Source of the DNA: Aliiroseovarius marinus
Lineage (GTDB): Bacteria; Pseudomonadota; Alphaproteobacteria; Rhodobacterales; Rhodobacteraceae
Direction of reading: 5' to 3'
DNA length: 64,000 bases
Assembly (NCBI RefSeq): GCF_004360145.1
Contig: NZ_ML178714.1
Coordinates: 79,474 to 143,473 of the forward strand
In this document: positions 1 to 64,000 of the stretch, one piece after another
Layout: the number at the start of each line of letters is the position of its first letter
Numbering within the stretch: the first letter of the stretch is position 1
Translations under genes and position numbers: made by a program
Notes under the pieces: model-generated
Databases searched by the model: none
What the model saw: only the letters and a program-made list of their open reading frames with translations
Told to the model about the DNA's origin: nothing

Positions 1-141
1 GAAGGCCGGGCGAAATACAACGCCATGTCGCAGAAAGCGGCCGGGATTTACGAGGATCTGGAAGACAAGTTCGGGACCGAGAGGATGGAAACGCTTCTGG
101 ATCTGCTGAACGAGCTTTACGACGTCGCCCGCGCAGCCTGA
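1..141 (+). CDS. C-terminal end of a MarR-like regulator (partial)
   Basis: The reading frame is open from the first base to a TGA at 139-141 and gives 46 residues; the start lies outside the window. The fragment is a charged amphipathic helix followed by a second helix ending in LNELYDVARAA. This is the usual end of a MarR-type winged-helix regulator, where the terminal helices form the dimer interface. No DNA-binding part is visible, so the family call is a suggestion. The thioesterase gene follows on the same strand. Confidence 0.5.
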   Translation, partial: EGRAKYNAMSQKAAGIYEDLEDKFGTERMETLLDLLNELYDVARAA

Positions 142-221
142 TCCGGGTGTCACGTAACGGCGTTCTTGCATGGGGGCTTGGCGCGGCTTACGCAGAGGTA
201 AGCAAAGAACGAGGCCCCCCA

Positions 222-608
222 ATGTCCAATACTGACGCCCCCGAAGGCAACATCATCCTGCGCACGCTTGCCATGCCCAAGGACACCAACGTGGCCGGAG
301 ACATCTTCGGCGGCTGGGTGCTGTCCCAGATGGACATCGCAGGTGGCGTGCTGGCGGCGGAATACGCTGGCGGGCGCGTGGCCACCGTGGCGGTGGACGC
401 GATGAAGTTCATCTCGCCAGTTAAAGTGGGCGACGTTTTGTGCCTGTATGGCGAGGTCACACGGGTTGGCACCACCTCGATGTCTGTGACGCTCGAGGCG
501 TGGTCGGAACGTGATCGTGGCCGATCCAAGCACAAGGTGACCGAGGGCGTCTTTGTCTTCGTCTCGCTGGATGATGACGGCACCCCGGTCCCGGTGAAGA
601 AAGACTAG
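222..608 (+). CDS. Acyl-CoA thioesterase, YciA-like hotdog fold
   Basis: Likely hydrolyses acyl-CoA thioesters to free acid and CoA in the cytoplasm. The 128-residue product carries the hotdog-family signature GDIFGGWVLSQMD near residues 26-38, where the Asp is the usual catalytic residue, followed by the helix that packs in the hotdog (IAGGVLAAEYAGG). The ATG at 222 is preferred over the upstream GTG at 147 because homology begins just after it (NIILRTLAMP) and a GAGG lies upstream. Its stop codon overlaps, tail to tail, the stop of the minus-strand phosphatase-like gene. Family identity is strong; the acyl chain it prefers cannot be read from sequence. Confidence 0.85.
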   Translation: MSNTDAPEGNIILRTLAMPKDTNVAGDIFGGWVLSQMDIAGGVLAAEYAGGRVATVAVDAMKFISPVKVGDVLCLYGEVTRVGTTSMSVTLEAWSERDRGRSKHKVTEGVFVFVSLDDDGTPVPVKKD

Positions 609-1096
609 ACGGCTGGTCCGTGCTGCCTGCGATCCACCTGCAGCATGCCAAAGCGATTGGACGAGACGATGAACAGGTCACCGTAGTTCAACGGCGGCTC
701 TCCGCCCGCGCCGAGGGCCTCCCAGATCTCTCGTAGATTGCCCTTGTTGCCGACCCAAACGACTGTTTTGCCAGCGGACGCGGTGAGCAACCGCTCGGCC
801 ATGCCGTTGGCAGGCAACCGGTTGATTGGCAGATCGCGGTCCGTGGCCAGAGGCTGCGCCGTGTCCAGATTGCGCTGCACGCTGGGAGAATAGATCGCAT
901 CGACATGGACCCCATCCAGCGCCCCCACCAAAGCCTGCGCCCGCGCGCGCCCGATGGCATTCAGATTTTCCCCTGTCCGATCCCCATGCCGCACGATGAT
1001 CAACGTAGTGTTCGGCGCCAGCCCGAGCACACCCGGACGCGCACATGCCATCAAAACCCCAGCGCCCGTCAGCGCCAGAAATACCCTTCTCTTCAT
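605..1096 (-). CDS. Histidine phosphatase-like lipoprotein, probably lacking the second catalytic His
   Basis: A 163-residue protein of the phosphoglycerate mutase-like (histidine phosphatase) superfamily. An N-terminal signal ends in a lipobox-like LMAC at residues 15-18, so it is probably a lipoprotein. The phospho-acceptor motif IIVRHGDRTG follows directly after the mature N-terminus. The region that normally reads VVGH, holding the second catalytic histidine, is VVWVGNKGNL here, so the His appears to be Asn. The protein is also short for the family. Activity is therefore doubtful; it may bind rather than hydrolyse a phosphorylated ligand. It converges on the thioesterase gene with a 4-base overlap. 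Confidence 0.7.
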   Translation of the reverse strand: MKRRVFLALTGAGVLMACARPGVLGLAPNTTLIIVRHGDRTGENLNAIGRARAQALVGALDGVHVDAIYSPSVQRNLDTAQPLATDRDLPINRLPANGMAERLLTASAGKTVVWVGNKGNLREIWEALGAGGEPPLNYGDLFIVSSNRFGMLQVDRRQHGPAV

Positions 1097-1330
1097 AATA
1101 TTTCCCCTCTTCTTAATAGGGGAAGCTTAGCAAGGGGTTGGGGATGTGGCTAGTTTTGGGGGAGGTGCTGACAGCAAACCGTCCGACCGATAGGCCAGAC
1201 AACGCCCCGCTGATCGGCAGGTGATTGCTTGCAATCGCCGAGAGATGACCCTCCCCGTCGTGCCAGAGGCACGCCTTCGGCGTGACAGGGCGTTCCGCCC
1301 ACCCAGGGTTCAGGTGCCAGTCACTGGATA
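1097..1330. other. Intergenic region with a TTCG-loop hairpin
   Basis: This 234-base gap between two minus-strand genes has no convincing coding frame. It holds the presumed promoter of the phosphatase-like gene on its left side. Around 1271-1285 there is a short stem-loop, CACGC-CTTCG-GCGTG, just downstream of the RraB-like gene as transcribed. No T-run follows it, so I do not call it a classic terminator. Confidence 0.4.
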
Positions 1331-1693
1331 TCAGGCAGATTGCGCTTTGTTGAACTCCCAATCTACGTCTTCACCGCCAAATGCTCGTGATTCACGATGC
1401 AATGCATACTCGACTTGGGAAACCAGTTTCGGTTCGGCTTTCATGTTGAACTCGATTTGCAATTCCGCGAAATCTCGATAGTCGGCGACCAGCATCAGCT
1501 CAAACCGTGAGCCGAGAAATAGCGTTTCAGCATGTTCACGGATATAGGTTCTGAATTGCCTTGCCGCGTGTTTGTTCGGCAAAACCACTCGAAAGACAAA
1601 CTGGAACTCTTGGTTTAGATCGACGCCGTCTGAAGCAAAGCCTTCGAGAAGTTTTTGATTTTCGACTACAAGTTCATCAAGCGTTGCGGTCAT
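1331..1693 (-). CDS. RraB-like ribonuclease E inhibitor domain protein
   Basis: A 120-residue acidic cytoplasmic protein. The early SDGVDL segment, the alternating F/V strand QFVFRVVLP and the late FGGEDVDWEF segment match the layout of the RraB family (an early DG, an FxF strand and a GGExDxWE ending). RraB binds RNase E and lowers its activity in gammaproteobacteria. Whether this homologue acts on RNase E here is inference. The start ATG at 1693 has only a weak GAGA upstream. It could also be an RraB-fold protein of other function. It lies on the same strand as the DUF2251-like gene and ettA. Confidence 0.55.
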   Translation of the reverse strand: MTATLDELVVENQKLLEGFASDGVDLNQEFQFVFRVVLPNKHAARQFRTYIREHAETLFLGSRFELMLVADYRDFAELQIEFNMKAEPKLVSQVEYALHRESRAFGGEDVDWEFNKAQSA

Positions 1694-1761
1694 GCGGTTT
1701 GTCTCTTGTTATCTAGCTATTCTAGCCGTTGTACCCGCCATCACAGCTCAAGAAACTTATG

Positions 1762-2181
1762 CTAATCATCTTGAACAATCGAAAGCAGTTTATATGCATC
1801 CGCCATTTCTTTGGAACGCGCCCAACCATCGGCATCAGAGGCTGGCGGGAAACCGGAAATGCTAAAGCCAGTCTGAGTATCGAAGTCGAATAGTGCATAG
1901 AGGTGGCCATCCAACGCAAGGCCACAACAACTACCGGATTCAGTCCAATGAAATTGGAGTTCCGCACTATGTTGTCGCGGATTTCCTTCAGTGTACTGGT
2001 ACACAAGAACAGCGTCAGCAATGGGACCAATAGCGTCGCCATTTTCGGCTGGCTTCAAAGCATACAGGTATCCCGTCGTCCCATCGTCCTCAAAAACACA
2101 AGCGTGTCCCGAAACGGAAGAAGAGGTCTTAAGAACCACTTCTTCCGTAGGAGTTATTCTGACAGGATCAGAAGCCGACAC
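1762..2181 (-). CDS. DUF2251-like conserved hypothetical protein
   Basis: The 139-residue product has the pattern I associate with DUF2251: VFEDDGTTGYLYAL near residue 30, an IADAVLVYQY segment near 55, and GLALDGHLYALFDFD near 87-101. No signal peptide or membrane segment is seen and no function is known. The start is a GTG at 2181, only 8 bases after the ettA stop on the same strand, so the two are probably co-transcribed. No good ribosome binding site precedes it, and translation may depend on coupling to ettA. Confidence 0.55.
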   Translation of the reverse strand: MSASDPVRITPTEEVVLKTSSSVSGHACVFEDDGTTGYLYALKPAENGDAIGPIADAVLVYQYTEGNPRQHSAELQFHWTESGSCCGLALDGHLYALFDFDTQTGFSISGFPPASDADGWARSKEMADAYKLLSIVQDD

Positions 2182-2189
2182 GATTTGTG

Positions 2190-3845
2190 CTACCGCGTAA
2201 ACTTCTTATGCTTCAAGCGCTTGGGCTCCAGCGCATCCGGTCCCAGTCTGCGCTTCTTGTCCTCTTCGTAATCCTCGAAGTTGCCTTCGAACCATTCCAC
2301 ATGGGCGTCGCCTTCGAAGGCGAGGATGTGGGTGCAGATCCGGTCAAGGAAGAAGCGGTCGTGCGAGATGACGACGGCGCAGCCGGCGAAGTCGACCAGT
2401 GCGTCTTCAAGCGCGCGGAGGGTTTCCACGTCCAAGTCGTTGGTCGGTTCGTCGAGGAGGAGCACATTGCCGCCCTCTTTCAACAGACGCGCCATGTGGA
2501 CGCGGTTGCGCTCACCGCCCGACAGCAGGTTCAACTTCTTCTGCTGATCGCCGCCCTTGAAGTTGAAGCTGGAACAATAGGCGCGGGAGTTCACCTGCGC
2601 GTCGCCCAGTTCGATGATCTCGGCCCCGCCGGAAATGGCTTCCCAGACGGTGTCATTGTCGTTCAGGTCATCGCGCGACTGGTCCACATAGGACAGTTTC
2701 ACAGTGTCACCCAGTTCCACGGTGCCTTCGTCGGGCTGTTCCTGACCGGTCAGCATTTTGAACAGCGTCGATTTACCGGCGCCGTTCGGGCCGATGACGC
2801 CGACGATGCCGCCGGGGGGCAGCGAGAAGTCGAGGTTCTCGATCAGTTGCTTGTCGCCCATGTGCTTTTTCAGGCCAGTGACCTCGATCACCTTGCCGCC
2901 CAGACGGGGGCCGTTGGGGATGACGATTTGGGCACGGCCCACTTTGTCGCGCTCGGACTGGTTGGCGAGCTCGTTATAGGCGGCGATACGGGCCTTGGAT
3001 TTGGCCTGACGGGCTTTCTGACCCTGACGCATCCATTCCAGCTCGCGTTCCAGCGTTTTCTGCTTGGATTTGTCTTCGCGGGCCTCTTGCTCCAGCCGTT
3101 TGGCTTTCTGTTCCAGCCATGCCGAGTAGTTGCCTTCGTAGGGGATGCCGCGGCCACGGTCGAGTTCAAGGATCCAGCCGGTGATGTCATCCAGGAAGTA
3201 ACGGTCGTGGGTGACGATCAGGATGGTACCTTTGTAGTCGATCAGGTGCTGTTGCAGCCACGCGATGGTCTCGGCGTCCAAGTGGTTGGTCGGTTCGTCG
3301 AGAAGCAGCATGTCGGGCGCTTCCAGAAGCAGCTTGCACAGCGCAACGCGGCGTTTCTCACCACCCGAGAGGGTCGTGACGTCGGCGTCATCGGGGGGGC
3401 AGCGCAGGGCCTCCATCGAGACGTCGATCTGCGCGTCCAGATCCCAGAGGTTCTGGGCGTCGATCTCGTCCTGCAGCTTGGCCATCTCCTCGGCGGTTTC
3501 GTCTGAGTAGTTCATGGCGAGCTCGTTATAGCGCTCGAGGATGGCTTTCTTTTCGGCCACGCCCTGCATGACATTGCCGCGCACATCCAGCGACGGGTCC
3601 AGCTCGGGCTCCTGCGGCAGATAGCCGACTTTGGCGCCTTCGGCGGCCCATGCCTCGCCGGTGAAGTCCTTGTCGATGCCCGCCATGATCCGCATCAAGG
3701 TCGATTTACCGGTGCCGTTCACACCGACCACACCGATCTTTACGCCCGGCAGGAAGCTAAGGCGGATGTCTTCAAAGCATTTCTTGCCACCGGGGTAGGT
3801 CTTGGAAACACCATCCATGTGGTAGACATATTGATAAGCGGCCAT
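2190..3845 (-). CDS. ettA: Energy-dependent translational throttle protein EttA (ABC-F)
   Basis: A cytoplasmic ABC-F ATPase of 551 residues, about the family length. It binds the ribosomal E site and couples entry into elongation to the ATP/ADP ratio. Two ABC domains are clear: the first has GVNGTGKST, LSGGEKRR and LLLDEPTNHLD; the second has GPNGAGKST, LSGGERNR and LLLDEPTNDLD. A charged linker rich in Lys, Arg and Glu separates them, and no membrane domain is present. The start MAAYQYVYHMDGVSK at 3845 is chosen over the ATG at 3863 because family homology begins there. Confidence 0.95.
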   Translation of the reverse strand: MAAYQYVYHMDGVSKTYPGGKKCFEDIRLSFLPGVKIGVVGVNGTGKSTLMRIMAGIDKDFTGEAWAAEGAKVGYLPQEPELDPSLDVRGNVMQGVAEKKAILERYNELAMNYSDETAEEMAKLQDEIDAQNLWDLDAQIDVSMEALRCPPDDADVTTLSGGEKRRVALCKLLLEAPDMLLLDEPTNHLDAETIAWLQQHLIDYKGTILIVTHDRYFLDDITGWILELDRGRGIPYEGNYSAWLEQKAKRLEQEAREDKSKQKTLERELEWMRQGQKARQAKSKARIAAYNELANQSERDKVGRAQIVIPNGPRLGGKVIEVTGLKKHMGDKQLIENLDFSLPPGGIVGVIGPNGAGKSTLFKMLTGQEQPDEGTVELGDTVKLSYVDQSRDDLNDNDTVWEAISGGAEIIELGDAQVNSRAYCSSFNFKGGDQQKKLNLLSGGERNRVHMARLLKEGGNVLLLDEPTNDLDVETLRALEDALVDFAGCAVVISHDRFFLDRICTHILAFEGDAHVEWFEGNFEDYEEDKKRRLGPDALEPKRLKHKKFTR

Positions 3846-3979
3846 ATTGCGCGTCCTCAGCAAATTCGTGTCACGACCTGATAACTATGTGCGACCAGTG
3901 GTGCAACACAAGAGCGACAAACGCGCTGGGTATCTGTGGTGGCTGGACCTCTTGAAAGACAACATGTAACGCTGCTGTC

Positions 3980-4564
3980 ATGATTTACCGATTGTTTTCC
4001 CCGATTGTTCCGATCCTTGCCCTTGTTGCAAGTTATGCACCTGCATTGGCGCAGATCACTAACATCTACACCGAGGGCAACCTGCGCCCCACACATAATC
4101 TACCGTGCATAAGTGCCGAGGAAGCCAGGAGAGACTATTCGCCCGCGGATCTGGCGACCAGTCTGAAACGGTGTTTTGAGAATGGGGATGATGCGCGAGC
4201 GATTGAAATGGTCGTTGTCTTACAGTTGCGTGGGGAATTTGACGCCCGTCGGGTCTCGGACAAGACGGCCCATGGCGCCTATCAGGTTCTTATCATGGAT
4301 GTCGCAAATGCCGTTGGCGAAGACTGGGCGCCACGGATTACGGCTGCGTTCGAGAAGTTCAAAGGTGATGGCTCTGATGGACATGCCCGCATCTGCAGCA
4401 TGGCAAAGTCGCAAGGTGCCCCGAACTACCGACCGGATTACATGATTGCGCATGGTATGAAAGCGGTCTTGGGTACGATCGAGGGGGACGGTCTCGTCCC
4501 GGGTTTCGATCCACAGGCGTCTTGGGCAGAGCTTCTGAAAGACTATCTGAAATGTCCCAGCTAG
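3980..4564 (+). CDS. Secreted hypothetical protein
   Basis: A 194-residue protein that I do not recognise. Residues 1-24 form a Sec signal peptide ending in PALAQ (likely cleavage after ALA), so the mature protein should be periplasmic. The mature part is mostly helical, with three or four cysteines ([31 protein letters not shown]) that could form disulfides. It sits 13 bases before nadD on the same strand. Context gives no firm hint of function. Confidence 0.7.
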
Positions 4565-4577
4565 GACGACGGGCCAT

Positions 4578-5177
4578 ATGATGCGACATCGCTACCCATA
4601 TGCACGCCCCGGTCAGGTGATTGGCCTGTTGGGGGGGTCGTTTGATCCGGCCCATGAGGGGCACGTGCACATCACGCGCGAGGCGTTGAAGCGGTTCGGG
4701 CTGGATCAGGTGTGGTGGTTGGTGACACCGGGCAATCCGTTGAAGGCGCATGGGCCCGCGCCGCTGGAGCAGCGTCTCGACCATGCACGAGACGTGATGC
4801 AGCATCCGCGCGTGAAGGTCACGCAGATCGAGGCACACACAGGAACGCGCTATACGGCGGAAACGCTGAAGGCGCTGATTGCACTTTATCCGGGTGTGCA
4901 TTTCGTCTGGCTAATGGGCGCCGACAATCTGGCGGATTTCCATCGCTGGGAACAGTGGGACTGGATCATGTCGCACGTGCCGATTGGAATCTTGGCCCGG
5001 CCGGGGGATCGCGGCGCGGCGCGTGTGTCTAAGGCGGCACGCCGGTTTCGCGCGGCGCAGATCACTGGGCGGCAGGCCGCGAAACTGCGGGTGTCCGAAG
5101 CCCCGGCGTGGTCTTTGGTGAATGTGCCGATGGTGGATGTGTCTTCGTCACAGATCCGGGCGCGCGGCGACTGGTGA
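4578..5177 (+). CDS. nadD: Nicotinate-nucleotide adenylyltransferase
   Basis: Transfers AMP from ATP to nicotinate mononucleotide to form deamido-NAD in NAD biosynthesis. The 199-residue protein begins with the nucleotidyltransferase motif [17 protein letters not shown] (residues 16-32), which contains the HxGH-type site. It continues with [11 protein letters not shown] and WLMGADNL, and ends with the SSSQIRAR motif that corresponds to the ISSTxIR element of the family. Two adjacent ATGs (4578 and 4581) are possible starts. In related genomes nadD often lies near rsfS and rlmH; those genes are not here. Confidence 0.93.
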
Positions 5178-5251
5178 ACCTGTCAGAAAGATTGTGCTGA
5201 TCGGCGGGTTTCCGTCTTGATTGCGCGAAAGCCAGCGGTTTAACTCGCCCC

Positions 5252-6736
5252 ATGAATAACCCTTTTTCAAGACGCGCATTTTTGGCGGGACTGGGGGCTG
5301 GGGTAGGGATGCCTGCCTTTGCCAACGCGCCTGCGACGTCGCTTTTTCCTGTGCCCAAACCGGGCGATTACGCCAAGCGAGGTCTGCCATCGGTCGCAGC
5401 TATGGTGGCCGATGCCGGACTGGGCGGGAAGATTGGCTTCGTGGTGGCGGACGCCCACACGGGCGAGGTGCTTGAGGTTCACAACCCTGTGTTGCCTTTG
5501 CCGCCTGCCAGTGTCGCGAAAGCGATCACGGGGGCCTATGCCCTATCGATCCTTGGTGCGGAGCATCGCTTTCAAACGCGCCTGCTGGCGACTGGACCTG
5601 TGCAAGAAGGCATCATCCAAGGCGACCTGATCCTTGTGGGCGGCGCGGATCCCACGCTGGACACCGATGCGCTGTCACAGATGGCAAAAGACCTGCGCGC
5701 GCTGGGCGTGAGCGGGATCACCGGCAAGTTTCATGTGAACGGCGCGTATCTGCCCTATCAGCGGGTGATTGATCCCGGGCAGCCGGATCATCTGGGGTAC
5801 AACCCGTCGATCTCGGGGCTGAACCTGAACTTCAACCGTGTGCATTTCGAATGGAAGCGCGAAGGCCAAAGCTGGGCTGTTGCGATGGATGCGCGGTCCG
5901 AAACGCTGCGCCCTGCGGTGAAAGTGGCGCGGATGGAGGTCGTAGACAGGAAGTCTCCGATCTTCACCTATAAGGATGCGGCGGGTGTCGACAGTTGGAC
6001 AGTCGCGCGCACGGCGCTGGGGAAGGGCGGGTCACGCTGGTTGCCGGTCCGGAGACCTGACATCTACACCGGTGAGGTCTTTCAGGTTCTGGCGCGCGGG
6101 CAGGGGGTGAAGCTGCCCCGCCCTCTGGCGCAAAATGGAGCAGCTGAGGGCGACGTTCTGGTGTCGCACGCGTCGGCCCCGGTCGCCGAGATCGTGCAGG
6201 ACATGCTGAAATACTCGACCAACCTGACGGCGGAAGTGGTCGGCATGGCGGCGAGTGTCGAGGCGGGCGGTACGCCTGCGGATTTGGCAGGCTCGGCGGA
6301 CCAGATGTCAGACTGGGCGCAGGACGCGTTGGGCACGCGGCGGCTGAGATTTGCGGACCATAGCGGGCTGAGCGATCAGTCCATCGTGACAGCGCGCGAT
6401 ATGGTGCGTGCGCTGGTCACGCTGTCTCCGGATGGCGATCTTGCGCCGCTTCTGAAAAACATCCCGCCCAAGTCCGAGCTATTGCCTGAAGGCGGAACCC
6501 ACGCGATCCGTGCCAAGACCGGGACACTGAACTTCGTGTCGGCGCTGGCGGGCTATGTCACCGCGCCAAACGGGCGCGAGCTGGCGTTTGCGATTTTCAC
6601 GGCAGATATGGAGCGACGGGGCGCCATTCCAAAAGCGTTCCGGGAACGTCCAAAGGGCGCAAAAGGTTGGAGCCGCCGATCACGAAGATTGCAACATGAT
6701 CTGATTGCGCGCTGGTCGGTGCTGTTCGGGACATAA
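5252..6736 (+). CDS. dacB: D-alanyl-D-alanine carboxypeptidase/endopeptidase (PBP4 type)
   Basis: A periplasmic serine peptidase of the S13 family that trims or opens peptidoglycan cross-links. The three active-site motifs are present: SVAK at residues 87-90, STN in KYSTNLTAE, and KTG in RAKTGTLNF. The large insertion between the first two motifs is typical of PBP4. The N-terminus MNNPFSRRAFLAGLGAGVG has a twin-arginine pattern followed by a hydrophobic core and FANA, which suggests Tat export. Length (494 residues) fits the family. A bidirectional terminator follows. Confidence 0.92.
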   Translation: MNNPFSRRAFLAGLGAGVGMPAFANAPATSLFPVPKPGDYAKRGLPSVAAMVADAGLGGKIGFVVADAHTGEVLEVHNPVLPLPPASVAKAITGAYALSILGAEHRFQTRLLATGPVQEGIIQGDLILVGGADPTLDTDALSQMAKDLRALGVSGITGKFHVNGAYLPYQRVIDPGQPDHLGYNPSISGLNLNFNRVHFEWKREGQSWAVAMDARSETLRPAVKVARMEVVDRKSPIFTYKDAAGVDSWTVARTALGKGGSRWLPVRRPDIYTGEVFQVLARGQGVKLPRPLAQNGAAEGDVLVSHASAPVAEIVQDMLKYSTNLTAEVVGMAASVEAGGTPADLAGSADQMSDWAQDALGTRRLRFADHSGLSDQSIVTARDMVRALVTLSPDGDLAPLLKNIPPKSELLPEGGTHAIRAKTGTLNFVSALAGYVTAPNGRELAFAIFTADMERRGAIPKAFRERPKGAKGWSRRSRRLQHDLIARWSVLFGT

Positions 6737-6762
6737 AAAAGGGGCCGTGTGGCCCCTTTTGT
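6735..6762. terminator. Bidirectional intrinsic terminator between dacB and gst
   Basis: A perfect stem AAAAGGGGCC / GGCCCCTTTT (6737-6746 and 6751-6760) with a GTGT loop. The A-run on one side and T-run on the other let it work for both converging genes. Confidence 0.85.
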
Positions 6763-6779
6763 GTTTGCTAGCAGCAGCC

Positions 6780-7481
6780 TTATTCGGGCTTCGGCGGCAT
6801 ATTCACCGCGATTTTCGAGGCCGGGCGGTCGGCGCTCATGGCGTACCAACGCTGTACGTTTGCGTAGCTATCAAGCTCCAGCGCGTCGCCCGCGTTATAG
6901 CCGGTCAACAGCACGCGAACCCATGGCCAGATGGCGATGTCCGCGATCGAATACTCGTCTCCGGCCACGACATCGCGCCCGTCCAGACGCTTGTCCAGAA
7001 CGCTTAGAAGTCGCTTTGCTTCCGCGCGGTAGCGTTCCAGCGGGCGCTTGTCTTCGAAATCTTTCCCAGCGGCGGCATAGAAGAAACCAAACTGGCCCAA
7101 CATGGGGCCAAAGCCGCCCATCTGCCACATCAGCCACTGGAGCACCTCGGCGCGTTTTGCCGGGTCAGTGGGCAGGAACTTTCCAGACTTTTCAGCAAGG
7201 TAGATCAGGATCGCGCCGGTCTCCCACAGCGGCAGGGGTTTGCCGTTCGGTCCATTGGGATCAATGATCGCGGGGATCTTGTTGTTTGGGTTGAGCGACA
7301 AATATTCGGGTGTGAACTGGTCGCCATCCATGATCGAGATACGGTGCGCTTCGTAGGGCAGGCCGGTTTCTTCCAGCATGGCCGAAGCCTTGATGCCGTT
7401 GGGGGTGGGCAGCGAGTAAAGCTGGATGACGTCGGGCCGGGTAGCGGGCCAACGCTGGGTAATCTTGAAGTCTTGCAACAT
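6780..7481 (-). CDS. Glutathione S-transferase, YghU/YfcG-like
   Basis: A 233-residue cytosolic GST. The N-terminal thioredoxin-like half holds LYSLPTPNGIKASAMLEE and NPNNKIPAIID, the pattern of the Nu-class YfcG/YghU enzymes that act as glutathione-dependent disulfide-bond oxidoreductases. WETGAILIYLAEKSGKFLP marks the glutathione-binding Glu-Thr region, and the helical C-terminal domain contains YSIADIAIWPWV. No catalytic cysteine is visible at the active site, as expected of the class. It is a single transcription unit with a terminator on each side. Substrate is not predictable. Confidence 0.85.
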   Translation of the reverse strand: MLQDFKITQRWPATRPDVIQLYSLPTPNGIKASAMLEETGLPYEAHRISIMDGDQFTPEYLSLNPNNKIPAIIDPNGPNGKPLPLWETGAILIYLAEKSGKFLPTDPAKRAEVLQWLMWQMGGFGPMLGQFGFFYAAAGKDFEDKRPLERYRAEAKRLLSVLDKRLDGRDVVAGDEYSIADIAIWPWVRVLLTGYNAGDALELDSYANVQRWYAMSADRPASKIAVNMPPKPE

Positions 7482-7645
7482 GGGGTGTCCTAGAAAGTCG
7501 AACCTTGAATGTGGCCGCGTATCAGCGCGCGCTCAAGGGGCTGCGTGTGTGATTGAGGCCGAATATGGGGCGGCGGGGTGGCAGCTTCAAGGTTCGGCAT
7601 GATCACGCGCGCGTGGTGTCCTTTCGGACACGGTGGGGAATACAG

Positions 7646-7669
7646 AAAAGGGGCCGTGCGGCCCCTTTT
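7646..7669. terminator. Intrinsic terminator after the terB-like gene
   Basis: Stem AAAAGGGGCC / GGCCCCTTTT with loop GTGC. It lies just downstream of the minus-strand terB-like gene. It is almost identical in sequence to the terminator at 6735-6762. Confidence 0.8.
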
Positions 7670-7693
7670 GCGATGGTCAAAAATCAGCGTCGC

Positions 7694-8116
7694 TTACAGC
7701 GTCATGTGACGCGCGCGCGCCCCGCGTTCAATGGCGGCGGCATGCAGGCGGTCGATGTTTAGCTCATAACGGATCTCTTCCAGGATGCGCAGTTCCGGGC
7801 CTTGCAACACGCCATCCGCAGCGGCGACATCACAAGCCAGCGCATAGGCGGTTTCCCAAAGGTTTTCCGGCAGGTTGTCACGTACGAGGCCGAACAGAGC
7901 GTCCAGCCCGTCTTCAACCGCGAACAGGTCAAACACGGTTTGCGAAACGGTTTTGAACCGGTCGGGGTCATAGGTCGCGAAGACCGGCAGGTGATTGACG
8001 ATCCGTTCGATGGTCAGCAGTTCGGCGGAAGTGATGTGTTCGTCCGACGCGGACACCGCCATCATCACGGCAATCAGACTGTCCTGAGGGGTCAGGGAAT
8101 GGGGAATATCTTGCAA
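7694..8116 (-). CDS. TerB-like (tellurite-resistance family) protein
   Basis: A 140-residue all-helical acidic protein of the TerB-like superfamily. It shows the paired-repeat pattern: [27 protein letters not shown] near the N-terminus and [25 protein letters not shown] near the C-terminus, each an acidic D/E-rich metal-binding-like loop before a helix. The start is a TTG at 8116, chosen because a strong GAGGAG lies 8 bases upstream. The longer frame from 8185 has no such site. The family is linked to metal or stress responses, but no specific role is shown. It is divergent from lysK. Confidence 0.75.
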
Positions 8117-8217
8117 TTGGATTTGCTCCTCTGTTGCGGTGCAGAATATTGACCCCGCGAGCCCTTCGCAATAGGGAGTGCACAACGTGCAAGATGCACG
8201 AGATGAAAGGAAAGCAC

Positions 8218-9864
8218 ATGTCCGAAATGCGTGACGCCGCGATGAGTTCGAAAGCCTGGCCCTTTGAAGAGGCGCGCCGGGTGCTCAAACGTTACCAGAA
8301 GGGCGCGCCGGATAAGGGATACGTGCTGTTTGAAACGGGCTATGGCCCGTCGGGTCTGCCCCATATCGGCACCTTTGGCGAGGTTGCGCGCACCACAATG
8401 ATTCAACGCGCTTTCGAGGTGATCTCGGACATTCCGACCAAGCTGGTCTGCTTCTCGGACGATCTGGACGGCATGCGGAAAGTGCCGGGCAACGTTCCGA
8501 ATTCGGAAAGCCTGCATGACCACCTGCAAAAGCCGCTGACCAGTGTGCCGGATCCGTTCGGCACACATGAAAGCTTTGGCCATCACAACAATGCCATGCT
8601 GCGCCGGTTCCTGGACACGTTCGGGTTTGAATACGAGTTCTACTCGGCAACCGAATTCTATGGCTCCGGCCAGTTTGACGAGGTGCTGAAGCGCGCGGTC
8701 GAGAAATATGACGACATCATGGAAGTGATGCTGAAAAGCCTGCGTGAAGAGCGTCGCCAGACCTACTCAATCTTCCTGCCGATCCACCCGGAAACCGGTC
8801 GTGTCCTTTACGTGCCGATGAAAGAGGTGAACGCTGAGGATCACACCATTACCTTTGACGATGAAGACGGCAAAGAGTGGACGCTGCCCGTCACTGGCGG
8901 CAATGTGAAGCTACAGTGGAAGCCGGACTTTGGGGCGCGCTGGGCCGCACTGGAAGTTGACTTCGAGATGTATGGTAAGGACCACTCCACCAACACGCCG
9001 ATCTATGACAAGATATGCCGCATTCTGGGCTGGCGTGCGCCCGAGCACTTTACCTATGAGCTGTTCTTGGATGAAAACGGTCAGAAGATCTCGAAAACCT
9101 CGGGCAATGGCGTGTCGATCGACGAATGGCTGACCTATGCCTCGACCGAGAGCTTGGCTTATTTCATGTTCCTGAAGCCTAAGACCGCGAAGCGGATGCA
9201 TTTTGATGTGATCCCCAAGGCGATGGACGAATATCACCAGCAGCTGAACGCCTATCACAAGCAGGACTTGAAGCAGCAGTTGAACAACCCGGTCTGGCAC
9301 ATCCACGGCGGCGACGTGCCGGTATCGAACATGGTCGTTCCGTTCTCGATGCTGCTCAATCTGGCGTCTGTGGCCTCGGCCCATGACAAGGCGCAGCTTT
9401 GGGGCTTCATTCAGCGCTATGCGCCGGACGCGACGCCGGAGACGCACCCGGATCTGGATGCAGCGGCAGGTTATGCCGTGAAGTACTATGAGGACTTCGT
9501 AGAGCCTGCGAAGGTCTTCCGCCTGCCCACGGATCAAGAGCGTGGCGCGCTGGAAGAGCTGGCGAAAGCCCTGCGCGATGGCGACGTGGCGCTGAACGCG
9601 ATTGCCCGCAAGAACGAGATGATGGGGAACGACGATCCGCTGCCTGCGGTCGACTTCCACTCGGACGAGTTCCTGCAATCGGTGGTCTTCGCGCTGGGCA
9701 AACTGCACGGGTTCGAGAACCTGCGCGATTGGTTCAAAGCGCTATACGAGGTGCTTCTGGGCGCCAGCCAAGGTCCGCGTTTCGGGGGCTTCGCGGCCCT
9801 TTATGGGGCCGAGGAGACGGCTGCCCTGATCGACAAAGCGCTGGCTGGCGAACTGGTGAAGTAA
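8218..9864 (+). CDS. lysK: Lysine--tRNA ligase, class I
   Basis: Charges tRNA-Lys with lysine in the cytoplasm. This is the class I (Rossmann-fold) enzyme used by archaea and many alphaproteobacteria in place of the common class II LysS. The HIGH-type motif is [11 protein letters not shown] near residue 50, and the KMSKS-type motif is [10 protein letters not shown] near residue 290. The chosen ATG at 8218 has AAAGGA upstream and starts [16 protein letters not shown]; the longer frame from 8134 is unsupported. Length is 548 residues. Confidence 0.93.
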
Positions 9865-10065
9865 AACCTTCAAGATATTGAAATTATTAGCGGCGTTCGA
9901 GTTTTCGGGCGCTGTTTTTCGTTCTACTCCCCCGTGCAACGCACGCCCGTCTTAACGCCCGTTAACCGCCCACATTTACCCCTTTTGACGTTTCTCGCCC
10001 CGTCCTGCGCGCCCCAACGCGTTTGCGCGGGGCTTTGCGTGGATATCGACCGGAAAGGGAACCTG

Positions 10066-12357
10066 ATGAACAAGGCGATTACCGAAGGGGTGGTGTTCAT
10101 GCCGCCTGAATTTGAGGATGGGCTGGATGTCTGGTCAAGCGAGGACGGCACCCCCGGCAGCCTAACGTATGACGGGGCGGGCAATGCGGCCATCGTACCG
10201 GCGGATCAGGATTTCGATGGCTGTTTGGAATTGTTCAAGGATCAGAACACGCAAACGCTGCGCTATATGGGCCAGACACCGTTTGAGCAGGGATGCTATT
10301 TGCGGGTTCGGGCACGGGTCAAGGCGATCTCAGGCCCGCTGCCATCTGTGCGTATCGCTACCCGTCCCAGCCTGACGGGTGGGGGGCATGCCACCGGATA
10401 TGTTGAAACCGGGCCCGAGGTCGCGCTGACATCCTATGGCGAAGTGGTCGAGATCTCGGCCATCATCGGATCGGGCAGCCGGTCGAGCGTTGATATGGTC
10501 TGGGGCGAGGACGTCGCCTATGCCCATGTGGGTCTGGACCTGACCGGGTCGAATGGGGCGGCAGTGCGCATTGACGACATCATCGTCGAAGACGTGACCG
10601 GCGCCTATCTGCGCGACATGATGGATTGGGTCGATGTGCGCGATTTTGGAGCCGTTGGGGACGGTGTCACCGATGACCGCGCCGCGTTCGAGGCCGCCGA
10701 TGCAGCGTCCGGCGGGCGAACCCTGCTGGTGCCCGACGGTGTCTTCTTTATCGGTGCCAACCTGACCCTGCACACGGATATTCGCTTTGAAGGCACGGTG
10801 ACGATGGCCGACAACGTCTATCTGTCGTTGACGCGCAGCTTCGACCTGCCCACCTATATCGACGCGTTCGGGGACGAACTTCTGGGCTTCCGCAAGGCGT
10901 TTCAGGCACTGCTGCACTATGCTGACCACAAGGTTCTGGACATGTGTGGACGCCGCATCGATGTCACCGAGCCCATTGACATGCAAGGGGCCTACGCGAC
11001 CTCGGACACGTTCCTGATCCGGCGCGCGATCCGCAATGGTCAGTTCTACGTCATTGGCGGGGCGGCTTGGGACGACGAGGTGACGACCTCGGCGGCGCAG
11101 TACAGCCCCGCCAATCCGAATAAGCTGACGAATGTGTCCGGGATCTCGGCGATCGAGCCGGGTTCGATCGTGACCGGCAACGGGGTCGGACGAGAAGTGT
11201 ATGTGAAATCGGTCGATATCAGCGCGGAAGAGCTTGAACTGAGCCGCCCGCTCTGGGGCGCGGATCCCAACCAGACCTATACGTTCACCCGCCACAAATA
11301 TGTGCTGGACCTTGGTGGATTTGCCGAGCTACGCCGCCTAAACCTGATCGAGATCGAGTTCCAGTGTAACTCGCATGCTTCGGCTGTGATGCTGGCGCGC
11401 AATGGCGAAAACATGGTGTTCCAGGACTGTCACTTCATTAAGCCCAAGAACCATGGAATCAGTTCGATCGGACGCGCCTGTCAGGGGCTTCAGGTGGACC
11501 GTTGTCAGTTCATCTCGGCCGAACAAAGCCTGCCGGCAACGGACCGTGTGTCGGTTGCGCTGAATGTGAACGCCAATGACTCGAAGATCCGCGACACGCA
11601 GTTCCAGCGCATGGGGACGTCGATGGTAATGTATGGCTCGGGCCATATCATTCAGGGCAACCACATGTATCAGGGGGACGAGGTCACGGATGGTCCACGC
11701 GTGGCAGGCATCGTGTTCACCCTTGAGAACAACAAGACCGTGCTGACTGGCAACTATATCGACAACTGCATGGTCGAATGGAACAACGAGCACGACTCGG
11801 AGCCTGATTTCAGCAATGAATATGCATTCGGCGGGATGACGATCACGGACAACATCTTTACCGCAAATGACGTTGCGCCGTGGTTCACCTGGATCATGAT
11901 CAAGCCGTTCGGCACCGGGCACTATCTGTCTGGCCTGCACGTCAGCAACAACACCTTCCGGTCGTTGAACGGGCGCATTGACCGGGTCGAAAGCGTGTCG
12001 ACCACCCACGGAACGCTGAACGGGTGGAGCATGCGCGACGTGACCTTCAAGGACAATGCCTTCGTGGGCGTCGACCAGCGGACGATCTCGCCCGTGACGC
12101 TTGAGTTCAATCAGAACACGGAAGCCAGCACCTGGAGCTTGGATGGCTCGGCCTATTTCCCGTTCGGTGGCAACGCGCGGACGGTCTCGTCTGTCGTGAT
12201 CGAGGGTGATCTGCGCGACAGCTCCAACAATCAGGTTTGGGACAATCCGCATGTTCTGGTGAACCAAGGAACCGGTGCGAAACTGGCGCAGTTGAAATGG
12301 TCCAAGCCGGTGCGCGGGACGGCGCATGTGACCCTGCGTACGGACAAGCCTGTTTAA
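10066..12357 (+). CDS. Right-handed beta-helix protein with pectate-lyase-like fold
   Basis: A 763-residue protein. Residues 1-180 look like a beta-sandwich carbohydrate-binding-type region. VDVRDFGAVGDGVTDD near residues 187-202 is the classic entry of the Pectate_lyase_3 / GH28-related beta-helix. The long stretch that follows has repeating short strands with Asn-rich turns (for example GNYIDNCMVEWNNE and ISNEYAFGG-like segments), as expected for parallel beta-helix coils. The ATG at 10066 follows GGAAAGGGA. No signal peptide is visible, so secretion would need another route. It may cleave or remodel a polysaccharide; substrate unknown. It is a single-gene unit. Confidence 0.75.
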   Translation: MNKAITEGVVFMPPEFEDGLDVWSSEDGTPGSLTYDGAGNAAIVPADQDFDGCLELFKDQNTQTLRYMGQTPFEQGCYLRVRARVKAISGPLPSVRIATRPSLTGGGHATGYVETGPEVALTSYGEVVEISAIIGSGSRSSVDMVWGEDVAYAHVGLDLTGSNGAAVRIDDIIVEDVTGAYLRDMMDWVDVRDFGAVGDGVTDDRAAFEAADAASGGRTLLVPDGVFFIGANLTLHTDIRFEGTVTMADNVYLSLTRSFDLPTYIDAFGDELLGFRKAFQALLHYADHKVLDMCGRRIDVTEPIDMQGAYATSDTFLIRRAIRNGQFYVIGGAAWDDEVTTSAAQYSPANPNKLTNVSGISAIEPGSIVTGNGVGREVYVKSVDISAEELELSRPLWGADPNQTYTFTRHKYVLDLGGFAELRRLNLIEIEFQCNSHASAVMLARNGENMVFQDCHFIKPKNHGISSIGRACQGLQVDRCQFISAEQSLPATDRVSVALNVNANDSKIRDTQFQRMGTSMVMYGSGHIIQGNHMYQGDEVTDGPRVAGIVFTLENNKTVLTGNYIDNCMVEWNNEHDSEPDFSNEYAFGGMTITDNIFTANDVAPWFTWIMIKPFGTGHYLSGLHVSNNTFRSLNGRIDRVESVSTTHGTLNGWSMRDVTFKDNAFVGVDQRTISPVTLEFNQNTEASTWSLDGSAYFPFGGNARTVSSVVIEGDLRDSSNNQVWDNPHVLVNQGTGAKLAQLKWSKPVRGTAHVTLRTDKPV

Positions 12358-12367
12358 TACACTTAAG

Positions 12368-12396
12368 AAAGGGCCCGCCGATTGGTGGGCCCTTTT
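12368..12396 (+). terminator. Intrinsic terminator after the beta-helix gene
   Basis: AAAGGGCCCGCC pairs with GGTGGGCCCTTT, followed by further T residues. It lies 10 bases after the stop codon. Confidence 0.85.
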
Positions 12397-12508
12397 TCGA
12401 CGCGTTTGGCGGGAAACACCCCAACATCTTCAAATTTCTTGATGCGGATCAAGGCGCGGTCCGGCCGGGTTTGTTAGAGGCAAACCGGACAATCAAGGAG
12501 AGATGCGA

Positions 12509-13462
12509 ATGAGTGTGAATCAGACCCGTACCAGTGCGCCGAAAACCGCTGCAAAGGCGGCCGCGAAGCCTGCAGAGGCGCCCAAGCCCGAGCAGAAACC
12601 GTTCCCCAAGGTAAGTGCAGATCAGATCCGCGAGACCTTTGAAAACGGCAAATATCCCTATGACACCAAGCTGGGTCGTAAGGAATACGAGGCCGAGAAA
12701 GCACGCCTGCAGGCCGAGCTTTTGAAAGTTCAGCGCTGGGTTGGTGAAACGGGTCAGAAATTCGTGCTTCTATTCGAAGGCCGTGACGCGGCCGGTAAGG
12801 GCGGCACGATCAAACGCTTCATGGAGCACCTCAACCCCCGCGAAGCGCGCGTTGTCGCGCTGAACAAACCGACTGACGAAGAGCGCGGCCAGTGGTTCTA
12901 TCAGCGCTATATCAGCCAGCTGCCGACCGAGGGCGAAATGGTTTTCTATGACCGCTCGTGGTACAACCGCGCAGGCGTTGAACGCGTGATGGGCTTTTGT
13001 TCCCCCAGCGAATATCTTGAGTTCATGCGCCAGACGCCCGAATACGAACGCATGCTGACGCGCTCGGGCATTCGCCTGTACAAATACTGGTTCTCGGTCA
13101 CCCGTGAAGAGCAGAAGCGCCGCTTTGACAGCCGCAAGGATGACCCGTTGAAGCGCTGGAAGCTGAGCCCGGTGGATGTGGCATCGCTCTCGAAATGGGA
13201 CGACTACACGGAAGCTAAAGAGGCGATGTTCTTCTATACAGACACTGCCGATGCGCCGTGGACCATCATCAAGTCGAATGACAAGAAGCGTGCGCGTCTG
13301 GAATGCATGCGCCACTTCCTGTCGACCGTTGACTATCCTGACAAGGACTATGACTTGGTCCGCGCGCCGGATCCGCTGATCGTAGGTCACGCCAGCCAAG
13401 TGATCCACAACGCCGATCACATCTTGGGCTCAAGCCTGCATCCGGATCAGCGTCGCGGTTGA
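12509..13462 (+). CDS. ppk2: Polyphosphate kinase 2
   Basis: Transfers phosphate between polyphosphate and nucleotides. The 317-residue product has one PPK2 domain, so it is the class I type that usually favours nucleoside diphosphate phosphorylation. The Walker A motif is GRDAAGKGGT (residues 91-100), the lid/Walker B region contains YDRSWYNRAG (147-156), and KDDPLKRWKLSP and IIKSNDKKRAR are also family-typical. An Ala/Lys/Pro-rich, likely disordered N-terminal tail covers residues 8-35. The ATG at 12509 is preferred to 12503 because AGGAG sits 8 bases before it. It is flanked by terminators. Confidence 0.93.
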   Translation: MSVNQTRTSAPKTAAKAAAKPAEAPKPEQKPFPKVSADQIRETFENGKYPYDTKLGRKEYEAEKARLQAELLKVQRWVGETGQKFVLLFEGRDAAGKGGTIKRFMEHLNPREARVVALNKPTDEERGQWFYQRYISQLPTEGEMVFYDRSWYNRAGVERVMGFCSPSEYLEFMRQTPEYERMLTRSGIRLYKYWFSVTREEQKRRFDSRKDDPLKRWKLSPVDVASLSKWDDYTEAKEAMFFYTDTADAPWTIIKSNDKKRARLECMRHFLSTVDYPDKDYDLVRAPDPLIVGHASQVIHNADHILGSSLHPDQRRG

Positions 13463-13485
13463 TTTGACAGACAACACAGAACGAC

Positions 13486-13508
13486 GGGGCGCTTAGGCGC
13501 CCCTTTTT
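13486..13508 (+). terminator. Intrinsic terminator after ppk2
   Basis: GGGGCGC pairs with GCGCCCC around a TTAG loop and is followed by a run of five T residues. Confidence 0.85.
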
Positions 13509-13602
13509 CATTCTATCTTTTGTTGAGGCGGGGTAGTCTGGAGAAAACAGATTTGCGCACGGTCCCCGGAGCGCTTTTTATACAAGCAGTGCAGGTGATT
13601 TT

Positions 13603-14745
13603 ATGCCCTATTCCAGACGTTTCATTCTGGCCGGTTTGTCGGTTGTTTCTCTTGGGGCTTGCCAATCTGGAAGCACAGTAAGCAGCGTTCCGCCGAGTGC
13701 GTCTGGTGGGATGCGCGCGGTGCGCAATACGCGGTTTGACACTTGGGTCCCGGGGGCCAAGAAACGGATGATCGCGCGCGGGTTGCCCGCGTCCGCTGTC
13801 AACCGTGCCTTCCGCAATGTGGGTTATCTGCCCGGCGTGGTGGAACGCGACCGCAATCAGACCGAATTCGTGCGCTCGTTCGAGGATTATCTGGCTATCG
13901 CCGCCTCGGACGCGCGGATTGCGAAGGGGCGGGCGATGCTGTCCAGACACGCAAGCCTGCTGAACCGGCTTGAGGCCCGTTACGGCGTCGAGAAAGAGGT
14001 GATCGTCGCCGTGTGGGGTGTCGAAAGCCGCTATGGTGAACGGCGCGGCGATGTGCCGGTGATGTCCGCGCTGGCGACGCTGGCCTTTGACGGTCGGCGC
14101 GGCCGCTTTTTCGAGGGGCAGATGGCCGCTGCGATCAAGATCCTTGCACGTGGCGACGTCACACCCGCGCGCATGGTGGGCAGCTGGGCGGGCGCGATGG
14201 GGCATACGCAGTTCATCCCCTCGTCCTATCTGGCCTATGCGGTGGATTTCCGGGGCGACGGCAAGGCGGATATCTGGTCAGATGATCCCACCGACGCGCT
14301 TGCCTCGACCGCCGCGTATCTCAGCCGGTCGGGCTGGAGGCGCGGGCAGCGATGGGGCGAAGAGATCACCGGGCGTGCGCCGTCGGGCAGGGGCCGCGTG
14401 GTCAAGCCTGCAGGTGACAGTGGCCCGGTGTTCGAAGTCTATCACAACTACGCGGTTCTGGCCCGCTACAACAACGCGCAGAAATACATCATTGGCGTAG
14501 GGCATCTGTCCGACCGGCTGGTCGGGCGCCCCGCGTTGCGCGCCTCGTTCGGACCAGATGAACACGGGTTGACGCTAGAGGATCGCAAGGCCCTGCAACG
14601 CGGGCTGACCCGCGCAGGCTTTGACACGGGCGAGGCCGATGGCGTCTTGGGAAAAAAGACCTTCGCCGCGATTGAGGCCTTCCAGAGGTCGCGCGGGCTT
14701 CGGGTGACCGGTATGCCATCGAAAGCGTTGCTTGCAATGCTGTAG
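13603..14745 (+). CDS. Lytic murein transglycosylase (MltB-like) lipoprotein with PG-binding domain
   Basis: Cleaves the glycan strand of peptidoglycan with formation of 1,6-anhydro-MurNAc. The 380-residue protein begins with a signal ending in the lipobox LGAC (Cys20). The SLT_2/MltB catalytic domain follows, with the catalytic Glu at about residue 141 in VWGVESRYG, and AGAMGHTQFIPSSYLAYAVD as the second family motif. The last 65 residues form a PG_binding_1 domain (DRKALQRGLTRAGFDTGEADG). Likely anchored to the outer membrane facing the periplasm. Single transcription unit. Confidence 0.93.
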   Translation: MPYSRRFILAGLSVVSLGACQSGSTVSSVPPSASGGMRAVRNTRFDTWVPGAKKRMIARGLPASAVNRAFRNVGYLPGVVERDRNQTEFVRSFEDYLAIAASDARIAKGRAMLSRHASLLNRLEARYGVEKEVIVAVWGVESRYGERRGDVPVMSALATLAFDGRRGRFFEGQMAAAIKILARGDVTPARMVGSWAGAMGHTQFIPSSYLAYAVDFRGDGKADIWSDDPTDALASTAAYLSRSGWRRGQRWGEEITGRAPSGRGRVVKPAGDSGPVFEVYHNYAVLARYNNAQKYIIGVGHLSDRLVGRPALRASFGPDEHGLTLEDRKALQRGLTRAGFDTGEADGVLGKKTFAAIEAFQRSRGLRVTGMPSKALLAML

Positions 14746-14785
14746 CGGCTTCTGACTGGCCGTCGAAAAGGACCGCTTTCTGCGC

Positions 14786-15589
14786 CTATTGTGCCGTCCA
14801 GCCCCCATCAATCGGAATCGAGGTGCCCGTCACGTTATGCGCCTCACGCGCGCAGAGCCACAGCGCCAGTGCGCCGACTTCCGCAGGATCCGATGTGCGG
14901 CGTGAGGGCTGCTTTTCGGCCAGCAACTCGGCTATTCCGGCCTCCCGATCACCGCCATGCGCGGCGGCCCGTTCCTGAATTTGCGGCTCGATGATGGCGG
15001 TCTCGGTCCAGCCAGGACAGATGCAATTTACGGTGACGCCGCCAGAGGCTCGGCTTCCGGCATCGGCGTATTCCAGCGCCGCTACGCGCGACATGCCGAC
15101 CAGTCCGAATTTTGACGCCACATAGGGCGCTTTGTACTTCGAGGCGACAAGTCCGTGCACTGACGCGATATTGATCACACGCCCGAACCCGCGTTCGGCC
15201 ATCAAGGGCATTGCCAACCGCATGGTGTGAAACGCCCCCGACAAATTGACGTCGAGAATGGCATCCCAGGTCTCTTGGTCGGCCTCGGCCAGCGGCACGG
15301 TTTTCTGAATGCCTGCGTTGTTGACAAGAATATCGGCCCCACCCCAATCAGCCATGTCATCCATCATCTGTTCAATGGCGCTGACATCACGCATATCAGC
15401 GTGGAAGAAACGCGCATCGGGTGCACCTGCGTCCAGAGCCTCATTCAGCGCGTCCTGCGCCATCTTTGCGTCTGCCAGCCCGTGAAGGGCCACGCGTGCG
15501 CCTGCCTTTGCGAATGCTTTTGCCATGGCCAGCCCGATCCCCTGTACGGATCCGGTTACAAGCGCGGTTTTGCCCGTTAGGTCAGTCAT
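14786..15589 (-). CDS. bdhA: D-3-hydroxybutyrate dehydrogenase (SDR)
   Basis: Oxidises 3-hydroxybutyrate to acetoacetate with NAD, the step after PHB monomer release. The 267-residue short-chain dehydrogenase has the NAD-binding glycine motif TGSVQGIGLAMA, NNAG at the central strand, and the catalytic S-Y-K set (INIASVHG and YVASK). It shows the family-typical end VTGTSIPIDGGWTAQ. The ATG at 15589 is chosen for its GAGGAGG ribosome binding site. A link to the PHA locus at 33-37.6 kb is functional inference. It diverges from the MATE gene. Confidence 0.85.
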   Translation of the reverse strand: MTDLTGKTALVTGSVQGIGLAMAKAFAKAGARVALHGLADAKMAQDALNEALDAGAPDARFFHADMRDVSAIEQMMDDMADWGGADILVNNAGIQKTVPLAEADQETWDAILDVNLSGAFHTMRLAMPLMAERGFGRVINIASVHGLVASKYKAPYVASKFGLVGMSRVAALEYADAGSRASGGVTVNCICPGWTETAIIEPQIQERAAAHGGDREAGIAELLAEKQPSRRTSDPAEVGALALWLCAREAHNVTGTSIPIDGGWTAQ

Positions 15590-15789
15590 ATGTGTCCTCC
15601 TCGATGCCCATGCGCCCTGACAGGGCCGGCACGCCCACGATAGCGTTGCATTCCCGATTGAGCTATGGCGGACCTGTCGAAGTGGCGACCGACGTGGCGA
15701 TACCAACGCCAATACGCACCGTTACCGCGATACGATAGCGCCAACACTCTGTGCTTGCCCCGCCGCACTACCCACAATAGAGGTGGGGA

Positions 15790-17151
15790 ATGACACAGGT
15801 AATGACTCTCCCTCAGCACATGCGTGCAGTTCTGGTTCTGGGCACACCGCTGGTGGCCTCGCAACTGGCGCAGTTTTCGGTGCAGATCACCGACACGATC
15901 ATGCTGGGCTGGTACGGGGTCGAGGAACTGGCCGCCGTCACGCTGGCAGGCACATTCTTTTTCATTTTCCTGATTATGGGGGCCGGTCCGGGCTTTGCCC
16001 TGATGCCCATGGTGGCCGAGGCGGAAGAGGCCGGCGACGAGGTGCGCGTACGGCGCTTGACCCGGATGGCCCTGTGGATTTCTGTCGGCTTTGCACTGGC
16101 CGTGCTGCCCCTGATGTGGATGTCGGCGCCAATCCTGCAGGCGATGGGGCAGGATGAGGGGCTCAGCCTGATTGCGCAGGACTATCTGCGGATCGCAGGC
16201 TTTGGCATGATCCCGTCTTTGATCGTGATGTCCTTGCGCAGCTACCTGTCCGCGCTAGAGCACGCACGCATTGTCCTGTGGGCGACGGTGATTGCGGCCG
16301 TGATGAATGCGGTCATCAACTATGCGCTGATCTTCGGCAACTGGGGCGCGCCGGAACTGGGTGTGCGTGGGGCGGCGATTGCCTCGGTCACGATCCAGAT
16401 CGCAGCGGGGATCGTTCTGTGGATCTATGCAGCGCGCCTGAACCCGGAACAGGCCTTGTTCCAACGGCTTTGGAAACCGGACTGGGAGGCCTTGGTGGCG
16501 CTCCTGAGACTGGGCATTCCCATCGGCATGACCACATTGGCCGAGGTGGGGATGTTCTCGGCCTCGACCATCGTTGTGGGGCTGATCGGCACGCTAGAGC
16601 TTGCCGCGCACGGCATCGCGCTTCAGATCACGGCGCTGTTCTTCATGGTGCATTTGGGTCTGTCGATGACGGCGACGGTGCGCGCAGGCCGCGCCTTGGG
16701 CCGCCGGGACGAGCTGGGCCTACGCCGGGGCGCCCTAGCGGTGACGCTGGCATCGGTCCTCTTCGGTGGGCTGACCGTCATCCTGTTCTTGGTCTTCCCG
16801 GCGCCGCTGATCCAGCTGTTCCTCGACCCGAACGAAGTCTTGCGGGCCGAGATCGTCGTGCTTGGCACTTCGCTTCTGGTGGTCGCCGCTCTGTTTCAAT
16901 TCGCAGACGGCGCGCAGGCCATCGCCATGGGGCTTCTGCGCGGGGTGCAGGACACACGGGTGCCCATGATCATCGCCAGCCTCAGCTATTGGCTGGTCGG
17001 GATGGGATCGTCCTATGTGCTGGGCATCACGTTGGGCTTCGGCGCAGTCGGTGTCTGGTGGGGATTGCTGTTGGGCCTGCTCTGCGCCGGTGCCTTCATG
17101 TCGTGGCGCTTTTGGATGCAAAGCTCGCGTATTGGCGCACCTGCCCGATAG
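15790..17151 (+). CDS. MATE family efflux transporter
   Basis: An inner-membrane multidrug and toxin extrusion transporter that exports organic cations or drugs against Na+ or H+. The 453-residue protein has about 12 hydrophobic segments arranged as two related halves. The N-terminal half holds VLGTPLVASQLAQFSVQITDTIMLGWYG, a typical MATE first helix and loop. A GGTGGGGA lies just before the ATG. Substrate is not predictable. It stands alone, divergent from bdhA and converging on the next minus-strand gene. Confidence 0.9.
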   Translation: MTQVMTLPQHMRAVLVLGTPLVASQLAQFSVQITDTIMLGWYGVEELAAVTLAGTFFFIFLIMGAGPGFALMPMVAEAEEAGDEVRVRRLTRMALWISVGFALAVLPLMWMSAPILQAMGQDEGLSLIAQDYLRIAGFGMIPSLIVMSLRSYLSALEHARIVLWATVIAAVMNAVINYALIFGNWGAPELGVRGAAIASVTIQIAAGIVLWIYAARLNPEQALFQRLWKPDWEALVALLRLGIPIGMTTLAEVGMFSASTIVVGLIGTLELAAHGIALQITALFFMVHLGLSMTATVRAGRALGRRDELGLRRGALAVTLASVLFGGLTVILFLVFPAPLIQLFLDPNEVLRAEIVVLGTSLLVVAALFQFADGAQAIAMGLLRGVQDTRVPMIIASLSYWLVGMGSSYVLGITLGFGAVGVWWGLLLGLLCAGAFMSWRFWMQSSRIGAPAR

Positions 17152-17185
17152 AGCAGGCGACCAAACTTGCTGATTGTGGTGGCGA

Positions 17186-17587
17186 TTAGCCCTTGGTCAA
17201 TCGATCTGCTTTTTTGCGCACCAACATCGTGCGCAGATCGTGCATGGCCAGCAAAAGCGCGTCGGTCACCTGTTCCAGATCTTCGTCCGAGGCCCGCGCC
17301 TGCGCCCAATGCGTCGTCAGGTTCAGGTGATCGACCGTGCGCAGGATATCATCGATATCCCGCTGCTTCAGCTGCGCGCGGCGCTGCTCCATCCACTCGG
17401 CAATCGCGGCATTGTCCTCGTCAGACAACTCACGACCGCCTTGGGGTTTCACATCGCCGTTTTTGATGTTCAAAACCGCAATCTGGTCCAGCTCGATCCG
17501 GCGTTGCCGGTTTTCCGTATCCACCTTGAACACGAAAGCTCCGTTTTCACGGACACGGAAATAATAGTCAGGCAGGACAGCGGACAT
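17186..17587 (-). CDS. Conserved hypothetical cytoplasmic protein
   Basis: A 133-residue protein that I do not recognise by name. The N-terminus MSAVLPDYYFRVRENGAFVF and IELDQIAVLNIKNGDVKP look like a small beta sheet. The rest is helical and charged, ending in a Lys/Arg-rich helix. No signal peptide or transmembrane segment is seen. The ATG at 17587 is preceded by AAAGGT; the longer frame to 17875 would overlap aspC heavily and lacks support. It lies 32 bases downstream of the aminotransferase gene and is probably co-transcribed. Confidence 0.7.
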   Translation of the reverse strand: MSAVLPDYYFRVRENGAFVFKVDTENRQRRIELDQIAVLNIKNGDVKPQGGRELSDEDNAAIAEWMEQRRAQLKQRDIDDILRTVDHLNLTTHWAQARASDEDLEQVTDALLLAMHDLRTMLVRKKADRLTKG

Positions 17588-17619
17588 CTGGGACCTTTCG
17601 ATTCTAATCGCCTTCGGTT

Positions 17620-18885
<1,266 letters not shown>

Positions 18886-18928
18886 TCATCAGGTGCCCGA
18901 TATCGACATTGCATAAGGAGAGACAGGC

Positions 18929-19324
18929 ATGGAACAGACTGTAGCGAACGGCGATTGGTTTTCCGAGGACGCCGCGACCTTCGGGGATCGCCTGGCCGCC
19001 GCCCGCGAAGCCGAAGGCATGTCGCAATCCGCATTGGCCCGACGGCTGGGTGTGAAACTGAAAACCCTGCGCGGATGGGAAGAGGATCTGTCCGAACCAC
19101 GCGCCAACAAATTGCAGATGGTCTCGGGCGTTCTGAATGTCTCGATGCGCTGGCTTTTGACTGGCGAGGGCGAAGGGGTCAGTGAACCGACGCTTGAAGA
19201 CGGAGACGCCCCCGAGGTGCGCGATCTTCTGCTTGAAATTCGCGACATCAAGATGCAGATGAGCCGCTCGGCCGAGCAGTTGGGCCGGCTTGAAAAACGC
19301 CTGCGTAAGCGGCTGGAAGGATAA
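18929..19324 (+). CDS. XRE-type helix-turn-helix regulator
   Basis: A 131-residue DNA-binding protein. Residues 18-75 form a Cro/C1-type HTH (FGDRLAAAREAEGMSQSALA, then KLKTLRGWEEDLSEP). The C-terminal 40 residues are a charged helix that could form a coiled-coil dimer. A strong AAGGAG precedes the ATG. Three bases separate its stop from sdhE, so the pair is an operon. Its target is not shown. It diverges from aspC. Confidence 0.85.
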   Translation: MEQTVANGDWFSEDAATFGDRLAAAREAEGMSQSALARRLGVKLKTLRGWEEDLSEPRANKLQMVSGVLNVSMRWLLTGEGEGVSEPTLEDGDAPEVRDLLLEIRDIKMQMSRSAEQLGRLEKRLRKRLEG

Positions 19325-19327
19325 GAC

Positions 19328-19636
19328 ATGAGCGGAATTCCCTATGATCAGCTGAAGGAAACACCCGGCGCGCGCGAAGGCGAAACGCCCGAGCACCGTG
19401 TAAAGCGTCTGGCCATGCGCTCGATGCGGCGCGGGATCAAAGAGATGGACATCATCCTGACGCGCTACGCGGATGATCATCTGGAAAATATGACCACCGA
19501 AGAGCTGGACCTTTACGAGGCGCTGCTTGGGGAAAACGATCAGGATCTCTATCAGTGGGTGTCGGGCCAGCAGGACGCCCCCGAGGCGCTGTCCGAGCTG
19601 ATCTCGCGGATCGCGCAGCACATGCAATCACGCTAA
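19328..19636 (+). CDS. sdhE: Succinate dehydrogenase assembly factor 2
   Basis: A small cytoplasmic factor that assists covalent attachment of FAD to the succinate dehydrogenase flavoprotein. The 102-residue protein carries the DUF339 signature RSMRRGIKEMDIIL (residues 31-44), containing the conserved Arg-Gly that contacts SdhA. Acidic helical segments follow (EELDLYEALLGENDQDLYQWV). A GGAAGGAT precedes the start. It sits in an operon behind the XRE regulator and away from any sdh genes in this window. Confidence 0.9.
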   Translation: MSGIPYDQLKETPGAREGETPEHRVKRLAMRSMRRGIKEMDIILTRYADDHLENMTTEELDLYEALLGENDQDLYQWVSGQQDAPEALSELISRIAQHMQSR

Positions 19637-19763
19637 GTGGCCACGGGGTACAGGGCGATTTTCCGAAAATTGTCCTGAACTCCGGCGCAGTTTTCCGCGA
19701 TATTTAACTGAATGTTCTTCTTTCAGGCTCAAGAGTCGTCTCAGTAACGGTTCGGAGAGACGG

Positions 19764-20261
19764 ATGAGCATGCATTTGCAAATCGGGCAAACGGTCAATC
19801 ATGGCTTTGTTGTGCAGTATCTTGAGGCGCTGGCGTTGGTCGAGCGTTTGCACAGGTTGCTCTTGGATGTGATCAAGGATGAGTTTGAGCGTGTTGGCGT
19901 TCTGGAAGTAAACGCGGTTCAGGCGCTTTTGCTGTTCAACATCGGCGACAACGAAGTCACGGCGGGCGAGCTAAAAAGCCGCGGCTATTATCAAGGCTCG
20001 AACGTCTCCTACAACCTGAAGAAACTGGTCGAGATGGGCTATATGCACCATCAACGCTGCGAGATTGATCGCCGTTCCGTGCGAGTGCGCCTGACAGAAA
20101 AAGGCCGTTCCATCCGTGACACTGTCGCAGGACTGTTCGAGCGTCACGCGGACGGGCTGCAGTCGCGGGATGTGCTGTCCTCGGATGGGATCAACGACAT
20201 CAATACCGCGTTGAAACGTGTCGAACGCTATTGGACCGACCAGATCCGCTATATCTATTGA
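19764..20261 (+). CDS. ldtR: MarR-family winged-helix regulator, LdtR-like
   Basis: A 165-residue MarR-type regulator. The recognition region is GELKSRGYYQGSNVSYNLKKLVEMGYMHH, followed by the wing RRSVRVRLTEKG. This version of the motif matches the LdtR group of alphaproteobacteria, which controls L,D-transpeptidase and cell-wall stress genes. No transpeptidase gene is adjacent here. The N- and C-terminal helices form the dimerisation part. GGAGAG lies upstream of the ATG at 19764. The ortholog call is inference from motif likeness. Confidence 0.75.
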   Translation: MSMHLQIGQTVNHGFVVQYLEALALVERLHRLLLDVIKDEFERVGVLEVNAVQALLLFNIGDNEVTAGELKSRGYYQGSNVSYNLKKLVEMGYMHHQRCEIDRRSVRVRLTEKGRSIRDTVAGLFERHADGLQSRDVLSSDGINDINTALKRVERYWTDQIRYIY

Positions 20262-20983
20262 GTTGCGTTTGGAAATGTTGGGGCGGGGGATGCTTTTGAC
20301 ACCATCACGCCCTGAACCTCGCGCAACAGTTTCTTGATCATCGCGGCTTCGAACTCTTTGAAGCTTTCGGCCTGCATGGTGAAACTGCCAAATCCGTGCA
20401 GCACATAAGCCTCGAAATACGAGGTAAGATCGCGTCCCGGTACAGATGCACCGACGACCAATGCGTTCACAACGACATTTCGTAGCCGCAGGTCCTCTTG
20501 CACGTCTTGCGGACGCGGGCCAGAGTTCGACTGCCCGTCGCCAGACAAGTCCAAGCTGTGGGACCAGCAGTCGGGGCGCTGTTGCAGCAGATCGGCCCCG
20601 AACAGCATGGCGCGTCCCAATCCGGTCGAGGGATCAGCAGGGACGCGTTCGGTTTGGCGCAGGACATTGGCAATGTCCGAGATCACAGTTTCCGAGGTCA
20701 GAGCAGTCCAGTTTTGCAGCACCCGCTGATTGCTTGGGCCGCTCCACTCGAAGACGCTCAGTTCGATAACGGTCTCGGACGAGGCCAAAAGTTTCTCGAC
20801 CACGTCGGGGCTTTCCAGCGCGGCAGCCAAGCCATCCAGTTGCAGGCGATACTCGTAACGGTCGACCGAAGCCGAGACGTCTAGCCCCAGCGCAAGCGCT
20901 TGCCGGCACTGGGGTTGGGACTGTGCCAAGTGCGGAAGCGTACAGGCTAATCCAATTGCGGCGATCCGCTTTAGAAAACGCAT
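20255..20983 (-). CDS. DUF1194 protein with von Willebrand A-like fold, secreted
   Basis: A 242-residue protein with signal peptide MRFLKRIAAIGLACTLPHLAQSQ. The mature part starts with ALGLDVSASVDRYEY, a DxSxS metal-ion-dependent adhesion site typical of von Willebrand A domains. It continues as DUF1194, with STGLGRAMLFGADLL and LDLSGDGQSNSG. Function is unknown; a periplasmic protein-protein contact role is likely from the fold. An alternative ATG at 21016 overlaps the gloA stop (ATGA) and may give coupled translation with 11 extra residues. It overlaps the tail of the ldtR-like gene by 7 bases. Confidence 0.85.
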   Translation of the reverse strand: MRFLKRIAAIGLACTLPHLAQSQPQCRQALALGLDVSASVDRYEYRLQLDGLAAALESPDVVEKLLASSETVIELSVFEWSGPSNQRVLQNWTALTSETVISDIANVLRQTERVPADPSTGLGRAMLFGADLLQQRPDCWSHSLDLSGDGQSNSGPRPQDVQEDLRLRNVVVNALVVGASVPGRDLTSYFEAYVLHGFGSFTMQAESFKEFEAAMIKKLLREVQGVMVSKASPAPTFPNATQ

Positions 20984-21015
20984 CGCACCCGTATCGAATG
21001 TGGCCTGTATCAGCA

Positions 21016-21444
21016 TCACCAGTGCCCGGAGTTTTCCATGCTGGCCCACGGCTCCTGCGCGGGCAGGGCGCCCCCGGCCTGCAGCAGCTCGACTGAAACA
21101 TTGTCCGGCGAGCGTACAAACGCCATGCGTCCATCGCGGGGGGGACGATTGATGACAACGCCGTTGTCTTGCAGATGCTGGCACGTGGCGTAAATATCAT
21201 CGACTTCGTAGGCCAGGTGACCAAAGTGACGGCTGTCAGACGGCAGCCCGTCATCGCCATCCCAGTTATAGGTCAATTCGACCGGGCAGTCGGGTTGCTC
21301 TGGGGGCGCCATGAAGATCAGCGAATACCGACCGGCTTCGTCATCTCGCCGCTTGGTTTCTACCAGTCCCAGCAGTGCATAAAACCGCATACTGGCCTCA
21401 AGGTCTTTCACCCGGACCATGGTGTGCAAATAGCGAAGTCCCAT
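21016..21444 (-). CDS. gloA: Glyoxalase I (lactoylglutathione lyase) / VOC protein
   Basis: Converts the hemithioacetal of methylglyoxal and glutathione to S-lactoylglutathione. The 142-residue VOC protein begins [22 protein letters not shown], with the first metal His and the substrate Arg. It has [23 protein letters not shown] with the second His, and SVELLQ with the final metal Glu. This is the glyoxalase I motif set. GGAGAG precedes the ATG. It leads a two-gene unit with the DUF1194 gene. Confidence 0.85.
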
Positions 21445-21597
21445 GTGTATCTCTCCAATTCAGGCGCAAGTGTTTGCGCCACCTTAGCATTGTCGCGCCG
21501 AAGGGAAAGGCGTGACATATTTTCCGTCATATCGCTGTTGGGCGGACGCCCGCACCTAGATATAGTGGCCGGGCATCCAACACACGAGAGATTCGTC

Positions 21598-22509
21598 ATG
21601 TCATTGAGCCCCGAGCAGATCCAGGAAATCGAAGAGCAACGCGCCCAGACCGGCACCACCCGCCGCGCCATCAGCGACGGGATGGAGAAACACCTCTATA
21701 CCGCGCATGAAGTGCTGGACCACGGCTTTGTCCGCGTGATCGATTATATGGGCGATGACGCCGCGATCTGTCAGGCCGCGCGGGTGTCTTACGGCAAGGG
21801 CACCAAATCGGTGCAGAACGACGAAGGGCTGATCCGCTATCTGATGCGCCACTGGCACTCGACCCCGTTCGAGATGTGCGAGATCAAGCTGCACGTCAAA
21901 CTGCCGGTCTTCGTGGCGCGCCAGTGGATCCGTCACCGGACCGCGAATGTGAACGAATACTCGGCCCGCTATTCGATCCTCGACCGCGAGTTCTATATCC
22001 CTGCGCCCGAACACATCGCTGCGCAATCGGTGGTGAACAATCAGGGGCGTGGCGCGACGCTGCAGGGCGAGGAAGCCGCCCGCGTGCTGGAGATCCTGAA
22101 GGCCGACAGCAACCGCGCCTATGATCACTATGAACAGATGATCTCGGACGAGGGGCAGGACGGTCTGGCCCGCGAACTGGCCCGCATGAACCTGCCCGCC
22201 AACATCTATACCCAATGGTACTGGAAAGTGGACCTGCACAACCTGTTCCACTTCCTACGCCTGCGCGCCGACCACCACGCCCAATACGAAATCCGCGTCT
22301 ATGCGGACGCGATCTGCAAGGTCGTCGCCGATTGGGTTCCCGCTGCATACGGCGCGTTCGAGGATTATCGTCTGGGCGGTGCCAATCTGTCCGGCCGCGC
22401 CATGGACTGCATCCGCCGGATGCTGAAAGGTGAGGAAGTTACGCAGGAGAACTCGGGCATGTCGAAGGGCGAATGGCGCGAGTTTGAGGCGGAGTTGAAA
22501 GCGGACTGA
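21598..22509 (+). CDS. thyX: Flavin-dependent thymidylate synthase
   Basis: Makes dTMP from dUMP using methylenetetrahydrofolate, FAD and NADPH. The ThyX signature [14 protein letters not shown] is present, preceded by [29 protein letters not shown] and [13 protein letters not shown] match the remaining family motifs. Length (303 residues) is usual for the alphaproteobacterial form, which carries an N-terminal extension. The ATG at 21598 is chosen because homology starts there; the longer upstream frame overlaps gloA. The next gene overlaps its stop by one base. Confidence 0.95.
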
Positions 22510-23198
22510 TGGAGATTAATCTCGGGGTCTTTGACTGGGGTAGTGTTGCTGCACTGTCCTCGATCGTCATCGCGATCTTGGGGTTTGTCATCAACCACCG
22601 GCTCCATGAAATCTCTCGCCGGTCTGGGCGACATGAGCATCTGGCCGAGTTTCGCAAAGAAATAACGGCCTTTTCTGCCGATTTTTTGACCGCAGCATCT
22701 GAGGCGCAGGCCTTTGCCCAGTGTATTGGTCAGGGTGTTGTGGATGTTGATGAGGCTCGCAAGAAGGCTGCGCAATTGTCAGCACTTGTGGATCGTGGAC
22801 GGTTCCTGTTTCCGAACTATCTTCACGAAGATGATCGTCACGGGGCCGAAAAAGGCCCTGCTTTCGAGGGGTATCGCCGCGAGCCGTTGGATGCGATCAT
22901 GGCAGCCTATTTTGCGATGGAAAGCATCGCGCGCCCGGATGAAGCCGACCGGTTTCTTTGGAGGTCTTATCGCGAGCTGGTTCGGGCGGGTCAGCCCCAG
23001 AAGGATGATTTCAACAGGTTGGATCCGGCGTCGTGTATTTTTGAAGCGCGTCGCAGTTTCTTGAACTCGGTTGTGCCGAGCACGTTCCCGCGGGAATGGC
23101 GGACTTCTTTCTCGCGATTGTTGGGGCCGGTTGAGCCTCTGTCTGACAGCGAGCTTGATGAGCGTATCAACGCCACGCGAGAGGCTAAGAAGGACTAG
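22509..23198 (+). CDS. Membrane-anchored hypothetical protein
   Basis: A 229-residue protein that I do not recognise. One N-terminal transmembrane helix (VAALSSIVIAILGFVINH, residues 13-30) is followed by a basic, then mainly helical cytoplasmic part (HEISRRSGRHEHLAEFRKEI). Its ATG overlaps the thyX stop (TGATG), which suggests coupled translation. Base composition is slightly lower in G+C than its neighbours, which may hint at an accessory gene. No catalytic motif is evident. Confidence 0.65.
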   Translation: MEINLGVFDWGSVAALSSIVIAILGFVINHRLHEISRRSGRHEHLAEFRKEITAFSADFLTAASEAQAFAQCIGQGVVDVDEARKKAAQLSALVDRGRFLFPNYLHEDDRHGAEKGPAFEGYRREPLDAIMAAYFAMESIARPDEADRFLWRSYRELVRAGQPQKDDFNRLDPASCIFEARRSFLNSVVPSTFPREWRTSFSRLLGPVEPLSDSELDERINATREAKKD

Positions 23199-23199
23199 C

Positions 23200-23269
23200 C
23201 CGTGCCGCGCACGGGCAGCGCCCGACCTCCCCCACGGGAGGGCGCTTCGCACCCACCCGAGGTCGGGCG
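23200..23269. repeat. Hairpin-rich intergenic sequence with 11-bp inverted arms
   Basis: CGCCCGACCTC (23219-23229) is inverted at 23259-23269 as GAGGTCGGGCG, with an inner CTCCC/GGGAG pairing. A smaller hairpin, CCGTG-CCGCG-CACGG, lies just left of it at about 23200-23214. It follows the membrane-anchored protein gene. Possibly a dispersed palindromic repeat. Confidence 0.5.
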
Positions 23270-23324
23270 ATGCCCTCAGCGAACTTGGTGCTAGACAGGC
23301 ATTGCATCCGCACCCCACAAAAAC

Positions 23325-23353
23325 AAAACCCCGCAGCAATCGCCGCGGGGTTT
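23325..23353. terminator. Bidirectional intrinsic terminator before cspA
   Basis: AAAACCCCGC pairs with GCGGGGTTT around a 10-base loop. It lies between converging genes and could serve both. Confidence 0.8.
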
Positions 23354-23379
23354 CGCAATTCTATACGGTGAAGACTAAT

Positions 23380-23598
23380 TTAGCCCTGTACCTCAAGATC
23401 AACCGCCGACTGGCGACCGTCGCGACCCTCTTGCAGGTCGTAGGCAACCTTGGTGTTGTCGGCCAGACCGGTCAGGCCCGAACGCTCAACAGCCGAGATG
23501 TGTACAAACACATCTTTGCCGCCGTTATCGGGGGCGATGAAGCCATAGCCTTTGGTGGTGTTGAACCATTTTACGGTGCCGGTTTGTTTATCGGACAT
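23380..23598 (-). CDS. cspA: Cold-shock protein
   Basis: A 72-residue single-domain nucleic-acid chaperone. RNP1 is KGYGFIAP and RNP2 is DVFVHISAV, both intact; TGTVKWFNTTKG is the usual opening strand. The start at 23598 follows GGAGAAGCGGAT. Two successive acidic stretches are typical of alphaproteobacterial Csps. The 5' untranslated region may be long, as for other csp genes, but I cannot show this. Which member (CspA, CspE or other) it corresponds to is not decidable. Confidence 0.92.
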   Translation of the reverse strand: MSDKQTGTVKWFNTTKGYGFIAPDNGGKDVFVHISAVERSGLTGLADNTKVAYDLQEGRDGRQSAVDLEVQG

Positions 23599-23862
23599 AT
23601 CCGCTTCTCCTTTGTTTAACCCTGCATCTTGCGGGCTTTCGTTTGCAATCAGGTATCGTCCGACTGCATGAAAGGAGGCGGTAGATAGTTCTGTCTTACC
23701 CGTCCCAATGTGGGTACGGCGCGGCAAATTGCAAGGGAAACCTTTGCGATGCCGGGTTTGCAGCGGGTCTCTGCGTCCTTTCGTTTCGCGCCGATTACGG
23801 TCATAACAGGCGCTGGCGGCACATTGGGCGGGCCGCGTGACAGGAATATGACAGGGGGCGAA

Positions 23863-24198
23863 ATGCGCATCTGGGGACTGAAAAACTGTGACACCTGCCG
23901 GAAGGCTGTGAAGGCGTTGGAGGCGGCTGGACAGGCGCTGGAATACGTAGACGTGCGTGCCGATGGGGTGGACGCCGCTGATCTGGAGCGGTTTTACGCG
24001 GCTTTTGGGGAGGCTCTGGTCAACAAGCGCTCGACCACGTGGCGGGGCTTGTCCGAGGGTGAGCGGGCAGGCGAACCGGTTGCCCTGTTGGCCCAGCACC
24101 CCACGCTGATGAAGCGCCCGGTGATCGAGGCAGACGGTGCGTTGACGCTGGGTTGGGACGCAAAAACGCAGGCGCAGTGGTTGGAGACCGGCGCCTGA
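23863..24198 (+). CDS. ArsC/Spx-like thioredoxin-fold protein
   Basis: A 111-residue protein of the arsenate reductase ArsC/Spx/YffB family. MRIWGLKNCDTCRKAVKALE carries a CxxC (Cys10 and Cys13 by count from the chosen start), and the family ending contains PTLMKRPVIEADG with the substrate Arg. YffB-type members with this layout often lack proven arsenate reductase activity, and no ars genes are nearby. The start ATG at 23863 has AGGGGGCG upstream. An in-frame ATG at 23848 is a less likely alternative. Confidence 0.8.
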   Translation: MRIWGLKNCDTCRKAVKALEAAGQALEYVDVRADGVDAADLERFYAAFGEALVNKRSTTWRGLSEGERAGEPVALLAQHPTLMKRPVIEADGALTLGWDAKTQAQWLETGA

Positions 24199-24233
24199 TC
24201 CCCTATCTGGGATGAAAGAGCAGGAGAAATGTG

Positions 24234-24590
24234 ATGCGTAATGCCGCGTTGGTTTTGGGTGTGATTGCTGGTGTTTTGGGCATGATCGTCGGATTTTTTG
24301 GATATGGATACACGGAAGTGATCGACCGGTTCGGCGAGCTTCCGGACTTGGCCGAGCAGGTCGAACATCCCGGTCGCGTGCGGGCCTTTGCCCTGATCGC
24401 ACCGCTTCTGGCACTTGCCGGTGGTGCGATGGCGCGCTCGGTGGCGCAGATTGGGGGCGCGCTGATGTTGGCCTCGGCTGCGGGGATGTATTTTGCCTTT
24501 GGTTATGGTGTCTTCACCATGTTCCCGATTGCGCTGGCCGGATTGGGCGGGCTTTTGGCGCTGGCGGCGGTGAAGCCGGATCCGCATTAA
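24234..24590 (+). CDS. Small integral membrane protein
   Basis: A 118-residue hydrophobic protein with four likely transmembrane helices: residues about 4-24, 50-66, 68-84 and 93-111. Between the first two is a polar loop, TEVIDRFGELPDLAEQVEHPG. I do not recognise the family. AGGAG lies 7 bases before the ATG at 24234. It follows the ArsC-like gene by 35 bases and ends in a shared terminator. Confidence 0.7.
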   Translation: MRNAALVLGVIAGVLGMIVGFFGYGYTEVIDRFGELPDLAEQVEHPGRVRAFALIAPLLALAGGAMARSVAQIGGALMLASAAGMYFAFGYGVFTMFPIALAGLGGLLALAAVKPDPH

Positions 24591-24605
24591 TCGGGCGCCC
24601 AAAAA

Positions 24606-24632
24606 GAAAGAGCACCCGCAAGGGTGCCCTTT
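24606..24632. terminator. Intrinsic terminator between converging genes
   Basis: GCACCC-GCAA-GGGTGC stem (24612-24627) flanked by A-rich and CTTT sequence. It probably ends both the small membrane protein gene and the bufferin operon. Confidence 0.7.
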
Positions 24633-24655
24633 CAGGGACTTTACTCAGACACTGG

Positions 24656-25204
24656 TTACTTGAGCTTCAGCAGTCGGTCCACCGACAGCGATCCTGCGCC
24701 TTTCAGGACGGGGATCAGAAGGATGACGACCCAAAACAGGCGTTGATCCAGAATAAGGCTGTCGGGAATGCGGTCGAACCACGCGCCGAGGGTTTCGGCA
24801 TGTTGGATGCCTCCGTGGCCAAAAAGATCGGTCAGGCTTTGGACGATGACGAAGCCGATCATGCCCAACGAGGCCAGCCGGGTGAACAGCCCGATCACGA
24901 TCAAAAGCGGCAGGATGAACTCGGCCACGGTGCCAGCGAAGACAACGGCCCAGTGGAAGAAGGACAGGTCGCCCACATTATAGCTGACGGCCTCCATCGC
25001 TTTGGGAAAGATCTGCGCGTAGGCGCCCAGCGATGGCTTGAAAATGCCGAAAATGCCGGGGCCGACCTTGGTCAGGGCAGACGCCCAGAAATAGCCAAGT
25101 AGCGTCGCGGCAAAGGTGAAGCGTGCCAGTAAGGGCAGCACCTCGGGGGCGGCGCGGTCGGCCAGTCCGGCCAGCCGGTTGTGAATGTTCACCAAGGCTT
25201 GCAT
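24656..25204 (-). CDS. DoxX family membrane protein of the bufferin operon
   Basis: A 182-residue inner-membrane protein with four hydrophobic helices. FTFAATLLGYFWASALTKVGPG and FHWAVVFAGTVAEFILPLLIVIGLFTRLASLGM are the DoxX-typical segments. DoxX proteins often accompany MNIO/bufferin clusters, but their role there is not settled. GAAGGAAGG precedes the ATG. It is the last gene of the operon bufA-bufB-bufC-doxX; the gap to bufC is only 21 bases. Confidence 0.85.
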   Translation of the reverse strand: MQALVNIHNRLAGLADRAAPEVLPLLARFTFAATLLGYFWASALTKVGPGIFGIFKPSLGAYAQIFPKAMEAVSYNVGDLSFFHWAVVFAGTVAEFILPLLIVIGLFTRLASLGMIGFVIVQSLTDLFGHGGIQHAETLGAWFDRIPDSLILDQRLFWVVILLIPVLKGAGSLSVDRLLKLK

Positions 25205-25225
25205 GGTGTGTCCTTCCTTCTTCTA

Positions 25226-26011
25226 TTATGCCCGGTCTATGCCGGTTATTGCTTGCGCCGCGATCAGAACGGTCAGTGTGGCAGTCAGGTCGAAATCCGG
25301 GGTGTTGGACGTGGCCAATCCCAGAGTCGTGCCAAAACTGCGCCCCTTCAACAGCGACGAGATGAACTCGGCCGCGCCTTCCGGCAGCAAAAAGGTCTTC
25401 GGCTCGTACCCTATGCGCGAGATCAGGATGTCTTCGCCGCCTGCACTGGGTTGCGGGCCGTCTGCCATGTTGAAATCCCAGATGGATTTGGCGGGCCATT
25501 TGGCTTGCAGCACCTCACAGGCGGGGGCCAGCGTCAGATGGGCCTCCATCAACTCGTGCTGGCCAAGGGTAGTCAGCTCGGCCGGGTCAATCGGGTCTGC
25601 GTCGCCCGCGTGATAAGCGCGGCGCAGGGCCAGTTCCAAGCGGGCCACGTCGGGCAGATACTTCAGGTGCAACGTGCCGGGGAAGCTTTCCAGAAAGCCG
25701 GGCAGGGCCGCGCCGTAATGCATCATCAGTTGCGAGGCCGGCGGGTGGATGCGCAGATAGACCTTGGCCATCTCGCGGAAGAATTCTTCGCCCAACAGCT
25801 TGGTCAGCACCGGGAAGCCCGTCAGCATCGCCTCGGACAGGCTGTGCACCACGTTGTTGCGATAGACCGAAAAGCGCTTGGAGGCCTGCTGGCCATCGGG
25901 ATTGACCAGCCCCTCGGGCACATCGGCTTGTGCGTTCAGGATCGCGGCGCGGAATTCGGCCTGGGATACGGTGGCGCGGGCGGGCGCTTGGGGCAGTGTG
26001 TCTTGGGTCAT
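25226..26011 (-). CDS. bufC: BufC/HvfC-type peptide-modification partner (DUF2063)
   Basis: A 261-residue protein that in known systems binds the precursor and presents it to the MNIO enzyme. The N-terminal DUF2063 region is recognised from FRAAILNAQADVPEG and ASKRFSVYRNNVVHSLSEAMLTGFPVLTKLLGEEFF. Next comes HPPASQLMMHYGAALPGFLESFPG, also family-typical. The C-terminal half looks like a winged/RRE-like domain. Its ATG overlaps the bufB stop by 4 bases, so translation is coupled. The name assignment rests on sequence pattern plus operon context. Confidence 0.88.
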   Translation of the reverse strand: MTQDTLPQAPARATVSQAEFRAAILNAQADVPEGLVNPDGQQASKRFSVYRNNVVHSLSEAMLTGFPVLTKLLGEEFFREMAKVYLRIHPPASQLMMHYGAALPGFLESFPGTLHLKYLPDVARLELALRRAYHAGDADPIDPAELTTLGQHELMEAHLTLAPACEVLQAKWPAKSIWDFNMADGPQPSAGGEDILISRIGYEPKTFLLPEGAAEFISSLLKGRSFGTTLGLATSNTPDFDLTATLTVLIAAQAITGIDRA

Positions 26012-26886
26012 GCGGACACCATCAGGCTTTGTCCTGCGACAACGGCCTCCATCTGCGCGGTGGCGCGGGCGGCTTCGCTTTCCAAGATTTCCCAGTCGGG
26101 CACGTCATTGTCCCATTCGATCAGCGCAGGGCGCGCACCGGTGCGGGCAATGACGTGGTCAAACAGCGCCCAGACGGGCTCGTCCACTGGTTTGCCGTGG
26201 CTGTCGATCAGAAGCTTGCGGCCAAGTTCGTCCGCGTCTTCGTCGTGGCCGGCAAGGTGGATTTCCTCGACCAATTCCAGCGGGTAGGCGTCCAGATAGT
26301 CCAGTGCCTCAAACTCCAGATTGGTGGCCGAGATGAAGACGTTGTTCACGTCCAACAGTAGGCCACAACCAGTGCGGCGGGCGACTTCACGGATGAAGTC
26401 GGGCTCGGACCAGGTGCTTTCCGCGAAGGCCAAGTACGAAGACGGATTTTCAAGCAGCATCTTGCGGCCCAACAGGTCCTGCACTTCGTTAATATGCGCA
26501 GTGACGCGGGTCAGCGTGTCCTTGGTGTAGGGCAGGGGCAGCAGGTCGTTCAGGAACGCGCTGTCATGGGTCGACCATGCCAGATGTTCCGAGAAACTGG
26601 CCGGGTTCAGCCAATCCACCAGCTTTTTCAAACGCGCCAGATGTTCGGGGTCCAGTCGGGTTTCGCCGCCGATCGAGGCGCCCACACCGTGGACAGAAAT
26701 CGGGAAATGATCGGCCAGATGGCGCAGCTGCGCGATCTGACGTCCACCGTCGCCCATATAGTTCTCGGCGTGGATTTCCAGCCAGGTGACAGCACCGGGC
26801 GCGTTTAGAAGGTCTTGGAAATGCTGCGGTTTGTATCCAACGCCAGCGCCATCGGGAAGCGTTGTGGTATTGCGTTGGTTCAGCAT
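26008..26886 (-). CDS. bufB: MNIO (DUF692) multinuclear iron oxidase for bufferin maturation
   Basis: A 292-residue TIM-barrel iron enzyme. In described bufferin systems the MNIO converts core-peptide cysteines to thiooxazole-type groups. Visible metal-site segments are GAGVGYKPQHF, WLEIHAENYMGDGG, ISVHGVGASIGG, FSEHLAW, LLENPSSY, LLLDVNNVFI, EEIHLAGHDED and IEWDNDVP, which supply the His, Asp and Glu ligands expected of the family. It lies between the precursor and the partner gene, as expected. A GAAGGG precedes the ATG. Confidence 0.93.
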   Translation of the reverse strand: MLNQRNTTTLPDGAGVGYKPQHFQDLLNAPGAVTWLEIHAENYMGDGGRQIAQLRHLADHFPISVHGVGASIGGETRLDPEHLARLKKLVDWLNPASFSEHLAWSTHDSAFLNDLLPLPYTKDTLTRVTAHINEVQDLLGRKMLLENPSSYLAFAESTWSEPDFIREVARRTGCGLLLDVNNVFISATNLEFEALDYLDAYPLELVEEIHLAGHDEDADELGRKLLIDSHGKPVDEPVWALFDHVIARTGARPALIEWDNDVPDWEILESEAARATAQMEAVVAGQSLMVSA

Positions 26887-26981
26887 GTCAAAGCCCTTCG
26901 TGTTTTTCTTTGTTGGGTCGCTCTGGCCAAGCGAGGATGGCCAGAGCGGTTTTATGGGGACTAGTCAGAAATCCGTCCGGA

Positions 26982-27275
26982 TTAGCTGGGCAGGTTCATT
27001 TCGGTTGCGGTCAGCGAACCTTTGTGAACTTTGCCGTCTGCGCCAGTGATTTCCATGGTTTCGCAGGTGCCAGCCGGAACCAGTTTCCAAGCGTTGCCCT
27101 GATAATCAACGGTCGACGAACCGGCGCAGGTGGTGCCGGGGCCAGCTGCACAGTCATTCTGGCCTGCCAGCGACACGCCGAAGCATTTTTCATTGTCTTC
27201 AGCAAAAGCCGGGGCAGCGTTGGCAGCTACAGCAGCGGTGACAGCGCCCAGGATGGCTACAGTTTTCTTCGACAT
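26982..27275 (-). CDS. bufA: Bufferin-type precursor peptide (DUF2282)
   Basis: A 97-residue precursor with a Sec signal [20 protein letters not shown] and likely cleavage after AFA25. The mature peptide has four cysteines at residues 31, 42, 50 and 71, in the DUF2282 pattern EKCFGV[17 protein letters not shown]...[19 protein letters not shown]. Bufferins are periplasmic RiPP-type peptides that bind copper after MNIO modification. The tail after Cys71 is about 26 residues. It leads the operon with bufB and bufC. GAAAGGAAA precedes the ATG at 27275. Confidence 0.9.
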
Positions 27276-27689
27276 CGTATTTCCTTTCGGGTTTGTAATT
27301 CGTTCCGCTTCGAGGCGGTGAGGAAAAGTTAGGCTGGGAAATTGGCGGTCTCCACTCACGAAAACGTGGATCACGGGCCTGTCAGGTCAGCGCGAGCGGC
27401 ATATAACGCGGGCGTGAACGGCGGGGCGGACGACGGATTTGCGAAAGCCCAAGAAAACTTGCGTTTCCGCCGGGTTGGCAATTTTGCGCGGTCACAGTTC
27501 GTTACGAAAACAGCCGCCGCACGGATCACATCTTTCAGAATCTGACGCGCAGATTTTTGTAATGTTACAACTTTCTGCGCTGCGGCAGGGGGGGTCTCAC
27601 GTGTTTTGTGAGCCCGTGTAACAGCCCTTGGGCACAAAAAAGCGCCCTCTGACGGGGTCAAAGGGCGCTTTTGTTCAGGTTTTGGGCGA
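27276..27689. other. Intergenic region with bufferin promoter zone and thrS terminator
   Basis: This 414-base gap has no convincing gene. From right to left it holds the thrS terminator (27636-27673), about 265 bases of unremarkable sequence with a small stem CTCAC/GTGAG near 27597-27612, an inverted repeat CACG-AAAA-CGTG (27357-27368) about 85 bases upstream of bufA, and the bufA leader with its GAAAGGAAA ribosome binding site. I could not identify clear -35 and -10 boxes for bufA. Confidence 0.5.
27636..27673. terminator. Intrinsic terminator after thrS
   Basis: AAAAGCGCCCT (27638-27648) pairs with AGGGCGCTTTT (27662-27672). The stem is flanked by A- and T-runs and lies just downstream of thrS on the minus strand. 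Confidence 0.88.
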
Positions 27690-29636
27690 TCAGGCCAGGT
27701 CGGGCGCGGTGGCTTCCTTGGCCAGATCCGCGGCAACCTCGTCCAGCGGCAGCACTTTCGAGTGCTTTTCGCCCAGACGACGCATCGACACGGTGCCGTC
27801 TTCGACCTCTTTCATGCCGACAGCCAGAATGACCGGAACTTTGCCGACCGAATGTTCGCGGACCTTATAGTTGATCTTCTCGTTGCGGATGTCGGCCTCG
27901 GCCCGGATGCCTTTGGCTTTCAGGGTTTCGACAACCTGATGCACATAGTCATCCGCGTCCGACACAATCGAGGCCACAACCACCTGACGCGGGGCCAGCC
28001 AGAAGGGCAGCTTGCCTGCGTGTTCTTCAATCAGGATGCCGATGAAGCGTTCGAACGAGCCCAGCGTCGCGCGGTGTAGCATGACCGGGCGGTGCTTCGC
28101 GCCGTCTTCGCCGATATAGTTGGCATCCAGACGTTCCGGTAGGAACGGGTCCACCTGAAGCGTACCGCACTGCCAGTCACGGCCAATCGCGTCGGTCAGG
28201 GTGAACTCGAGCTTCGGACCATAGAACGCGCCTTCGCCTTCGAGGATCTCGTACTCGTAGCCCGCCGCATTACAGGCATCCCCAAGCGCCTTTTCCACGC
28301 GGTCCCAGCTTTCATCTTCACCGATGCGCTTTTCCGGACGGGTGGACAGCTTGATGGTCCAGTTGTGGAAGCCCAGATCGGCATAAACCTTGGACAGGAA
28401 CTCGATGAAACGCGCGGTTTCGTCGGTGATCTGATCTTCGGTACAGAAGATGTGCCCATCATCCTGCGTAAACCCACGTACCCGCATGATCCCATGCAGA
28501 GCACCCGAAGGTTCGTAGCGTGCACAGGACCCGAACTCGGCCATGCGCAGGGGCAGGTCGCGATAGGATTTCAGACCTTGATTGAACACCTGCACGTGGC
28601 AGGGGCAGTTCATTGGTTTCAGGGCGTTCACTGCCTTTTCGCGGGCGTGATCTTCGTCCACCTCAACGATGAACATGTTTTCCTGATACTTGTCCCAGTG
28701 ACCCGAGGCGATCCACAATTTGCGGTCCACCACTTGCGGCGTGTTCACCTCGACATAGCCACCCTTGCGTTGCTGGCGGCGCATGTAGTCCTGAAGTTCA
28801 GTATAGATGGTCCAGCCGTTGGGGTGCCAGAACACCTGACCGGGGGCTTCTTCCTGCATATGGAACAGGTTCATTTCCTTGCCCAGCTTGCGGTGGTCGC
28901 GCTTGGCGGCCTCTTCCAGCATGTGCAGGTGCTTTTTCAGGCCCTCTTTGTTCTGGAAGGCCACACCATAGATACGCTGAAGCATGGCACGGTCGCTATC
29001 TCCACGCCAGTACGCCCCGGCCACGCTCATCAGTTTGAACGCGTCGGCGGGCAGCTGGCCCGTGTGCTGCAGGTGCGGACCACGGCAGAGATCCTGCCAA
29101 TGACCGTGCCAATACATGCGCAGCGGCTCGTCGCCCGGAATGGCTTCGATCAGCTCGACCTTATAAGGTTCGTTGTTGGCCTGATAGAATTTCACCGCGC
29201 GGTCACGTTCCCAGATCTCGGTCGTGACGGGGTCGCGCTTGTTGATGAGTTCTTTCATCTTGGCTTCAATCGCGCCCAGATCTTCCGGCGTGAACGGCTC
29301 TTCCCGGTCGAAGTCATAATACCAGCCGTTGTCGATGACCGGGCCGATGGTGACTTTGACGTCCGGCCAGATCTCTTGCACGGCACGCGCCATCACGTGG
29401 GCAAAGTCGTGGCGGATCAGTTCCAGTGCCTGATCGGGATCTTTCATCGTGTGAATGGCGATCTCGGCATTGTCGGTGATCGGCCATTGCAGGTCCCAAT
29501 GGGCCCCGTTCACAGTGGCGGAAATGGCCTTCTTGGCCAGCGAGTTGGAAATGCTGGCAGCGACCTCGGCTGGGGTTACACCTGCGTCATACGCGCGTGC
29601 ATTGCCATCGGGAAATGTAAGGGAAATCTGGCTCAT
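27690..29636 (-). CDS. thrS: Threonine--tRNA ligase
   Basis: Charges tRNA-Thr. The 648-residue class II enzyme has the TGS domain at residues 1-60, the second additional editing domain ([12 protein letters not shown] and a later [12 protein letters not shown], with the HxxxH and C/H metal-type residues), the catalytic core with zinc ligands in [10 protein letters not shown] and [10 protein letters not shown], and the anticodon-binding domain from about 540 ([11 protein letters not shown]). The ATG at 29636 starts [12 protein letters not shown], where homology begins. Confidence 0.96.
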
Positions 29637-29797
29637 CGGCCTAGCTCCTCGTCGTTTTGGCGCCCACGGAACGCCCGGTTGCGGGTTATGTCTGCGCGAG
29701 TTTTTACCTGCGCGCGTCGCGAAGTCAACGGCGGCAATCCGAAAATCGGCTTGCATTCACGAGGGGCGGGGGCAAGATGCGGGTCAGGAGGGGCCGC

Positions 29798-30466
29798 ATG
29801 CGGAAATTTGACGACATTCTGATGATGGCGGTCGAACGCAAAGGCTCGTTCGGGGCGGTGTTGGGCGACATTCCAGAGCCTGCCTCTGCCGATGAATTGG
29901 CCGCAACGGAAAACAGCGAATGGCTGGCCTGTTTTGCCAAGGGGATCTTTCAGGCAGGTCTGGCGTGGCAAGTGATTGTCAACAAATGGGATGGCATCGA
30001 AGAGGCGTTCCATGGGTTCGACATTGGCCGCTGTGCGATGATGTCCGAGGAATGGTTTGACGCATTGCTGGCCGACACGCGTGTTATTCGAAGCGCGCCC
30101 AAGATCCGATCCATCCAAGAGAACGCCGTGTTCATTCAGTCTGTCGCGGATGAGGCCGGCAGCTTCGGGCGGAAGGTCGGCGACTGGCCTGCGGACGACT
30201 ATTTCGGGTTGCTCGATTGGCTGAAATCCAACGGTTCCCGGCTGGGTGGCAATACCGGCGCCTATGCGCTTCGTCGGATGGGGCGCGATGGGTTCATGAT
30301 GACGCGGGACGTGGTGGCGCGGTTGGTGGCCGAGGGGGTGATCGACAAGGCGCCGACCTCGAAAGTGGCCAAAGCGGCTGTGCAGGACGCGTTCAACACA
30401 TGGCACGAAGAAAGCGGGCGCAGCTTCACCGAAATCTCGCGCGTTTTAGCATATAGTATCGACTAA
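29798..30466 (+). CDS. DNA-3-methyladenine glycosylase I (Tag-like, divergent)
   Basis: Would excise 3-methyladenine from alkylated DNA. The 222-residue protein has the helix-hairpin-helix core pattern of the family: SEWLACFAKGIFQAGLAWQVIVNKWDGIEEAFHGFD, then RNxxKIRSIQENA-type sequence (SAPKIRSIQENAVF). The first Tag motif (WxxxDPLYxxYHDxEWG) is not conserved, nor is the C-terminal Cys-based zinc site, so this is a divergent subgroup. CAGGAGGGG precedes the ATG. It heads a four-gene run with the alpha/beta hydrolases. Confidence 0.75.
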   Translation: MRKFDDILMMAVERKGSFGAVLGDIPEPASADELAATENSEWLACFAKGIFQAGLAWQVIVNKWDGIEEAFHGFDIGRCAMMSEEWFDALLADTRVIRSAPKIRSIQENAVFIQSVADEAGSFGRKVGDWPADDYFGLLDWLKSNGSRLGGNTGAYALRRMGRDGFMMTRDVVARLVAEGVIDKAPTSKVAKAAVQDAFNTWHEESGRSFTEISRVLAYSID

Positions 30467-30479
30467 GAAGGATAGAGGA

Positions 30480-31229
30480 TTGACCGCATATCTCGACACG
30501 GCGCAGGGACGTCGCATTGCCTATGTGAAGACGGAAGGGCAGGGGCCCACGATTGTGTTCCTGTCTGGTCTGAAATCGGACATGGAAGGCACCAAGGCCG
30601 TCGCGCTGGAAGCCTGGGCGAAAGAGCAAGGCCGCGCGTTCCTGCGGTTTGATTATTCGGGCCACGGCGTCAGCTCGGGCACCTTTGCCGAGGGCAGCAT
30701 TGGCGATTGGCACGAGGACACGCTGGAAGTCGTGGACAAGCTGATCGACGGCCCCATTCTGGCGGTGGGCAGCTCGATGGGCGGCTGGCAGTCGCTTCTT
30801 TTGTCGCGTGCGCGGCCCGAGCGGATCATGGGGCTGGTGACCATCGCAGCCGCCCCGGATTTCACCGAGGATGGGTACTGGGCTGGGTTCACCGACGCAC
30901 AGAAAGCCGAGATGGAGCGCGAGGGCTTCCTGACGCTCCCCTCGGATTATGACGAGGATTACATCATCACCAAACGCCTGATCGAAGACGGGCGCGAGAA
31001 TTTCGTCCTGCGTTCGCCGCTGCGGTTGGATATGCCGGTGCGCTTCCTGCAGGGGACAGAAGATGACGCGGTGCCGACGTCTCAGGCCGTGAAATTGCTG
31101 GAGCATGTAGACGGCGACGACATCCGCTTGATCCTTGTGAAAGGGGCGGACCACCGGTTCTCGGATGACGAATGCCTGCGCACGATCCAGAAAATGGTCA
31201 AGGTCGTTCTGGCCCGAGGTGCAGCATGA
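30480..31229 (+). CDS. Alpha/beta hydrolase
   Basis: A 249-residue serine hydrolase. The nucleophile elbow is GSSMGG near residue 98 (VGSSMGGWQS), the oxyanion region is VFLSGLKSDM, the catalytic Asp is probably in FLQGTEDDAVP, and the catalytic His in VKGADHRFSDD. Substrate is unknown; the size and motifs resemble ABHD10-type esterases. A TTG at 30480 with AGAGGA upstream is the apparent start because no other in-frame start lies close. Its stop overlaps the next gene (ATGA). Confidence 0.85.
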   Translation: MTAYLDTAQGRRIAYVKTEGQGPTIVFLSGLKSDMEGTKAVALEAWAKEQGRAFLRFDYSGHGVSSGTFAEGSIGDWHEDTLEVVDKLIDGPILAVGSSMGGWQSLLLSRARPERIMGLVTIAAAPDFTEDGYWAGFTDAQKAEMEREGFLTLPSDYDEDYIITKRLIEDGRENFVLRSPLRLDMPVRFLQGTEDDAVPTSQAVKLLEHVDGDDIRLILVKGADHRFSDDECLRTIQKMVKVVLARGAA

Positions 31230-32194
31230 AGGGCCCGTTGCGTACCGCCATGGCCGTTTCCGCAGTTGTTGCGGCCCTGTTCGTCATCGGCCCCTACGAG
31301 CCGGTCGACCTGAACGTTCAATTTGACGAGGCCGCAATTGGTCCCGATCCAGAAGCCTATCTGGCGCAGCGGGAAGCTGTGTTTGATGATCTGGTCGACG
31401 GAGCCGAGAAACAGATCGTCTGGGCAGGCGAGGCAGGGGAAAAGACACCTTTGTCCGTCGTCTATATCCACGGTTTCTCGGCCACCCATCAGGAAATCAG
31501 CCCGGTCCAGCAATTGGTGGCTGAAGGGTTGGGCGCCAACCTGTATAACGCCCGTCTGGCCGGTCACGGCCGCAGCGCCGAGGCAATGGCGGGGCCGACC
31601 GTCAATGACTGGATGGTCGATTTTGCCGAGGCAATGGCCATCGGACGCGCCATCGGGGACGAGGTTCTGATCATCGCAACCTCGACGGGCGGCACCGTCG
31701 CGGCGCTTGGGATGTTTGACGACGCATCCGTAAGTGATGTCAAAGGGATCACCTTCATCTCGCCCAATTTCGGGATCAAGAATTCCAAAGCCGCGCTGCT
31801 GACCTTCCCTGCCGCGCGCCATTGGGTGCCATTGGTGAACGGCGCAACCCGTGGCTTCGCGCCGTTGAACGATGCGCAGGCCAAGTATTGGACCGAAAGC
31901 TATCCGACCACCGCACTGATGCCGATGGCGGCGATGGTGAAGGTGGCGGCGAACTCGGGCTATGGGATCGTCGATGTGCCGGCGCTGTTCATCTATGCGA
32001 AAGAGGATCAAGTGGTGTCCGCCGACGCGACCGAGAAAGTCGCCGCAGGCTGGGGCGGGATCGTGCATCGGCACGTCGTGTCCCCCGGGGCGGTCGAAGA
32101 TCCGATGGCGCATGTGTTGGCAGGCGACATTGTCAGCCCGAATGGCACAGATCCCACGGTCGCGAAAATTCTGGACTGGGCGCGCGGGTTATAA
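31226..32194 (+). CDS. Alpha/beta hydrolase, membrane-anchored or exported
   Basis: A 322-residue hydrolase. A hydrophobic N-terminal stretch (AMAVSAVVAALFVIG, residues 8-22) suggests an uncleaved anchor or signal. The hydrolase fold follows: VVYIHGFSATHQE (oxyanion loop), the elbow IATSTGGTVA, VPALFIYAKEDQVVS for the acid and DPMAHVLAGD for the His. The elbow reads T-S-T-G-G, a permissive variant of GxSxG. The ATG overlaps the upstream stop (ATGA), so the two are coupled. Substrate unknown. Confidence 0.8.
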   Translation: MKGPLRTAMAVSAVVAALFVIGPYEPVDLNVQFDEAAIGPDPEAYLAQREAVFDDLVDGAEKQIVWAGEAGEKTPLSVVYIHGFSATHQEISPVQQLVAEGLGANLYNARLAGHGRSAEAMAGPTVNDWMVDFAEAMAIGRAIGDEVLIIATSTGGTVAALGMFDDASVSDVKGITFISPNFGIKNSKAALLTFPAARHWVPLVNGATRGFAPLNDAQAKYWTESYPTTALMPMAAMVKVAANSGYGIVDVPALFIYAKEDQVVSADATEKVAAGWGGIVHRHVVSPGAVEDPMAHVLAGDIVSPNGTDPTVAKILDWARGL

Positions 32195-32258
32195 CTTGCG
32201 CCCATCCGGGGCAGCCCTCAAAGTTCTGCTAACGATATAAAAAAAATACGAGGCAGGC

Positions 32259-32984
32259 ATGAGGGAACCTTTGGTTTTGATCCCGGGGATGATGTGCGAC
32301 GCACGCGTTTTCGGACCGCAAATCAACGACTTATCACGCGACCACACAGTGATTGTGGCCGCACCCACGCAAGGCGACACCGTCCGCGAGATGGCATCGC
32401 GTTTGCTGGATCAACTGCCTACGCGCTTTACACTGGCGGGGCTTAGCCTTGGCGGGATCGTCGCGATGGAGATGGCGCGACGTGCGCCCGACCGGGTGAA
32501 CCGGCTGGCGTTGATCTCGACCTCGCCCTTGGCGGACACGCCTGCGCAGGCCGCGTGGCGCGAACCGCAGATCGTGCACGCCAACATCGGTCGGCTGGAT
32601 CAAGCGATGTCCGAGGCATTCTCGCCCAACGTTTTAGCGCCCGGTCCCAAGCGGGACGAAATCATGGATCTGGTGTTTCAAATGGCCCGCGATATCGGAC
32701 CCGAGGTCTTCGTGCGCCAGTCCCGCGCGCTTCAACGCCGTCCAGACGCGCAGCGCGCGCTGCAACGTTTGAAGGTGCCGACGATGGTGATGTGTGGGGC
32801 ACATGACACGCTGACGCCACCCAAGCGCCACGAAACCATGGCCGAACTGATCCAAGACGCCGAGCTGGTCATCCTGCCTGATGCAGGGCACCTGCCGACA
32901 CTGGAAACGCCCGAGCATGTGAACATCGGCTTGCGCGCATGGATGGAGCTGCCGTTGCAGCTGAGGGTCCGCGCTATCGCGTGA
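32259..32984 (+). CDS. Alpha/beta hydrolase
   Basis: A 241-residue cytosolic hydrolase. LVLIPGMMCDARVF is the oxyanion region, GLSLGG the nucleophile elbow (near residue 68), MCGAHDTLTP the acid loop and LPDAGHLPTLETPEHV the catalytic His loop. This layout resembles the MenH/BioH-like group, but function is not decidable. GAGGCAGGC precedes the ATG. The gap of 64 bases to the previous hydrolase suggests it may belong to the same transcript. A strong terminator follows. Confidence 0.85.
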   Translation: MREPLVLIPGMMCDARVFGPQINDLSRDHTVIVAAPTQGDTVREMASRLLDQLPTRFTLAGLSLGGIVAMEMARRAPDRVNRLALISTSPLADTPAQAAWREPQIVHANIGRLDQAMSEAFSPNVLAPGPKRDEIMDLVFQMARDIGPEVFVRQSRALQRRPDAQRALQRLKVPTMVMCGAHDTLTPPKRHETMAELIQDAELVILPDAGHLPTLETPEHVNIGLRAWMELPLQLRVRAIA

Positions 32985-33002
32985 TCTCTGCCCCTAGGAC
33001 AT

Positions 33003-33039
33003 AAAAAACGCGCCATGCCGGTGGGCAGGCGCGTTTTTT
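33003..33039. terminator. Bidirectional terminator between the hydrolase gene and phaZ
   Basis: A perfect 12-base stem: AAAAAACGCGCC (33003-33014) pairs with GGCGCGTTTTTT (33028-33039). Both converging genes end within 21 bases of it. Confidence 0.92.
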
Positions 33040-33059
33040 ATGTGTCTATCGCAGCTGTC

Positions 33060-34376
33060 TTAGCTTGCTGCTTTTTTCACGGCCTTCACAGCAACCGGCT
33101 TGCCCTTTTTGGCGGCCTTCTTCTTGGCAGCCTGCGCGGCGTGGCGCCCGGCGTTCTGATCGATGAAATCCAGAACCAACGGACGGATGTTGTTGCGCCA
33201 GCTCTTGCCCGCGAAAATACCGTAGTGGCCTGCGCCTTCTTCCAGGTGGCTGGCCTTTTTGTCGTCCGACAGGCCCGTCAGCAGGTCCAAAGCAGCAATA
33301 CACTGGCCCGGGGCGGTGATGTCGTCCTTGGTACCTTCGACGGTCTTCACGGCAACATCGGTGATGGCGCCAATATCAATTTTGTGACCATCCACGACGA
33401 ACTCGTTCTTCGCGATTTCACAGTTTTTAAACAGACGCTCGACGGTCGACAGATAGAACTCGGCAGTCATGTCCATGACGGCCAGATATTCATCGTAGAA
33501 ACGGTTGTGCTTGTCGTGATCCGACGCCTCGCCCTTGGCGACGCGCATGATCTGGTCGGCAAAGGCTTTCGAGTGAGTTTCAGAGTTCATCGACATGAAA
33601 CCGGCTAGCTGCAGCAGGCCCGGATAGACCATGCGGCCCGCACCGGCATATTTGAAGCCCACACGCTGGATCGCCAGCTCTTCCAACTGGCCCATGGTCA
33701 CGCGACGGCCAAAGTCGGTCACGTCGGTGGCGGCAGCGTCCGGGTTGATCGGGCCACCGATCAGGGTCAGGGTCTGCGGCTGTGCTTCGGGGTCGATTTC
33801 GGCCAGATAGGCGGTGGCGGCCAGCGTCAGCGGGGCCGGCTGGCACACAGCCACGACGTTGATGTCCGGGCCAAGGTGGCGCATGAAATCGACAAGATAC
33901 AGGGTGTAGTCTTCGACGTCGAACTTGCCTTCGCTGACCGGGATGTCGCGGGCATTGTGCCAGTCGGTCACATAAACCTCGGCGTCGGGCAGAAGGCTGG
34001 CGACGGTCGAATGCAGCAGCGTTGCATAGTGGCCCGACATGGGGGCAACCAGCATCACGCGGCGCGCTTTTTCCGGACGGCCCAGAACTTTGAACTGGAT
34101 CAGGTCACCAAAGGGACGCTCAACCAGCTTCTCGATCTGCACCACATGATCACGCCCGTCTTCGGCCACCACGCTGGTGATGCCCCAGTCGGGCTTCACA
34201 ATCATACGGTGAAAGCTGCGCTCGGTAACTTCGCCCCAGGCGGCCATCATTTGAAACACAGGGCTGGGGAACAATGCTGTCGCCGGGTAGGAACCCATCG
34301 CTGCGGCCGTGGCTCCAAGCCACTGATTCGTATTCCGGATGGTCTCCATCAGGTCGTAGGTCGCCATATAGCGCAT
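33060..34376 (-). CDS. phaZ: Intracellular polyhydroxyalkanoate depolymerase
   Basis: Degrades stored PHB granules in the cytoplasm. The 438-residue protein is of the PhaZ1 type of Ralstonia and Paracoccus. The nucleophile is a cysteine, Cys178 in VAVCQPAPLTLAATA, in place of the serine of extracellular depolymerases. LVAPMSGHYATLL is the oxyanion region, and GAGHYGIFAGKSWR carries the His. The C-terminus is rich in Lys and Ala (AAKKKAAKKGK), perhaps for granule contact. The ATG at 34376 has AGGGG upstream. It diverges from phaC. Confidence 0.92.
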   Translation of the reverse strand: MRYMATYDLMETIRNTNQWLGATAAAMGSYPATALFPSPVFQMMAAWGEVTERSFHRMIVKPDWGITSVVAEDGRDHVVQIEKLVERPFGDLIQFKVLGRPEKARRVMLVAPMSGHYATLLHSTVASLLPDAEVYVTDWHNARDIPVSEGKFDVEDYTLYLVDFMRHLGPDINVVAVCQPAPLTLAATAYLAEIDPEAQPQTLTLIGGPINPDAAATDVTDFGRRVTMGQLEELAIQRVGFKYAGAGRMVYPGLLQLAGFMSMNSETHSKAFADQIMRVAKGEASDHDKHNRFYDEYLAVMDMTAEFYLSTVERLFKNCEIAKNEFVVDGHKIDIGAITDVAVKTVEGTKDDITAPGQCIAALDLLTGLSDDKKASHLEEGAGHYGIFAGKSWRNNIRPLVLDFIDQNAGRHAAQAAKKKAAKKGKPVAVKAVKKAAS

Positions 34377-34447
34377 GCACAATCCCCTAATTAGCCTTTG
34401 CTTTTTCGGTGCTGCGTTTGCATAGTCCTTAACACATGCGGTTTTTG

Positions 34448-34462
34448 ATATGCTGCAGTAGC
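34448..34462. promoter_or_regulatory. PhaR-type half-site in the phaZ-phaC intergenic region
   Basis: ATATGCTGCAGTAGC contains ATGCTGCAGT (34450-34459), the first ten bases of the arms found in the phaP promoter. It lies about 30 bases upstream of the phaC start. PhaR regulators of Paracoccus-type bacteria bind TGC-rich palindromes; use of this copy is inferred. Confidence 0.55.
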
Positions 34463-34487
34463 GAAATGATAGGGGGGAATTCGTCTT

Positions 34488-36293
34488 ATGACAACTGATC
34501 AAAAAGAAACTTCGGCAGGATTGGTGCCGGATACCAGCGAATTGGGCACGAATCTTGCTAAGATTGAAGAGCTGTCCACCCGTCTGGGCGAGATCATGTC
34601 AAACCGAAAACCCGTACGTCCCAGCCTTCAAGGCCCGGGGCAAGAGTTCTATATCAAGGCCGCCAATTCGATGTGGTCGGACATGATGGCAAACCCCGCG
34701 AAAATGATCGAACAGCAGGCCGCTTTCTGGGGCAAAACGCTGGAACACGCGGTCGAAGCACAATCCGCCCTGATGTCGGGCGAGTTCAAAGCGCCTGAAG
34801 ATAGTGGTCCCAAGGATCGCCGTTTCTCGAACCCCCTTTGGGAAACGCATCCTTACTTCAATTACCTAAAGCGTCAGTACCAGATCACCTCGGGGGCGAT
34901 GACCGAAGCCCTGAACGGTGTGGAAGGGCTGGACGGGGACGAGCGTAAGCGGCTGGACTTCTTTACCCAGCAGATGATCGACATGATGAGCCCGACAAAC
35001 TTTCTGGGCACCAACCCGGACGCGATGGAACGCGCGATCGAGACGAACGGTCAGTCGCTGGTCGATGGGCTTGAGAACCTCGTATCAGATCTGGAAGCCA
35101 ATGACGGCGAGCTTCTGGTCAAGCTGGTCGACGAAAGTGCCTTCGAGGTCGGCGGCAACATCGCCACCACCCCCGGCGAGGTCGTCTATCGCAACCGCAT
35201 GATCGAACTGATCCAATACACCCCCACCACCGAAAAGGTCTATGCGCGGCCGCTGATCATCTTCCCGCCCTGGATCAACAAATTCTACATCATGGACCTG
35301 AAGGAACAGAACAGCCTGATCAAATGGATCGTTGATCAAGGCTATACGCTGTTTGTTGTCAGCTGGGTCAACCCGGACGCGACATATAGTGATGTAGGGT
35401 TGGGGGATTACGTGGAAGACGGCTATATGGCCGCAATCCGCGAGGTGAAAGAGATCACAGGTCAGCAGAAGGTCAACGTGGTTGGCTATTGCATTGCGGG
35501 CACAACGCTGTCCCTGACGCTGGCGCTGATGAAAAAGCGTGGCGACAAATCCGTGAACTCTGCCACATTCTTTACCACGCTGACCGACTTCTCGGATCAA
35601 GGCGAGGTCGGCGTTTTTCTAGATGCCGATTTTGTGGATGGGATCGAAGAAGAGGTGACCGAACGCGGCTATCTGGACAGCTTCTTCATGTCACGCACCT
35701 TCTCGTATCTGCGGCCGAATGACCTGATTTATGGTCCGGCCATCAACAGCTACATGCTGGGCAAGACACCGCCCGCCTTTGATCTGCTCTATTGGAATGG
35801 CGACAGCACAAACCTGCCGGCCAAAATGACGGTCGAGTATCTGCGCGGGCTGTGTGTGGGCAACGAATTCGCCGAGGATGGGTTTAACCTGCTGGGTGAA
35901 ACCCTGAAGCTGTCGGATGTCGATACGCCGATCTGCGCCATCGCCTGCGAGACGGATCACATCGCGGCGTGGAAGTCTTCTTATAATGGGATGCGGCAGA
36001 TGTCCGGTAAGGACAAGACGTTCATCCTGTCCGAAAGCGGCCATATTGCAGGGATCGTGAACCCGCCGTCGAAGAAGAAATACGGTCACTACACCAACGA
36101 AGATTGGCTTGAGGCGCCCGAAGACTGGCAGGAAGGCGCCAGCTTCCACGAGGGATCGTGGTGGGGCCGTTGGGACAAATGGCTGTCGAAGAAGTCCGGC
36201 AAGAAGGTCGATGCGCGCGAGCCCGGTGATTCGTCGCACGAGCCGCTCGCACCGGCACCCGGCACCTACGTAAGGGCGATTCCGGGCGCTTAG
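34488..36293 (+). CDS. phaC: Class I polyhydroxyalkanoate synthase
   Basis: Polymerises (R)-3-hydroxyacyl-CoA to PHA at the granule surface. The 601-residue protein is the class I length. The catalytic PhaC box is GYCIAG with Cys335. The catalytic Asp is in AIACETDHIAAWKSS and the His in LSESGHIAGIVNPP. The N-terminal 200 residues are the usual variable domain. AGGGGGG precedes the ATG. The locus order phaZ (divergent), phaC, phaP, phaR is classic for Rhodobacterales. phaAB are not in this window. Confidence 0.95.
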   Translation: MTTDQKETSAGLVPDTSELGTNLAKIEELSTRLGEIMSNRKPVRPSLQGPGQEFYIKAANSMWSDMMANPAKMIEQQAAFWGKTLEHAVEAQSALMSGEFKAPEDSGPKDRRFSNPLWETHPYFNYLKRQYQITSGAMTEALNGVEGLDGDERKRLDFFTQQMIDMMSPTNFLGTNPDAMERAIETNGQSLVDGLENLVSDLEANDGELLVKLVDESAFEVGGNIATTPGEVVYRNRMIELIQYTPTTEKVYARPLIIFPPWINKFYIMDLKEQNSLIKWIVDQGYTLFVVSWVNPDATYSDVGLGDYVEDGYMAAIREVKEITGQQKVNVVGYCIAGTTLSLTLALMKKRGDKSVNSATFFTTLTDFSDQGEVGVFLDADFVDGIEEEVTERGYLDSFFMSRTFSYLRPNDLIYGPAINSYMLGKTPPAFDLLYWNGDSTNLPAKMTVEYLRGLCVGNEFAEDGFNLLGETLKLSDVDTPICAIACETDHIAAWKSSYNGMRQMSGKDKTFILSESGHIAGIVNPPSKKKYGHYTNEDWLEAPEDWQEGASFHEGSWWGRWDKWLSKKSGKKVDAREPGDSSHEPLAPAPGTYVRAIPGA

Positions 36294-36334
36294 AGCCGTC
36301 TAAAGACTTGGAAACCAACAACTTAAAAGTGTTA

Positions 36335-36385
36335 CATGCTGCAGTGCAGAAAAAACTTGATTTGCTGCACTGCAGCATGCATATT
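36335..36385 (+). promoter_or_regulatory. phaP promoter with paired PhaR operator arms
   Basis: Two 15-base arms, CATGCTGCAGTGCAG (36335-36349) and its perfect inverse at 36365-36379, are separated by 15 bases. The right arm exactly fills the 17-base spacer between a -35 box TTGATT (36357-36362) and a -10 box CATATT (36380-36385). This would block RNA polymerase when PhaR is bound. The boxes and repeats are seen; PhaR binding is inferred from the family. Confidence 0.8.
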
Positions 36386-36444
36386 GTTCCCAGAAACAGA
36401 CCGGCGCTTTCTCCCGGCGCCCCCGCTACTCTAGGAGCTTTAAA

Positions 36445-36888
36445 ATGACTAAGACTCAAGACTACACCAAGATGTTCCAGGACATGATGGCCAACTTCCC
36501 GATGGACATGTCGATCGCACAAGACGCTTTCAAAAACCAGGCTGCTCTGGGCGAGAAAATGTCGAAAGTAGCCCTGCAGGCTGCTGACAAGTCGGCCGAG
36601 ATCTCGACCAAGTGGACCAAAGAAACTCTGGCCAAAATGGGCGACGTTGCTGCTGCTAAAGACGAAGCAACCGACTACACCAAAGCCATGACCGACTTCG
36701 CTTCGGCTCAGGCTGAGCTGGCTGCTGAAAACATGGCTGCTTTCGCTGAAGTTGCTAAAAAAGTTCAAGCTGAAACCGTTGAGCTGATGATGGCTGCCGG
36801 CAAAGAGCTGGGCGAAGAAGCTCAGGCTGCAGTTAAAAAAGCAACCGACGAAGTTTCGAAAGCTGCCAAGAAGGCAACCTCGAAATAA
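36445..36888 (+). CDS. phaP: Phasin, granule-associated protein
   Basis: A 147-residue amphipathic helical protein that coats PHA granules and controls their size and number. It has the Phasin_2 layout: YTKMFQDMMANFPMDMSIAQDAFKN, long Ala-rich coiled-coil helices (AALGEKMSKVALQAADKS and ASAQAELAAENMAAFAEVAKK), and a Lys/Ala tail. Codon use is strongly biased toward GCT for Ala and other highly-used codons compared with its neighbours, as expected for an abundant protein. It has its own promoter and terminator. Confidence 0.92.
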   Translation: MTKTQDYTKMFQDMMANFPMDMSIAQDAFKNQAALGEKMSKVALQAADKSAEISTKWTKETLAKMGDVAAAKDEATDYTKAMTDFASAQAELAAENMAAFAEVAKKVQAETVELMMAAGKELGEEAQAAVKKATDEVSKAAKKATSK

Positions 36889-36932
36889 GCAAGGATATAC
36901 GCCGGAGCACTCCTCCCCCCGGCAACTTCCTG

Positions 36933-36962
36933 AAGGACGGGTCACTGACCCGTCCTTTTCTT
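36933..36962 (+). terminator. Intrinsic terminator after phaP
   Basis: AAGGACGGGTCA and TGACCCGTCCTT form a near-perfect palindrome (36933-36957) with T-rich sequence after it. Confidence 0.9.
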
Positions 36963-36996
36963 TTTGGGGGTCCCGCACGGAATTTGAGCAAAAGTC

Positions 36997-37036
36997 TTGC
37001 CTTTACGCCCCGCGCTGCTAGGATTTTGCAGTGCAG
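36997..37036 (+). promoter_or_regulatory. phaR promoter with downstream PhaR-type site
   Basis: A -35 box TTGCCT (36997-37002) and a -10 box TAGGAT (37019-37024) are 16 bases apart. TGCAGTGCAG (37027-37036) follows immediately, near the expected start of transcription, and fits autorepression. Confidence 0.65.
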
Positions 37037-37063
37037 AAAGATAATTTTCTGCGGGGAGGTAAC

Positions 37064-37624
37064 ATGAACAAGTCTCAGGACGCGCTGCTGATCAAGCGAT
37101 ATGCAAGCCGGCGGCTCTATAATACGGAAACGTCCGATTACGTAACCTTGGACGACATTGCGGGGTTCATCCGCGATGGGCGCGAGGTACAGATCATCGA
37201 TCTGAAATCCGGCGATGACCTGACACGTCAGTATCTACTGCAAATCATCGCAGAACATGAAAGCCGCGGCGAAAATGTCTTGCCAGTGGATGTGCTGACC
37301 GACCTGGTCCGTTCCTATACCACGCAGGCCCAAAGCGTCGTGCCGCAGTTCCTTGCGGCCAGCTTTGAAATGCTGCGCGATGGTCAGTCGAAGATGATGG
37401 AAAATCTTGGCAGCATGGGTAATCCCATGGCGAACATGCCAGGGTTCGAGGCCATGCAGGCCCAGCAGGAAGCCTTCATGAAGGCAATGATGAGCGGCTT
37501 CTCTGGATCTTCGGGACCAGCACAGGACAGCGAGACGGACGAAAAGTCCGGAGATGCTGACGAACTGGACAAGATCAAGAAGCAGTTGGTCGAGCTGCAG
37601 TCGAAGTTGTCGAAACTCAGCTAA
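37064..37624 (+). CDS. phaR: Polyhydroxyalkanoate synthesis repressor PhaR
   Basis: A DNA-binding repressor of PHA genes that is released when it binds nascent PHA. The 186-residue product has the N-terminal PHB/PHA accumulation regulator domain: IKRYASRRLYNTETSDYVTLDDIAGFIRDG. RQYLLQIIAEHESRG and the middle LPVDVLTDLVRSYTTQAQSVVPQFLAAS follow. The Gln/Met-rich region and a C-terminal coiled coil (IKKQLVELQSKLSKLS) complete it. The ATG at 37064 has GGGGAGG upstream; an upstream ATG at 37031 lies within the operator. Terminator follows. Confidence 0.94.
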   Translation: MNKSQDALLIKRYASRRLYNTETSDYVTLDDIAGFIRDGREVQIIDLKSGDDLTRQYLLQIIAEHESRGENVLPVDVLTDLVRSYTTQAQSVVPQFLAASFEMLRDGQSKMMENLGSMGNPMANMPGFEAMQAQQEAFMKAMMSGFSGSSGPAQDSETDEKSGDADELDKIKKQLVELQSKLSKLS

Positions 37625-37646
37625 GACGCGCGACCCTGATCTCATA

Positions 37647-37675
37647 GAAAAGCCCGGCAGCAGACCGGGCTTTCT
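37647..37675. terminator. Bidirectional terminator between phaR and lexA
   Basis: GAAAAGCCCGG pairs with CCGGGCTTTC around a 7-base loop. It lies between converging genes. Confidence 0.88.
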
Positions 37676-37699
37676 TCGTTTCGCGTGGTGTTTGAGGAC

Positions 37700-38398
37700 T
37701 TAGTAGGTCCGGATCAGCCCGACCAGCTTGCCTTGCACCTTCACCTGTCCTTCGGGCAGAAGGCGGGTTTCATAGGCGGGGTTTGCCGCCTCAAGCGCGA
37801 TCATGTCGCCGTTTTTGCGGAAGCGTTTCAGCGTCGCCTCATAGCCATCGACCTGAGCGACCACGATATCGCCATTCTCGGCTTGATTGGTTTCGCGGAT
37901 CACAACAACATCGCCATTGTTGATCCCGGCGTCGATCATCGAGTCGCCTTTGACTTCCAGCGCATAGTGACGCCCACCGGCGCCCAGCATCGCGCCGGGA
38001 ACCGAGACATGCTGCGCCCCGTCAGTGATCGCTTCGATCGGTTCACCCGCAGCGATGCGCCCGAGAAGCGGCAGTTCGTTCACGCCAAGCGCATCCAAGG
38101 GCAGCGCGGTGTTTGGCGTGCTTTCAGGGCGTCCACCTTCAACCACTCGCGGTTCGAACCCGGCACGGCCCGCGTTTTCCATGGTTTCCGGCAGCTTCAC
38201 GATTTCGATTGCGCGGGCGCGATGGGCGAGGCGGCGAATGAAGCCGCGTTCCTCAAGCGCTGTGATCAGGCGGTGAATGCCGGATTTGGAGCGCAGGTCC
38301 AGCGCCTCTTTCATCTCGTCAAAAGAGGGGGACACCCCATCCTTTTGCATGCGCTTGTGGATAAATTCCAGAAGTTCCAACTGCTTGCGGGTCAGCAT
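37700..38398 (-). CDS. lexA: LexA repressor of the SOS response
   Basis: Represses DNA-damage genes and self-cleaves when RecA is active. The 232-residue protein has the winged-helix DNA-binding domain in residues 1-65 ([30 protein letters not shown]), the Ala117-Gly118 cleavage site in GRIAAGEP, catalytic Ser153 in KGDSMID, and Lys191 in EATLKRF. The linker is long, as in other alphaproteobacteria. It is preceded by three GTTC half-sites, which fits autoregulation. It lies downstream of moeA, with its own promoter region of 143 bases. Confidence 0.96.
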
Positions 38399-38474
38399 CT
38401 GCGTTCCTCCGTCCTCGTTTACGGGGCGAAAGGGATATATTTAGACCTTCAGCCCAAGGCCCTCGTCGCGGGGC

Positions 38475-38500
38475 GTTCAAGTTCTGTTCTAGCCATGTTC
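38475..38500 (-). promoter_or_regulatory. Overlapping LexA boxes with three 11-bp-phased GTTC half-sites
   Basis: GTTC occurs at 38475-38478, 38486-38489 and 38497-38500, each separated by exactly seven bases. Each adjacent pair makes a GTTC-N7-GTTC box, the direct-repeat operator of alphaproteobacterial LexA. It lies 77 to 102 bases upstream of lexA. Confidence 0.85.
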
Positions 38501-38541
38501 TCTTTTTGTGTCAACTGCGGGCCTATGCGCGGCCCCACGGG

Positions 38542-39714
38542 TCAGATCGGCAGATACTCAACCTGTGCACCAGCTTCGAGCGCAGGCGCTGCGACCGGAC
38601 GCACCAGAAGTGCGTTTGCTTGGGCCAGAACGCTCAGAAGGGCGCTGTCCTGGCTGTCGAAGACAGTGATTTGGCCGCCGTCCACTCGCGCACGCATATA
38701 GTGTTCGCGAGGTCCGTTCTGACGGACATCCGCGGCAAGTATGGCCTGATGTCGCGGGGCGGCCGATTCACCCAATCCCTGCATGGCGCGCAGGGCTGGA
38801 ACAAGGAAAACGTGACCGCAAACCATTGAGGATACTGGGTTTCCGGGCAGGCCGATCATCACGGCATCGCCCATCCGTCCGGCCATCAGGGGCTTTCCGG
38901 GGCGCATCAGGACTTTATAGAAGCTCTGATCCATGCCCATTTCGGCGGCCACATCGCCAACGATGTCGTGATCCCCGACGGATGCCCCACCGATGGTGAC
39001 GATCAGGTCCGCATCTGCGGCAAGCTCCAGCGCAGTGCGCAGGCTGTCAGCATTGTCGCGCGCGATGGGCAACATGCGGGCGTGACCTCCGTTCGCCTCA
39101 ATCAGGGCTTTCAGGCCGAAACTGTTGGAAGCGATAATCTGGTCCGGTCCCGGTTCCTCGCCGGGCATGACCAGCTCGTCCCCTGTGGCCAGAAGGGCCA
39201 CGACAGGTTTGCGGGAGACGGTCAGGGTGGGCACGTTCATCGCTGCGGCCAGCGCCAGATCGGCAGGGGTCAGCACGCGGGGCGCGGGGATCTTGTCACC
39301 GGGTTTGAAATCGGCGCCTGCCGGACGCACATGCGGGCCTTTGTCTAGCTTGCGCGCCAACGTAATTAGGTTGCCTTTGCGCTCCACATCTTCCTGAATG
39401 ATGACGCGATTTGTGCCTTCGGGCAGGGGCGCGCCGGTGAAGATGCGAACGCATTCTCCGGGGCCCACGCGGCCTTCATACCCGTGTCCGGCAGCACTTT
39501 CGCCAATCACGCGGAACATCGCTTCGGGGTCGGCTTCAACGCCGTTCAGCGCGTAGCCATCCATGGCCGAGGCGGCAAAAGGAGGTTGCAGGCGGGTGGC
39601 GGTGACGGGGGCTGCCAGGGCGCGGCCAGCGGCCTCGGCCAGCGGGACCTCTTCGGTTCCACAAGGCGTGACCAGCTCAAAGATTGCGTCTAACGCCTCG
39701 TTCACCGTGATCAT
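38542..39714 (-). CDS. moeA: Molybdopterin molybdotransferase
   Basis: Inserts molybdate into adenylylated molybdopterin to finish the molybdenum cofactor. The 390-residue protein shows the N-terminal TPCGTEEVPLAEAAGRALA and MDGYAL motifs, IFTGAPLPEG, and the central ATGDELV with TIGGASVGDHD, which holds the molybdate-binding Gly and Asp residues. LPGNPVSSM is the last conserved site. Its start overlaps the moaC stop. Member of the moaC-moeA pair. Confidence 0.94.
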   Translation of the reverse strand: MITVNEALDAIFELVTPCGTEEVPLAEAAGRALAAPVTATRLQPPFAASAMDGYALNGVEADPEAMFRVIGESAAGHGYEGRVGPGECVRIFTGAPLPEGTNRVIIQEDVERKGNLITLARKLDKGPHVRPAGADFKPGDKIPAPRVLTPADLALAAAMNVPTLTVSRKPVVALLATGDELVMPGEEPGPDQIIASNSFGLKALIEANGGHARMLPIARDNADSLRTALELAADADLIVTIGGASVGDHDIVGDVAAEMGMDQSFYKVLMRPGKPLMAGRMGDAVMIGLPGNPVSSMVCGHVFLVPALRAMQGLGESAAPRHQAILAADVRQNGPREHYMRARVDGGQITVFDSQDSALLSVLAQANALLVRPVAAPALEAGAQVEYLPI

Positions 39715-40196
39715 CAGCTTGCCTCGTAGATACCTGATTTCCCGCCTTCTTTGCGCAGAAGGCGAATGCCCGTGATTTCCATGCCCTTCTCGGCCGCCTT
39801 CAGCATGTCATAGACCGTCAGGCAGGCGGTCGACACGGCGGTCAGGGCTTCCATTTCCACACCGGTCTGGCCGCCGGTTTTGACGGTGGCGGTAATACGC
39901 ACGCCGGGCAGGTCGGGTTGCGGCTCAAGCTCCAACGCGACCTTGGTGATCGGCAGTGGATGGCAGAGCGGGATCAGGTCGGACGTCTTCTTGGCCCCCA
40001 TGATCCCGGCCAGACGCGCAATGCCTAACACGTCGCCTTTCTTGGCCGTGCCCGAGGTGACGAGCGCCAATGTCTCGGGCGTCATGCGCACAAAGCCTTC
40101 AGCCAGCGCGATGCGATCGGTCACAGCCTTGTCCGAGACATCGACCATATGGGCCTGTCCCTCGGCGTCGAAATGGGTCAGGGGGCTATCGCTCAT
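39714..40196 (-). CDS. moaC: Cyclic pyranopterin monophosphate synthase
   Basis: With MoaA, converts GTP-derived cyclic intermediate to cyclic pyranopterin monophosphate, the first step of molybdenum-cofactor synthesis. The 160-residue protein contains [29 protein letters not shown] with catalytic His, and [20 protein letters not shown] with the other active-site residues. Overlaps trpC by 4 bases and moeA by 1 base, so the three are tightly coupled. Confidence 0.95.
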
Positions 40197-40993
40197 GCGG
40201 GCACCGGATTGGCTAGGATGGCGCGGGTTGCGGCCTCGACATCGTCCTGACGCATCAGGCTTTCACCGATCAGGAAGCTGCGGGCGCCGTGCGCGGCCAT
40301 GTCGGCCAGATCTTGCGGTGTGAAGAGGCCGCTTTCGCAGACCAGATGACGCTCTTTCCCGGCCAGTTTCGACAGGCGACGGGTGGTGTCGAGCGAGGTC
40401 TCGAAAGTCTTCAGGTTGCGGTTGTTCACGCCCAGAAGCGGCGACTTCAGGATCGTCGCGCGTTCCAGTTCTTCTTCGTCATGCACTTCGACCAGAACGT
40501 CCATGCCCCAGGAAAAAGCTGCGTCTTCAAGCTCTTGCGCTTGGCTGTCCTCGACCGAGGCCATGATGATCAGGATGCAGTCAGCGCCCAAGGCGCGGGC
40601 CTCAGTTACCTGATAGGTGTCATACATGAAATCCTTGCGCAGCGCGGGCAACGACACGGCAGAGCGGGCCGCCACGAGGAATTCATCCGCACCTTGGAAG
40701 GACGGGGCATCTGTCAGGACCGACAGGCAGGACGCGCCGCCAGCCTCATAGGCTTTGGCGATCGCGGGAGGGTCGAAATCCGGGCGGATCAGGCCTTTGG
40801 ACGGGCTGGCTTTCTTGACCTCGGCGATCAGACCATAGCCGGTTTCGGCGTCTTTCATCAGGGATGCCGCGAAGCCACGGGTTGGGCTTGCGGCGCGGGC
40901 GGCGGCCTCGACCTCGGACAGGGGGCGGGCGGCTTTGCACGCGGCCACGTGTTCGAGTTTGTAGGCTTTGATTTTATCCAGAACAGTGCTCAT
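40193..40993 (-). CDS. trpC: Indole-3-glycerol phosphate synthase
   Basis: Closes the indole ring in tryptophan synthesis. The 266-residue TIM barrel contains [15 protein letters not shown] with the catalytic Lys, [13 protein letters not shown] with the second Lys, and [21 protein letters not shown] and LIGESLMR at the phosphate-binding end. Separated from trpD by a hairpin-rich 150-base gap, while it overlaps moaC, so trpD and trpC are not tightly packed. Confidence 0.95.
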
Positions 40994-41086
40994 GCGCTGG
41001 TTCTAGCGCGGGCAGGGGGCGGATGGAAGGCGGAATGCGTGCAGGATTTGCGCGAAGGGCATCGACCGTCCGTCGGGTGGGCGTAT

Positions 41087-41136
41087 AACGCCCGCCCGGT
41101 GGGGGCGGACGGGCGTTGCCCGGCGTGCCGCCGGGC
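41087..41136. repeat. Double hairpin between trpD and trpC
   Basis: AACGCCCG (41087-41094) is inverted at 41110-41117 and extends with one mismatch to 12 bases. A second stem, GCCCGGC-GTGCC-GCCGGGC, covers 41118-41136. No T-run follows, so it is not a simple terminator. The gap between trpD and trpC is 150 bases and has no gene I can support. Confidence 0.7.
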
Positions 41137-41143
41137 GAAAGGT

Positions 41144-42160
41144 TTATGCCGCCGAGGTTAGGGCAGCCAGCGCCTCGATCTTGGCTTTCGCAGCGCCGCT
41201 GTCGATGCTTTCGGCGGCCATTTCGACACCGGATTTCAGATCGCTCACCTTGTCGGCCACAATCAGTGCGGCGGCGGCGTTGAACAGCACCGCATCGCGA
41301 TAGGCAGACGGCGCACCATCCAGCAGTGCGCGGAAGGCGACGGCGTTCTCGGCGGGCTCGCCGCCAAGGATCGAGGCCAGCGGGTGCACCGGCAGGCCCG
41401 CGTCCTCGGGGTGGATTTCGCGGGTGTGCACTGCGCCATCCTCGACTGCGGCCACGGCTGTCGTCCCGGTGATCGAGATCTCGTCCATCCCCTCGGATCC
41501 ATGTACCAGCCATGCTTTCTCGGACCCAAGGGCCAACAGCGTTTCGGCCATCGGATGGATCAGATCTGCCGCAAAAGCGCCTGTCAGCTGGCGTTTCACG
41601 CCTGCGGGGTTGGTCAGCGGACCAAGGATGTTGAAGATCGTTTTGCAGCCCATTTCCTGGCGCACCGGCATGACGTGCTTGATCGCCGGGTGATGCATCG
41701 GGGCCATCATGAAGCCGATCCCGACCTCGTTGATCGCACGTTCGGCCACGTCTGCGCCGACCATCACGTTCACGCCCATCTCGGTCAGCGCATCTGCAGC
41801 GCCCGATTTCGACGACAAGTTACGGTTACCGTGCTTGGCAACAGTCACGCCAGCACCCGCCACAACAAAGGCGGTGGCGGTCGAGATGTTCAGGGTGCCC
41901 AACGCGTCGCCGCCGGTGCCCACGATGTCCATCGCACCCTCAGGCGCGTTCACCGCATTGCACTTGGCGCGCATGACGGCGGCAGCGGCTGAATACTCTG
42001 CCACGCTTTCCCCGCGCGTGCGCATGGCGGCCAGAAGCGCGCCCATCTGAGCAGGCGTTGCACGGCCTTCGAACAGCTCTTCAAACGCGTCTTCGGCCTG
42101 TCCGCGCGACAGCGGGCCTTCGGTGGCCGCAAAAATCAGAGGTTTCATCGCGTCGCTCAT
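41144..42160 (-). CDS. trpD: Anthranilate phosphoribosyltransferase
   Basis: Adds the phosphoribosyl group to anthranilate. The 338-residue enzyme has [20 protein letters not shown] with the PRPP-binding Gly-rich loop, [19 protein letters not shown], and [23 protein letters not shown]. Length and motifs are complete. It overlaps trpG by 4 bases (ATGA). It forms the trpG-trpD part of the operon. Confidence 0.95.
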
Positions 42161-42738
42161 GCCGCCACCTTTGTTTTCTTCAGGAAGTTTTCCAGCATCG
42201 CGTGGCCGTGCTCGGACCGGATGCTTTCGGGGTGGAACTGCACGCCTTCAATCTCAAGCTCTTTGTGGCGCAGCCCCATGATCAGGCCGTTGTCCAGCTC
42301 GGCGGTGATCTCAAGGCAGTCGGGCAGGGTGGCGCGATCCACCACCAGCGAATGATAGCGCGTCGCTTGCAGCGGCGAGGGCAGGCCTTCGAACACGCCT
42401 TTGCCTTCGTGCAGGACGGTGCCCATCTTGCCATGTACGATTTCGGGTGCGCGGACAACGTCGCCGCCGAACGCCTCGCCAATCGTCTGGTGGCCCAAGC
42501 AAACGCCAAAGAGCGGCACCTTTGCTTCGGCAGCGGCCAACGTCAATGGCAGGCAAATGCCTGCCTGTGCCGGGTCACAGGGGCCGGGGGACAGGACGAT
42601 CCCATCCGCGCCCATGCCCATCGCTTCTTGCACATTCAGTGCATCGTTGCGACGCACGACCACATCGGCCCCAAGCTCGCCGAAATAATGGACGAGGTTG
42701 TAGGTAAAGCTGTCATAGTTATCGATCAGCAGGATCAT
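42157..42738 (-). CDS. trpG: Anthranilate synthase glutamine amidotransferase component
   Basis: Supplies ammonia from glutamine to TrpE. The 193-residue class I amidotransferase has the nucleophile Cys in [15 protein letters not shown] and the His-Glu pair in GVQFHPESI. It begins [21 protein letters not shown], which sets the ATG at 42738. It can also act as PabA, which cannot be separated here. trpE is not next to it in the window. Confidence 0.95.
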
Positions 42739-42868
42739 CTCGCGGCCTTTCGCCAAAGTTGTATTAGAAGGGGTTACGAAATGCCCCTGTCGGGCTATAC
42801 ATGGTCTAGGCAAGCGCCGAGGGTCAAGAGCGGCGCGGGATCAATCGAGTAATCAGGGGGTAAAAGCC

Positions 42869-44221
42869 ATGGCAAAAGGCTTCCTTACAGGCGTAATTTG
42901 CGGCGGTGTCGTCTCGGCGGTCGGTTTGGCGTTCGTATCACCGATGTTACCACCCATCCAGACGGCCCCTGTACCGATTGTCCAGACCGAAGCGCCGACC
43001 CCGACAGAGGCCCCGGAAGTTGTGGAAACACCGGCCGACGTCGCCGCGCCAGAAGCGGATGCTGCGCCTGTCGCCGAGGCCGTGGACGAGCCTGAAATTG
43101 TTGAAGAGGCCGCGCCCTCTGCGCCGGTGGAGGCCCCCGAGACGCCGATCGAAGACGCCGTTGGTGAAGATACGGCCACCGAGGGCAACGCGGTCGAGAC
43201 AGAAACCCCCGCAGCCGAACCCGAAGAAGATGCAACAGAGGTTGAAGAACAGCCCGCACCCGCTGCACCTGAAGCCGAGACCTCTGACGCCGCAATCGTA
43301 GCACCCGAGGCGTCCGCACCTGATGTGGCCGAGGCTGACGCCAGTGCGCCAAACGCACAAGAGCCCGAGGTGACCACGGATCGGCGCATCGGGCTGGGCA
43401 CAAGCGTTGCGCCCCTTACCGACCAAGCGCCCGGCGTGACCACCAACCGTCTGCCCAGCATTGGCTCGGCTGACGCGGGTGAAGAGGCTCCCGCGATCGA
43501 TCTGGCCCAGCCGCTTGAAACGGCGCTGCTCGATCTGTCTTCGTCGCCTTTGGCAATCGAACGCAATGCAGTTCCCGCGTTGGCCATCGGAGGACGCCCT
43601 TTGATGGCGGTTGTGCTGAAGGATATGGGCCCTGAGCGTACCAAACTTGAGGGCATGGATAAGCTGCCCTTCCCGGTCAGCGTCATTCTGGATGTCACTG
43701 CGCCCGATCTGGACGATGCCATCGCGTTCTATCGCGCGGCTGGGGCCGAGCTTGTGATGCAGGCGGATCTGCCGCCCAACGCAACCCCAACCGACGCCGA
43801 GGTGAACCTGCAGGTGCAACAGCCCAAGCTGAACATGGGTGTGGCTGTTTATATGGCGCCCGACAGCGGCTTTCAGACCAACGCGCCCCTGTCGCGTCAG
43901 ATTGCCGAGATTCTTGTGGCCTCGGGTCATGGGTTGATCACGCTACCCGAGGGGCTGAACACCGGCCACAAGAACGCGCTGAAAACCGGCGTTCCGGCAG
44001 GGTTGGTGTTCCGTGATCTGGATGGAAATGGGCAGGACAACAAGGTCATCCGCCGTTTTCTGGACAACGCAGCCTTCAAGGCTGATCAGCAAGACGGTGT
44101 GATCCTGATGGGCCGGGCGGTGCCGGAAACGCTGACCGCTCTGGTCGAATGGAGCGTGGGCAATCGTGTCGGCTCGGTCGCGATGGTGCCGGTGTCCACG
44201 GTGCTACTAGGCGGTTCCTGA
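42869..44221 (+). CDS. Divergent polysaccharide deacetylase-like (YibQ family) protein, catalytic residues apparently lost
   Basis: A 450-residue envelope protein. A transmembrane or signal anchor lies at residues 5-26. A long acidic linker rich in Pro, Ala, Glu and Thr spans about 30-165. The C-terminal half is a divergent polysaccharide deacetylase fold beginning RPLMAVVLKDMG. The metal-site Asp pair of the family (usually DDxG) reads KDMG here, the usual HxPMEP segment reads QADLPP, and the usual NHMG segment reads VYMAP. It is probably inactive and may bind a partner. It diverges from trpG. Confidence 0.75.
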   Translation: MAKGFLTGVICGGVVSAVGLAFVSPMLPPIQTAPVPIVQTEAPTPTEAPEVVETPADVAAPEADAAPVAEAVDEPEIVEEAAPSAPVEAPETPIEDAVGEDTATEGNAVETETPAAEPEEDATEVEEQPAPAAPEAETSDAAIVAPEASAPDVAEADASAPNAQEPEVTTDRRIGLGTSVAPLTDQAPGVTTNRLPSIGSADAGEEAPAIDLAQPLETALLDLSSSPLAIERNAVPALAIGGRPLMAVVLKDMGPERTKLEGMDKLPFPVSVILDVTAPDLDDAIAFYRAAGAELVMQADLPPNATPTDAEVNLQVQQPKLNMGVAVYMAPDSGFQTNAPLSRQIAEILVASGHGLITLPEGLNTGHKNALKTGVPAGLVFRDLDGNGQDNKVIRRFLDNAAFKADQQDGVILMGRAVPETLTALVEWSVGNRVGSVAMVPVSTVLLGGS

Positions 44222-44647
44222 TCAGGCGCGCGGAATGTCAAAGCCGGGGGCGGCCAGTGTGAAGCCCTCGAATTGAAATCCCGGTGAAACGGTGCAGCTG
44301 ACCAGCGTATAGGCTCCGGTCGTGCGCGCCGCTTGCCAGTGATCCTTTGGCACGATGATTTGCGGGGCCTGTCCCGCTGCAAGATCGGGGCCAAGCATGT
44401 GGTCGGTGGCGGGGCCTTCGTCGGTCTTAGACATCGACAGCACCAAGGGCGCGCCTGCGTGATACAGCCAGATCTCGCCCGCATCGACCCGGTGCCAATG
44501 GCTCTGCTCGCCCTCTTTTAGCAGGAAATAGATACAGGTGCCGCTGGGGCGCCCGTCGGCATCCGTATCCACCCATGTCTGGCGATAATGCCCACCTTCG
44601 GGATGCGGGGCGAGGTCGAGGTGCTGAATGATCTGGTTCGGGGTCAT
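44222..44647 (-). CDS. Cupin (DUF985) protein
   Basis: A 141-residue cupin. The family opening LDLAPHPEGGHYRQTW is present, then SHWHRVDAGEIWLYHAG with the metal-type His/Glu motif, and VPKDHWQAARTTGAYTLVSCTVSPGFQFEGF at the end. DUF985 proteins are small cytosolic beta-barrels of unclear enzymatic role, some related to sugar epimerases. It converges with the YibQ-like gene, whose stop is adjacent. Confidence 0.85.
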   Translation of the reverse strand: MTPNQIIQHLDLAPHPEGGHYRQTWVDTDADGRPSGTCIYFLLKEGEQSHWHRVDAGEIWLYHAGAPLVLSMSKTDEGPATDHMLGPDLAAGQAPQIIVPKDHWQAARTTGAYTLVSCTVSPGFQFEGFTLAAPGFDIPRA

Positions 44648-44769
44648 GGGGCAGGACTATAGCCTTTCGACGGATACGCGCCATCTGCAATTTGTGGTAA
44701 AATCCGGCCCATTCACGAGTGGCGAGGCAGGGCAGGGACCTATCATCCATTTCCAATCAGGAGGTTGAT

Positions 44770-45096
44770 ATGTCTTTTTATCTATTTCGGGGCCGCTACA
44801 GCACGGACAGTTTGCGTGCGTTGGTCGATAAACCGCAGGACCGCGAAGCGGCGGCTGGGGCGATGATCGACAGCATGGGGGCCAAGCTGCATCACCTGTT
44901 TTTCTGTTTCGGAGACGATGATGTTGTGGCGCTGATCGAAGCGCCGGATGACGAAACCATGGCCGCTTGCGCCTTGGTGGTCGGGGCCTCGGGCATGATG
45001 TCCGGCGGGTCCACGACCAAGTTGATGACCAGCGCAGAGGCGATGAATGCGATGAAAACCGCTGCCAAGGGGCGTGCGAACTATCAGACTGTTTGA
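44770..45096 (+). CDS. GYD-domain protein
   Basis: A 108-residue protein with the GYD fold: YLFRGRYSTDSLRALVDKPQDR, HHLFFCFGDDDVVALIEAPDDETMAACAL, and MTSAEAMNAMKTAAKGR. Function is unknown; the family is a ferredoxin-like small protein. The start at 44770 follows AGGAGG. It is a single gene with its own promoter region. Confidence 0.85.
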   Translation: MSFYLFRGRYSTDSLRALVDKPQDREAAAGAMIDSMGAKLHHLFFCFGDDDVVALIEAPDDETMAACALVVGASGMMSGGSTTKLMTSAEAMNAMKTAAKGRANYQTV

Positions 45097-45178
45097 TGCA
45101 AATGAAATACTGAGCGGGGAGGCAAGATGCCCCCCGCCCTTAAAATGGGGCCTTAACTCGGCAAAGATGCGTGCGTGT

Positions 45179-45331
45179 TTATACGCCCGGCACGGTGCAG
45201 TCTGCAGCATCCAGATCCAGAACCGGATCATTCGCCGTGCATTCCTCGCCTGACAACGGATAGGTCTCGGTGTCGGCACAAGCGACCAATAGCGTGGAGG
45301 ACGCAAGGAGGGCAAAAAACAATCTAAGCAT
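45179..45331 (-). CDS. Small 50-residue lipoprotein
   Basis: A short gene below many length cutoffs. The frame reads MLRLFFALLASSTLLVACAD, a signal with lipobox LVAC (Cys18), then TETYPLSGEECTANDPVLD and LDAADCTVPGV with two further cysteines at residues 31 and 45. AAGGAG lies 8 bases upstream of the ATG. The mature part is about 32 residues, so it is probably outer-membrane attached and disulfide-held. Function unknown. It lies upstream of no other gene on its strand; eno is on the far side of a terminator. Confidence 0.78.
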   Translation of the reverse strand: MLRLFFALLASSTLLVACADTETYPLSGEECTANDPVLDLDAADCTVPGV

Positions 45332-45451
45332 TTAGGTGTCTCCTTCTTTGTTGGACAACTTCATTCTGCTCGTAATGCCATTCCCGGGGCTATGACGTGG
45401 ATCAACCGGCCCAGAAGCCCGGGTTTGCTCGGGGTGCTTGGCTCCAAAAGC

Positions 45452-45482
45452 AAAAAGCCCTGCCGTTTCCAGCAGGGCTTTC
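45452..45482. terminator. Intrinsic terminator after eno
   Basis: AAAGCCCTGC (45454-45463) pairs with GCAGGGCTTT (45472-45481) around an 8-base loop. It lies 20 bases after the eno stop. Confidence 0.88.
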
Positions 45483-45501
45483 CAGTCGTTCTGGGGACTG
45501 A

Positions 45502-46803
<1,302 letters not shown>

Positions 46804-46860
46804 TCAGTTGAGGCGTCTTTAGCCTGTTCCGCGCGACACGACAACAGGGCAGGTGAGATG

Positions 46861-47745
46861 TTAGCGCGCGCGGGCCTGATGTTCGCGCAAGAACATGTAG
46901 ATTCCGGTGCCAATGACGATGGCCGCGCCCAGATAGGTCCAGCTGTCGGGGCGCTCGGCAAAGATCAGCATGCCCAGGATCATCGAGAAGATCAGCCGCA
47001 TATAGCGAAACGGCATGATGATCGCCGTTTCCGCGATGCGCATCGCCTGAACGATCGCGTAGTAGCCCGAGACGCCGCAGATGACGGCCCCCAGCATGAA
47101 GGCCCATTCTACGCCCTGCGGCACAAGGAAAGGATCGTTGATCGGGGCCAGAAGAAGCCCCGCCGGGATGACAGCGAAGAAGCCATAGAAGGCCACGCTG
47201 ACGGATGGGATCGAGGGATCCATCTGCCGGGTCAGCAGGTCGCGCACGGCGATGGTGATCACCGCTCCCAAGGGCAGAAGGGCGGCCAGTTGGAACGTGT
47301 CGCTCCCGGGGCGGATGATGATCAAGACGCCGATGAAGCCAAAGCCAATGGCGCTCCACCTCCGCCAACCGACCTGTTCGCCCAGAAACAGCGCGGCGCC
47401 CGCAGTGATCGCCAGTGGGGTCGCCTGAAAGACAGCGGCAACGGTCGACAGCGGCACCAGCGACAGGGCGGTGATGAAGAACATTGCGGCGACAGCCTCG
47501 GACGCGTTACGCCACAGCATGATGGGCGAACGCATGTCGCGATGCACCAACGGCGCCAGCGTGCCGCGCTGCACATAGGTCAGGGTGCCAAAGGCGATCA
47601 TCCCGCCCAGCCCCAGAAAGACCAGCACTTCGGAGACAGGAATGCCGCGCGACATCGATTTGATGAACATGTCTTCCATGGCGAAAGCCGCCATCGAGAA
47701 GGTCACAAGGATGATGCCGCGAATGTTTTGCATGTTCTGTCCCAT
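46861..47745 (-). CDS. DMT-superfamily (EamA) transporter
   Basis: A 294-residue inner-membrane protein with ten hydrophobic helices in two repeats, the EamA/RhaT pattern. Each repeat ends in a short motif like PLAITAGAALFLGEQVGWRRW and FSMILGMLIFAERPDSWTYLGAAIVIGTG, both EamA-typical. Such proteins export amino acids or small metabolites. Substrate unknown. It is on the same strand as the fur-like gene, with a 111-base gap. Confidence 0.88.
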   Translation of the reverse strand: MGQNMQNIRGIILVTFSMAAFAMEDMFIKSMSRGIPVSEVLVFLGLGGMIAFGTLTYVQRGTLAPLVHRDMRSPIMLWRNASEAVAAMFFITALSLVPLSTVAAVFQATPLAITAGAALFLGEQVGWRRWSAIGFGFIGVLIIIRPGSDTFQLAALLPLGAVITIAVRDLLTRQMDPSIPSVSVAFYGFFAVIPAGLLLAPINDPFLVPQGVEWAFMLGAVICGVSGYYAIVQAMRIAETAIIMPFRYMRLIFSMILGMLIFAERPDSWTYLGAAIVIGTGIYMFLREHQARAR

Positions 47746-47856
47746 AGGCGCGGAGCCGTCCGCGCAGTCCGACGACAGAAACCGATTTCAGGTGGTGCGG
47801 CAAGGGGGGATTCGGTGATGTTTCCAATCACGGGGCGTGATGGATCGCGGCGCGCC

Positions 47857-48273
47857 TCAGTCTTTCTTGCGCACGCCGTAAAGTTCCAGCCGATGGCCCT
47901 TTAACTCGTACCCCAGCTTGGCGGCGATCTTTTCCTGCAGCGCCTCGATCTCGGGATCGAGGAATTCGATCACCTCGCCGGTGGTCAGGTCGATCAGGTG
48001 GTCGTGGTGGTCGCGATCGGCACTTTCATAGCGCGCGCGGCCATCACCGAACTCGTTCTTCACCAGAATGCCGGCCTCTTCAAAAAGCTTTACAGTGCGG
48101 TACACGGTAGCCAGCGAAATGCGATTGTCCACGGCGGCGGCGCGCGCGTGCAGCTCTTCCACATCCGGGTGGTCGTGATGGGCATCTTCCAGCACACGCG
48201 CAATCACGCGGCGCTGATCGGTCATGCGCAGCCCCATTTCTTCACAACGTTTCAAAATGGATGCGCCTGACAT
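47857..48273 (-). CDS. Fur-family metal-responsive regulator (Fur/Mur type)
   Basis: A 138-residue Fur-family repressor. The winged helix covers TDQRRVIARVLEDAHHDHPDVEELHARA and RISLATVYRTVKLFEEAGI, and the regulatory metal site is DRDHHDHLIDLTTGEVIEF. The C-terminal CxxC zinc pairs of classic Fur are absent (the only cysteine is Cys10). This is the form used in many alphaproteobacteria, where it responds to manganese (Mur) or iron. Which metal is used here is not shown. GAGGGG precedes the ATG. Confidence 0.88.
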   Translation of the reverse strand: MSGASILKRCEEMGLRMTDQRRVIARVLEDAHHDHPDVEELHARAAAVDNRISLATVYRTVKLFEEAGILVKNEFGDGRARYESADRDHHDHLIDLTTGEVIEFLDPEIEALQEKIAAKLGYELKGHRLELYGVRKKD

Positions 48274-48350
48274 ATGCCCCTCGGTGTTTTGATGCCCGAC
48301 CCCTTATGCCGTGAAAATTCGGGCAGGCAAAGGGGGCAGGCGGGGGTATC

Positions 48351-49172
48351 TCAGCTGATCATGGATTTCATCATCCGGTCGAACACACGATGCGGCAGGA
48401 TCCGGCGCAGAAGTGGCAGAACGTAACCAAACTTGCCCGCACGATAGATGGTGCGCGGCTTGGCGTCCTCGATCCCGCGGCGGATCGCGTCCGAGATCAC
48501 CTTGGGATGCGAACCTTTCAGCGAAGGCGAGGGGTTCTGCGCCGCACTTACCATCTTCTCGACAATGTCGGCATAAGGGCCGGTGCCCGAGTTGCGGGTG
48601 ATCTCTTCGCCCACCACGTCGCCAAAGCCGGTGTCGATCAGTCCCGGGGCAACCAGCACCATATAGATGCCTTTGTCTTCAACCTCGAGCCGCATGGTGT
48701 TCGTGAATCCTTCCACGAAAAATTTGGTGCCGTGATACCAGGCGCCCATCGGTGTATGGATCGTGCCACCGATGGACGAGATGTTGATGATCCGCCCGCT
48801 GCCTTGATCGCGCATGCCCGGCAGCACCAGCTGAGTCATCCGGGCCAGCCCGAAAATGTTTGTGTCGACCTGCTTGCGGGCGACCTCCATCGGGATGTCT
48901 TCGACCGCGCCATAAAGGCCGTAGCCCGCGTTGTTGACCAGCACGTCGATCCGGCCCTCAGCGTCCAGAACCTTTGCGACGGCAGCCTGCATCGACGCAT
49001 CATCCGTGACGTCCAGCGACAGCGCATGCCCACCCGCTGCGGTGATCTCGGACATGGCGTCCACCCGACGCGCGCCGCCATAGACGGTGTAGCCTGCTGC
49101 CAGAAGATCCAGCGCGGTCTGCTTGCCAATCCCTGAAGATGCGCCGGTGATCAGGATAACTTTCTTTTTCAT
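48351..49172 (-). CDS. SDR-family oxidoreductase
   Basis: A 273-residue NAD(P)-dependent short-chain dehydrogenase. ITGASSGIGKQTA is the cofactor-binding loop, NNAGYGLYG the central motif, INISSIGGTIHTPMGAWYHGTKF the catalytic Ser-Tyr-Lys region. A basic C-terminal extension (LPLLRRILPHRVFDRMMKS) is typical of a YdfG-like or retinol-type subgroup. Substrate unknown. It is divergent from a TetR regulator with two palindromic operators between them. Confidence 0.88.
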   Translation of the reverse strand: MKKKVILITGASSGIGKQTALDLLAAGYTVYGGARRVDAMSEITAAGGHALSLDVTDDASMQAAVAKVLDAEGRIDVLVNNAGYGLYGAVEDIPMEVARKQVDTNIFGLARMTQLVLPGMRDQGSGRIINISSIGGTIHTPMGAWYHGTKFFVEGFTNTMRLEVEDKGIYMVLVAPGLIDTGFGDVVGEEITRNSGTGPYADIVEKMVSAAQNPSPSLKGSHPKVISDAIRRGIEDAKPRTIYRAGKFGYVLPLLRRILPHRVFDRMMKSMIS

Positions 49173-49214
49173 GGCATTTGCCTTTCACTAAGAAGAGGGG
49201 GTACACAGATTAAG

Positions 49215-49227
49215 TGACCGATGGTCA
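49215..49227. promoter_or_regulatory. Palindromic TetR-type operator, copy 1
   Basis: TGACCGATGGTCA is a palindrome with a 3-base centre. It lies between the divergent SDR and TetR genes. Binding by the adjacent TetR is inferred. Confidence 0.75.
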
Positions 49228-49237
49228 GTTAATTAAA

Positions 49238-49250
49238 TGACCGACGGTCA
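49238..49250. promoter_or_regulatory. Palindromic TetR-type operator, copy 2
   Basis: TGACCGACGGTCA, same arms as the first copy, with centres 23 bases apart, about two helical turns. Flanking GTTA is also repeated. Confidence 0.75.
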
Positions 49251-49291
49251 GTTATCAAGGGGAGCGTGGCGATTTCGTCGCGTGATGGGCT

Positions 49292-49954
49292 ATGGTATTG
49301 GAAGATAACGCAAAACGGGCGCGGTCCGAGGATCAGAAGGCCGAACGGCAGGCCGGAATTCTAGCGGCTGCGCGTGAAATCATCGACGAATCAGGCTTTG
49401 ACGGCGTGACGATGAGCGGGCTGGCCAAGCGGGCAGGTTTGGCCAAAGGCACCCTGTATCTGTATGTCCGCTCGAAGGAAGAGCTGTTCTTGCTGTTGTT
49501 TCTTGAGGCGATGGATGAGGTGGTCGACCGGTTCAAAGCCAACGCCAAGCTTGGCGACAGTGCAGCGCATTTGGCGCATCTGATGACAGAAAACGCCCTG
49601 ACCACACCGCTGTTCCTGCCGCTGTTCGCGCGGCTGGTGGCGGTGATCGAAGCCAATGTGGCCGATGAACCCCTGTTCACTGCCAAACGCCGGTTGCTCG
49701 CCCTGGGGCACGAGTGGTCCATGCATTTGGCCTATGTCACAGGCGTCGGACCCGATCAGGTCGAGGCGCTGGCCCGTACCTTGATGATGGCGATGCAGGG
49801 GGCCGCACAGTTCGACATCTCGGCGCAGCGTGATCCCGAAGGATTGCCCGACGACATGCGCGAGGCGTTCGGAGCCTACGCGTTCGCCCCCAGTTTCGAA
49901 CCCTCTGCACGGTTGATCCTTGAGGCCGTGATGGCCCCGGCCCTAGAAGGCTAA
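49292..49954 (+). CDS. TetR-family transcriptional regulator
   Basis: A 220-residue repressor. The HTH covers about residues 19-65: KAERQAGILAAAREIIDESGFDGVTMSGLAKRAGLAKGTLYLYVRSKEELF has the full TetR pattern. The rest is the helical ligand-binding domain. It probably controls the divergent SDR gene and itself through the two palindromes. Ligand unknown. Its stop overlaps the minus-strand phzF gene by 4 bases. Confidence 0.9.
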   Translation: MVLEDNAKRARSEDQKAERQAGILAAAREIIDESGFDGVTMSGLAKRAGLAKGTLYLYVRSKEELFLLLFLEAMDEVVDRFKANAKLGDSAAHLAHLMTENALTTPLFLPLFARLVAVIEANVADEPLFTAKRRLLALGHEWSMHLAYVTGVGPDQVEALARTLMMAMQGAAQFDISAQRDPEGLPDDMREAFGAYAFAPSFEPSARLILEAVMAPALEG

Positions 49955-50787
49955 AGGATCAGTTTTCCTGACATGGTGCGCACGGCGGATCCGGCGACAG
50001 TGACCCGCCCGGGCTCGGCCTTCAGATGGATTTGTGACGGGCGGCCCATGTCATCGCCCTGATGGATGGTCAGGCTTTGGGGCTCCCCACGATCGGCACA
50101 TAGAAGCGCGGCCAAGGGCGCGGCGGCGGAGCCTGTGGCCGGGTCTTCCGGGATGCCATCCAAGGGCGCGAACATGCGGGTATGGATCGTGCCATCGGCA
50201 TCCTCAACCCACGCATAGACCGCGAAGTCGTGATTGCCGGGGAAGAGCAGCGTCCCTTCGCGCATGGCGTCGGTGTTGGGCGAGAGGGCCGACAGTGTCT
50301 CGCGACTGTCCAGTTGCGCATAGACGAAATCTCCGCCCAGCGAAGCGATCTCGGGCTGGGTCACGATCTGATCTGGCGCGCAGCCGATGGCGCGGGCGAC
50401 CAGATCGATCTCGGGCGTGCCTTTGCGCTCTAACGGCACCTCGGTTACGAAGCTGGCCTGACCGGCCTCGGCATAGGCGGGCAGGGGGCCGACGCCCAGC
50501 TCCAGCACCATGTCGGGACCATGTCCCATATCTGCCAGCATCACCGCGGTGCCAATTGTGGGGTGGCCTGCGAAGGGCAACTCGCGGTTTGGCGTGAAGA
50601 TGCGAATGCGCGCCGTGTGGGCCGGATCCTCGGGCGGTAAGACGAAGGTGGTTTCCGAGAAGTTGAACTCGCGCGCGATGGTCTGCATCTGCGCGTCCGA
50701 CAACCCTTCGGCATTCGGGATCACGGCCAGCTGGTTGCCGCCAAAGGCCGTGTCGGTAAACACATCATAGACACCATAATCGCGCAT
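49951..50787 (-). CDS. PhzF-family isomerase-like protein
   Basis: A 278-residue protein of the PhzF/diaminopimelate-epimerase-like fold. The start [22 protein letters not shown] is the family opening; [11 protein letters not shown] contains the catalytic Glu, [16 protein letters not shown] the conserved GHP, and [15 protein letters not shown] the second active-site loop. Most members have unknown substrates and are not phenazine genes. No phenazine genes are nearby. The ATG at 50787 overlaps the antiporter stop by 1 base. Confidence 0.88.
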
Positions 50788-52049
50788 CACATCAGCTCCG
50801 GTTCGCGGCCGATCCGTTTCGCCATCGGGGCGACAGTCAGCCCTTGCACGATAATCGAGAAGATTACGACGATATAGGTCGCGGTCAGGATCAGCGGTTT
50901 CCACTCACTGTCAGGCAGCGAAAGCGCCAGCGCAACGGAAATCCCGCCTTTCAATCCGCCCCATGTCATGATCGGGATCACCCCGCGCGAGAAGCTTCGG
51001 AACGGTTTCAGCAGCAGCACAGGCACCGCCACGGCGGTCAGGCGCGCGACAAGCGCCAATGCGATGGCCAGCGTGCCCGCAACAACGGCGTCCATGGTGA
51101 AGGCGACGGCGAAGACCTCGAACCCGATCATCAGGAACAGGACGGCGTTCAGGATCTCATCGATCAGTTTCCAGAAGGCGTCGACATAGTTGCGGGTTTC
51201 TTCGCTCATCCCGTGTTTCGCGCCCACGTCACCGATCAGCAGACCCGCGCAGACCGCCATGATTGGGGCCGAGAAGTGCAGGGCGACAGCCAGTTCATAG
51301 CCCCCGAACGCCAAACCAAGGGTCAAGAGAACCTCAAGCGAATAGTCATCGATCCGGCGCATGATACGGAAGGTCAGCCAGCCCAAGACCACACCCAGAA
51401 CCGCGCCCCCGACGGCCTCTTGTAGGAACAACATGACGGCGCCCATGGCCGCGCTTTCCTCGTGTCCGCCACCGTGGCCGCCGTGATGGGGGAAGGCCAG
51501 CCCGATCAGCACAAGAAAGACCACATAGCCGACGCCGTCATTGAACAGGCTCTCGCCCGCGATCTTGGTTTCCAGCGACTTTTGCAGGTTCGCCTCGCGC
51601 AACACGCCCAGCACCGCGACGGGATCTGTGGGGGTGATCAGCGCCCCAAAGACCAGCGCGATCAGCAAGGGCATCCCAGTGATCCAGCTGAAGCCCACGC
51701 CGACCACGGCGGTCGACAGGGCCACGCCCATGGTGGCCATCAGGAACACAAGCCGCCATTGCTGGCGCAGGTCCGAGATCTTCACGTGCAGCGCCCCTGC
51801 AAACAGCAAAAGCCCCAGCATGCCTTCCAGCAGCGCATCCGAGAAGTCGATGCTGGTCACCTGCGTGCGCACCTGATCGGCGACGCCAAGGCCCGGCGCG
51901 ACAAGGTCCAGCAGCAGGATCGCGACGGAGGCGAACAGCGAGACCACAAGGATCCCGATGGCCGAGGGCAGTTTCAGGAAAAGATAGTTAATGGCCCCGA
52001 AGAGGCCCGCCAGAACAATCAAAAGCGATGCAATTTGCAGAAAAGTCAT
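50787..52049 (-). CDS. Na+/H+ antiporter (CPA1/NhaP type)
   Basis: A 420-residue inner-membrane antiporter with about 12 helices. The ion-site motif is ALITPTDPVAVLGVLRE, followed by GESLFNDGVGYVVFLVL, both typical of NhaP/CPA1 members. A His-rich loop (PHHGGHGGGHEE) near residue 200 is unusual and might sense pH or metal. MTWGGLKGGISVALALSLP is the later conserved region. The start at 52049 is the first good candidate. It is followed by phzF with a coupled overlap. Confidence 0.9.
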   Translation of the reverse strand: MTFLQIASLLIVLAGLFGAINYLFLKLPSAIGILVVSLFASVAILLLDLVAPGLGVADQVRTQVTSIDFSDALLEGMLGLLLFAGALHVKISDLRQQWRLVFLMATMGVALSTAVVGVGFSWITGMPLLIALVFGALITPTDPVAVLGVLREANLQKSLETKIAGESLFNDGVGYVVFLVLIGLAFPHHGGHGGGHEESAAMGAVMLFLQEAVGGAVLGVVLGWLTFRIMRRIDDYSLEVLLTLGLAFGGYELAVALHFSAPIMAVCAGLLIGDVGAKHGMSEETRNYVDAFWKLIDEILNAVLFLMIGFEVFAVAFTMDAVVAGTLAIALALVARLTAVAVPVLLLKPFRSFSRGVIPIMTWGGLKGGISVALALSLPDSEWKPLILTATYIVVIFSIIVQGLTVAPMAKRIGREPELM

Positions 52050-52139
52050 TCTCGAACCCGTGTCATCAAAAGTCGTGTTTGTGCGCCTCATAGCATGGGC
52101 GCGGGTATAGACAAATATCGGAAATCGCGACGGATTTGC

Positions 52140-52823
52140 TTACTCCGTGATGCGCAGCTTTGCCCAGACCGGCAGGTGGTCCGAGGCGATGCGCGCCAGC
52201 TTAGACTGATCGACGCCCGCATCCCGCAGTTCGACGCCCTCGGATGTCGCAATCCGGTCCAGCGCTGCCATCGGGCGTGACGCGTGATAGGAGCGGCCAG
52301 GGCTGTGAATGTCGAAATGCTGCTCAAGCGGTTCGAACCCACGCCGGGGGGACCATTCGTTGAAATCGCCAAGGATGACGGTGGGCAGCTCGATATGGTC
52401 GAAATGCTTCGCGAGCGCGCGCATTTGTTGGTGGCGATATGGGCGCAAGAGGCCCAGATGGGTGCCGATCACCTGCATCTTGCCCTCAATCCCGACCGAT
52501 ACCGCGCCGCGTGGCTCGAGCCCCGGAAGCTCCACGGTGCGCGCGTCGTGGAAGGTCAGCCCTTTCCGGACCAGCACCGCGTTACCATGACTGCCCAACG
52601 ACAGCCCGTTCGAAGCAAACGGTACGGGCACAAAATCCGTCTCGCCTTCGATCAGTTTGAAGGGCAGGGCCGTGGGGCGGGGGCCCAGACGCCGGTCCGC
52701 CTCTTGCAGGACCAGTACATCCGCATTCAACTCGTTCAGCACATGCAGAATGCGATGCGGGTCACGTCTGCGGTCCAGCCCGATAGCCTTGCGCATGTTA
52801 TATGTGGCGAGTTTCAGGTCCAT
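52140..52823 (-). CDS. Endonuclease/exonuclease/phosphatase family protein
   Basis: A 227-residue cytosolic metal-dependent hydrolase. LKLATYNMRKAIGLD with the conserved Asn, VLVLQEADRR with the catalytic Glu, GTHLGLL, VILGDFNEW with the Asp-Asn pair and ASDHLPVWAKL with the final His show the complete EEP active site. No DNA-repair-specific motif is present, so the substrate may be lipid or nucleotide. Lies in a minus-strand series with the next two genes. Confidence 0.88.
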   Translation of the reverse strand: MDLKLATYNMRKAIGLDRRRDPHRILHVLNELNADVLVLQEADRRLGPRPTALPFKLIEGETDFVPVPFASNGLSLGSHGNAVLVRKGLTFHDARTVELPGLEPRGAVSVGIEGKMQVIGTHLGLLRPYRHQQMRALAKHFDHIELPTVILGDFNEWSPRRGFEPLEQHFDIHSPGRSYHASRPMAALDRIATSEGVELRDAGVDQSKLARIASDHLPVWAKLRITE

Positions 52824-52847
52824 AGCCAAACCGCCCGCGCGGGCGCG

Positions 52848-53294
52848 TCAGAAGAGATGTGTCATCAAATGATAGCGGTTCCGCGACTGAAAGCCCATGC
52901 GTTCATAAAGCGCACGCGCGCGCTCGTTATCGGCGTCGACCTCAAGGTTCATGGCTTTCACACCTTGCCCGGACAGGGCTCGGGACAGGGCGGCTAAAGC
53001 TTCCGATCCCATGCCACGCCCGCGCACCCGCTCGCGGACATAGATTTCGTCCAGAAACGCGTCGATGCCGCCGAATTCGATCGACCAGCCGAAGCTGACT
53101 GCGACATAGCCCACCGGGGCCACGCGCGGGCCGATCATCCAGATTGCGCCATGGGGCGAGCCTTCCAGAAGCGGGATCAGGGCACCGCGTCGTGTGGCGT
53201 CGTCCTGTTCGATGCCAGCCTCGGCATGGAACCCGGCCACGAGGGGCAGAAGTCGGTCCAGATCGTCCAGAGTGGCAAGGCGCAGGCTGCTCAT
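52848..53294 (-). CDS. GNAT-family N-acetyltransferase
   Basis: A 148-residue acetyl-CoA-dependent acetyltransferase. The acetyl-CoA site is EIYVRERVRGRGMGSEALAAL, which has the Q/RxxGxG/A pattern, and the end LEVDADNERARALYERMGFQSRNRYHLM is typical of the GNAT fold. Substrate unknown. Its start overlaps the nucleoside hydrolase stop by 4 bases, so the two are coupled. Confidence 0.88.
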   Translation of the reverse strand: MSSLRLATLDDLDRLLPLVAGFHAEAGIEQDDATRRGALIPLLEGSPHGAIWMIGPRVAPVGYVAVSFGWSIEFGGIDAFLDEIYVRERVRGRGMGSEALAALSRALSGQGVKAMNLEVDADNERARALYERMGFQSRNRYHLMTHLF

Positions 53295-54229
53295 AGGCGG
53301 GCGATCCTTTCGGTCAGAAGGGTAAAGAAACCATCCGCATCGAGGTCTCCGATGAACATGGCATTGGGGGCATTGTCAGTCACGCCCCACCAATCGGCGA
53401 CGGTCATACCCATGGTCAGCTCGGACGAGGTTTCGACCTGCACATTGATGTGGCGACCGGTGAACAGATCCGGGCGGATCAGATAGGCGATGACGGTCGG
53501 ATCGTGCAGCGGCGCGCCCTCGGATCCGTATTTGTGGATGTCGAACCGTTCGAAGAAATCCGTCATCTCGGCCACCGCATGGCCGACGTCTCCGGGCAGG
53601 GCGCGGAAGGCGTCATTTCGGGGTTTGGTCACCAGCGCCTTGTGGGTGACATCCAGCGGCATCACAACAAGCGGAACGCCGGATGTAAACACGATATCAG
53701 CGGCTTGCGGGTCGACATAGATGTTGAATTCCGCCGCTGGAGTGACGTTCCCAACCTCGAAATAGGCGCCGCCCATCAAAACGATTTCCTGTACGCGGTC
53801 CACAATGTCAGGGGCACGTTCAAAGGCGGTGGCGATGTTGGTGAGCGGCCCAAGTGGGCAGAGCGTCACGGTGCCAGTAGGTTCCGCGCGTAGGGTTTCG
53901 ATGATGAAATCGACCGCGTGCTGGTCTTGAAACGGCATGGTGGGATCGGGCAGGTCTGGCCCATCGAGCCCGGTTTTTCCATGCACGTATTCCGCAGTCA
54001 CCAGATCACGGCGGAGCGGACGGTCGCATCCCGCAAAGACGCGGGTCTCGGGCTTACCTGCAAGTTCGCAGACGATGCGGGCGTTCTTGGCTGTCAGGGC
54101 CAAAGGGACGTTTCCGGCGACGGCCGTGATGCCCAGAACCTCGACATCCTCGGGGCTGGCCAGCGCCAGAAGGATGGCGACCGCGTCGTCCTGGCCGGGG
54201 TCGGTGTCGATGATGATCTTACGTGTCAT
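53291..54229 (-). CDS. Nucleoside hydrolase
   Basis: Splits ribonucleosides to base and ribose for salvage. The 312-residue inosine-uridine-preferring protein has the N-terminal calcium site IIIDTDPGQDDAVAI and the family motifs FAGCDRPLRRDLVTAEYVHGKTGL, LCPLGPLTNIATAFE, VLMGGAYFEVGNVTPAAEFN, and PLHDPTVIAYL. Base preference is unknown. It is upstream of the GNAT gene. Confidence 0.92.
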   Translation of the reverse strand: MTRKIIIDTDPGQDDAVAILLALASPEDVEVLGITAVAGNVPLALTAKNARIVCELAGKPETRVFAGCDRPLRRDLVTAEYVHGKTGLDGPDLPDPTMPFQDQHAVDFIIETLRAEPTGTVTLCPLGPLTNIATAFERAPDIVDRVQEIVLMGGAYFEVGNVTPAAEFNIYVDPQAADIVFTSGVPLVVMPLDVTHKALVTKPRNDAFRALPGDVGHAVAEMTDFFERFDIHKYGSEGAPLHDPTVIAYLIRPDLFTGRHINVQVETSSELTMGMTVADWWGVTDNAPNAMFIGDLDADGFFTLLTERIARL

Positions 54230-54238
54230 ACCAATCCC

Positions 54239-55018
54239 TTACGCGGCCAACTTCACCCAAATCGGTACGTGATCCGAGGGCTTTTCACGCCCACGAACCT
54301 CTTTGTCGATCTGGCAGTCCTCAAGCATATCTGCACATTCCGGGGACAGCAGGAAATGGTCGATCCGGATGCCGTCATTGCGCTGCCACGAGCCACGCTG
54401 GAAGTCCCAGAACGAATACTGCTCGGGCGCTTGGTTGCGGGCGCGGAACGCCTCGGTCAAGCCAAGGTTCAGGATCTTGCGCCAGGCCTCGCGGCTTTCG
54501 GGGCGATAGAGCGCGTCTTCCACCCAATCCTGCGGGCGGGCGGCGTCTTCGGCTTGCGGGATGATGTTATAGTCGCCCGCCATCAGGAAAGGGATTTCCT
54601 CGACCAGCAGTTCCTCGGCACGGGCGCGCAGACGCTCCATCCATGCGAGCTTATAGTCGTATTTCGGACCTGGTACGGGATTGCCATTGGGCAGGTAGAG
54701 CCCGCAGATCCGCACAGCCTGATCGCCCACCACGGTCGCCTCGATATAACGGGCCTGTTCGTCCGCGTCATCGCCGGGCAATCCGCGGGTCACATCCTCA
54801 AGCGGGAGCTTTGACAAAAGTGCCACGCCGTTGAAGCTTTTCTGCCCGTGGGTTTCGACGTTATACCCTTTGTCTTCAAAGGCTTCGCGGGGGAAGTTCT
54901 CGTCAATCGACTTGATTTCCTGCAAGATCGCCACGTCCGGCTGCGCCTCGTCCAGCCAGTCCATCAGGGCGGGCAAACGGGCCTTGATGCCATTGATGTT
55001 GAAGCTGGCGATTTTCAT
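54239..55018 (-). CDS. xth: Exodeoxyribonuclease III
   Basis: A DNA repair AP endonuclease and 3'-exonuclease. The 259-residue protein has KIASFNINGIKAR, VAILQEIKS with the catalytic Glu, the Tyr region RICGLYLPNGNPV, FLMAGDYNIIP and GIRIDHFLLSP, and ends with SDHVPIWVKL, all as expected of ExoIII/XthA. It lies 9 bases upstream of the nucleoside hydrolase gene and may be co-transcribed. Confidence 0.94.
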   Translation of the reverse strand: MKIASFNINGIKARLPALMDWLDEAQPDVAILQEIKSIDENFPREAFEDKGYNVETHGQKSFNGVALLSKLPLEDVTRGLPGDDADEQARYIEATVVGDQAVRICGLYLPNGNPVPGPKYDYKLAWMERLRARAEELLVEEIPFLMAGDYNIIPQAEDAARPQDWVEDALYRPESREAWRKILNLGLTEAFRARNQAPEQYSFWDFQRGSWQRNDGIRIDHFLLSPECADMLEDCQIDKEVRGREKPSDHVPIWVKLAA

Positions 55019-55080
55019 GAGGCTCTCCTGTTGTTGGGGTCACTGTGGGGGCAAACGCGGGTGGGCGCAAGCATAGCTGC

Positions 55081-56271
55081 TCAGGCTTCGGCGATATGCC
55101 GCCCGGCGGCATGGGCGCTGGCCCAAGCCCACTGGAAATTGAACCCGCCCAGCCAGCCGGTGACGTCGACACATTCGCCGATGAAGTAAAGCCCGGGGAC
55201 CGTTTTCGACATCATGGATTTGCTGTCGAGCCCGTCGGTGGACACGCCGCCCAGCGTGACCTCGGCGGTGCGATAACCTTCGGTGCCCGAAGGCGTAAGC
55301 TGCCAATCGGACAGTTGGTCCATCAGCGCATCCAGCGCCTTGTCGGACTGGTCCGCCAGCCGCTGTGTAAGGTCGAACCGATCCGCCCATTCGGTGGCGA
55401 GGTGATCGACCAGCTTTCCGGGTAGGTGGCGCGAGAGTTCCGTCGACAACTGCCGCCGCCCTTCGGTCTGGCGTTGGATGCGCAGCGCCTCGCGCAGGTT
55501 CAACCCGTGGGTCAGGTCGATATGCACGGGTTCTCCGGGCTGCCAGTAGGAAGAGATTTGCAGGATCGCGGGGCCGGACAATCCACGGTGCGTGAACAGC
55601 AGCGCCTCTTCAAAGCTGGCGCTGTCGTTCCAGACGCGCACAGGCAGGGACAGGCCGGATAGCGCCGCAAACCGCCCGTCGGGGAATGTGAAGGGCACAA
55701 GCCCCGCGCTGGTCTCGATGATCTGGTGGCCGAATTGTCGCGCGATATCATAGGCAAAGCCTGTCGCACCCATCTTGGGGATCGACTTGCCGCCCGTCGC
55801 GATGATCAGGTTTTTGCAGGTGAGCCGGCCTTGCGAGGTTTCCAGCTGAAAACCGTTATCAGTTCGCGAGATCGCGCTGACCGAAGTGTTCAGCGCCAGT
55901 TCTGCCCCGGCCTTTGCCAGCCGGTCCGTCAGCATCTCAACAATCTGCGTGGACTTCCCGTCGCAAAAGAGTTGCCCCAGCGTTTTCTCATGCCACGCAA
56001 TCCCCGCCTGATCGACCAGTTCGACAAAGTCCCATTGGCTGAACCGGGCGAGCGCGGATTTGTGGAAATGCGGGTTCTGGCCCACGAAATTCTTCGGCTC
56101 GGCATACATATTGGTAAAATTGCAGCGCCCGCCGCCGGAAATCCGGATCTTCTCGCCGGGCTTTTTGGCGTGGTCGATGACCAGCGTGGCGCCTGCCTTG
56201 GCCGCATAGGGGGCAGCAAACAGCCCCGCCGCGCCTGCGCCAATAATGATCGTATGCCATTCCGTTTTCAT
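55081..56271 (-). CDS. HI0933-like (TIGR03862-type) FAD-dependent flavoprotein
   Basis: A 396-residue flavoprotein. The FAD dinucleotide site is IIIGAGAAGLFAA at the N-terminus. The family signature is KIRISGGGRCNFTN, and TGFNFQWAWASAHAAGR-like sequence (GWLGGFNFQWAWASAHA) ends it. Members of this family have no firmly assigned substrate; BaiN-type relatives reduce C=C bonds of bile acids in gut bacteria. It lies downstream of nothing on its strand and diverges from the globin-like gene. Confidence 0.9.
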   Translation of the reverse strand: MKTEWHTIIIGAGAAGLFAAPYAAKAGATLVIDHAKKPGEKIRISGGGRCNFTNMYAEPKNFVGQNPHFHKSALARFSQWDFVELVDQAGIAWHEKTLGQLFCDGKSTQIVEMLTDRLAKAGAELALNTSVSAISRTDNGFQLETSQGRLTCKNLIIATGGKSIPKMGATGFAYDIARQFGHQIIETSAGLVPFTFPDGRFAALSGLSLPVRVWNDSASFEEALLFTHRGLSGPAILQISSYWQPGEPVHIDLTHGLNLREALRIQRQTEGRRQLSTELSRHLPGKLVDHLATEWADRFDLTQRLADQSDKALDALMDQLSDWQLTPSGTEGYRTAEVTLGGVSTDGLDSKSMMSKTVPGLYFIGECVDVTGWLGGFNFQWAWASAHAAGRHIAEA

Positions 56272-56412
56272 GCGCGCGTCGTACCCTGTTCGCTGGGTGG
56301 GGGGAAGAAAAATGCGCGGCGAGGTGGTTTTCTGCAGGCGCAGTCAGAAATTGTTAACCGAGACCCGTCAAGTTTGAGGCAAATCTGACGTTTCACTGGA
56401 AGGATCACTGTC

Positions 56413-56829
56413 ATGGACCATCTGACCCGCGCCCAATGCCTGCACAGTCTGGACCTTTTGGTCGGACAGGAAGACGCGTTTGCCGAGGCGTTTTTTCCGC
56501 TGCTATTTCACCGCGCGCCAGAGCTGCGGGTGATCTTCCCCGAAGGGATCGACGATCACGCCGCGCAAGTCCGTATGCTCTATCGTCTGATGGTGGCATT
56601 TGCCGGGAAGGACGTGACGCTAACCGCTGGGCTGCGCCTGATCGGGTTCCGCATGGCGATGCGGGGTCTTGGCGCGGACCATGCCGAGCTGCTGGCCACC
56701 ACGCTGATCGGGACGCTGAAACGCCAGTTGGGCAATTCGTGGCAAGCGGATTTCGCCTATGCTTGGCGGATCGCCAAGGAAGACGCACTGGACGCGATGG
56801 CGCTTGGCGCAGAGTTGATGGCCGCGTGA
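56413..56829 (+). CDS. Globin-like protein with proximal His apparently replaced by Met
   Basis: A 138-residue all-helical protein. Helix spacing, the early FFPLLFHRAPELRVIFP with a Phe near residue 28 (CD-corner-like), and the late LGNSWQADFAYAWRIAKED resemble a single-domain bacterial globin. At the proximal position, where globins read RHxxxGV, the sequence is FRM81AMRGL, and a nearby ADH90 aligns to the conserved downstream His of the family. If the alignment is right, heme binding is lost or uses another ligand. GGAAGGAT precedes the ATG. It converges on erpA. Confidence 0.55.
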   Translation: MDHLTRAQCLHSLDLLVGQEDAFAEAFFPLLFHRAPELRVIFPEGIDDHAAQVRMLYRLMVAFAGKDVTLTAGLRLIGFRMAMRGLGADHAELLATTLIGTLKRQLGNSWQADFAYAWRIAKEDALDAMALGAELMAA

Positions 56830-56832
56830 CGC

Positions 56833-57162
56833 TTAGATCGAGAACGAGGTGCCGCAGCCGCAAGAGGCCGTGGCATTGGGGTTGTCGATCACGAAACGGG
56901 CGCCGATCAGTTCCTCGGTGAAGTCGATCACGGCATCGGCAAGGAAGGGCAGCGACACTTCGTCCACCACCACCTGTTCGCCGCCGCCCGACAGGACCAG
57001 ATCGCCCTCGGCCGGATCATCCAGCGAGATCTCGTATTGAAAGCCCGAACAGCCGCCACCTTCGACTGCGACGCGCAGTGCTTTGCCCTGTTGGCTTGCG
57101 CCGATCTCGGACAGGCGGGCGAAGGCTCGGTCAGTGACTTTGGGGGGCAGGGTCAGGTCCAT
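56833..57162 (-). CDS. erpA: Iron-sulfur cluster insertion protein ErpA
   Basis: A 109-residue A-type carrier that delivers Fe-S clusters to target proteins. The three Cys ligands are in GGGCSGFQYEI and ASCGCGTSFSI. VTDRAFARLSEIGASQQG is the typical opening. The start at 57162 begins MDLTLPPKV, where homology begins. Its promoter faces the dgt gene, which starts 133 bases away on the other strand. Confidence 0.93.
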   Translation of the reverse strand: MDLTLPPKVTDRAFARLSEIGASQQGKALRVAVEGGGCSGFQYEISLDDPAEGDLVLSGGGEQVVVDEVSLPFLADAVIDFTEELIGARFVIDNPNATASCGCGTSFSI

Positions 57163-57295
57163 CGGGAAATCCGTTTCATGTTCACGCAAAACGCAATATA
57201 GGTTGGCCTGACGGGCGCGACAAGACGCCCCGGACAGGCGCGCGCGGACGGGACATCCGCAAGAGGCCAGACATGACAGGCGGAAAGGGGCAGCC

Positions 57296-58438
57296 ATGCT
57301 TGCCAGCTTTGCAACCCATCCCGGTGGCAGCCGGGGGCGACTGTACCCGGAAGGGGAAAGCGAATTTCGCGAGCCGTATCAACGGGATCGCGACCGGATC
57401 ATCCACTCCTCGGGCTTTCGCAGGCTGAAGCACAAGACGCAGGTGTTCGTTGAGCACGAGGGCGATTATTTCCGCACCCGCCTGACCCATTCCATCGAGG
57501 TGGCGCAGGTGGCGCGGACCATCGCGGGGGCACTGGGGCTGAATAGTCACCTGACCGAGGCCGTAGCGCTGGCCCATGACCTTGGCCACACGCCCTTTGG
57601 TCATACGGGCGAAGACAAGCTGGACGAGTTGATGGCCCCCTTTGGCGGCTTTGATCACAACGCGCAGGCGCTGAAAATCGTGACCTCGCTAGAACGGCAC
57701 TATGCCAAATGGGACGGGCTGAACCTGACATGGGAGACCTTGGAGGGCATTGCCAAGCATAACGGCCCGGTGACCGGTGAACTGCCCTACGCGTTGGCCG
57801 AGTATAACGCCAAGCATGATCTGGAGCTGTCGACGCATGCGGGTGCCGAGGCGCAGGTGGCGGCGTTGGCAGACGACATCGCCTATAACAACCACGATCT
57901 GCATGACGGATTACGGGCGGGTCTCTTCACCATGGAAGAAATTGCTGAGCTGCCCATCGTGGGTGCTGCGATTGCCGAGGTAGATGGGCTCTATCCCGGA
58001 CTGGACGCAGGTCGGCGGCGTCACGAGGCGCTGCGGCGGGTCTTTGGCGTGATGGTTGAGGACGTGCTAGATACGTCGCAGGCCTTGCTGAACGCGGCTG
58101 ATCCACAATCCGTGGAAGATATTCGCGCGCTGGACCACGCGGTTATCCGCTTCTCACCTGATCTGTGGGCCGACCTGAAAGTCATCCGAAAGTTTCTGTT
58201 CACTCGCATGTATCGTGCACCGTCCGTGGTTGAAATGCGCACGCGCGTCACCGCAGTGGTCGGCGATCTGTTCGGACATTTCATGGCCCATCCGATGGAG
58301 TTGCCTGAGGACTGGTGTCGCGAGATTGAAGCCGCAGAAGGCGAGACTGCCTTGGCGCGCTTGGTGTCAGACTACATTGCCGGGATGACGGACCGGTTTG
58401 CGTTGCAGGAGCATGCGCGTTTGGGGTTGGGCGGGTAG
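57296..58438 (+). CDS. dgt: Deoxyguanosinetriphosphate triphosphohydrolase-like protein (type 2)
   Basis: Hydrolyses dNTPs to nucleoside and tripolyphosphate. The 380-residue HD-domain protein shows the metal site HSIEVAQVARTIA with His, and ALAHDLGHTPFGHTGEDKLDEL with the H-D pair. ADDIAYNNHDLHDGL is the final Asp. It belongs to the shorter type 2 group common in alphaproteobacteria. GGAAAGGGG precedes the ATG. A hairpin-rich gap follows before argS. Confidence 0.93.
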   Translation: MLASFATHPGGSRGRLYPEGESEFREPYQRDRDRIIHSSGFRRLKHKTQVFVEHEGDYFRTRLTHSIEVAQVARTIAGALGLNSHLTEAVALAHDLGHTPFGHTGEDKLDELMAPFGGFDHNAQALKIVTSLERHYAKWDGLNLTWETLEGIAKHNGPVTGELPYALAEYNAKHDLELSTHAGAEAQVAALADDIAYNNHDLHDGLRAGLFTMEEIAELPIVGAAIAEVDGLYPGLDAGRRRHEALRRVFGVMVEDVLDTSQALLNAADPQSVEDIRALDHAVIRFSPDLWADLKVIRKFLFTRMYRAPSVVEMRTRVTAVVGDLFGHFMAHPMELPEDWCREIEAAEGETALARLVSDYIAGMTDRFALQEHARLGLGG

Positions 58439-58446
58439 GGGCTTTG

Positions 58447-58501
58447 CCCCTCTTGGCTTTCAGCCAATTCACCCCAAGGTATTTTTGCCAAGAGGAAGGG
58501 G
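58447..58501 (+). terminator. Large-loop hairpin after dgt with a common Rhodobacterales-type motif
   Basis: CCTCTTGGC pairs with GCCAAGAGG (58487-58495), extended by flanking C/G runs, across a 29-base loop that holds CCCCAAGGTATTTTT. Sequences of this kind recur downstream of genes in Rhodobacterales, by my recollection. It may act as a terminator. Confidence 0.45.
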
Positions 58502-58538
58502 CGGGCGCCTGCATCGCTTGACCTTTGGGTTGGGGGTG

Positions 58539-58656
58539 CTAAAGCGTTTCGAGATCAAGTTGGCTCACAGCTTGAATTCGAAACGCCCTCGAGATTGGTA
58601 AGGTCCGGGCGTTTCGCCATACTATTGTGGTTCAATAGTATGCCGAAACGCTTTAG
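58539..58656. repeat. Small inverted-repeat element in front of argS
   Basis: CTAAAGCGTTTCG (58539-58551) is inverted exactly at 58644-58656. Inside, two further GCGTTTCG/CGAAACGC copies occur (58579-58586 and 58609-58616), and a 19-base stem (58609-58627 with 58633-58651, one mismatch) forms a strong hairpin. Total 118 bases. It resembles a non-autonomous palindromic repeat of the MITE/REP kind. Confidence 0.6.
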
Positions 58657-58686
58657 GAGTGCGCCTGAGAGAAAAGGACCAGACCG

Positions 58687-60408
58687 ATGAACCTGTTTGC
58701 CGATATTCGCGCGCTTGTGATTGATGCCCTGACCCAGATGGTCAGCGAAGGCGCTTTGCCCGAGGGGCTGAGCTTTGACAACGTGGCGGTCGAACCTCCG
58801 CGCGATGCGGCGCATGGGGATATGGCGACGAATGCGGCGATGGTTTTGGCGAAGCCCGCCAAAATGAAACCCCGCGACATTGCGGATGTGCTGGCCGGAA
58901 AGCTGGCCGAGGATGCGCGCATTGACGTGGCCGAGGTGGCAGGTCCCGGGTTCTTGAACCTGCGTCTGGCGGCGACGGTTTGGGCTGGTCTGGTCGAAGG
59001 CGTGTTGGCGGATGCGAACTATGGTCGTTCGACCATGGGCGCTGGGCAGAAGACCAACGTGGAATATGTCTCGGCCAACCCCACGGGGCCGCTTCATGTG
59101 GGGCACACGCGCGGCGCGGTTTTTGGGGATGCGCTGGCGAGCCTGCTGGATTTCGCGGGCTATGACGTGACGCGCGAGTACTACATCAACGATGGTGGCG
59201 CGCAGGTCGATGTGTTGGCGCGGTCTGTGTATTTGCGGTATCTGGAAGCGCATGGCCAAGAGGTCGCGTTTGAGGATGGCACCTATCCCGGCGACTATTT
59301 GGTCCCGGTGGGCGAGGCGCTGAAAGCCAAGGTGGGTGACGCCTATGTGGGCAAGCCGGAAGCCGACTGGCTGGTTGCGATCCGCGAGTTTGCGACTGAG
59401 GCCATGATGGACCTGATCCGCGAGGATCTGGCGCAGCTGGGTGTGAAGATGGATGTCTTCTTCTCGGAAAAATCACTGTATGGCACGGGTCGGATCGAAG
59501 GCGCACTGGAGACGCTTCAGAACAAGGGCCTGATCTATGAGGGCGTGCTTGAGCCGCCCAAGGGCAAAAAGCCCGAGGATTGGGAGCCGCGCGAGCAGAC
59601 CCTGTTCAAATCGACGGAGCATGGCGATGACGTGGACCGCCCGGTGAAGAAGTCAGACGGCAGCTGGACCTATTTCGCGCCGGACATTGCGTACCATTTC
59701 GACAAGGTCGAGCGGGGCTTTGATGCGCTGATTGACGTCTTTGGTGCCGACCACGGTGGCTATGTGAAGCGGATGAAAGCGGCTGTGTCGGCGCTGTCTG
59801 ACGGCAAGGTGCCGCTGGACATCAAGCTGACCCAGTTGGTGAAGCTGTGGAAAAATGGCGAACCCTTCAAAATGTCCAAGCGGGCGGGCAACTTTGTCAC
59901 CCTGCGTGATGTGGTCGAGCAGGTGGGCTCGGACGTGACCCGTTTCGTAATGCTGACCCGCAAAAACGACGCGCCTTTGGACTTCGATTTCGACAAAGTG
60001 CTGGAGCAGTCCAAGGACAACCCGGTCTTCTATGTGCAATACGCCCACGCGCGTGTGCGCTCGGTTCTGCGCAAGGCGGAAGAGCAGGGCGTGACCCTGA
60101 CCGACACGCCGAATTTGCAGGACGAGGCCGAGCTGGCCGTGGCCAAGAAGCTGGCCGAATGGCCGCGTCTGGTCGAGATCGCCGCGCGCACCCATGAACC
60201 GCACCGGATTGCGTTCTATTTGTACGAGCTGGCCTCGGACTTCCATGCGCTGTGGAACCGTGGCAACGACAAGCCGGAACTGCGCTTCCTTCAAGATGGC
60301 AATAATGACTCATCGGCGGCAAAAATTGCCCTACCGCGTGCCGTGGCCGTTGTCATTTCGTCCGGATTGGGTATTTTGGGCGTAACTCCGGCCGAGGAAA
60401 TGCGCTGA
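58687..60408 (+). CDS. argS: Arginine--tRNA ligase
   Basis: Charges tRNA-Arg. The 573-residue class I enzyme has the N-terminal additional domain, the HIGH motif in [20 protein letters not shown], and the KMSK motif in [16 protein letters not shown]. The C-terminal anticodon-binding domain ends with [23 protein letters not shown]-like sequence ([12 protein letters not shown]). GAAAAGGACC precedes the ATG. It heads a run of plus-strand genes through scpB. Confidence 0.96.
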
Positions 60409-60511
60409 CAAAATGCGCCCCGGTCGAGTGCGAGTAGAGCAGTTTGACCGGTGCAGGGTGTGGAAAGAGCCATAAAGGCCAAGCCCCTGGAGATACCGGG
60501 TGTGAGGCAAG

Positions 60512-61699
60512 ATGGCAGAAGCAAATTGGGGGCATGGCGCCCCGCATCCGGCGTATCAAAATCATCCCGACTATGGGCATCGCCCTGAACCTGTGATGCG
60601 TTCTGCAGCGGCAGGCGCGTCTGCCTATGTGCATCCGGCTCATGGTGGGCCAGAGGTGCAACAGGCGCCGATGCAGGCCGATTATGCGGGCTATCAGGAC
60701 GCGCCTTATGCGGATCAGGGATACTATCCCCAACCTGCTGAACCGACCGCACCGCGAGGTGCCGGGGCTGGCGGGCTTTTGAACTATGCAGGCGCCGCCG
60801 TTTCACTGGCGCTGATCGTGGGTCTTGGCGTCTGGGGCTACAAGCTGGCCGTGCGCGATGTGACCGGCATTCCGGTCGTGCGTGCGCTGGAAGGTCCGAT
60901 GCGCGTGCAGCCCGAAAATCCCGGTGGCCAATCGGCGGACCACCAAGGTCTGGCCGTGAATGCTGTGCAGGCGGAAGGCGAGGCCTCGGCCCCTGCTGAT
61001 CGCCTTGTTCTGGCGCCCGAGCCTGCGTCGCTGACCGACGAAGATGCCTCGGTCGCCGAAGTTGCCCGCGCCGATACGGACCTGTCCCTTCCGGCTGCCG
61101 CCATTCAGGCCTACGTGACCGAGACCGCGGCCGACGTTGATCCGGTTGCCGCCGCGCTGGCCATTGCCGAGCAGATCGCCGCTGACAGCCCCATGCTGGG
61201 CGGTGAAGCTGAGATCGAGCCGACCGAGGTTGTTGCCTCGCTTGCGGCCACCGTGCTTCCGACGCCCTCGGCACCCGCAGTTGAAGAACCGGCAACACCC
61301 GGCGTGAACATCATCCCGGCCTCGGTCCCCGGTGTCAGCACGTCGTTGCGCCCGGTTGTCCGTCCCGCCGATCTGAACACCAAAGTCGCGGCCCCCGTGC
61401 CGTCCGCCCCCGCCGCCGCGAAAGAGGTCGATCCCTCGACCCTCGCCCCCGGTACGCGTCTGGTGCAACTTGGGGCCTTTGACAGCGCCGAGGTTGCCCG
61501 CGAACAGTGGGACGTTCTGTCGGCCCGGTTCGAGGACTATATGGGCGGCAAAACCCGCGTGATCGAGAAAGCCCAGACCGGCGGCAAAACCTTCTATCGC
61601 CTGCGTGCGATGGGCTTTGCCGATCTGGCGGACTCGCGCCGGTTCTGTTCGGTGCTGATGGCTGACAAAGCTGCCTGCATCCCGGTTGTGACCCGGTAA
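60512..61699 (+). CDS. SPOR-domain membrane protein
   Basis: A 395-residue envelope protein. A cytoplasmic N-terminal region rich in Gln, Pro, Tyr and His is followed by one transmembrane helix (AGAAVSLALIVGLGVWGYKLAV, residues about 94-115). Then comes a long Ala/Pro/Glu-rich periplasmic linker, and the C-terminal 75 residues are a SPOR domain (RLVQLGAFDSAEVAREQWDVL, KTFYRLRAMGFADLADSRRFCSVLM). SPOR domains bind peptidoglycan stripped of stem peptides, at the division septum. It is encoded just before nagZ. Confidence 0.88.
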   Translation: MAEANWGHGAPHPAYQNHPDYGHRPEPVMRSAAAGASAYVHPAHGGPEVQQAPMQADYAGYQDAPYADQGYYPQPAEPTAPRGAGAGGLLNYAGAAVSLALIVGLGVWGYKLAVRDVTGIPVVRALEGPMRVQPENPGGQSADHQGLAVNAVQAEGEASAPADRLVLAPEPASLTDEDASVAEVARADTDLSLPAAAIQAYVTETAADVDPVAAALAIAEQIAADSPMLGGEAEIEPTEVVASLAATVLPTPSAPAVEEPATPGVNIIPASVPGVSTSLRPVVRPADLNTKVAAPVPSAPAAAKEVDPSTLAPGTRLVQLGAFDSAEVAREQWDVLSARFEDYMGGKTRVIEKAQTGGKTFYRLRAMGFADLADSRRFCSVLMADKAACIPVVTR

Positions 61700-61702
61700 A
61701 CT

Positions 61703-62734
61703 ATGTCCCGCGTTGGCGCATATATTCTGGGCTGCGAGGGCATCACGCTGTCGCGGGCCGAACGGGATTTCTTTGAGCGCGCGCAGCCGTGGGGGTTCAT
61801 CCTGTTCGCGCGGAATGTGGACACGCCCGACCAGTTGCGCGCGCTGACCAGCGAGTTGCGCGGCGCCGTTGGGCGGGACGCGCCCATTTTCATCGATCAG
61901 GAAGGCGGCCGTGTGGCCCGTATGGGCGCGCCGTATTGGCGCGAGTGGCTGCCCGCTTTGGATCAGGTCAAGCTGAACCCCAAAGCCTCGGTCCGCAGCC
62001 TTTATATCCGCTATCGCCTGATCGCGGATGAACTTTTGTCGGTCGGAATCGACGGCAACTGTGCGCCGCTGGCCGACATTGCCACGGGTGAGACCCATCC
62101 GATCCTGCATAACCGCTGCTACGGCGAAGACGTGGTCAAAGTGGCCGAACGCGCTGCAAGCGTGGCACAGGCCTTGCTGGATGGCGGCGTGCTGCCTGTG
62201 GTGAAACACATCCCCGGGCATGGCCGCTCGACGATGGACAGCCATTTGGAGCTTCCGCGGGTCAAGACCAAGGCCAAGGAACTTGGCTGGACCGATTTCA
62301 TGGCCTTCGAGCCGCTGGCCGGGCTGCCCTTGGGCATGTCAGCCCATATCGTTTTCGAAGACATCGACCCCGACCATCCCGCGACCCAAAGCCCCGAGAT
62401 GATCGCGCTGATCCGTGACAAGATCGGCTTTGGTGGGCTTCTGATGACCGACGACATCTCGATGAAAGCATTGTCCGGCGCGCTGTCCGTGCGATCCCGC
62501 GCGGCATTGCGGGCCGGTTGCGACATCGTTCTGCACTGCAATGGCGTGCTTGAGCAGATGGAAGAGGTCGCCGACGCCTGCGGAGATCTGACCGGAGAGG
62601 CGCTTTCACGCGCCGAAACCGCGCTTTCGTGGCGCAAACCGCCCGTTCCCATTGACATTGATGCCTTGGACGCTGAATTTCAAAGCCTGATGACTGGTGA
62701 GACAGTAATACAGGCAGGCGATGAGCGAGACTGA
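61703..62734 (+). CDS. nagZ: Beta-N-acetylhexosaminidase
   Basis: Removes N-acetylglucosamine from anhydro-muropeptides in peptidoglycan recycling. The 343-residue GH3 enzyme shows FIDQEGGRVARMGAPYW, KHIPGHGRSTMDSHLELP with the catalytic His and the acid region, and the nucleophile Asp in LLMTDDISMKALSG. Overlaps scpA by 14 bases and starts 4 bases after the SPOR gene stop, so this is a tight operon. Confidence 0.94.
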   Translation: MSRVGAYILGCEGITLSRAERDFFERAQPWGFILFARNVDTPDQLRALTSELRGAVGRDAPIFIDQEGGRVARMGAPYWREWLPALDQVKLNPKASVRSLYIRYRLIADELLSVGIDGNCAPLADIATGETHPILHNRCYGEDVVKVAERAASVAQALLDGGVLPVVKHIPGHGRSTMDSHLELPRVKTKAKELGWTDFMAFEPLAGLPLGMSAHIVFEDIDPDHPATQSPEMIALIRDKIGFGGLLMTDDISMKALSGALSVRSRAALRAGCDIVLHCNGVLEQMEEVADACGDLTGEALSRAETALSWRKPPVPIDIDALDAEFQSLMTGETVIQAGDERD

Positions 62735-63515
62735 AGAGTTTCAAGAAGATGCAATGTCAGTGTCCGAGCGGTTGGCCGCCGAGGCGCTGATCGTTGACGT
62801 CGAGGGGTTCGAAGGCCCGCTCGATCTTCTTTTGACTCTGTCCCGTACCCAGAAGGTGGATCTACGCAAAATCTCGGTTCTGGAACTGTCGGTACAATAT
62901 CTGGCCTTTGTGGAACGCGCGCGGCACCTGCGGATCGAACTGGCCGCTGACTATCTGGTGATGGCGGCGTGGCTTGCCTTCTTGAAATCGCGCCTGCTTC
63001 TACCACCAGATCCCTCAGAAGAAGGCCCGTCAGGCGAGGAACTCGCCGCCCACCTTGCCTTCCAGCTGGAACGCCTTCAGGGCATGCGTGATGCCGCTGC
63101 CAAGTTGATGGCCCGCGACCAGTTGGGGCGAGATTTCTTCGCCCGTGGCGTGCCCGAAGACGTGACCCGCGTGCGCCGCGTGACCTATACCGCGACGCTT
63201 CTAGACTTGATGCAGGGTTACGCGCGGATCCGCACCAAGGACGAATTCCGCCCCTTTGTCATGGACCGCGATGCGGTGATGACGATGGAGCAGGCACTGG
63301 ATCGAATGCGCGGGCTGATCAACTATGCGGGCGACTGGACCGAGCTGACGTCCTACCTGCCCGAAGGGTGGGAGGTCGAACCCGCCAAGCGCCGCTCGGC
63401 CATGGCCGCGAATTTTGCCGCCACGTTGGAAATGGCCAAACGGGGCGAGCTTGAACTTAGACAGGGCGACACGTTCGCGCCCATTCAAATCCGCAGGAAA
63501 ACGCATGACGGATGA
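62721..63515 (+). CDS. scpA: Segregation and condensation protein A
   Basis: A kleisin subunit that, with ScpB and SMC, compacts and separates chromosomes. The 264-residue protein has the N-terminal kleisin helix VDVEGFEGPLDLLLTLSRTQKVDLRKISVLELSVQYLAF and the C-terminal winged-helix part. The start lies inside nagZ (overlap 14 bases), and the end overlaps scpB by 11 bases. Confidence 0.95.
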   Translation: MSETEEFQEDAMSVSERLAAEALIVDVEGFEGPLDLLLTLSRTQKVDLRKISVLELSVQYLAFVERARHLRIELAADYLVMAAWLAFLKSRLLLPPDPSEEGPSGEELAAHLAFQLERLQGMRDAAAKLMARDQLGRDFFARGVPEDVTRVRRVTYTATLLDLMQGYARIRTKDEFRPFVMDRDAVMTMEQALDRMRGLINYAGDWTELTSYLPEGWEVEPAKRRSAMAANFAATLEMAKRGELELRQGDTFAPIQIRRKTHDG

Positions 63516-64000
63516 TGTGATCAGTGACACGCCCCAAGAAGGGCAGGACGCGCGCGAGGAAAGCCTGTTCGAGGCCCCGCCGATGGGCGAACAGGAACGG
63601 ATGGTCGAGGCCATCCTTTTTGCCTCTACCGAGGCCGTCAGCGTGAAAGAACTGGAAGACCGGATGCCTCATGGCTGCGATGCGGCCGAGGCTCTGGTCC
63701 ACCTGCGCAAACGCTATGAAGGGCGCGGTGTGTCGGTTGTCAAAGTGGGCGACGCATGGGCGATCCGCACCGCACCCGACCTTGGTTATCTGATGCAGAA
63801 AGAAACGGTCGAGCAGCGCAAACTGTCACGTGCCGCGATCGAGACCTTGGCAATTATCGCCTATCATCAACCAGTTACACGGGCCGAGATTGAAGAGATC
63901 CGCGGCGTGTCCGTCAGTCGCGGCACCATTGATCAGTTGATCGAGATGGAGTGGATCCGCTTTGGCCGCCGCCGCATGACGCCGGGCCGCCCGGTCACCT
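63505..64000 (+). CDS. scpB: Segregation and condensation protein B (partial)
   Basis: The SMC-kleisin partner with two winged-helix domains. The visible 165 residues begin MTDDVISDTPQEGQDAREES, then MVEAILFASTEAVSVKELEDRMP and TLAIIAYHQPVTRAEIEEIRGVSVSRGTIDQLIEMEWI, which are the typical ScpB motifs. The gene continues beyond the window. It overlaps scpA by 11 bases. Confidence 0.94.
   Translation, partial: MTDDVISDTPQEGQDAREESLFEAPPMGEQERMVEAILFASTEAVSVKELEDRMPHGCDAAEALVHLRKRYEGRGVSVVKVGDAWAIRTAPDLGYLMQKETVEQRKLSRAAIETLAIIAYHQPVTRAEIEEIRGVSVSRGTIDQLIEMEWIRFGRRRMTPGRPVT

Follow-up and report, generated by a model that had tools for sequence, protein, structure and literature searches.

Buf1 bufferins are peptides in which the central cysteines are modified and the outer two are disulfide-bonded, and the core of the corresponding gene clusters has been described as comprising genes for the precursor, an MNIO, a DUF2063 protein and a DoxX protein, with further conserved genes being very rare and with SigF/NrsF accompanying only some of the clusters (PMC12452194). 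In Caulobacter, the homologous operon (CC3254-CC3257; CCNA_03363-03366) is controlled by SigF/NrsF, as is a cluster for methionine sulfoxide repair of the MsrPQ type (PMC3511200; PMC8224329), and has been reported to respond to copper and to be linked by SigF to methionine sulfoxide repair (PMC8224329). DUF2282 precursors, the type encoded by the locus considered here, also constitute one of three precursor groups in the account of the captophorins, which are thiooxazole metallophores (PMC13097082). However, the worked examples given there are EGKCG-repeat peptides, whereas the modification of the present peptide is predicted.

The locus that we analyzed in Aliiroseovarius marinus lies in a stretch of 64,000 nucleotides, referred to as a whole as the window, and represents a bufferin operon of the Buf1 type, one more locus in a large known class. 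It shares with the described Buf1 clusters a DUF2282 precursor with four cysteines, the MNIO, the DUF2063 partner and DoxX (PMC12452194), and with the Caulobacter operon the same four-gene order (PMC3511200; PMC8224329). In contrast to the Caulobacter operon and to some of the Buf1 clusters, a SigF-based profile revealed no SigF-like gene within positions 21001-31000 of the window, in agreement with the absence of an adjacent sigma or anti-sigma factor noted in an initial annotation, the genome gave no match to NrsF in a search that recovered the Caulobacter control, and the operon is preceded by another motif. The less expected part of the locus is this upstream DNA motif together with an internal RNA hairpin, both of which are common to most of the relatives examined. 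Neither element was found described in the literature among the matches listed; the word hairpin is absent from the main texts of both main papers, and promoter, operator and mRNA do not occur in the main text of PMC12452194 either. We consider it very probable that the locus as a whole is best explained as a Buf1 operon with the peptide chemistry and copper role of its relatives, a factor acting at the motif and a function of the hairpin. The features are as follows:

24606-24633, minus strand: terminator-like hairpin with T-tract 3' of bufD, from a terminator scan
24656-25204, minus strand: bufD (doxX), 182-aa DoxX-family membrane protein
25226-26011, minus strand: bufC, 261-aa DUF2063 partner protein
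26008-26886, minus strand: bufB, 292-aa MNIO maturase (DUF692, PF05114)
26919-26948, minus strand: intercistronic hairpin in the bufA/bufB gap, unbroken 11-bp stem and 8-nt loop
26982-27275, minus strand: bufA, 97-aa bufferin precursor (DUF2282) with Cys 31, 42, 50 and 71
27356-27375, minus strand: upstream motif CGTGA-N2-CACG-N4-CGTGA (possible operator), 81-100 nt 5' of the bufA ATG
27636-27671, minus strand: terminator-like inverted repeat with T-tract 3' of thrS, found by eye and missed by the terminator scan

Gene Content and Predicted Peptide Chemistry

The four genes and their positions were confirmed as initially annotated, all on the minus strand, and their products passed the respective Pfam cut-offs, with 88.5 bits for BufA against DUF2282 (PF10048; cut-off 22.4), 343.4 bits for BufB against MbnB_TglH_ChrH (cut-off 25), 83.4 bits for BufC against DUF2063 (PF09836; cut-off 27.2) and a marginal 24.2 bits for BufD against DoxX (PF07681; cut-off 23.6). 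BufB in addition matched the NCBIfam BufB equivalog NF050167 (373.8 bits, cut-off 310) and is related by sequence to several proteins in the PDB, namely 3BWW (E 6e-41, residues 12-271 aligned in two stretches), MbnB (residues 86-267 aligned) and TglH. What counts against the explanation favored here is that BufA had no match in the NCBIfam search and that BufC and BufD remained far under the cut-offs of the HvfC model (34.2 versus 142) and the HvfX model (24.2 versus 80), respectively, as well as the narrow margin of DoxX over its Pfam cut-off. A sequence search of the PDB with BufC up to E 1 returned a sole, unrelated match (E 0.086). An AlphaFold model of BufC built from 36 sequences (mean pLDDT 92.8) had three fold matches with E below 0.001, 8hi7_A and 8hci_A from the TglHI complex and 3dee (NGO1945), with E-values from 4e-06 to 5e-05 and TM-scores by query length of 0.53-0.57. 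Chain A of 8hi7 and 8hci presumably represents the partner TglI, since chain D is listed as the DUF692 protein, and both NGO1945 and TglI are named as MNIO partner proteins (PMC12452194). The model thus gives BufC an MNIO-partner fold.

In an alignment of 129 BufA sequences (the window, 19 from the genus and 109 from the family, i.e. the Roseobacter group and kin), Cys 31, 42, 50 and 71 were each invariant in 129 of 129. Based on the gene identities, the BufC fold and these invariant cysteines the locus was filed as a Buf1 bufferin operon, and gene content, order and family models likewise uphold the earlier designation as a bufferin-type operon. However, DoxX had been regarded as its only extra member, which is incorrect because the published survey places DoxX among the core genes of these clusters (PMC12452194). 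By analogy with the characterized relatives, BufA, whose N-terminus resembles a signal peptide by eye (KK, a hydrophobic stretch and AFA), would be a Sec-exported precursor, whose central Cys42 and Cys50 would be converted to thiooxazoles by BufB, a multinuclear iron enzyme acting under the guidance of its partner BufC, while the outer Cys31 and Cys71 would form a disulfide. The mature peptide would then chelate excess copper in the periplasm, and DoxX may have a linked membrane role.

The 4-base overlap between bufB and bufC that had been claimed is present at 26008-26011, and the same -4 offset was found in 54 of the 71 family loci measured; the gap from the end of bufC to doxX is 21 nt. Terminator-like elements 3' of doxX and 3' of the upstream thrS give the operon the appearance of being bounded on both sides, although the scan hit 3' of bufD is weak when taken alone, since 8 such sites were found in the region versus 5.6 expected. 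A scan for sigma-70-type promoters found none versus 1.2 expected and is not informative. Outside the operon, a sub-threshold match to the Rfam cspA thermoregulator (49.1 bits versus a gathering score of 78) at 23323-23721 on the minus strand overlies a frame whose product, judged by eye, is a cold-shock protein and whose end is at 23380.

Distribution and Neighborhood of the Operon

The 3.13-Mb genome contains one MNIO match and one DUF2282 match. Within the genus Aliiroseovarius bufA is present in 20 of 21 genomes, and DUF2282 matches were obtained in 211 of 295 family genomes, from which 109 loci were drawn in E-value order. Skipped along the way were a second copy in G007 and seven genomes (G040, G078, G098, G159, G160, G210, G245), in several of which the match lies close to the end of a contig. 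One of the 109 loci (L093) lacks bufB where its contig ends. A set of named loci, comprising the best 80 of 553 by likeness to the BufB of the window, partly overlaps with the preceding set, and the set from other alphaproteobacterial families (32 rows) was taken from part of 47 matching genomes.

Among the 96 longer loci (80 from the family and 16 from the genus), 92 show the order A-B-C-D, with two of the four exceptions (L093 and L121) being cut by contig ends, and 79 have a thrS match within the stretch. The thrS-linked loci often also have DUF4064 and ArsC genes downstream in common, a neighborhood that points to an old, probably vertically kept place of the operon. A SigF-like gene occurs in 16 of the 109 family loci, none of which has a thrS match; both the SigF and the thrS counts may be low because 29 short loci have only 1.5-kb flanks. 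Two of the thrS-linked loci (L101, L104) have two tandem copies of bufA 5' of bufB, and bufA-bufB gaps that are unusually long (322-470 nt) were seen in three loci from Shimia (L273, L277, L280) and one from Phaeobacter (L274).

A Hairpin Conserved Between bufA and bufB

In the window, a 111-nt stretch spanning the bufA-bufB gap folds better than 200 of 200 shuffled sequences (z -3.9), a rank that is due to the 11-bp stem at 26919-26948. Near relatives alone say little about this hairpin, because in the window and six close relatives the only two of 11 pairs that are changed on both sides occur in one sequence, a result reached by 6 of 500 shuffles. An unbroken stem of at least 8 pairs was present in 18 of 19 other parsed loci of the genus. 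Across the family, where bufA and bufB lie on one strand in 108 of 109 loci, such stems (G-U pairs allowed) were found in 101 of the 108, with at least 10 pairs in 81, and at least four of the seven loci without one have interrupted hairpins. The 101 stems open with 91 different first 8-mers. Dinucleotide-shuffled gaps contained a stem of at least 8 pairs in 376 of 2140 cases and one of at least 10 in 66. When only gaps of 25-200 nt were considered (n = 106), 100 contained a stem of at least 8 pairs and 80 one of at least 10, versus 321 and 61 of 2120 coding windows of like length; with these two controls, shuffles and coding windows, chance was rejected as the origin of the hairpin. Among the named loci, of which 79 of 80 could be parsed, 75 had stems of at least 8 and 70 of at least 10 pairs.

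In other alphaproteobacterial families the hairpin was found in 5 of 26 distinct loci (5 of 30 rows with both genes, as the four repeated rows L178-L181, which duplicate L053, L054, L061 and L064, lack it). There is often no room for it in these families, since the gap is shorter than 25 nt in 13 of the 30 rows, and the 16 distinct loci with gaps of at least 25 nt include the five with hairpin. Within the operon, no stem of at least 8 pairs was detected in 77 bufC-bufD gaps, which constitute a weak control because only 4 of the 77 are at least 25 nt long, and the 80 nt 3' of bufD contained such a stem in 26 of 78 cases. A dispersed REP-like repeat was rejected as the identity of the hairpin, with the arm pattern occurring at one place in the 3.13 Mb, and so was a known RNA family, as the window yielded no Rfam match at gathering score and a search of 23300-27800 with relaxed settings returned none at the hairpin.

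A Conserved Motif Upstream of bufA

An alignment of the genus revealed a conserved block, CGTGATCCACGTTTTCGTGAGTGGAG, approximately 100 nt 5' of bufA. Of the 109 family upstream regions (260 nt), 63 contain the spaced word pair CACG-N5-GTGA, which did not occur in any of four rounds of shuffling. Matches at no fewer than 12 of the 14 motif bases were found in 63 of 109 family loci versus 3 of 2180 base shuffles, the copy in the window being perfect, and in 61 of 78 named loci versus 0 of 1560 shuffles. The consensus derived from the 63 good sites, TnACG-N4-CGTGA-N2-CACG-N4-CGTGA-n-TGG, extends to both sides of the middle part for which the sites had been selected, while the outer parts had not been selected for. 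The 46 family loci without a good motif count against the explanation favored here. Sorted by neighbor, the full motif is present in 56 of 75 thrS-linked, 2 of 16 SigF-linked and 5 of 18 other loci. In other families the full motif was absent from all 27 loci (1 of 540 shuffles), and the single dyad was found in 3 of 27 (4 of 540 shuffles).

Three perfect copies exist in the genome of A. marinus, one before bufA, one before msrB-msrA and one inside rpsD. A 19-base form of the motif is matched perfectly at 25 sites across 61 family genomes, compared to 2 for a reversed control, and these include 12 before bufA, one before msrB, one before a response-regulator gene and 5 inside open frames, whereas 6 share a sequence that lies inside rpsD in A. 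marinus, the genome in which the rpsD location was inspected. A wide regulon is not supported by this distribution. Weak matches are largely noise, since the genome contains 64 matches with up to two mismatches versus 29 for the reversed pattern; in the window, the 11 matches with up to three mismatches are on a par with shuffled sequences (mean 9.5).

Proposed Functions of the Hairpin and the Upstream Motif

The family stems start at a median of 10 nt 3' of bufA and end at a median of 27 nt 5' of bufB, a placement that corresponds to an mRNA 3'-end or processing element, and stem-loops at such places have been reported to set within-operon transcript ratios in Clostridium cellulolyticum (PMC4423207). 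By analogy, we read the hairpin of the family as an mRNA-end element that would protect or end a bufA-only transcript and thereby keep the precursor above the enzyme. The same outcome would result from an intrinsic terminator or attenuator that halts most transcription 3' of bufA and lets a remainder read through into bufBCD, and GC-rich stems so close behind bufA, 21 of 101 with at least 5 T in the next 10 nt, would fit this possibility; part of the hairpin set may indeed consist of weak terminators. However, the stem in the window is followed by ACCCAACAAA, which contains no T-tract, and the mean over the 101 loci is 2.9 T in 10 nt. We regard termination as somewhat unlikely. We consider very unlikely a switch like that of cutF-cutO in Rhodobacter capsulatus, where, as here, the gene for an exported Cys peptide is followed by a hairpin and then by a copper gene, and where the hairpin blocks the ribosome site of the latter (PMC9973294). 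In such a switch translation of the exported, copper-binding BufA would open the hairpin and the enzyme would be made on copper demand, but the bufB ribosome site is not covered, as none of the 101 hairpins extends to 14 nt or less from the start of bufB and that of the window ends 32 nt before it, which led to the rejection of a ribosome-site shield, and the BufA sequence has neither a proline-rich C-terminus nor a CxxxC motif.

With respect to the upstream motif, we propose that a putative DNA-binding factor acts at this site in the family, which makes the motif a possible operator. Alternatively, the motif could belong to a promoter recognized by an ECF sigma factor instead of being bound by a transcription factor, a reading that we regard as unlikely. 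In its favor are the SigF-linked loci, in which the single dyad TCACG-N4-CGTGA (at least 9 of 10 bases) is present in 14 of 16 and is closely followed, by eye, in 11 of 16 by GTAAC, which we take to resemble a SigF-type -35. Moreover, SigF controls the Caulobacter operon (PMC3511200). In contrast, the dyad is kept in 55 of 75 thrS-linked loci, mostly with no GTAAC directly behind it by eye (L144 excepted), the alternation of half-sites resembles an array bound by protein, and the genome lacks an NrsF match. It is also doubtful that the operon serves mainly against oxidative or hypochlorite stress instead of copper, as might be concluded from Haemophilus influenzae, where msrAB and a DoxX/DUF692/DUF2063 cluster are both under the control of RpoE2 upon exposure to HOCl (PMC7907618). 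The perfect copy of the motif before msrB-msrA in A. marinus (L184, 1501-1520, in reverse orientation upstream of the msrB ATG at 1581) agrees with such a function, and its dyad, TCACG-N4-CGTG, is conserved upstream of msrB in this genome and in six close relatives. However, the conservation is weak evidence because these seven are near relatives, no motif was seen in the 11 other parsed loci of the genus (7 of 18 with motif; 3 of 21 unparsed), and copper and redox stress overlap. The msrB copy thus hints that the pairing of bufferin and msr genes may exist here under another regulator, a hint given little weight because it consists of one perfect site, partial copies in six close relatives and none in 11 others. 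By eye, a SelO-like frame lies downstream of msrB-msrA.

Taken with the preferred functions of motif and hairpin, these data lead us to a tentative proposal, to which we give not quite even credence, that in the Roseobacter group and its kin the operon is a vertically kept neighbor of thrS, works without SigF/NrsF and is run by a putative dedicated regulator at a double-dyad motif located mainly before bufA, with a hairpin, kept in structure but not in sequence, fixing the surplus of precursor over enzyme. If true, the stoichiometry of a RiPP pathway would here be set by a rule encoded in RNA. With a defined 20-nt site, the question of how bufferins are controlled where SigF/NrsF are missing becomes directly testable, as does, with a defined hairpin, the question of how precursor exceeds enzyme in a single-operon RiPP pathway.

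Additional Elements Upstream of bufA

Several SigF-linked loci (e.g. L004, L024, L138) contain GTAAC within a few bases of TCACG-N4-CGTGA, perhaps reflecting a factor site beside a SigF-type promoter. In the family upstream regions, TGTAACA and GTTACA boxes are also enriched upstream of bufA, and a TGTAACA box was observed 5' of the motif in 42 of 109 regions versus 1.5 expected. In the window, the TGTAACA box forms TGTAACATTACA at 27558-27569 on the minus strand, and relatives have it at a like place.
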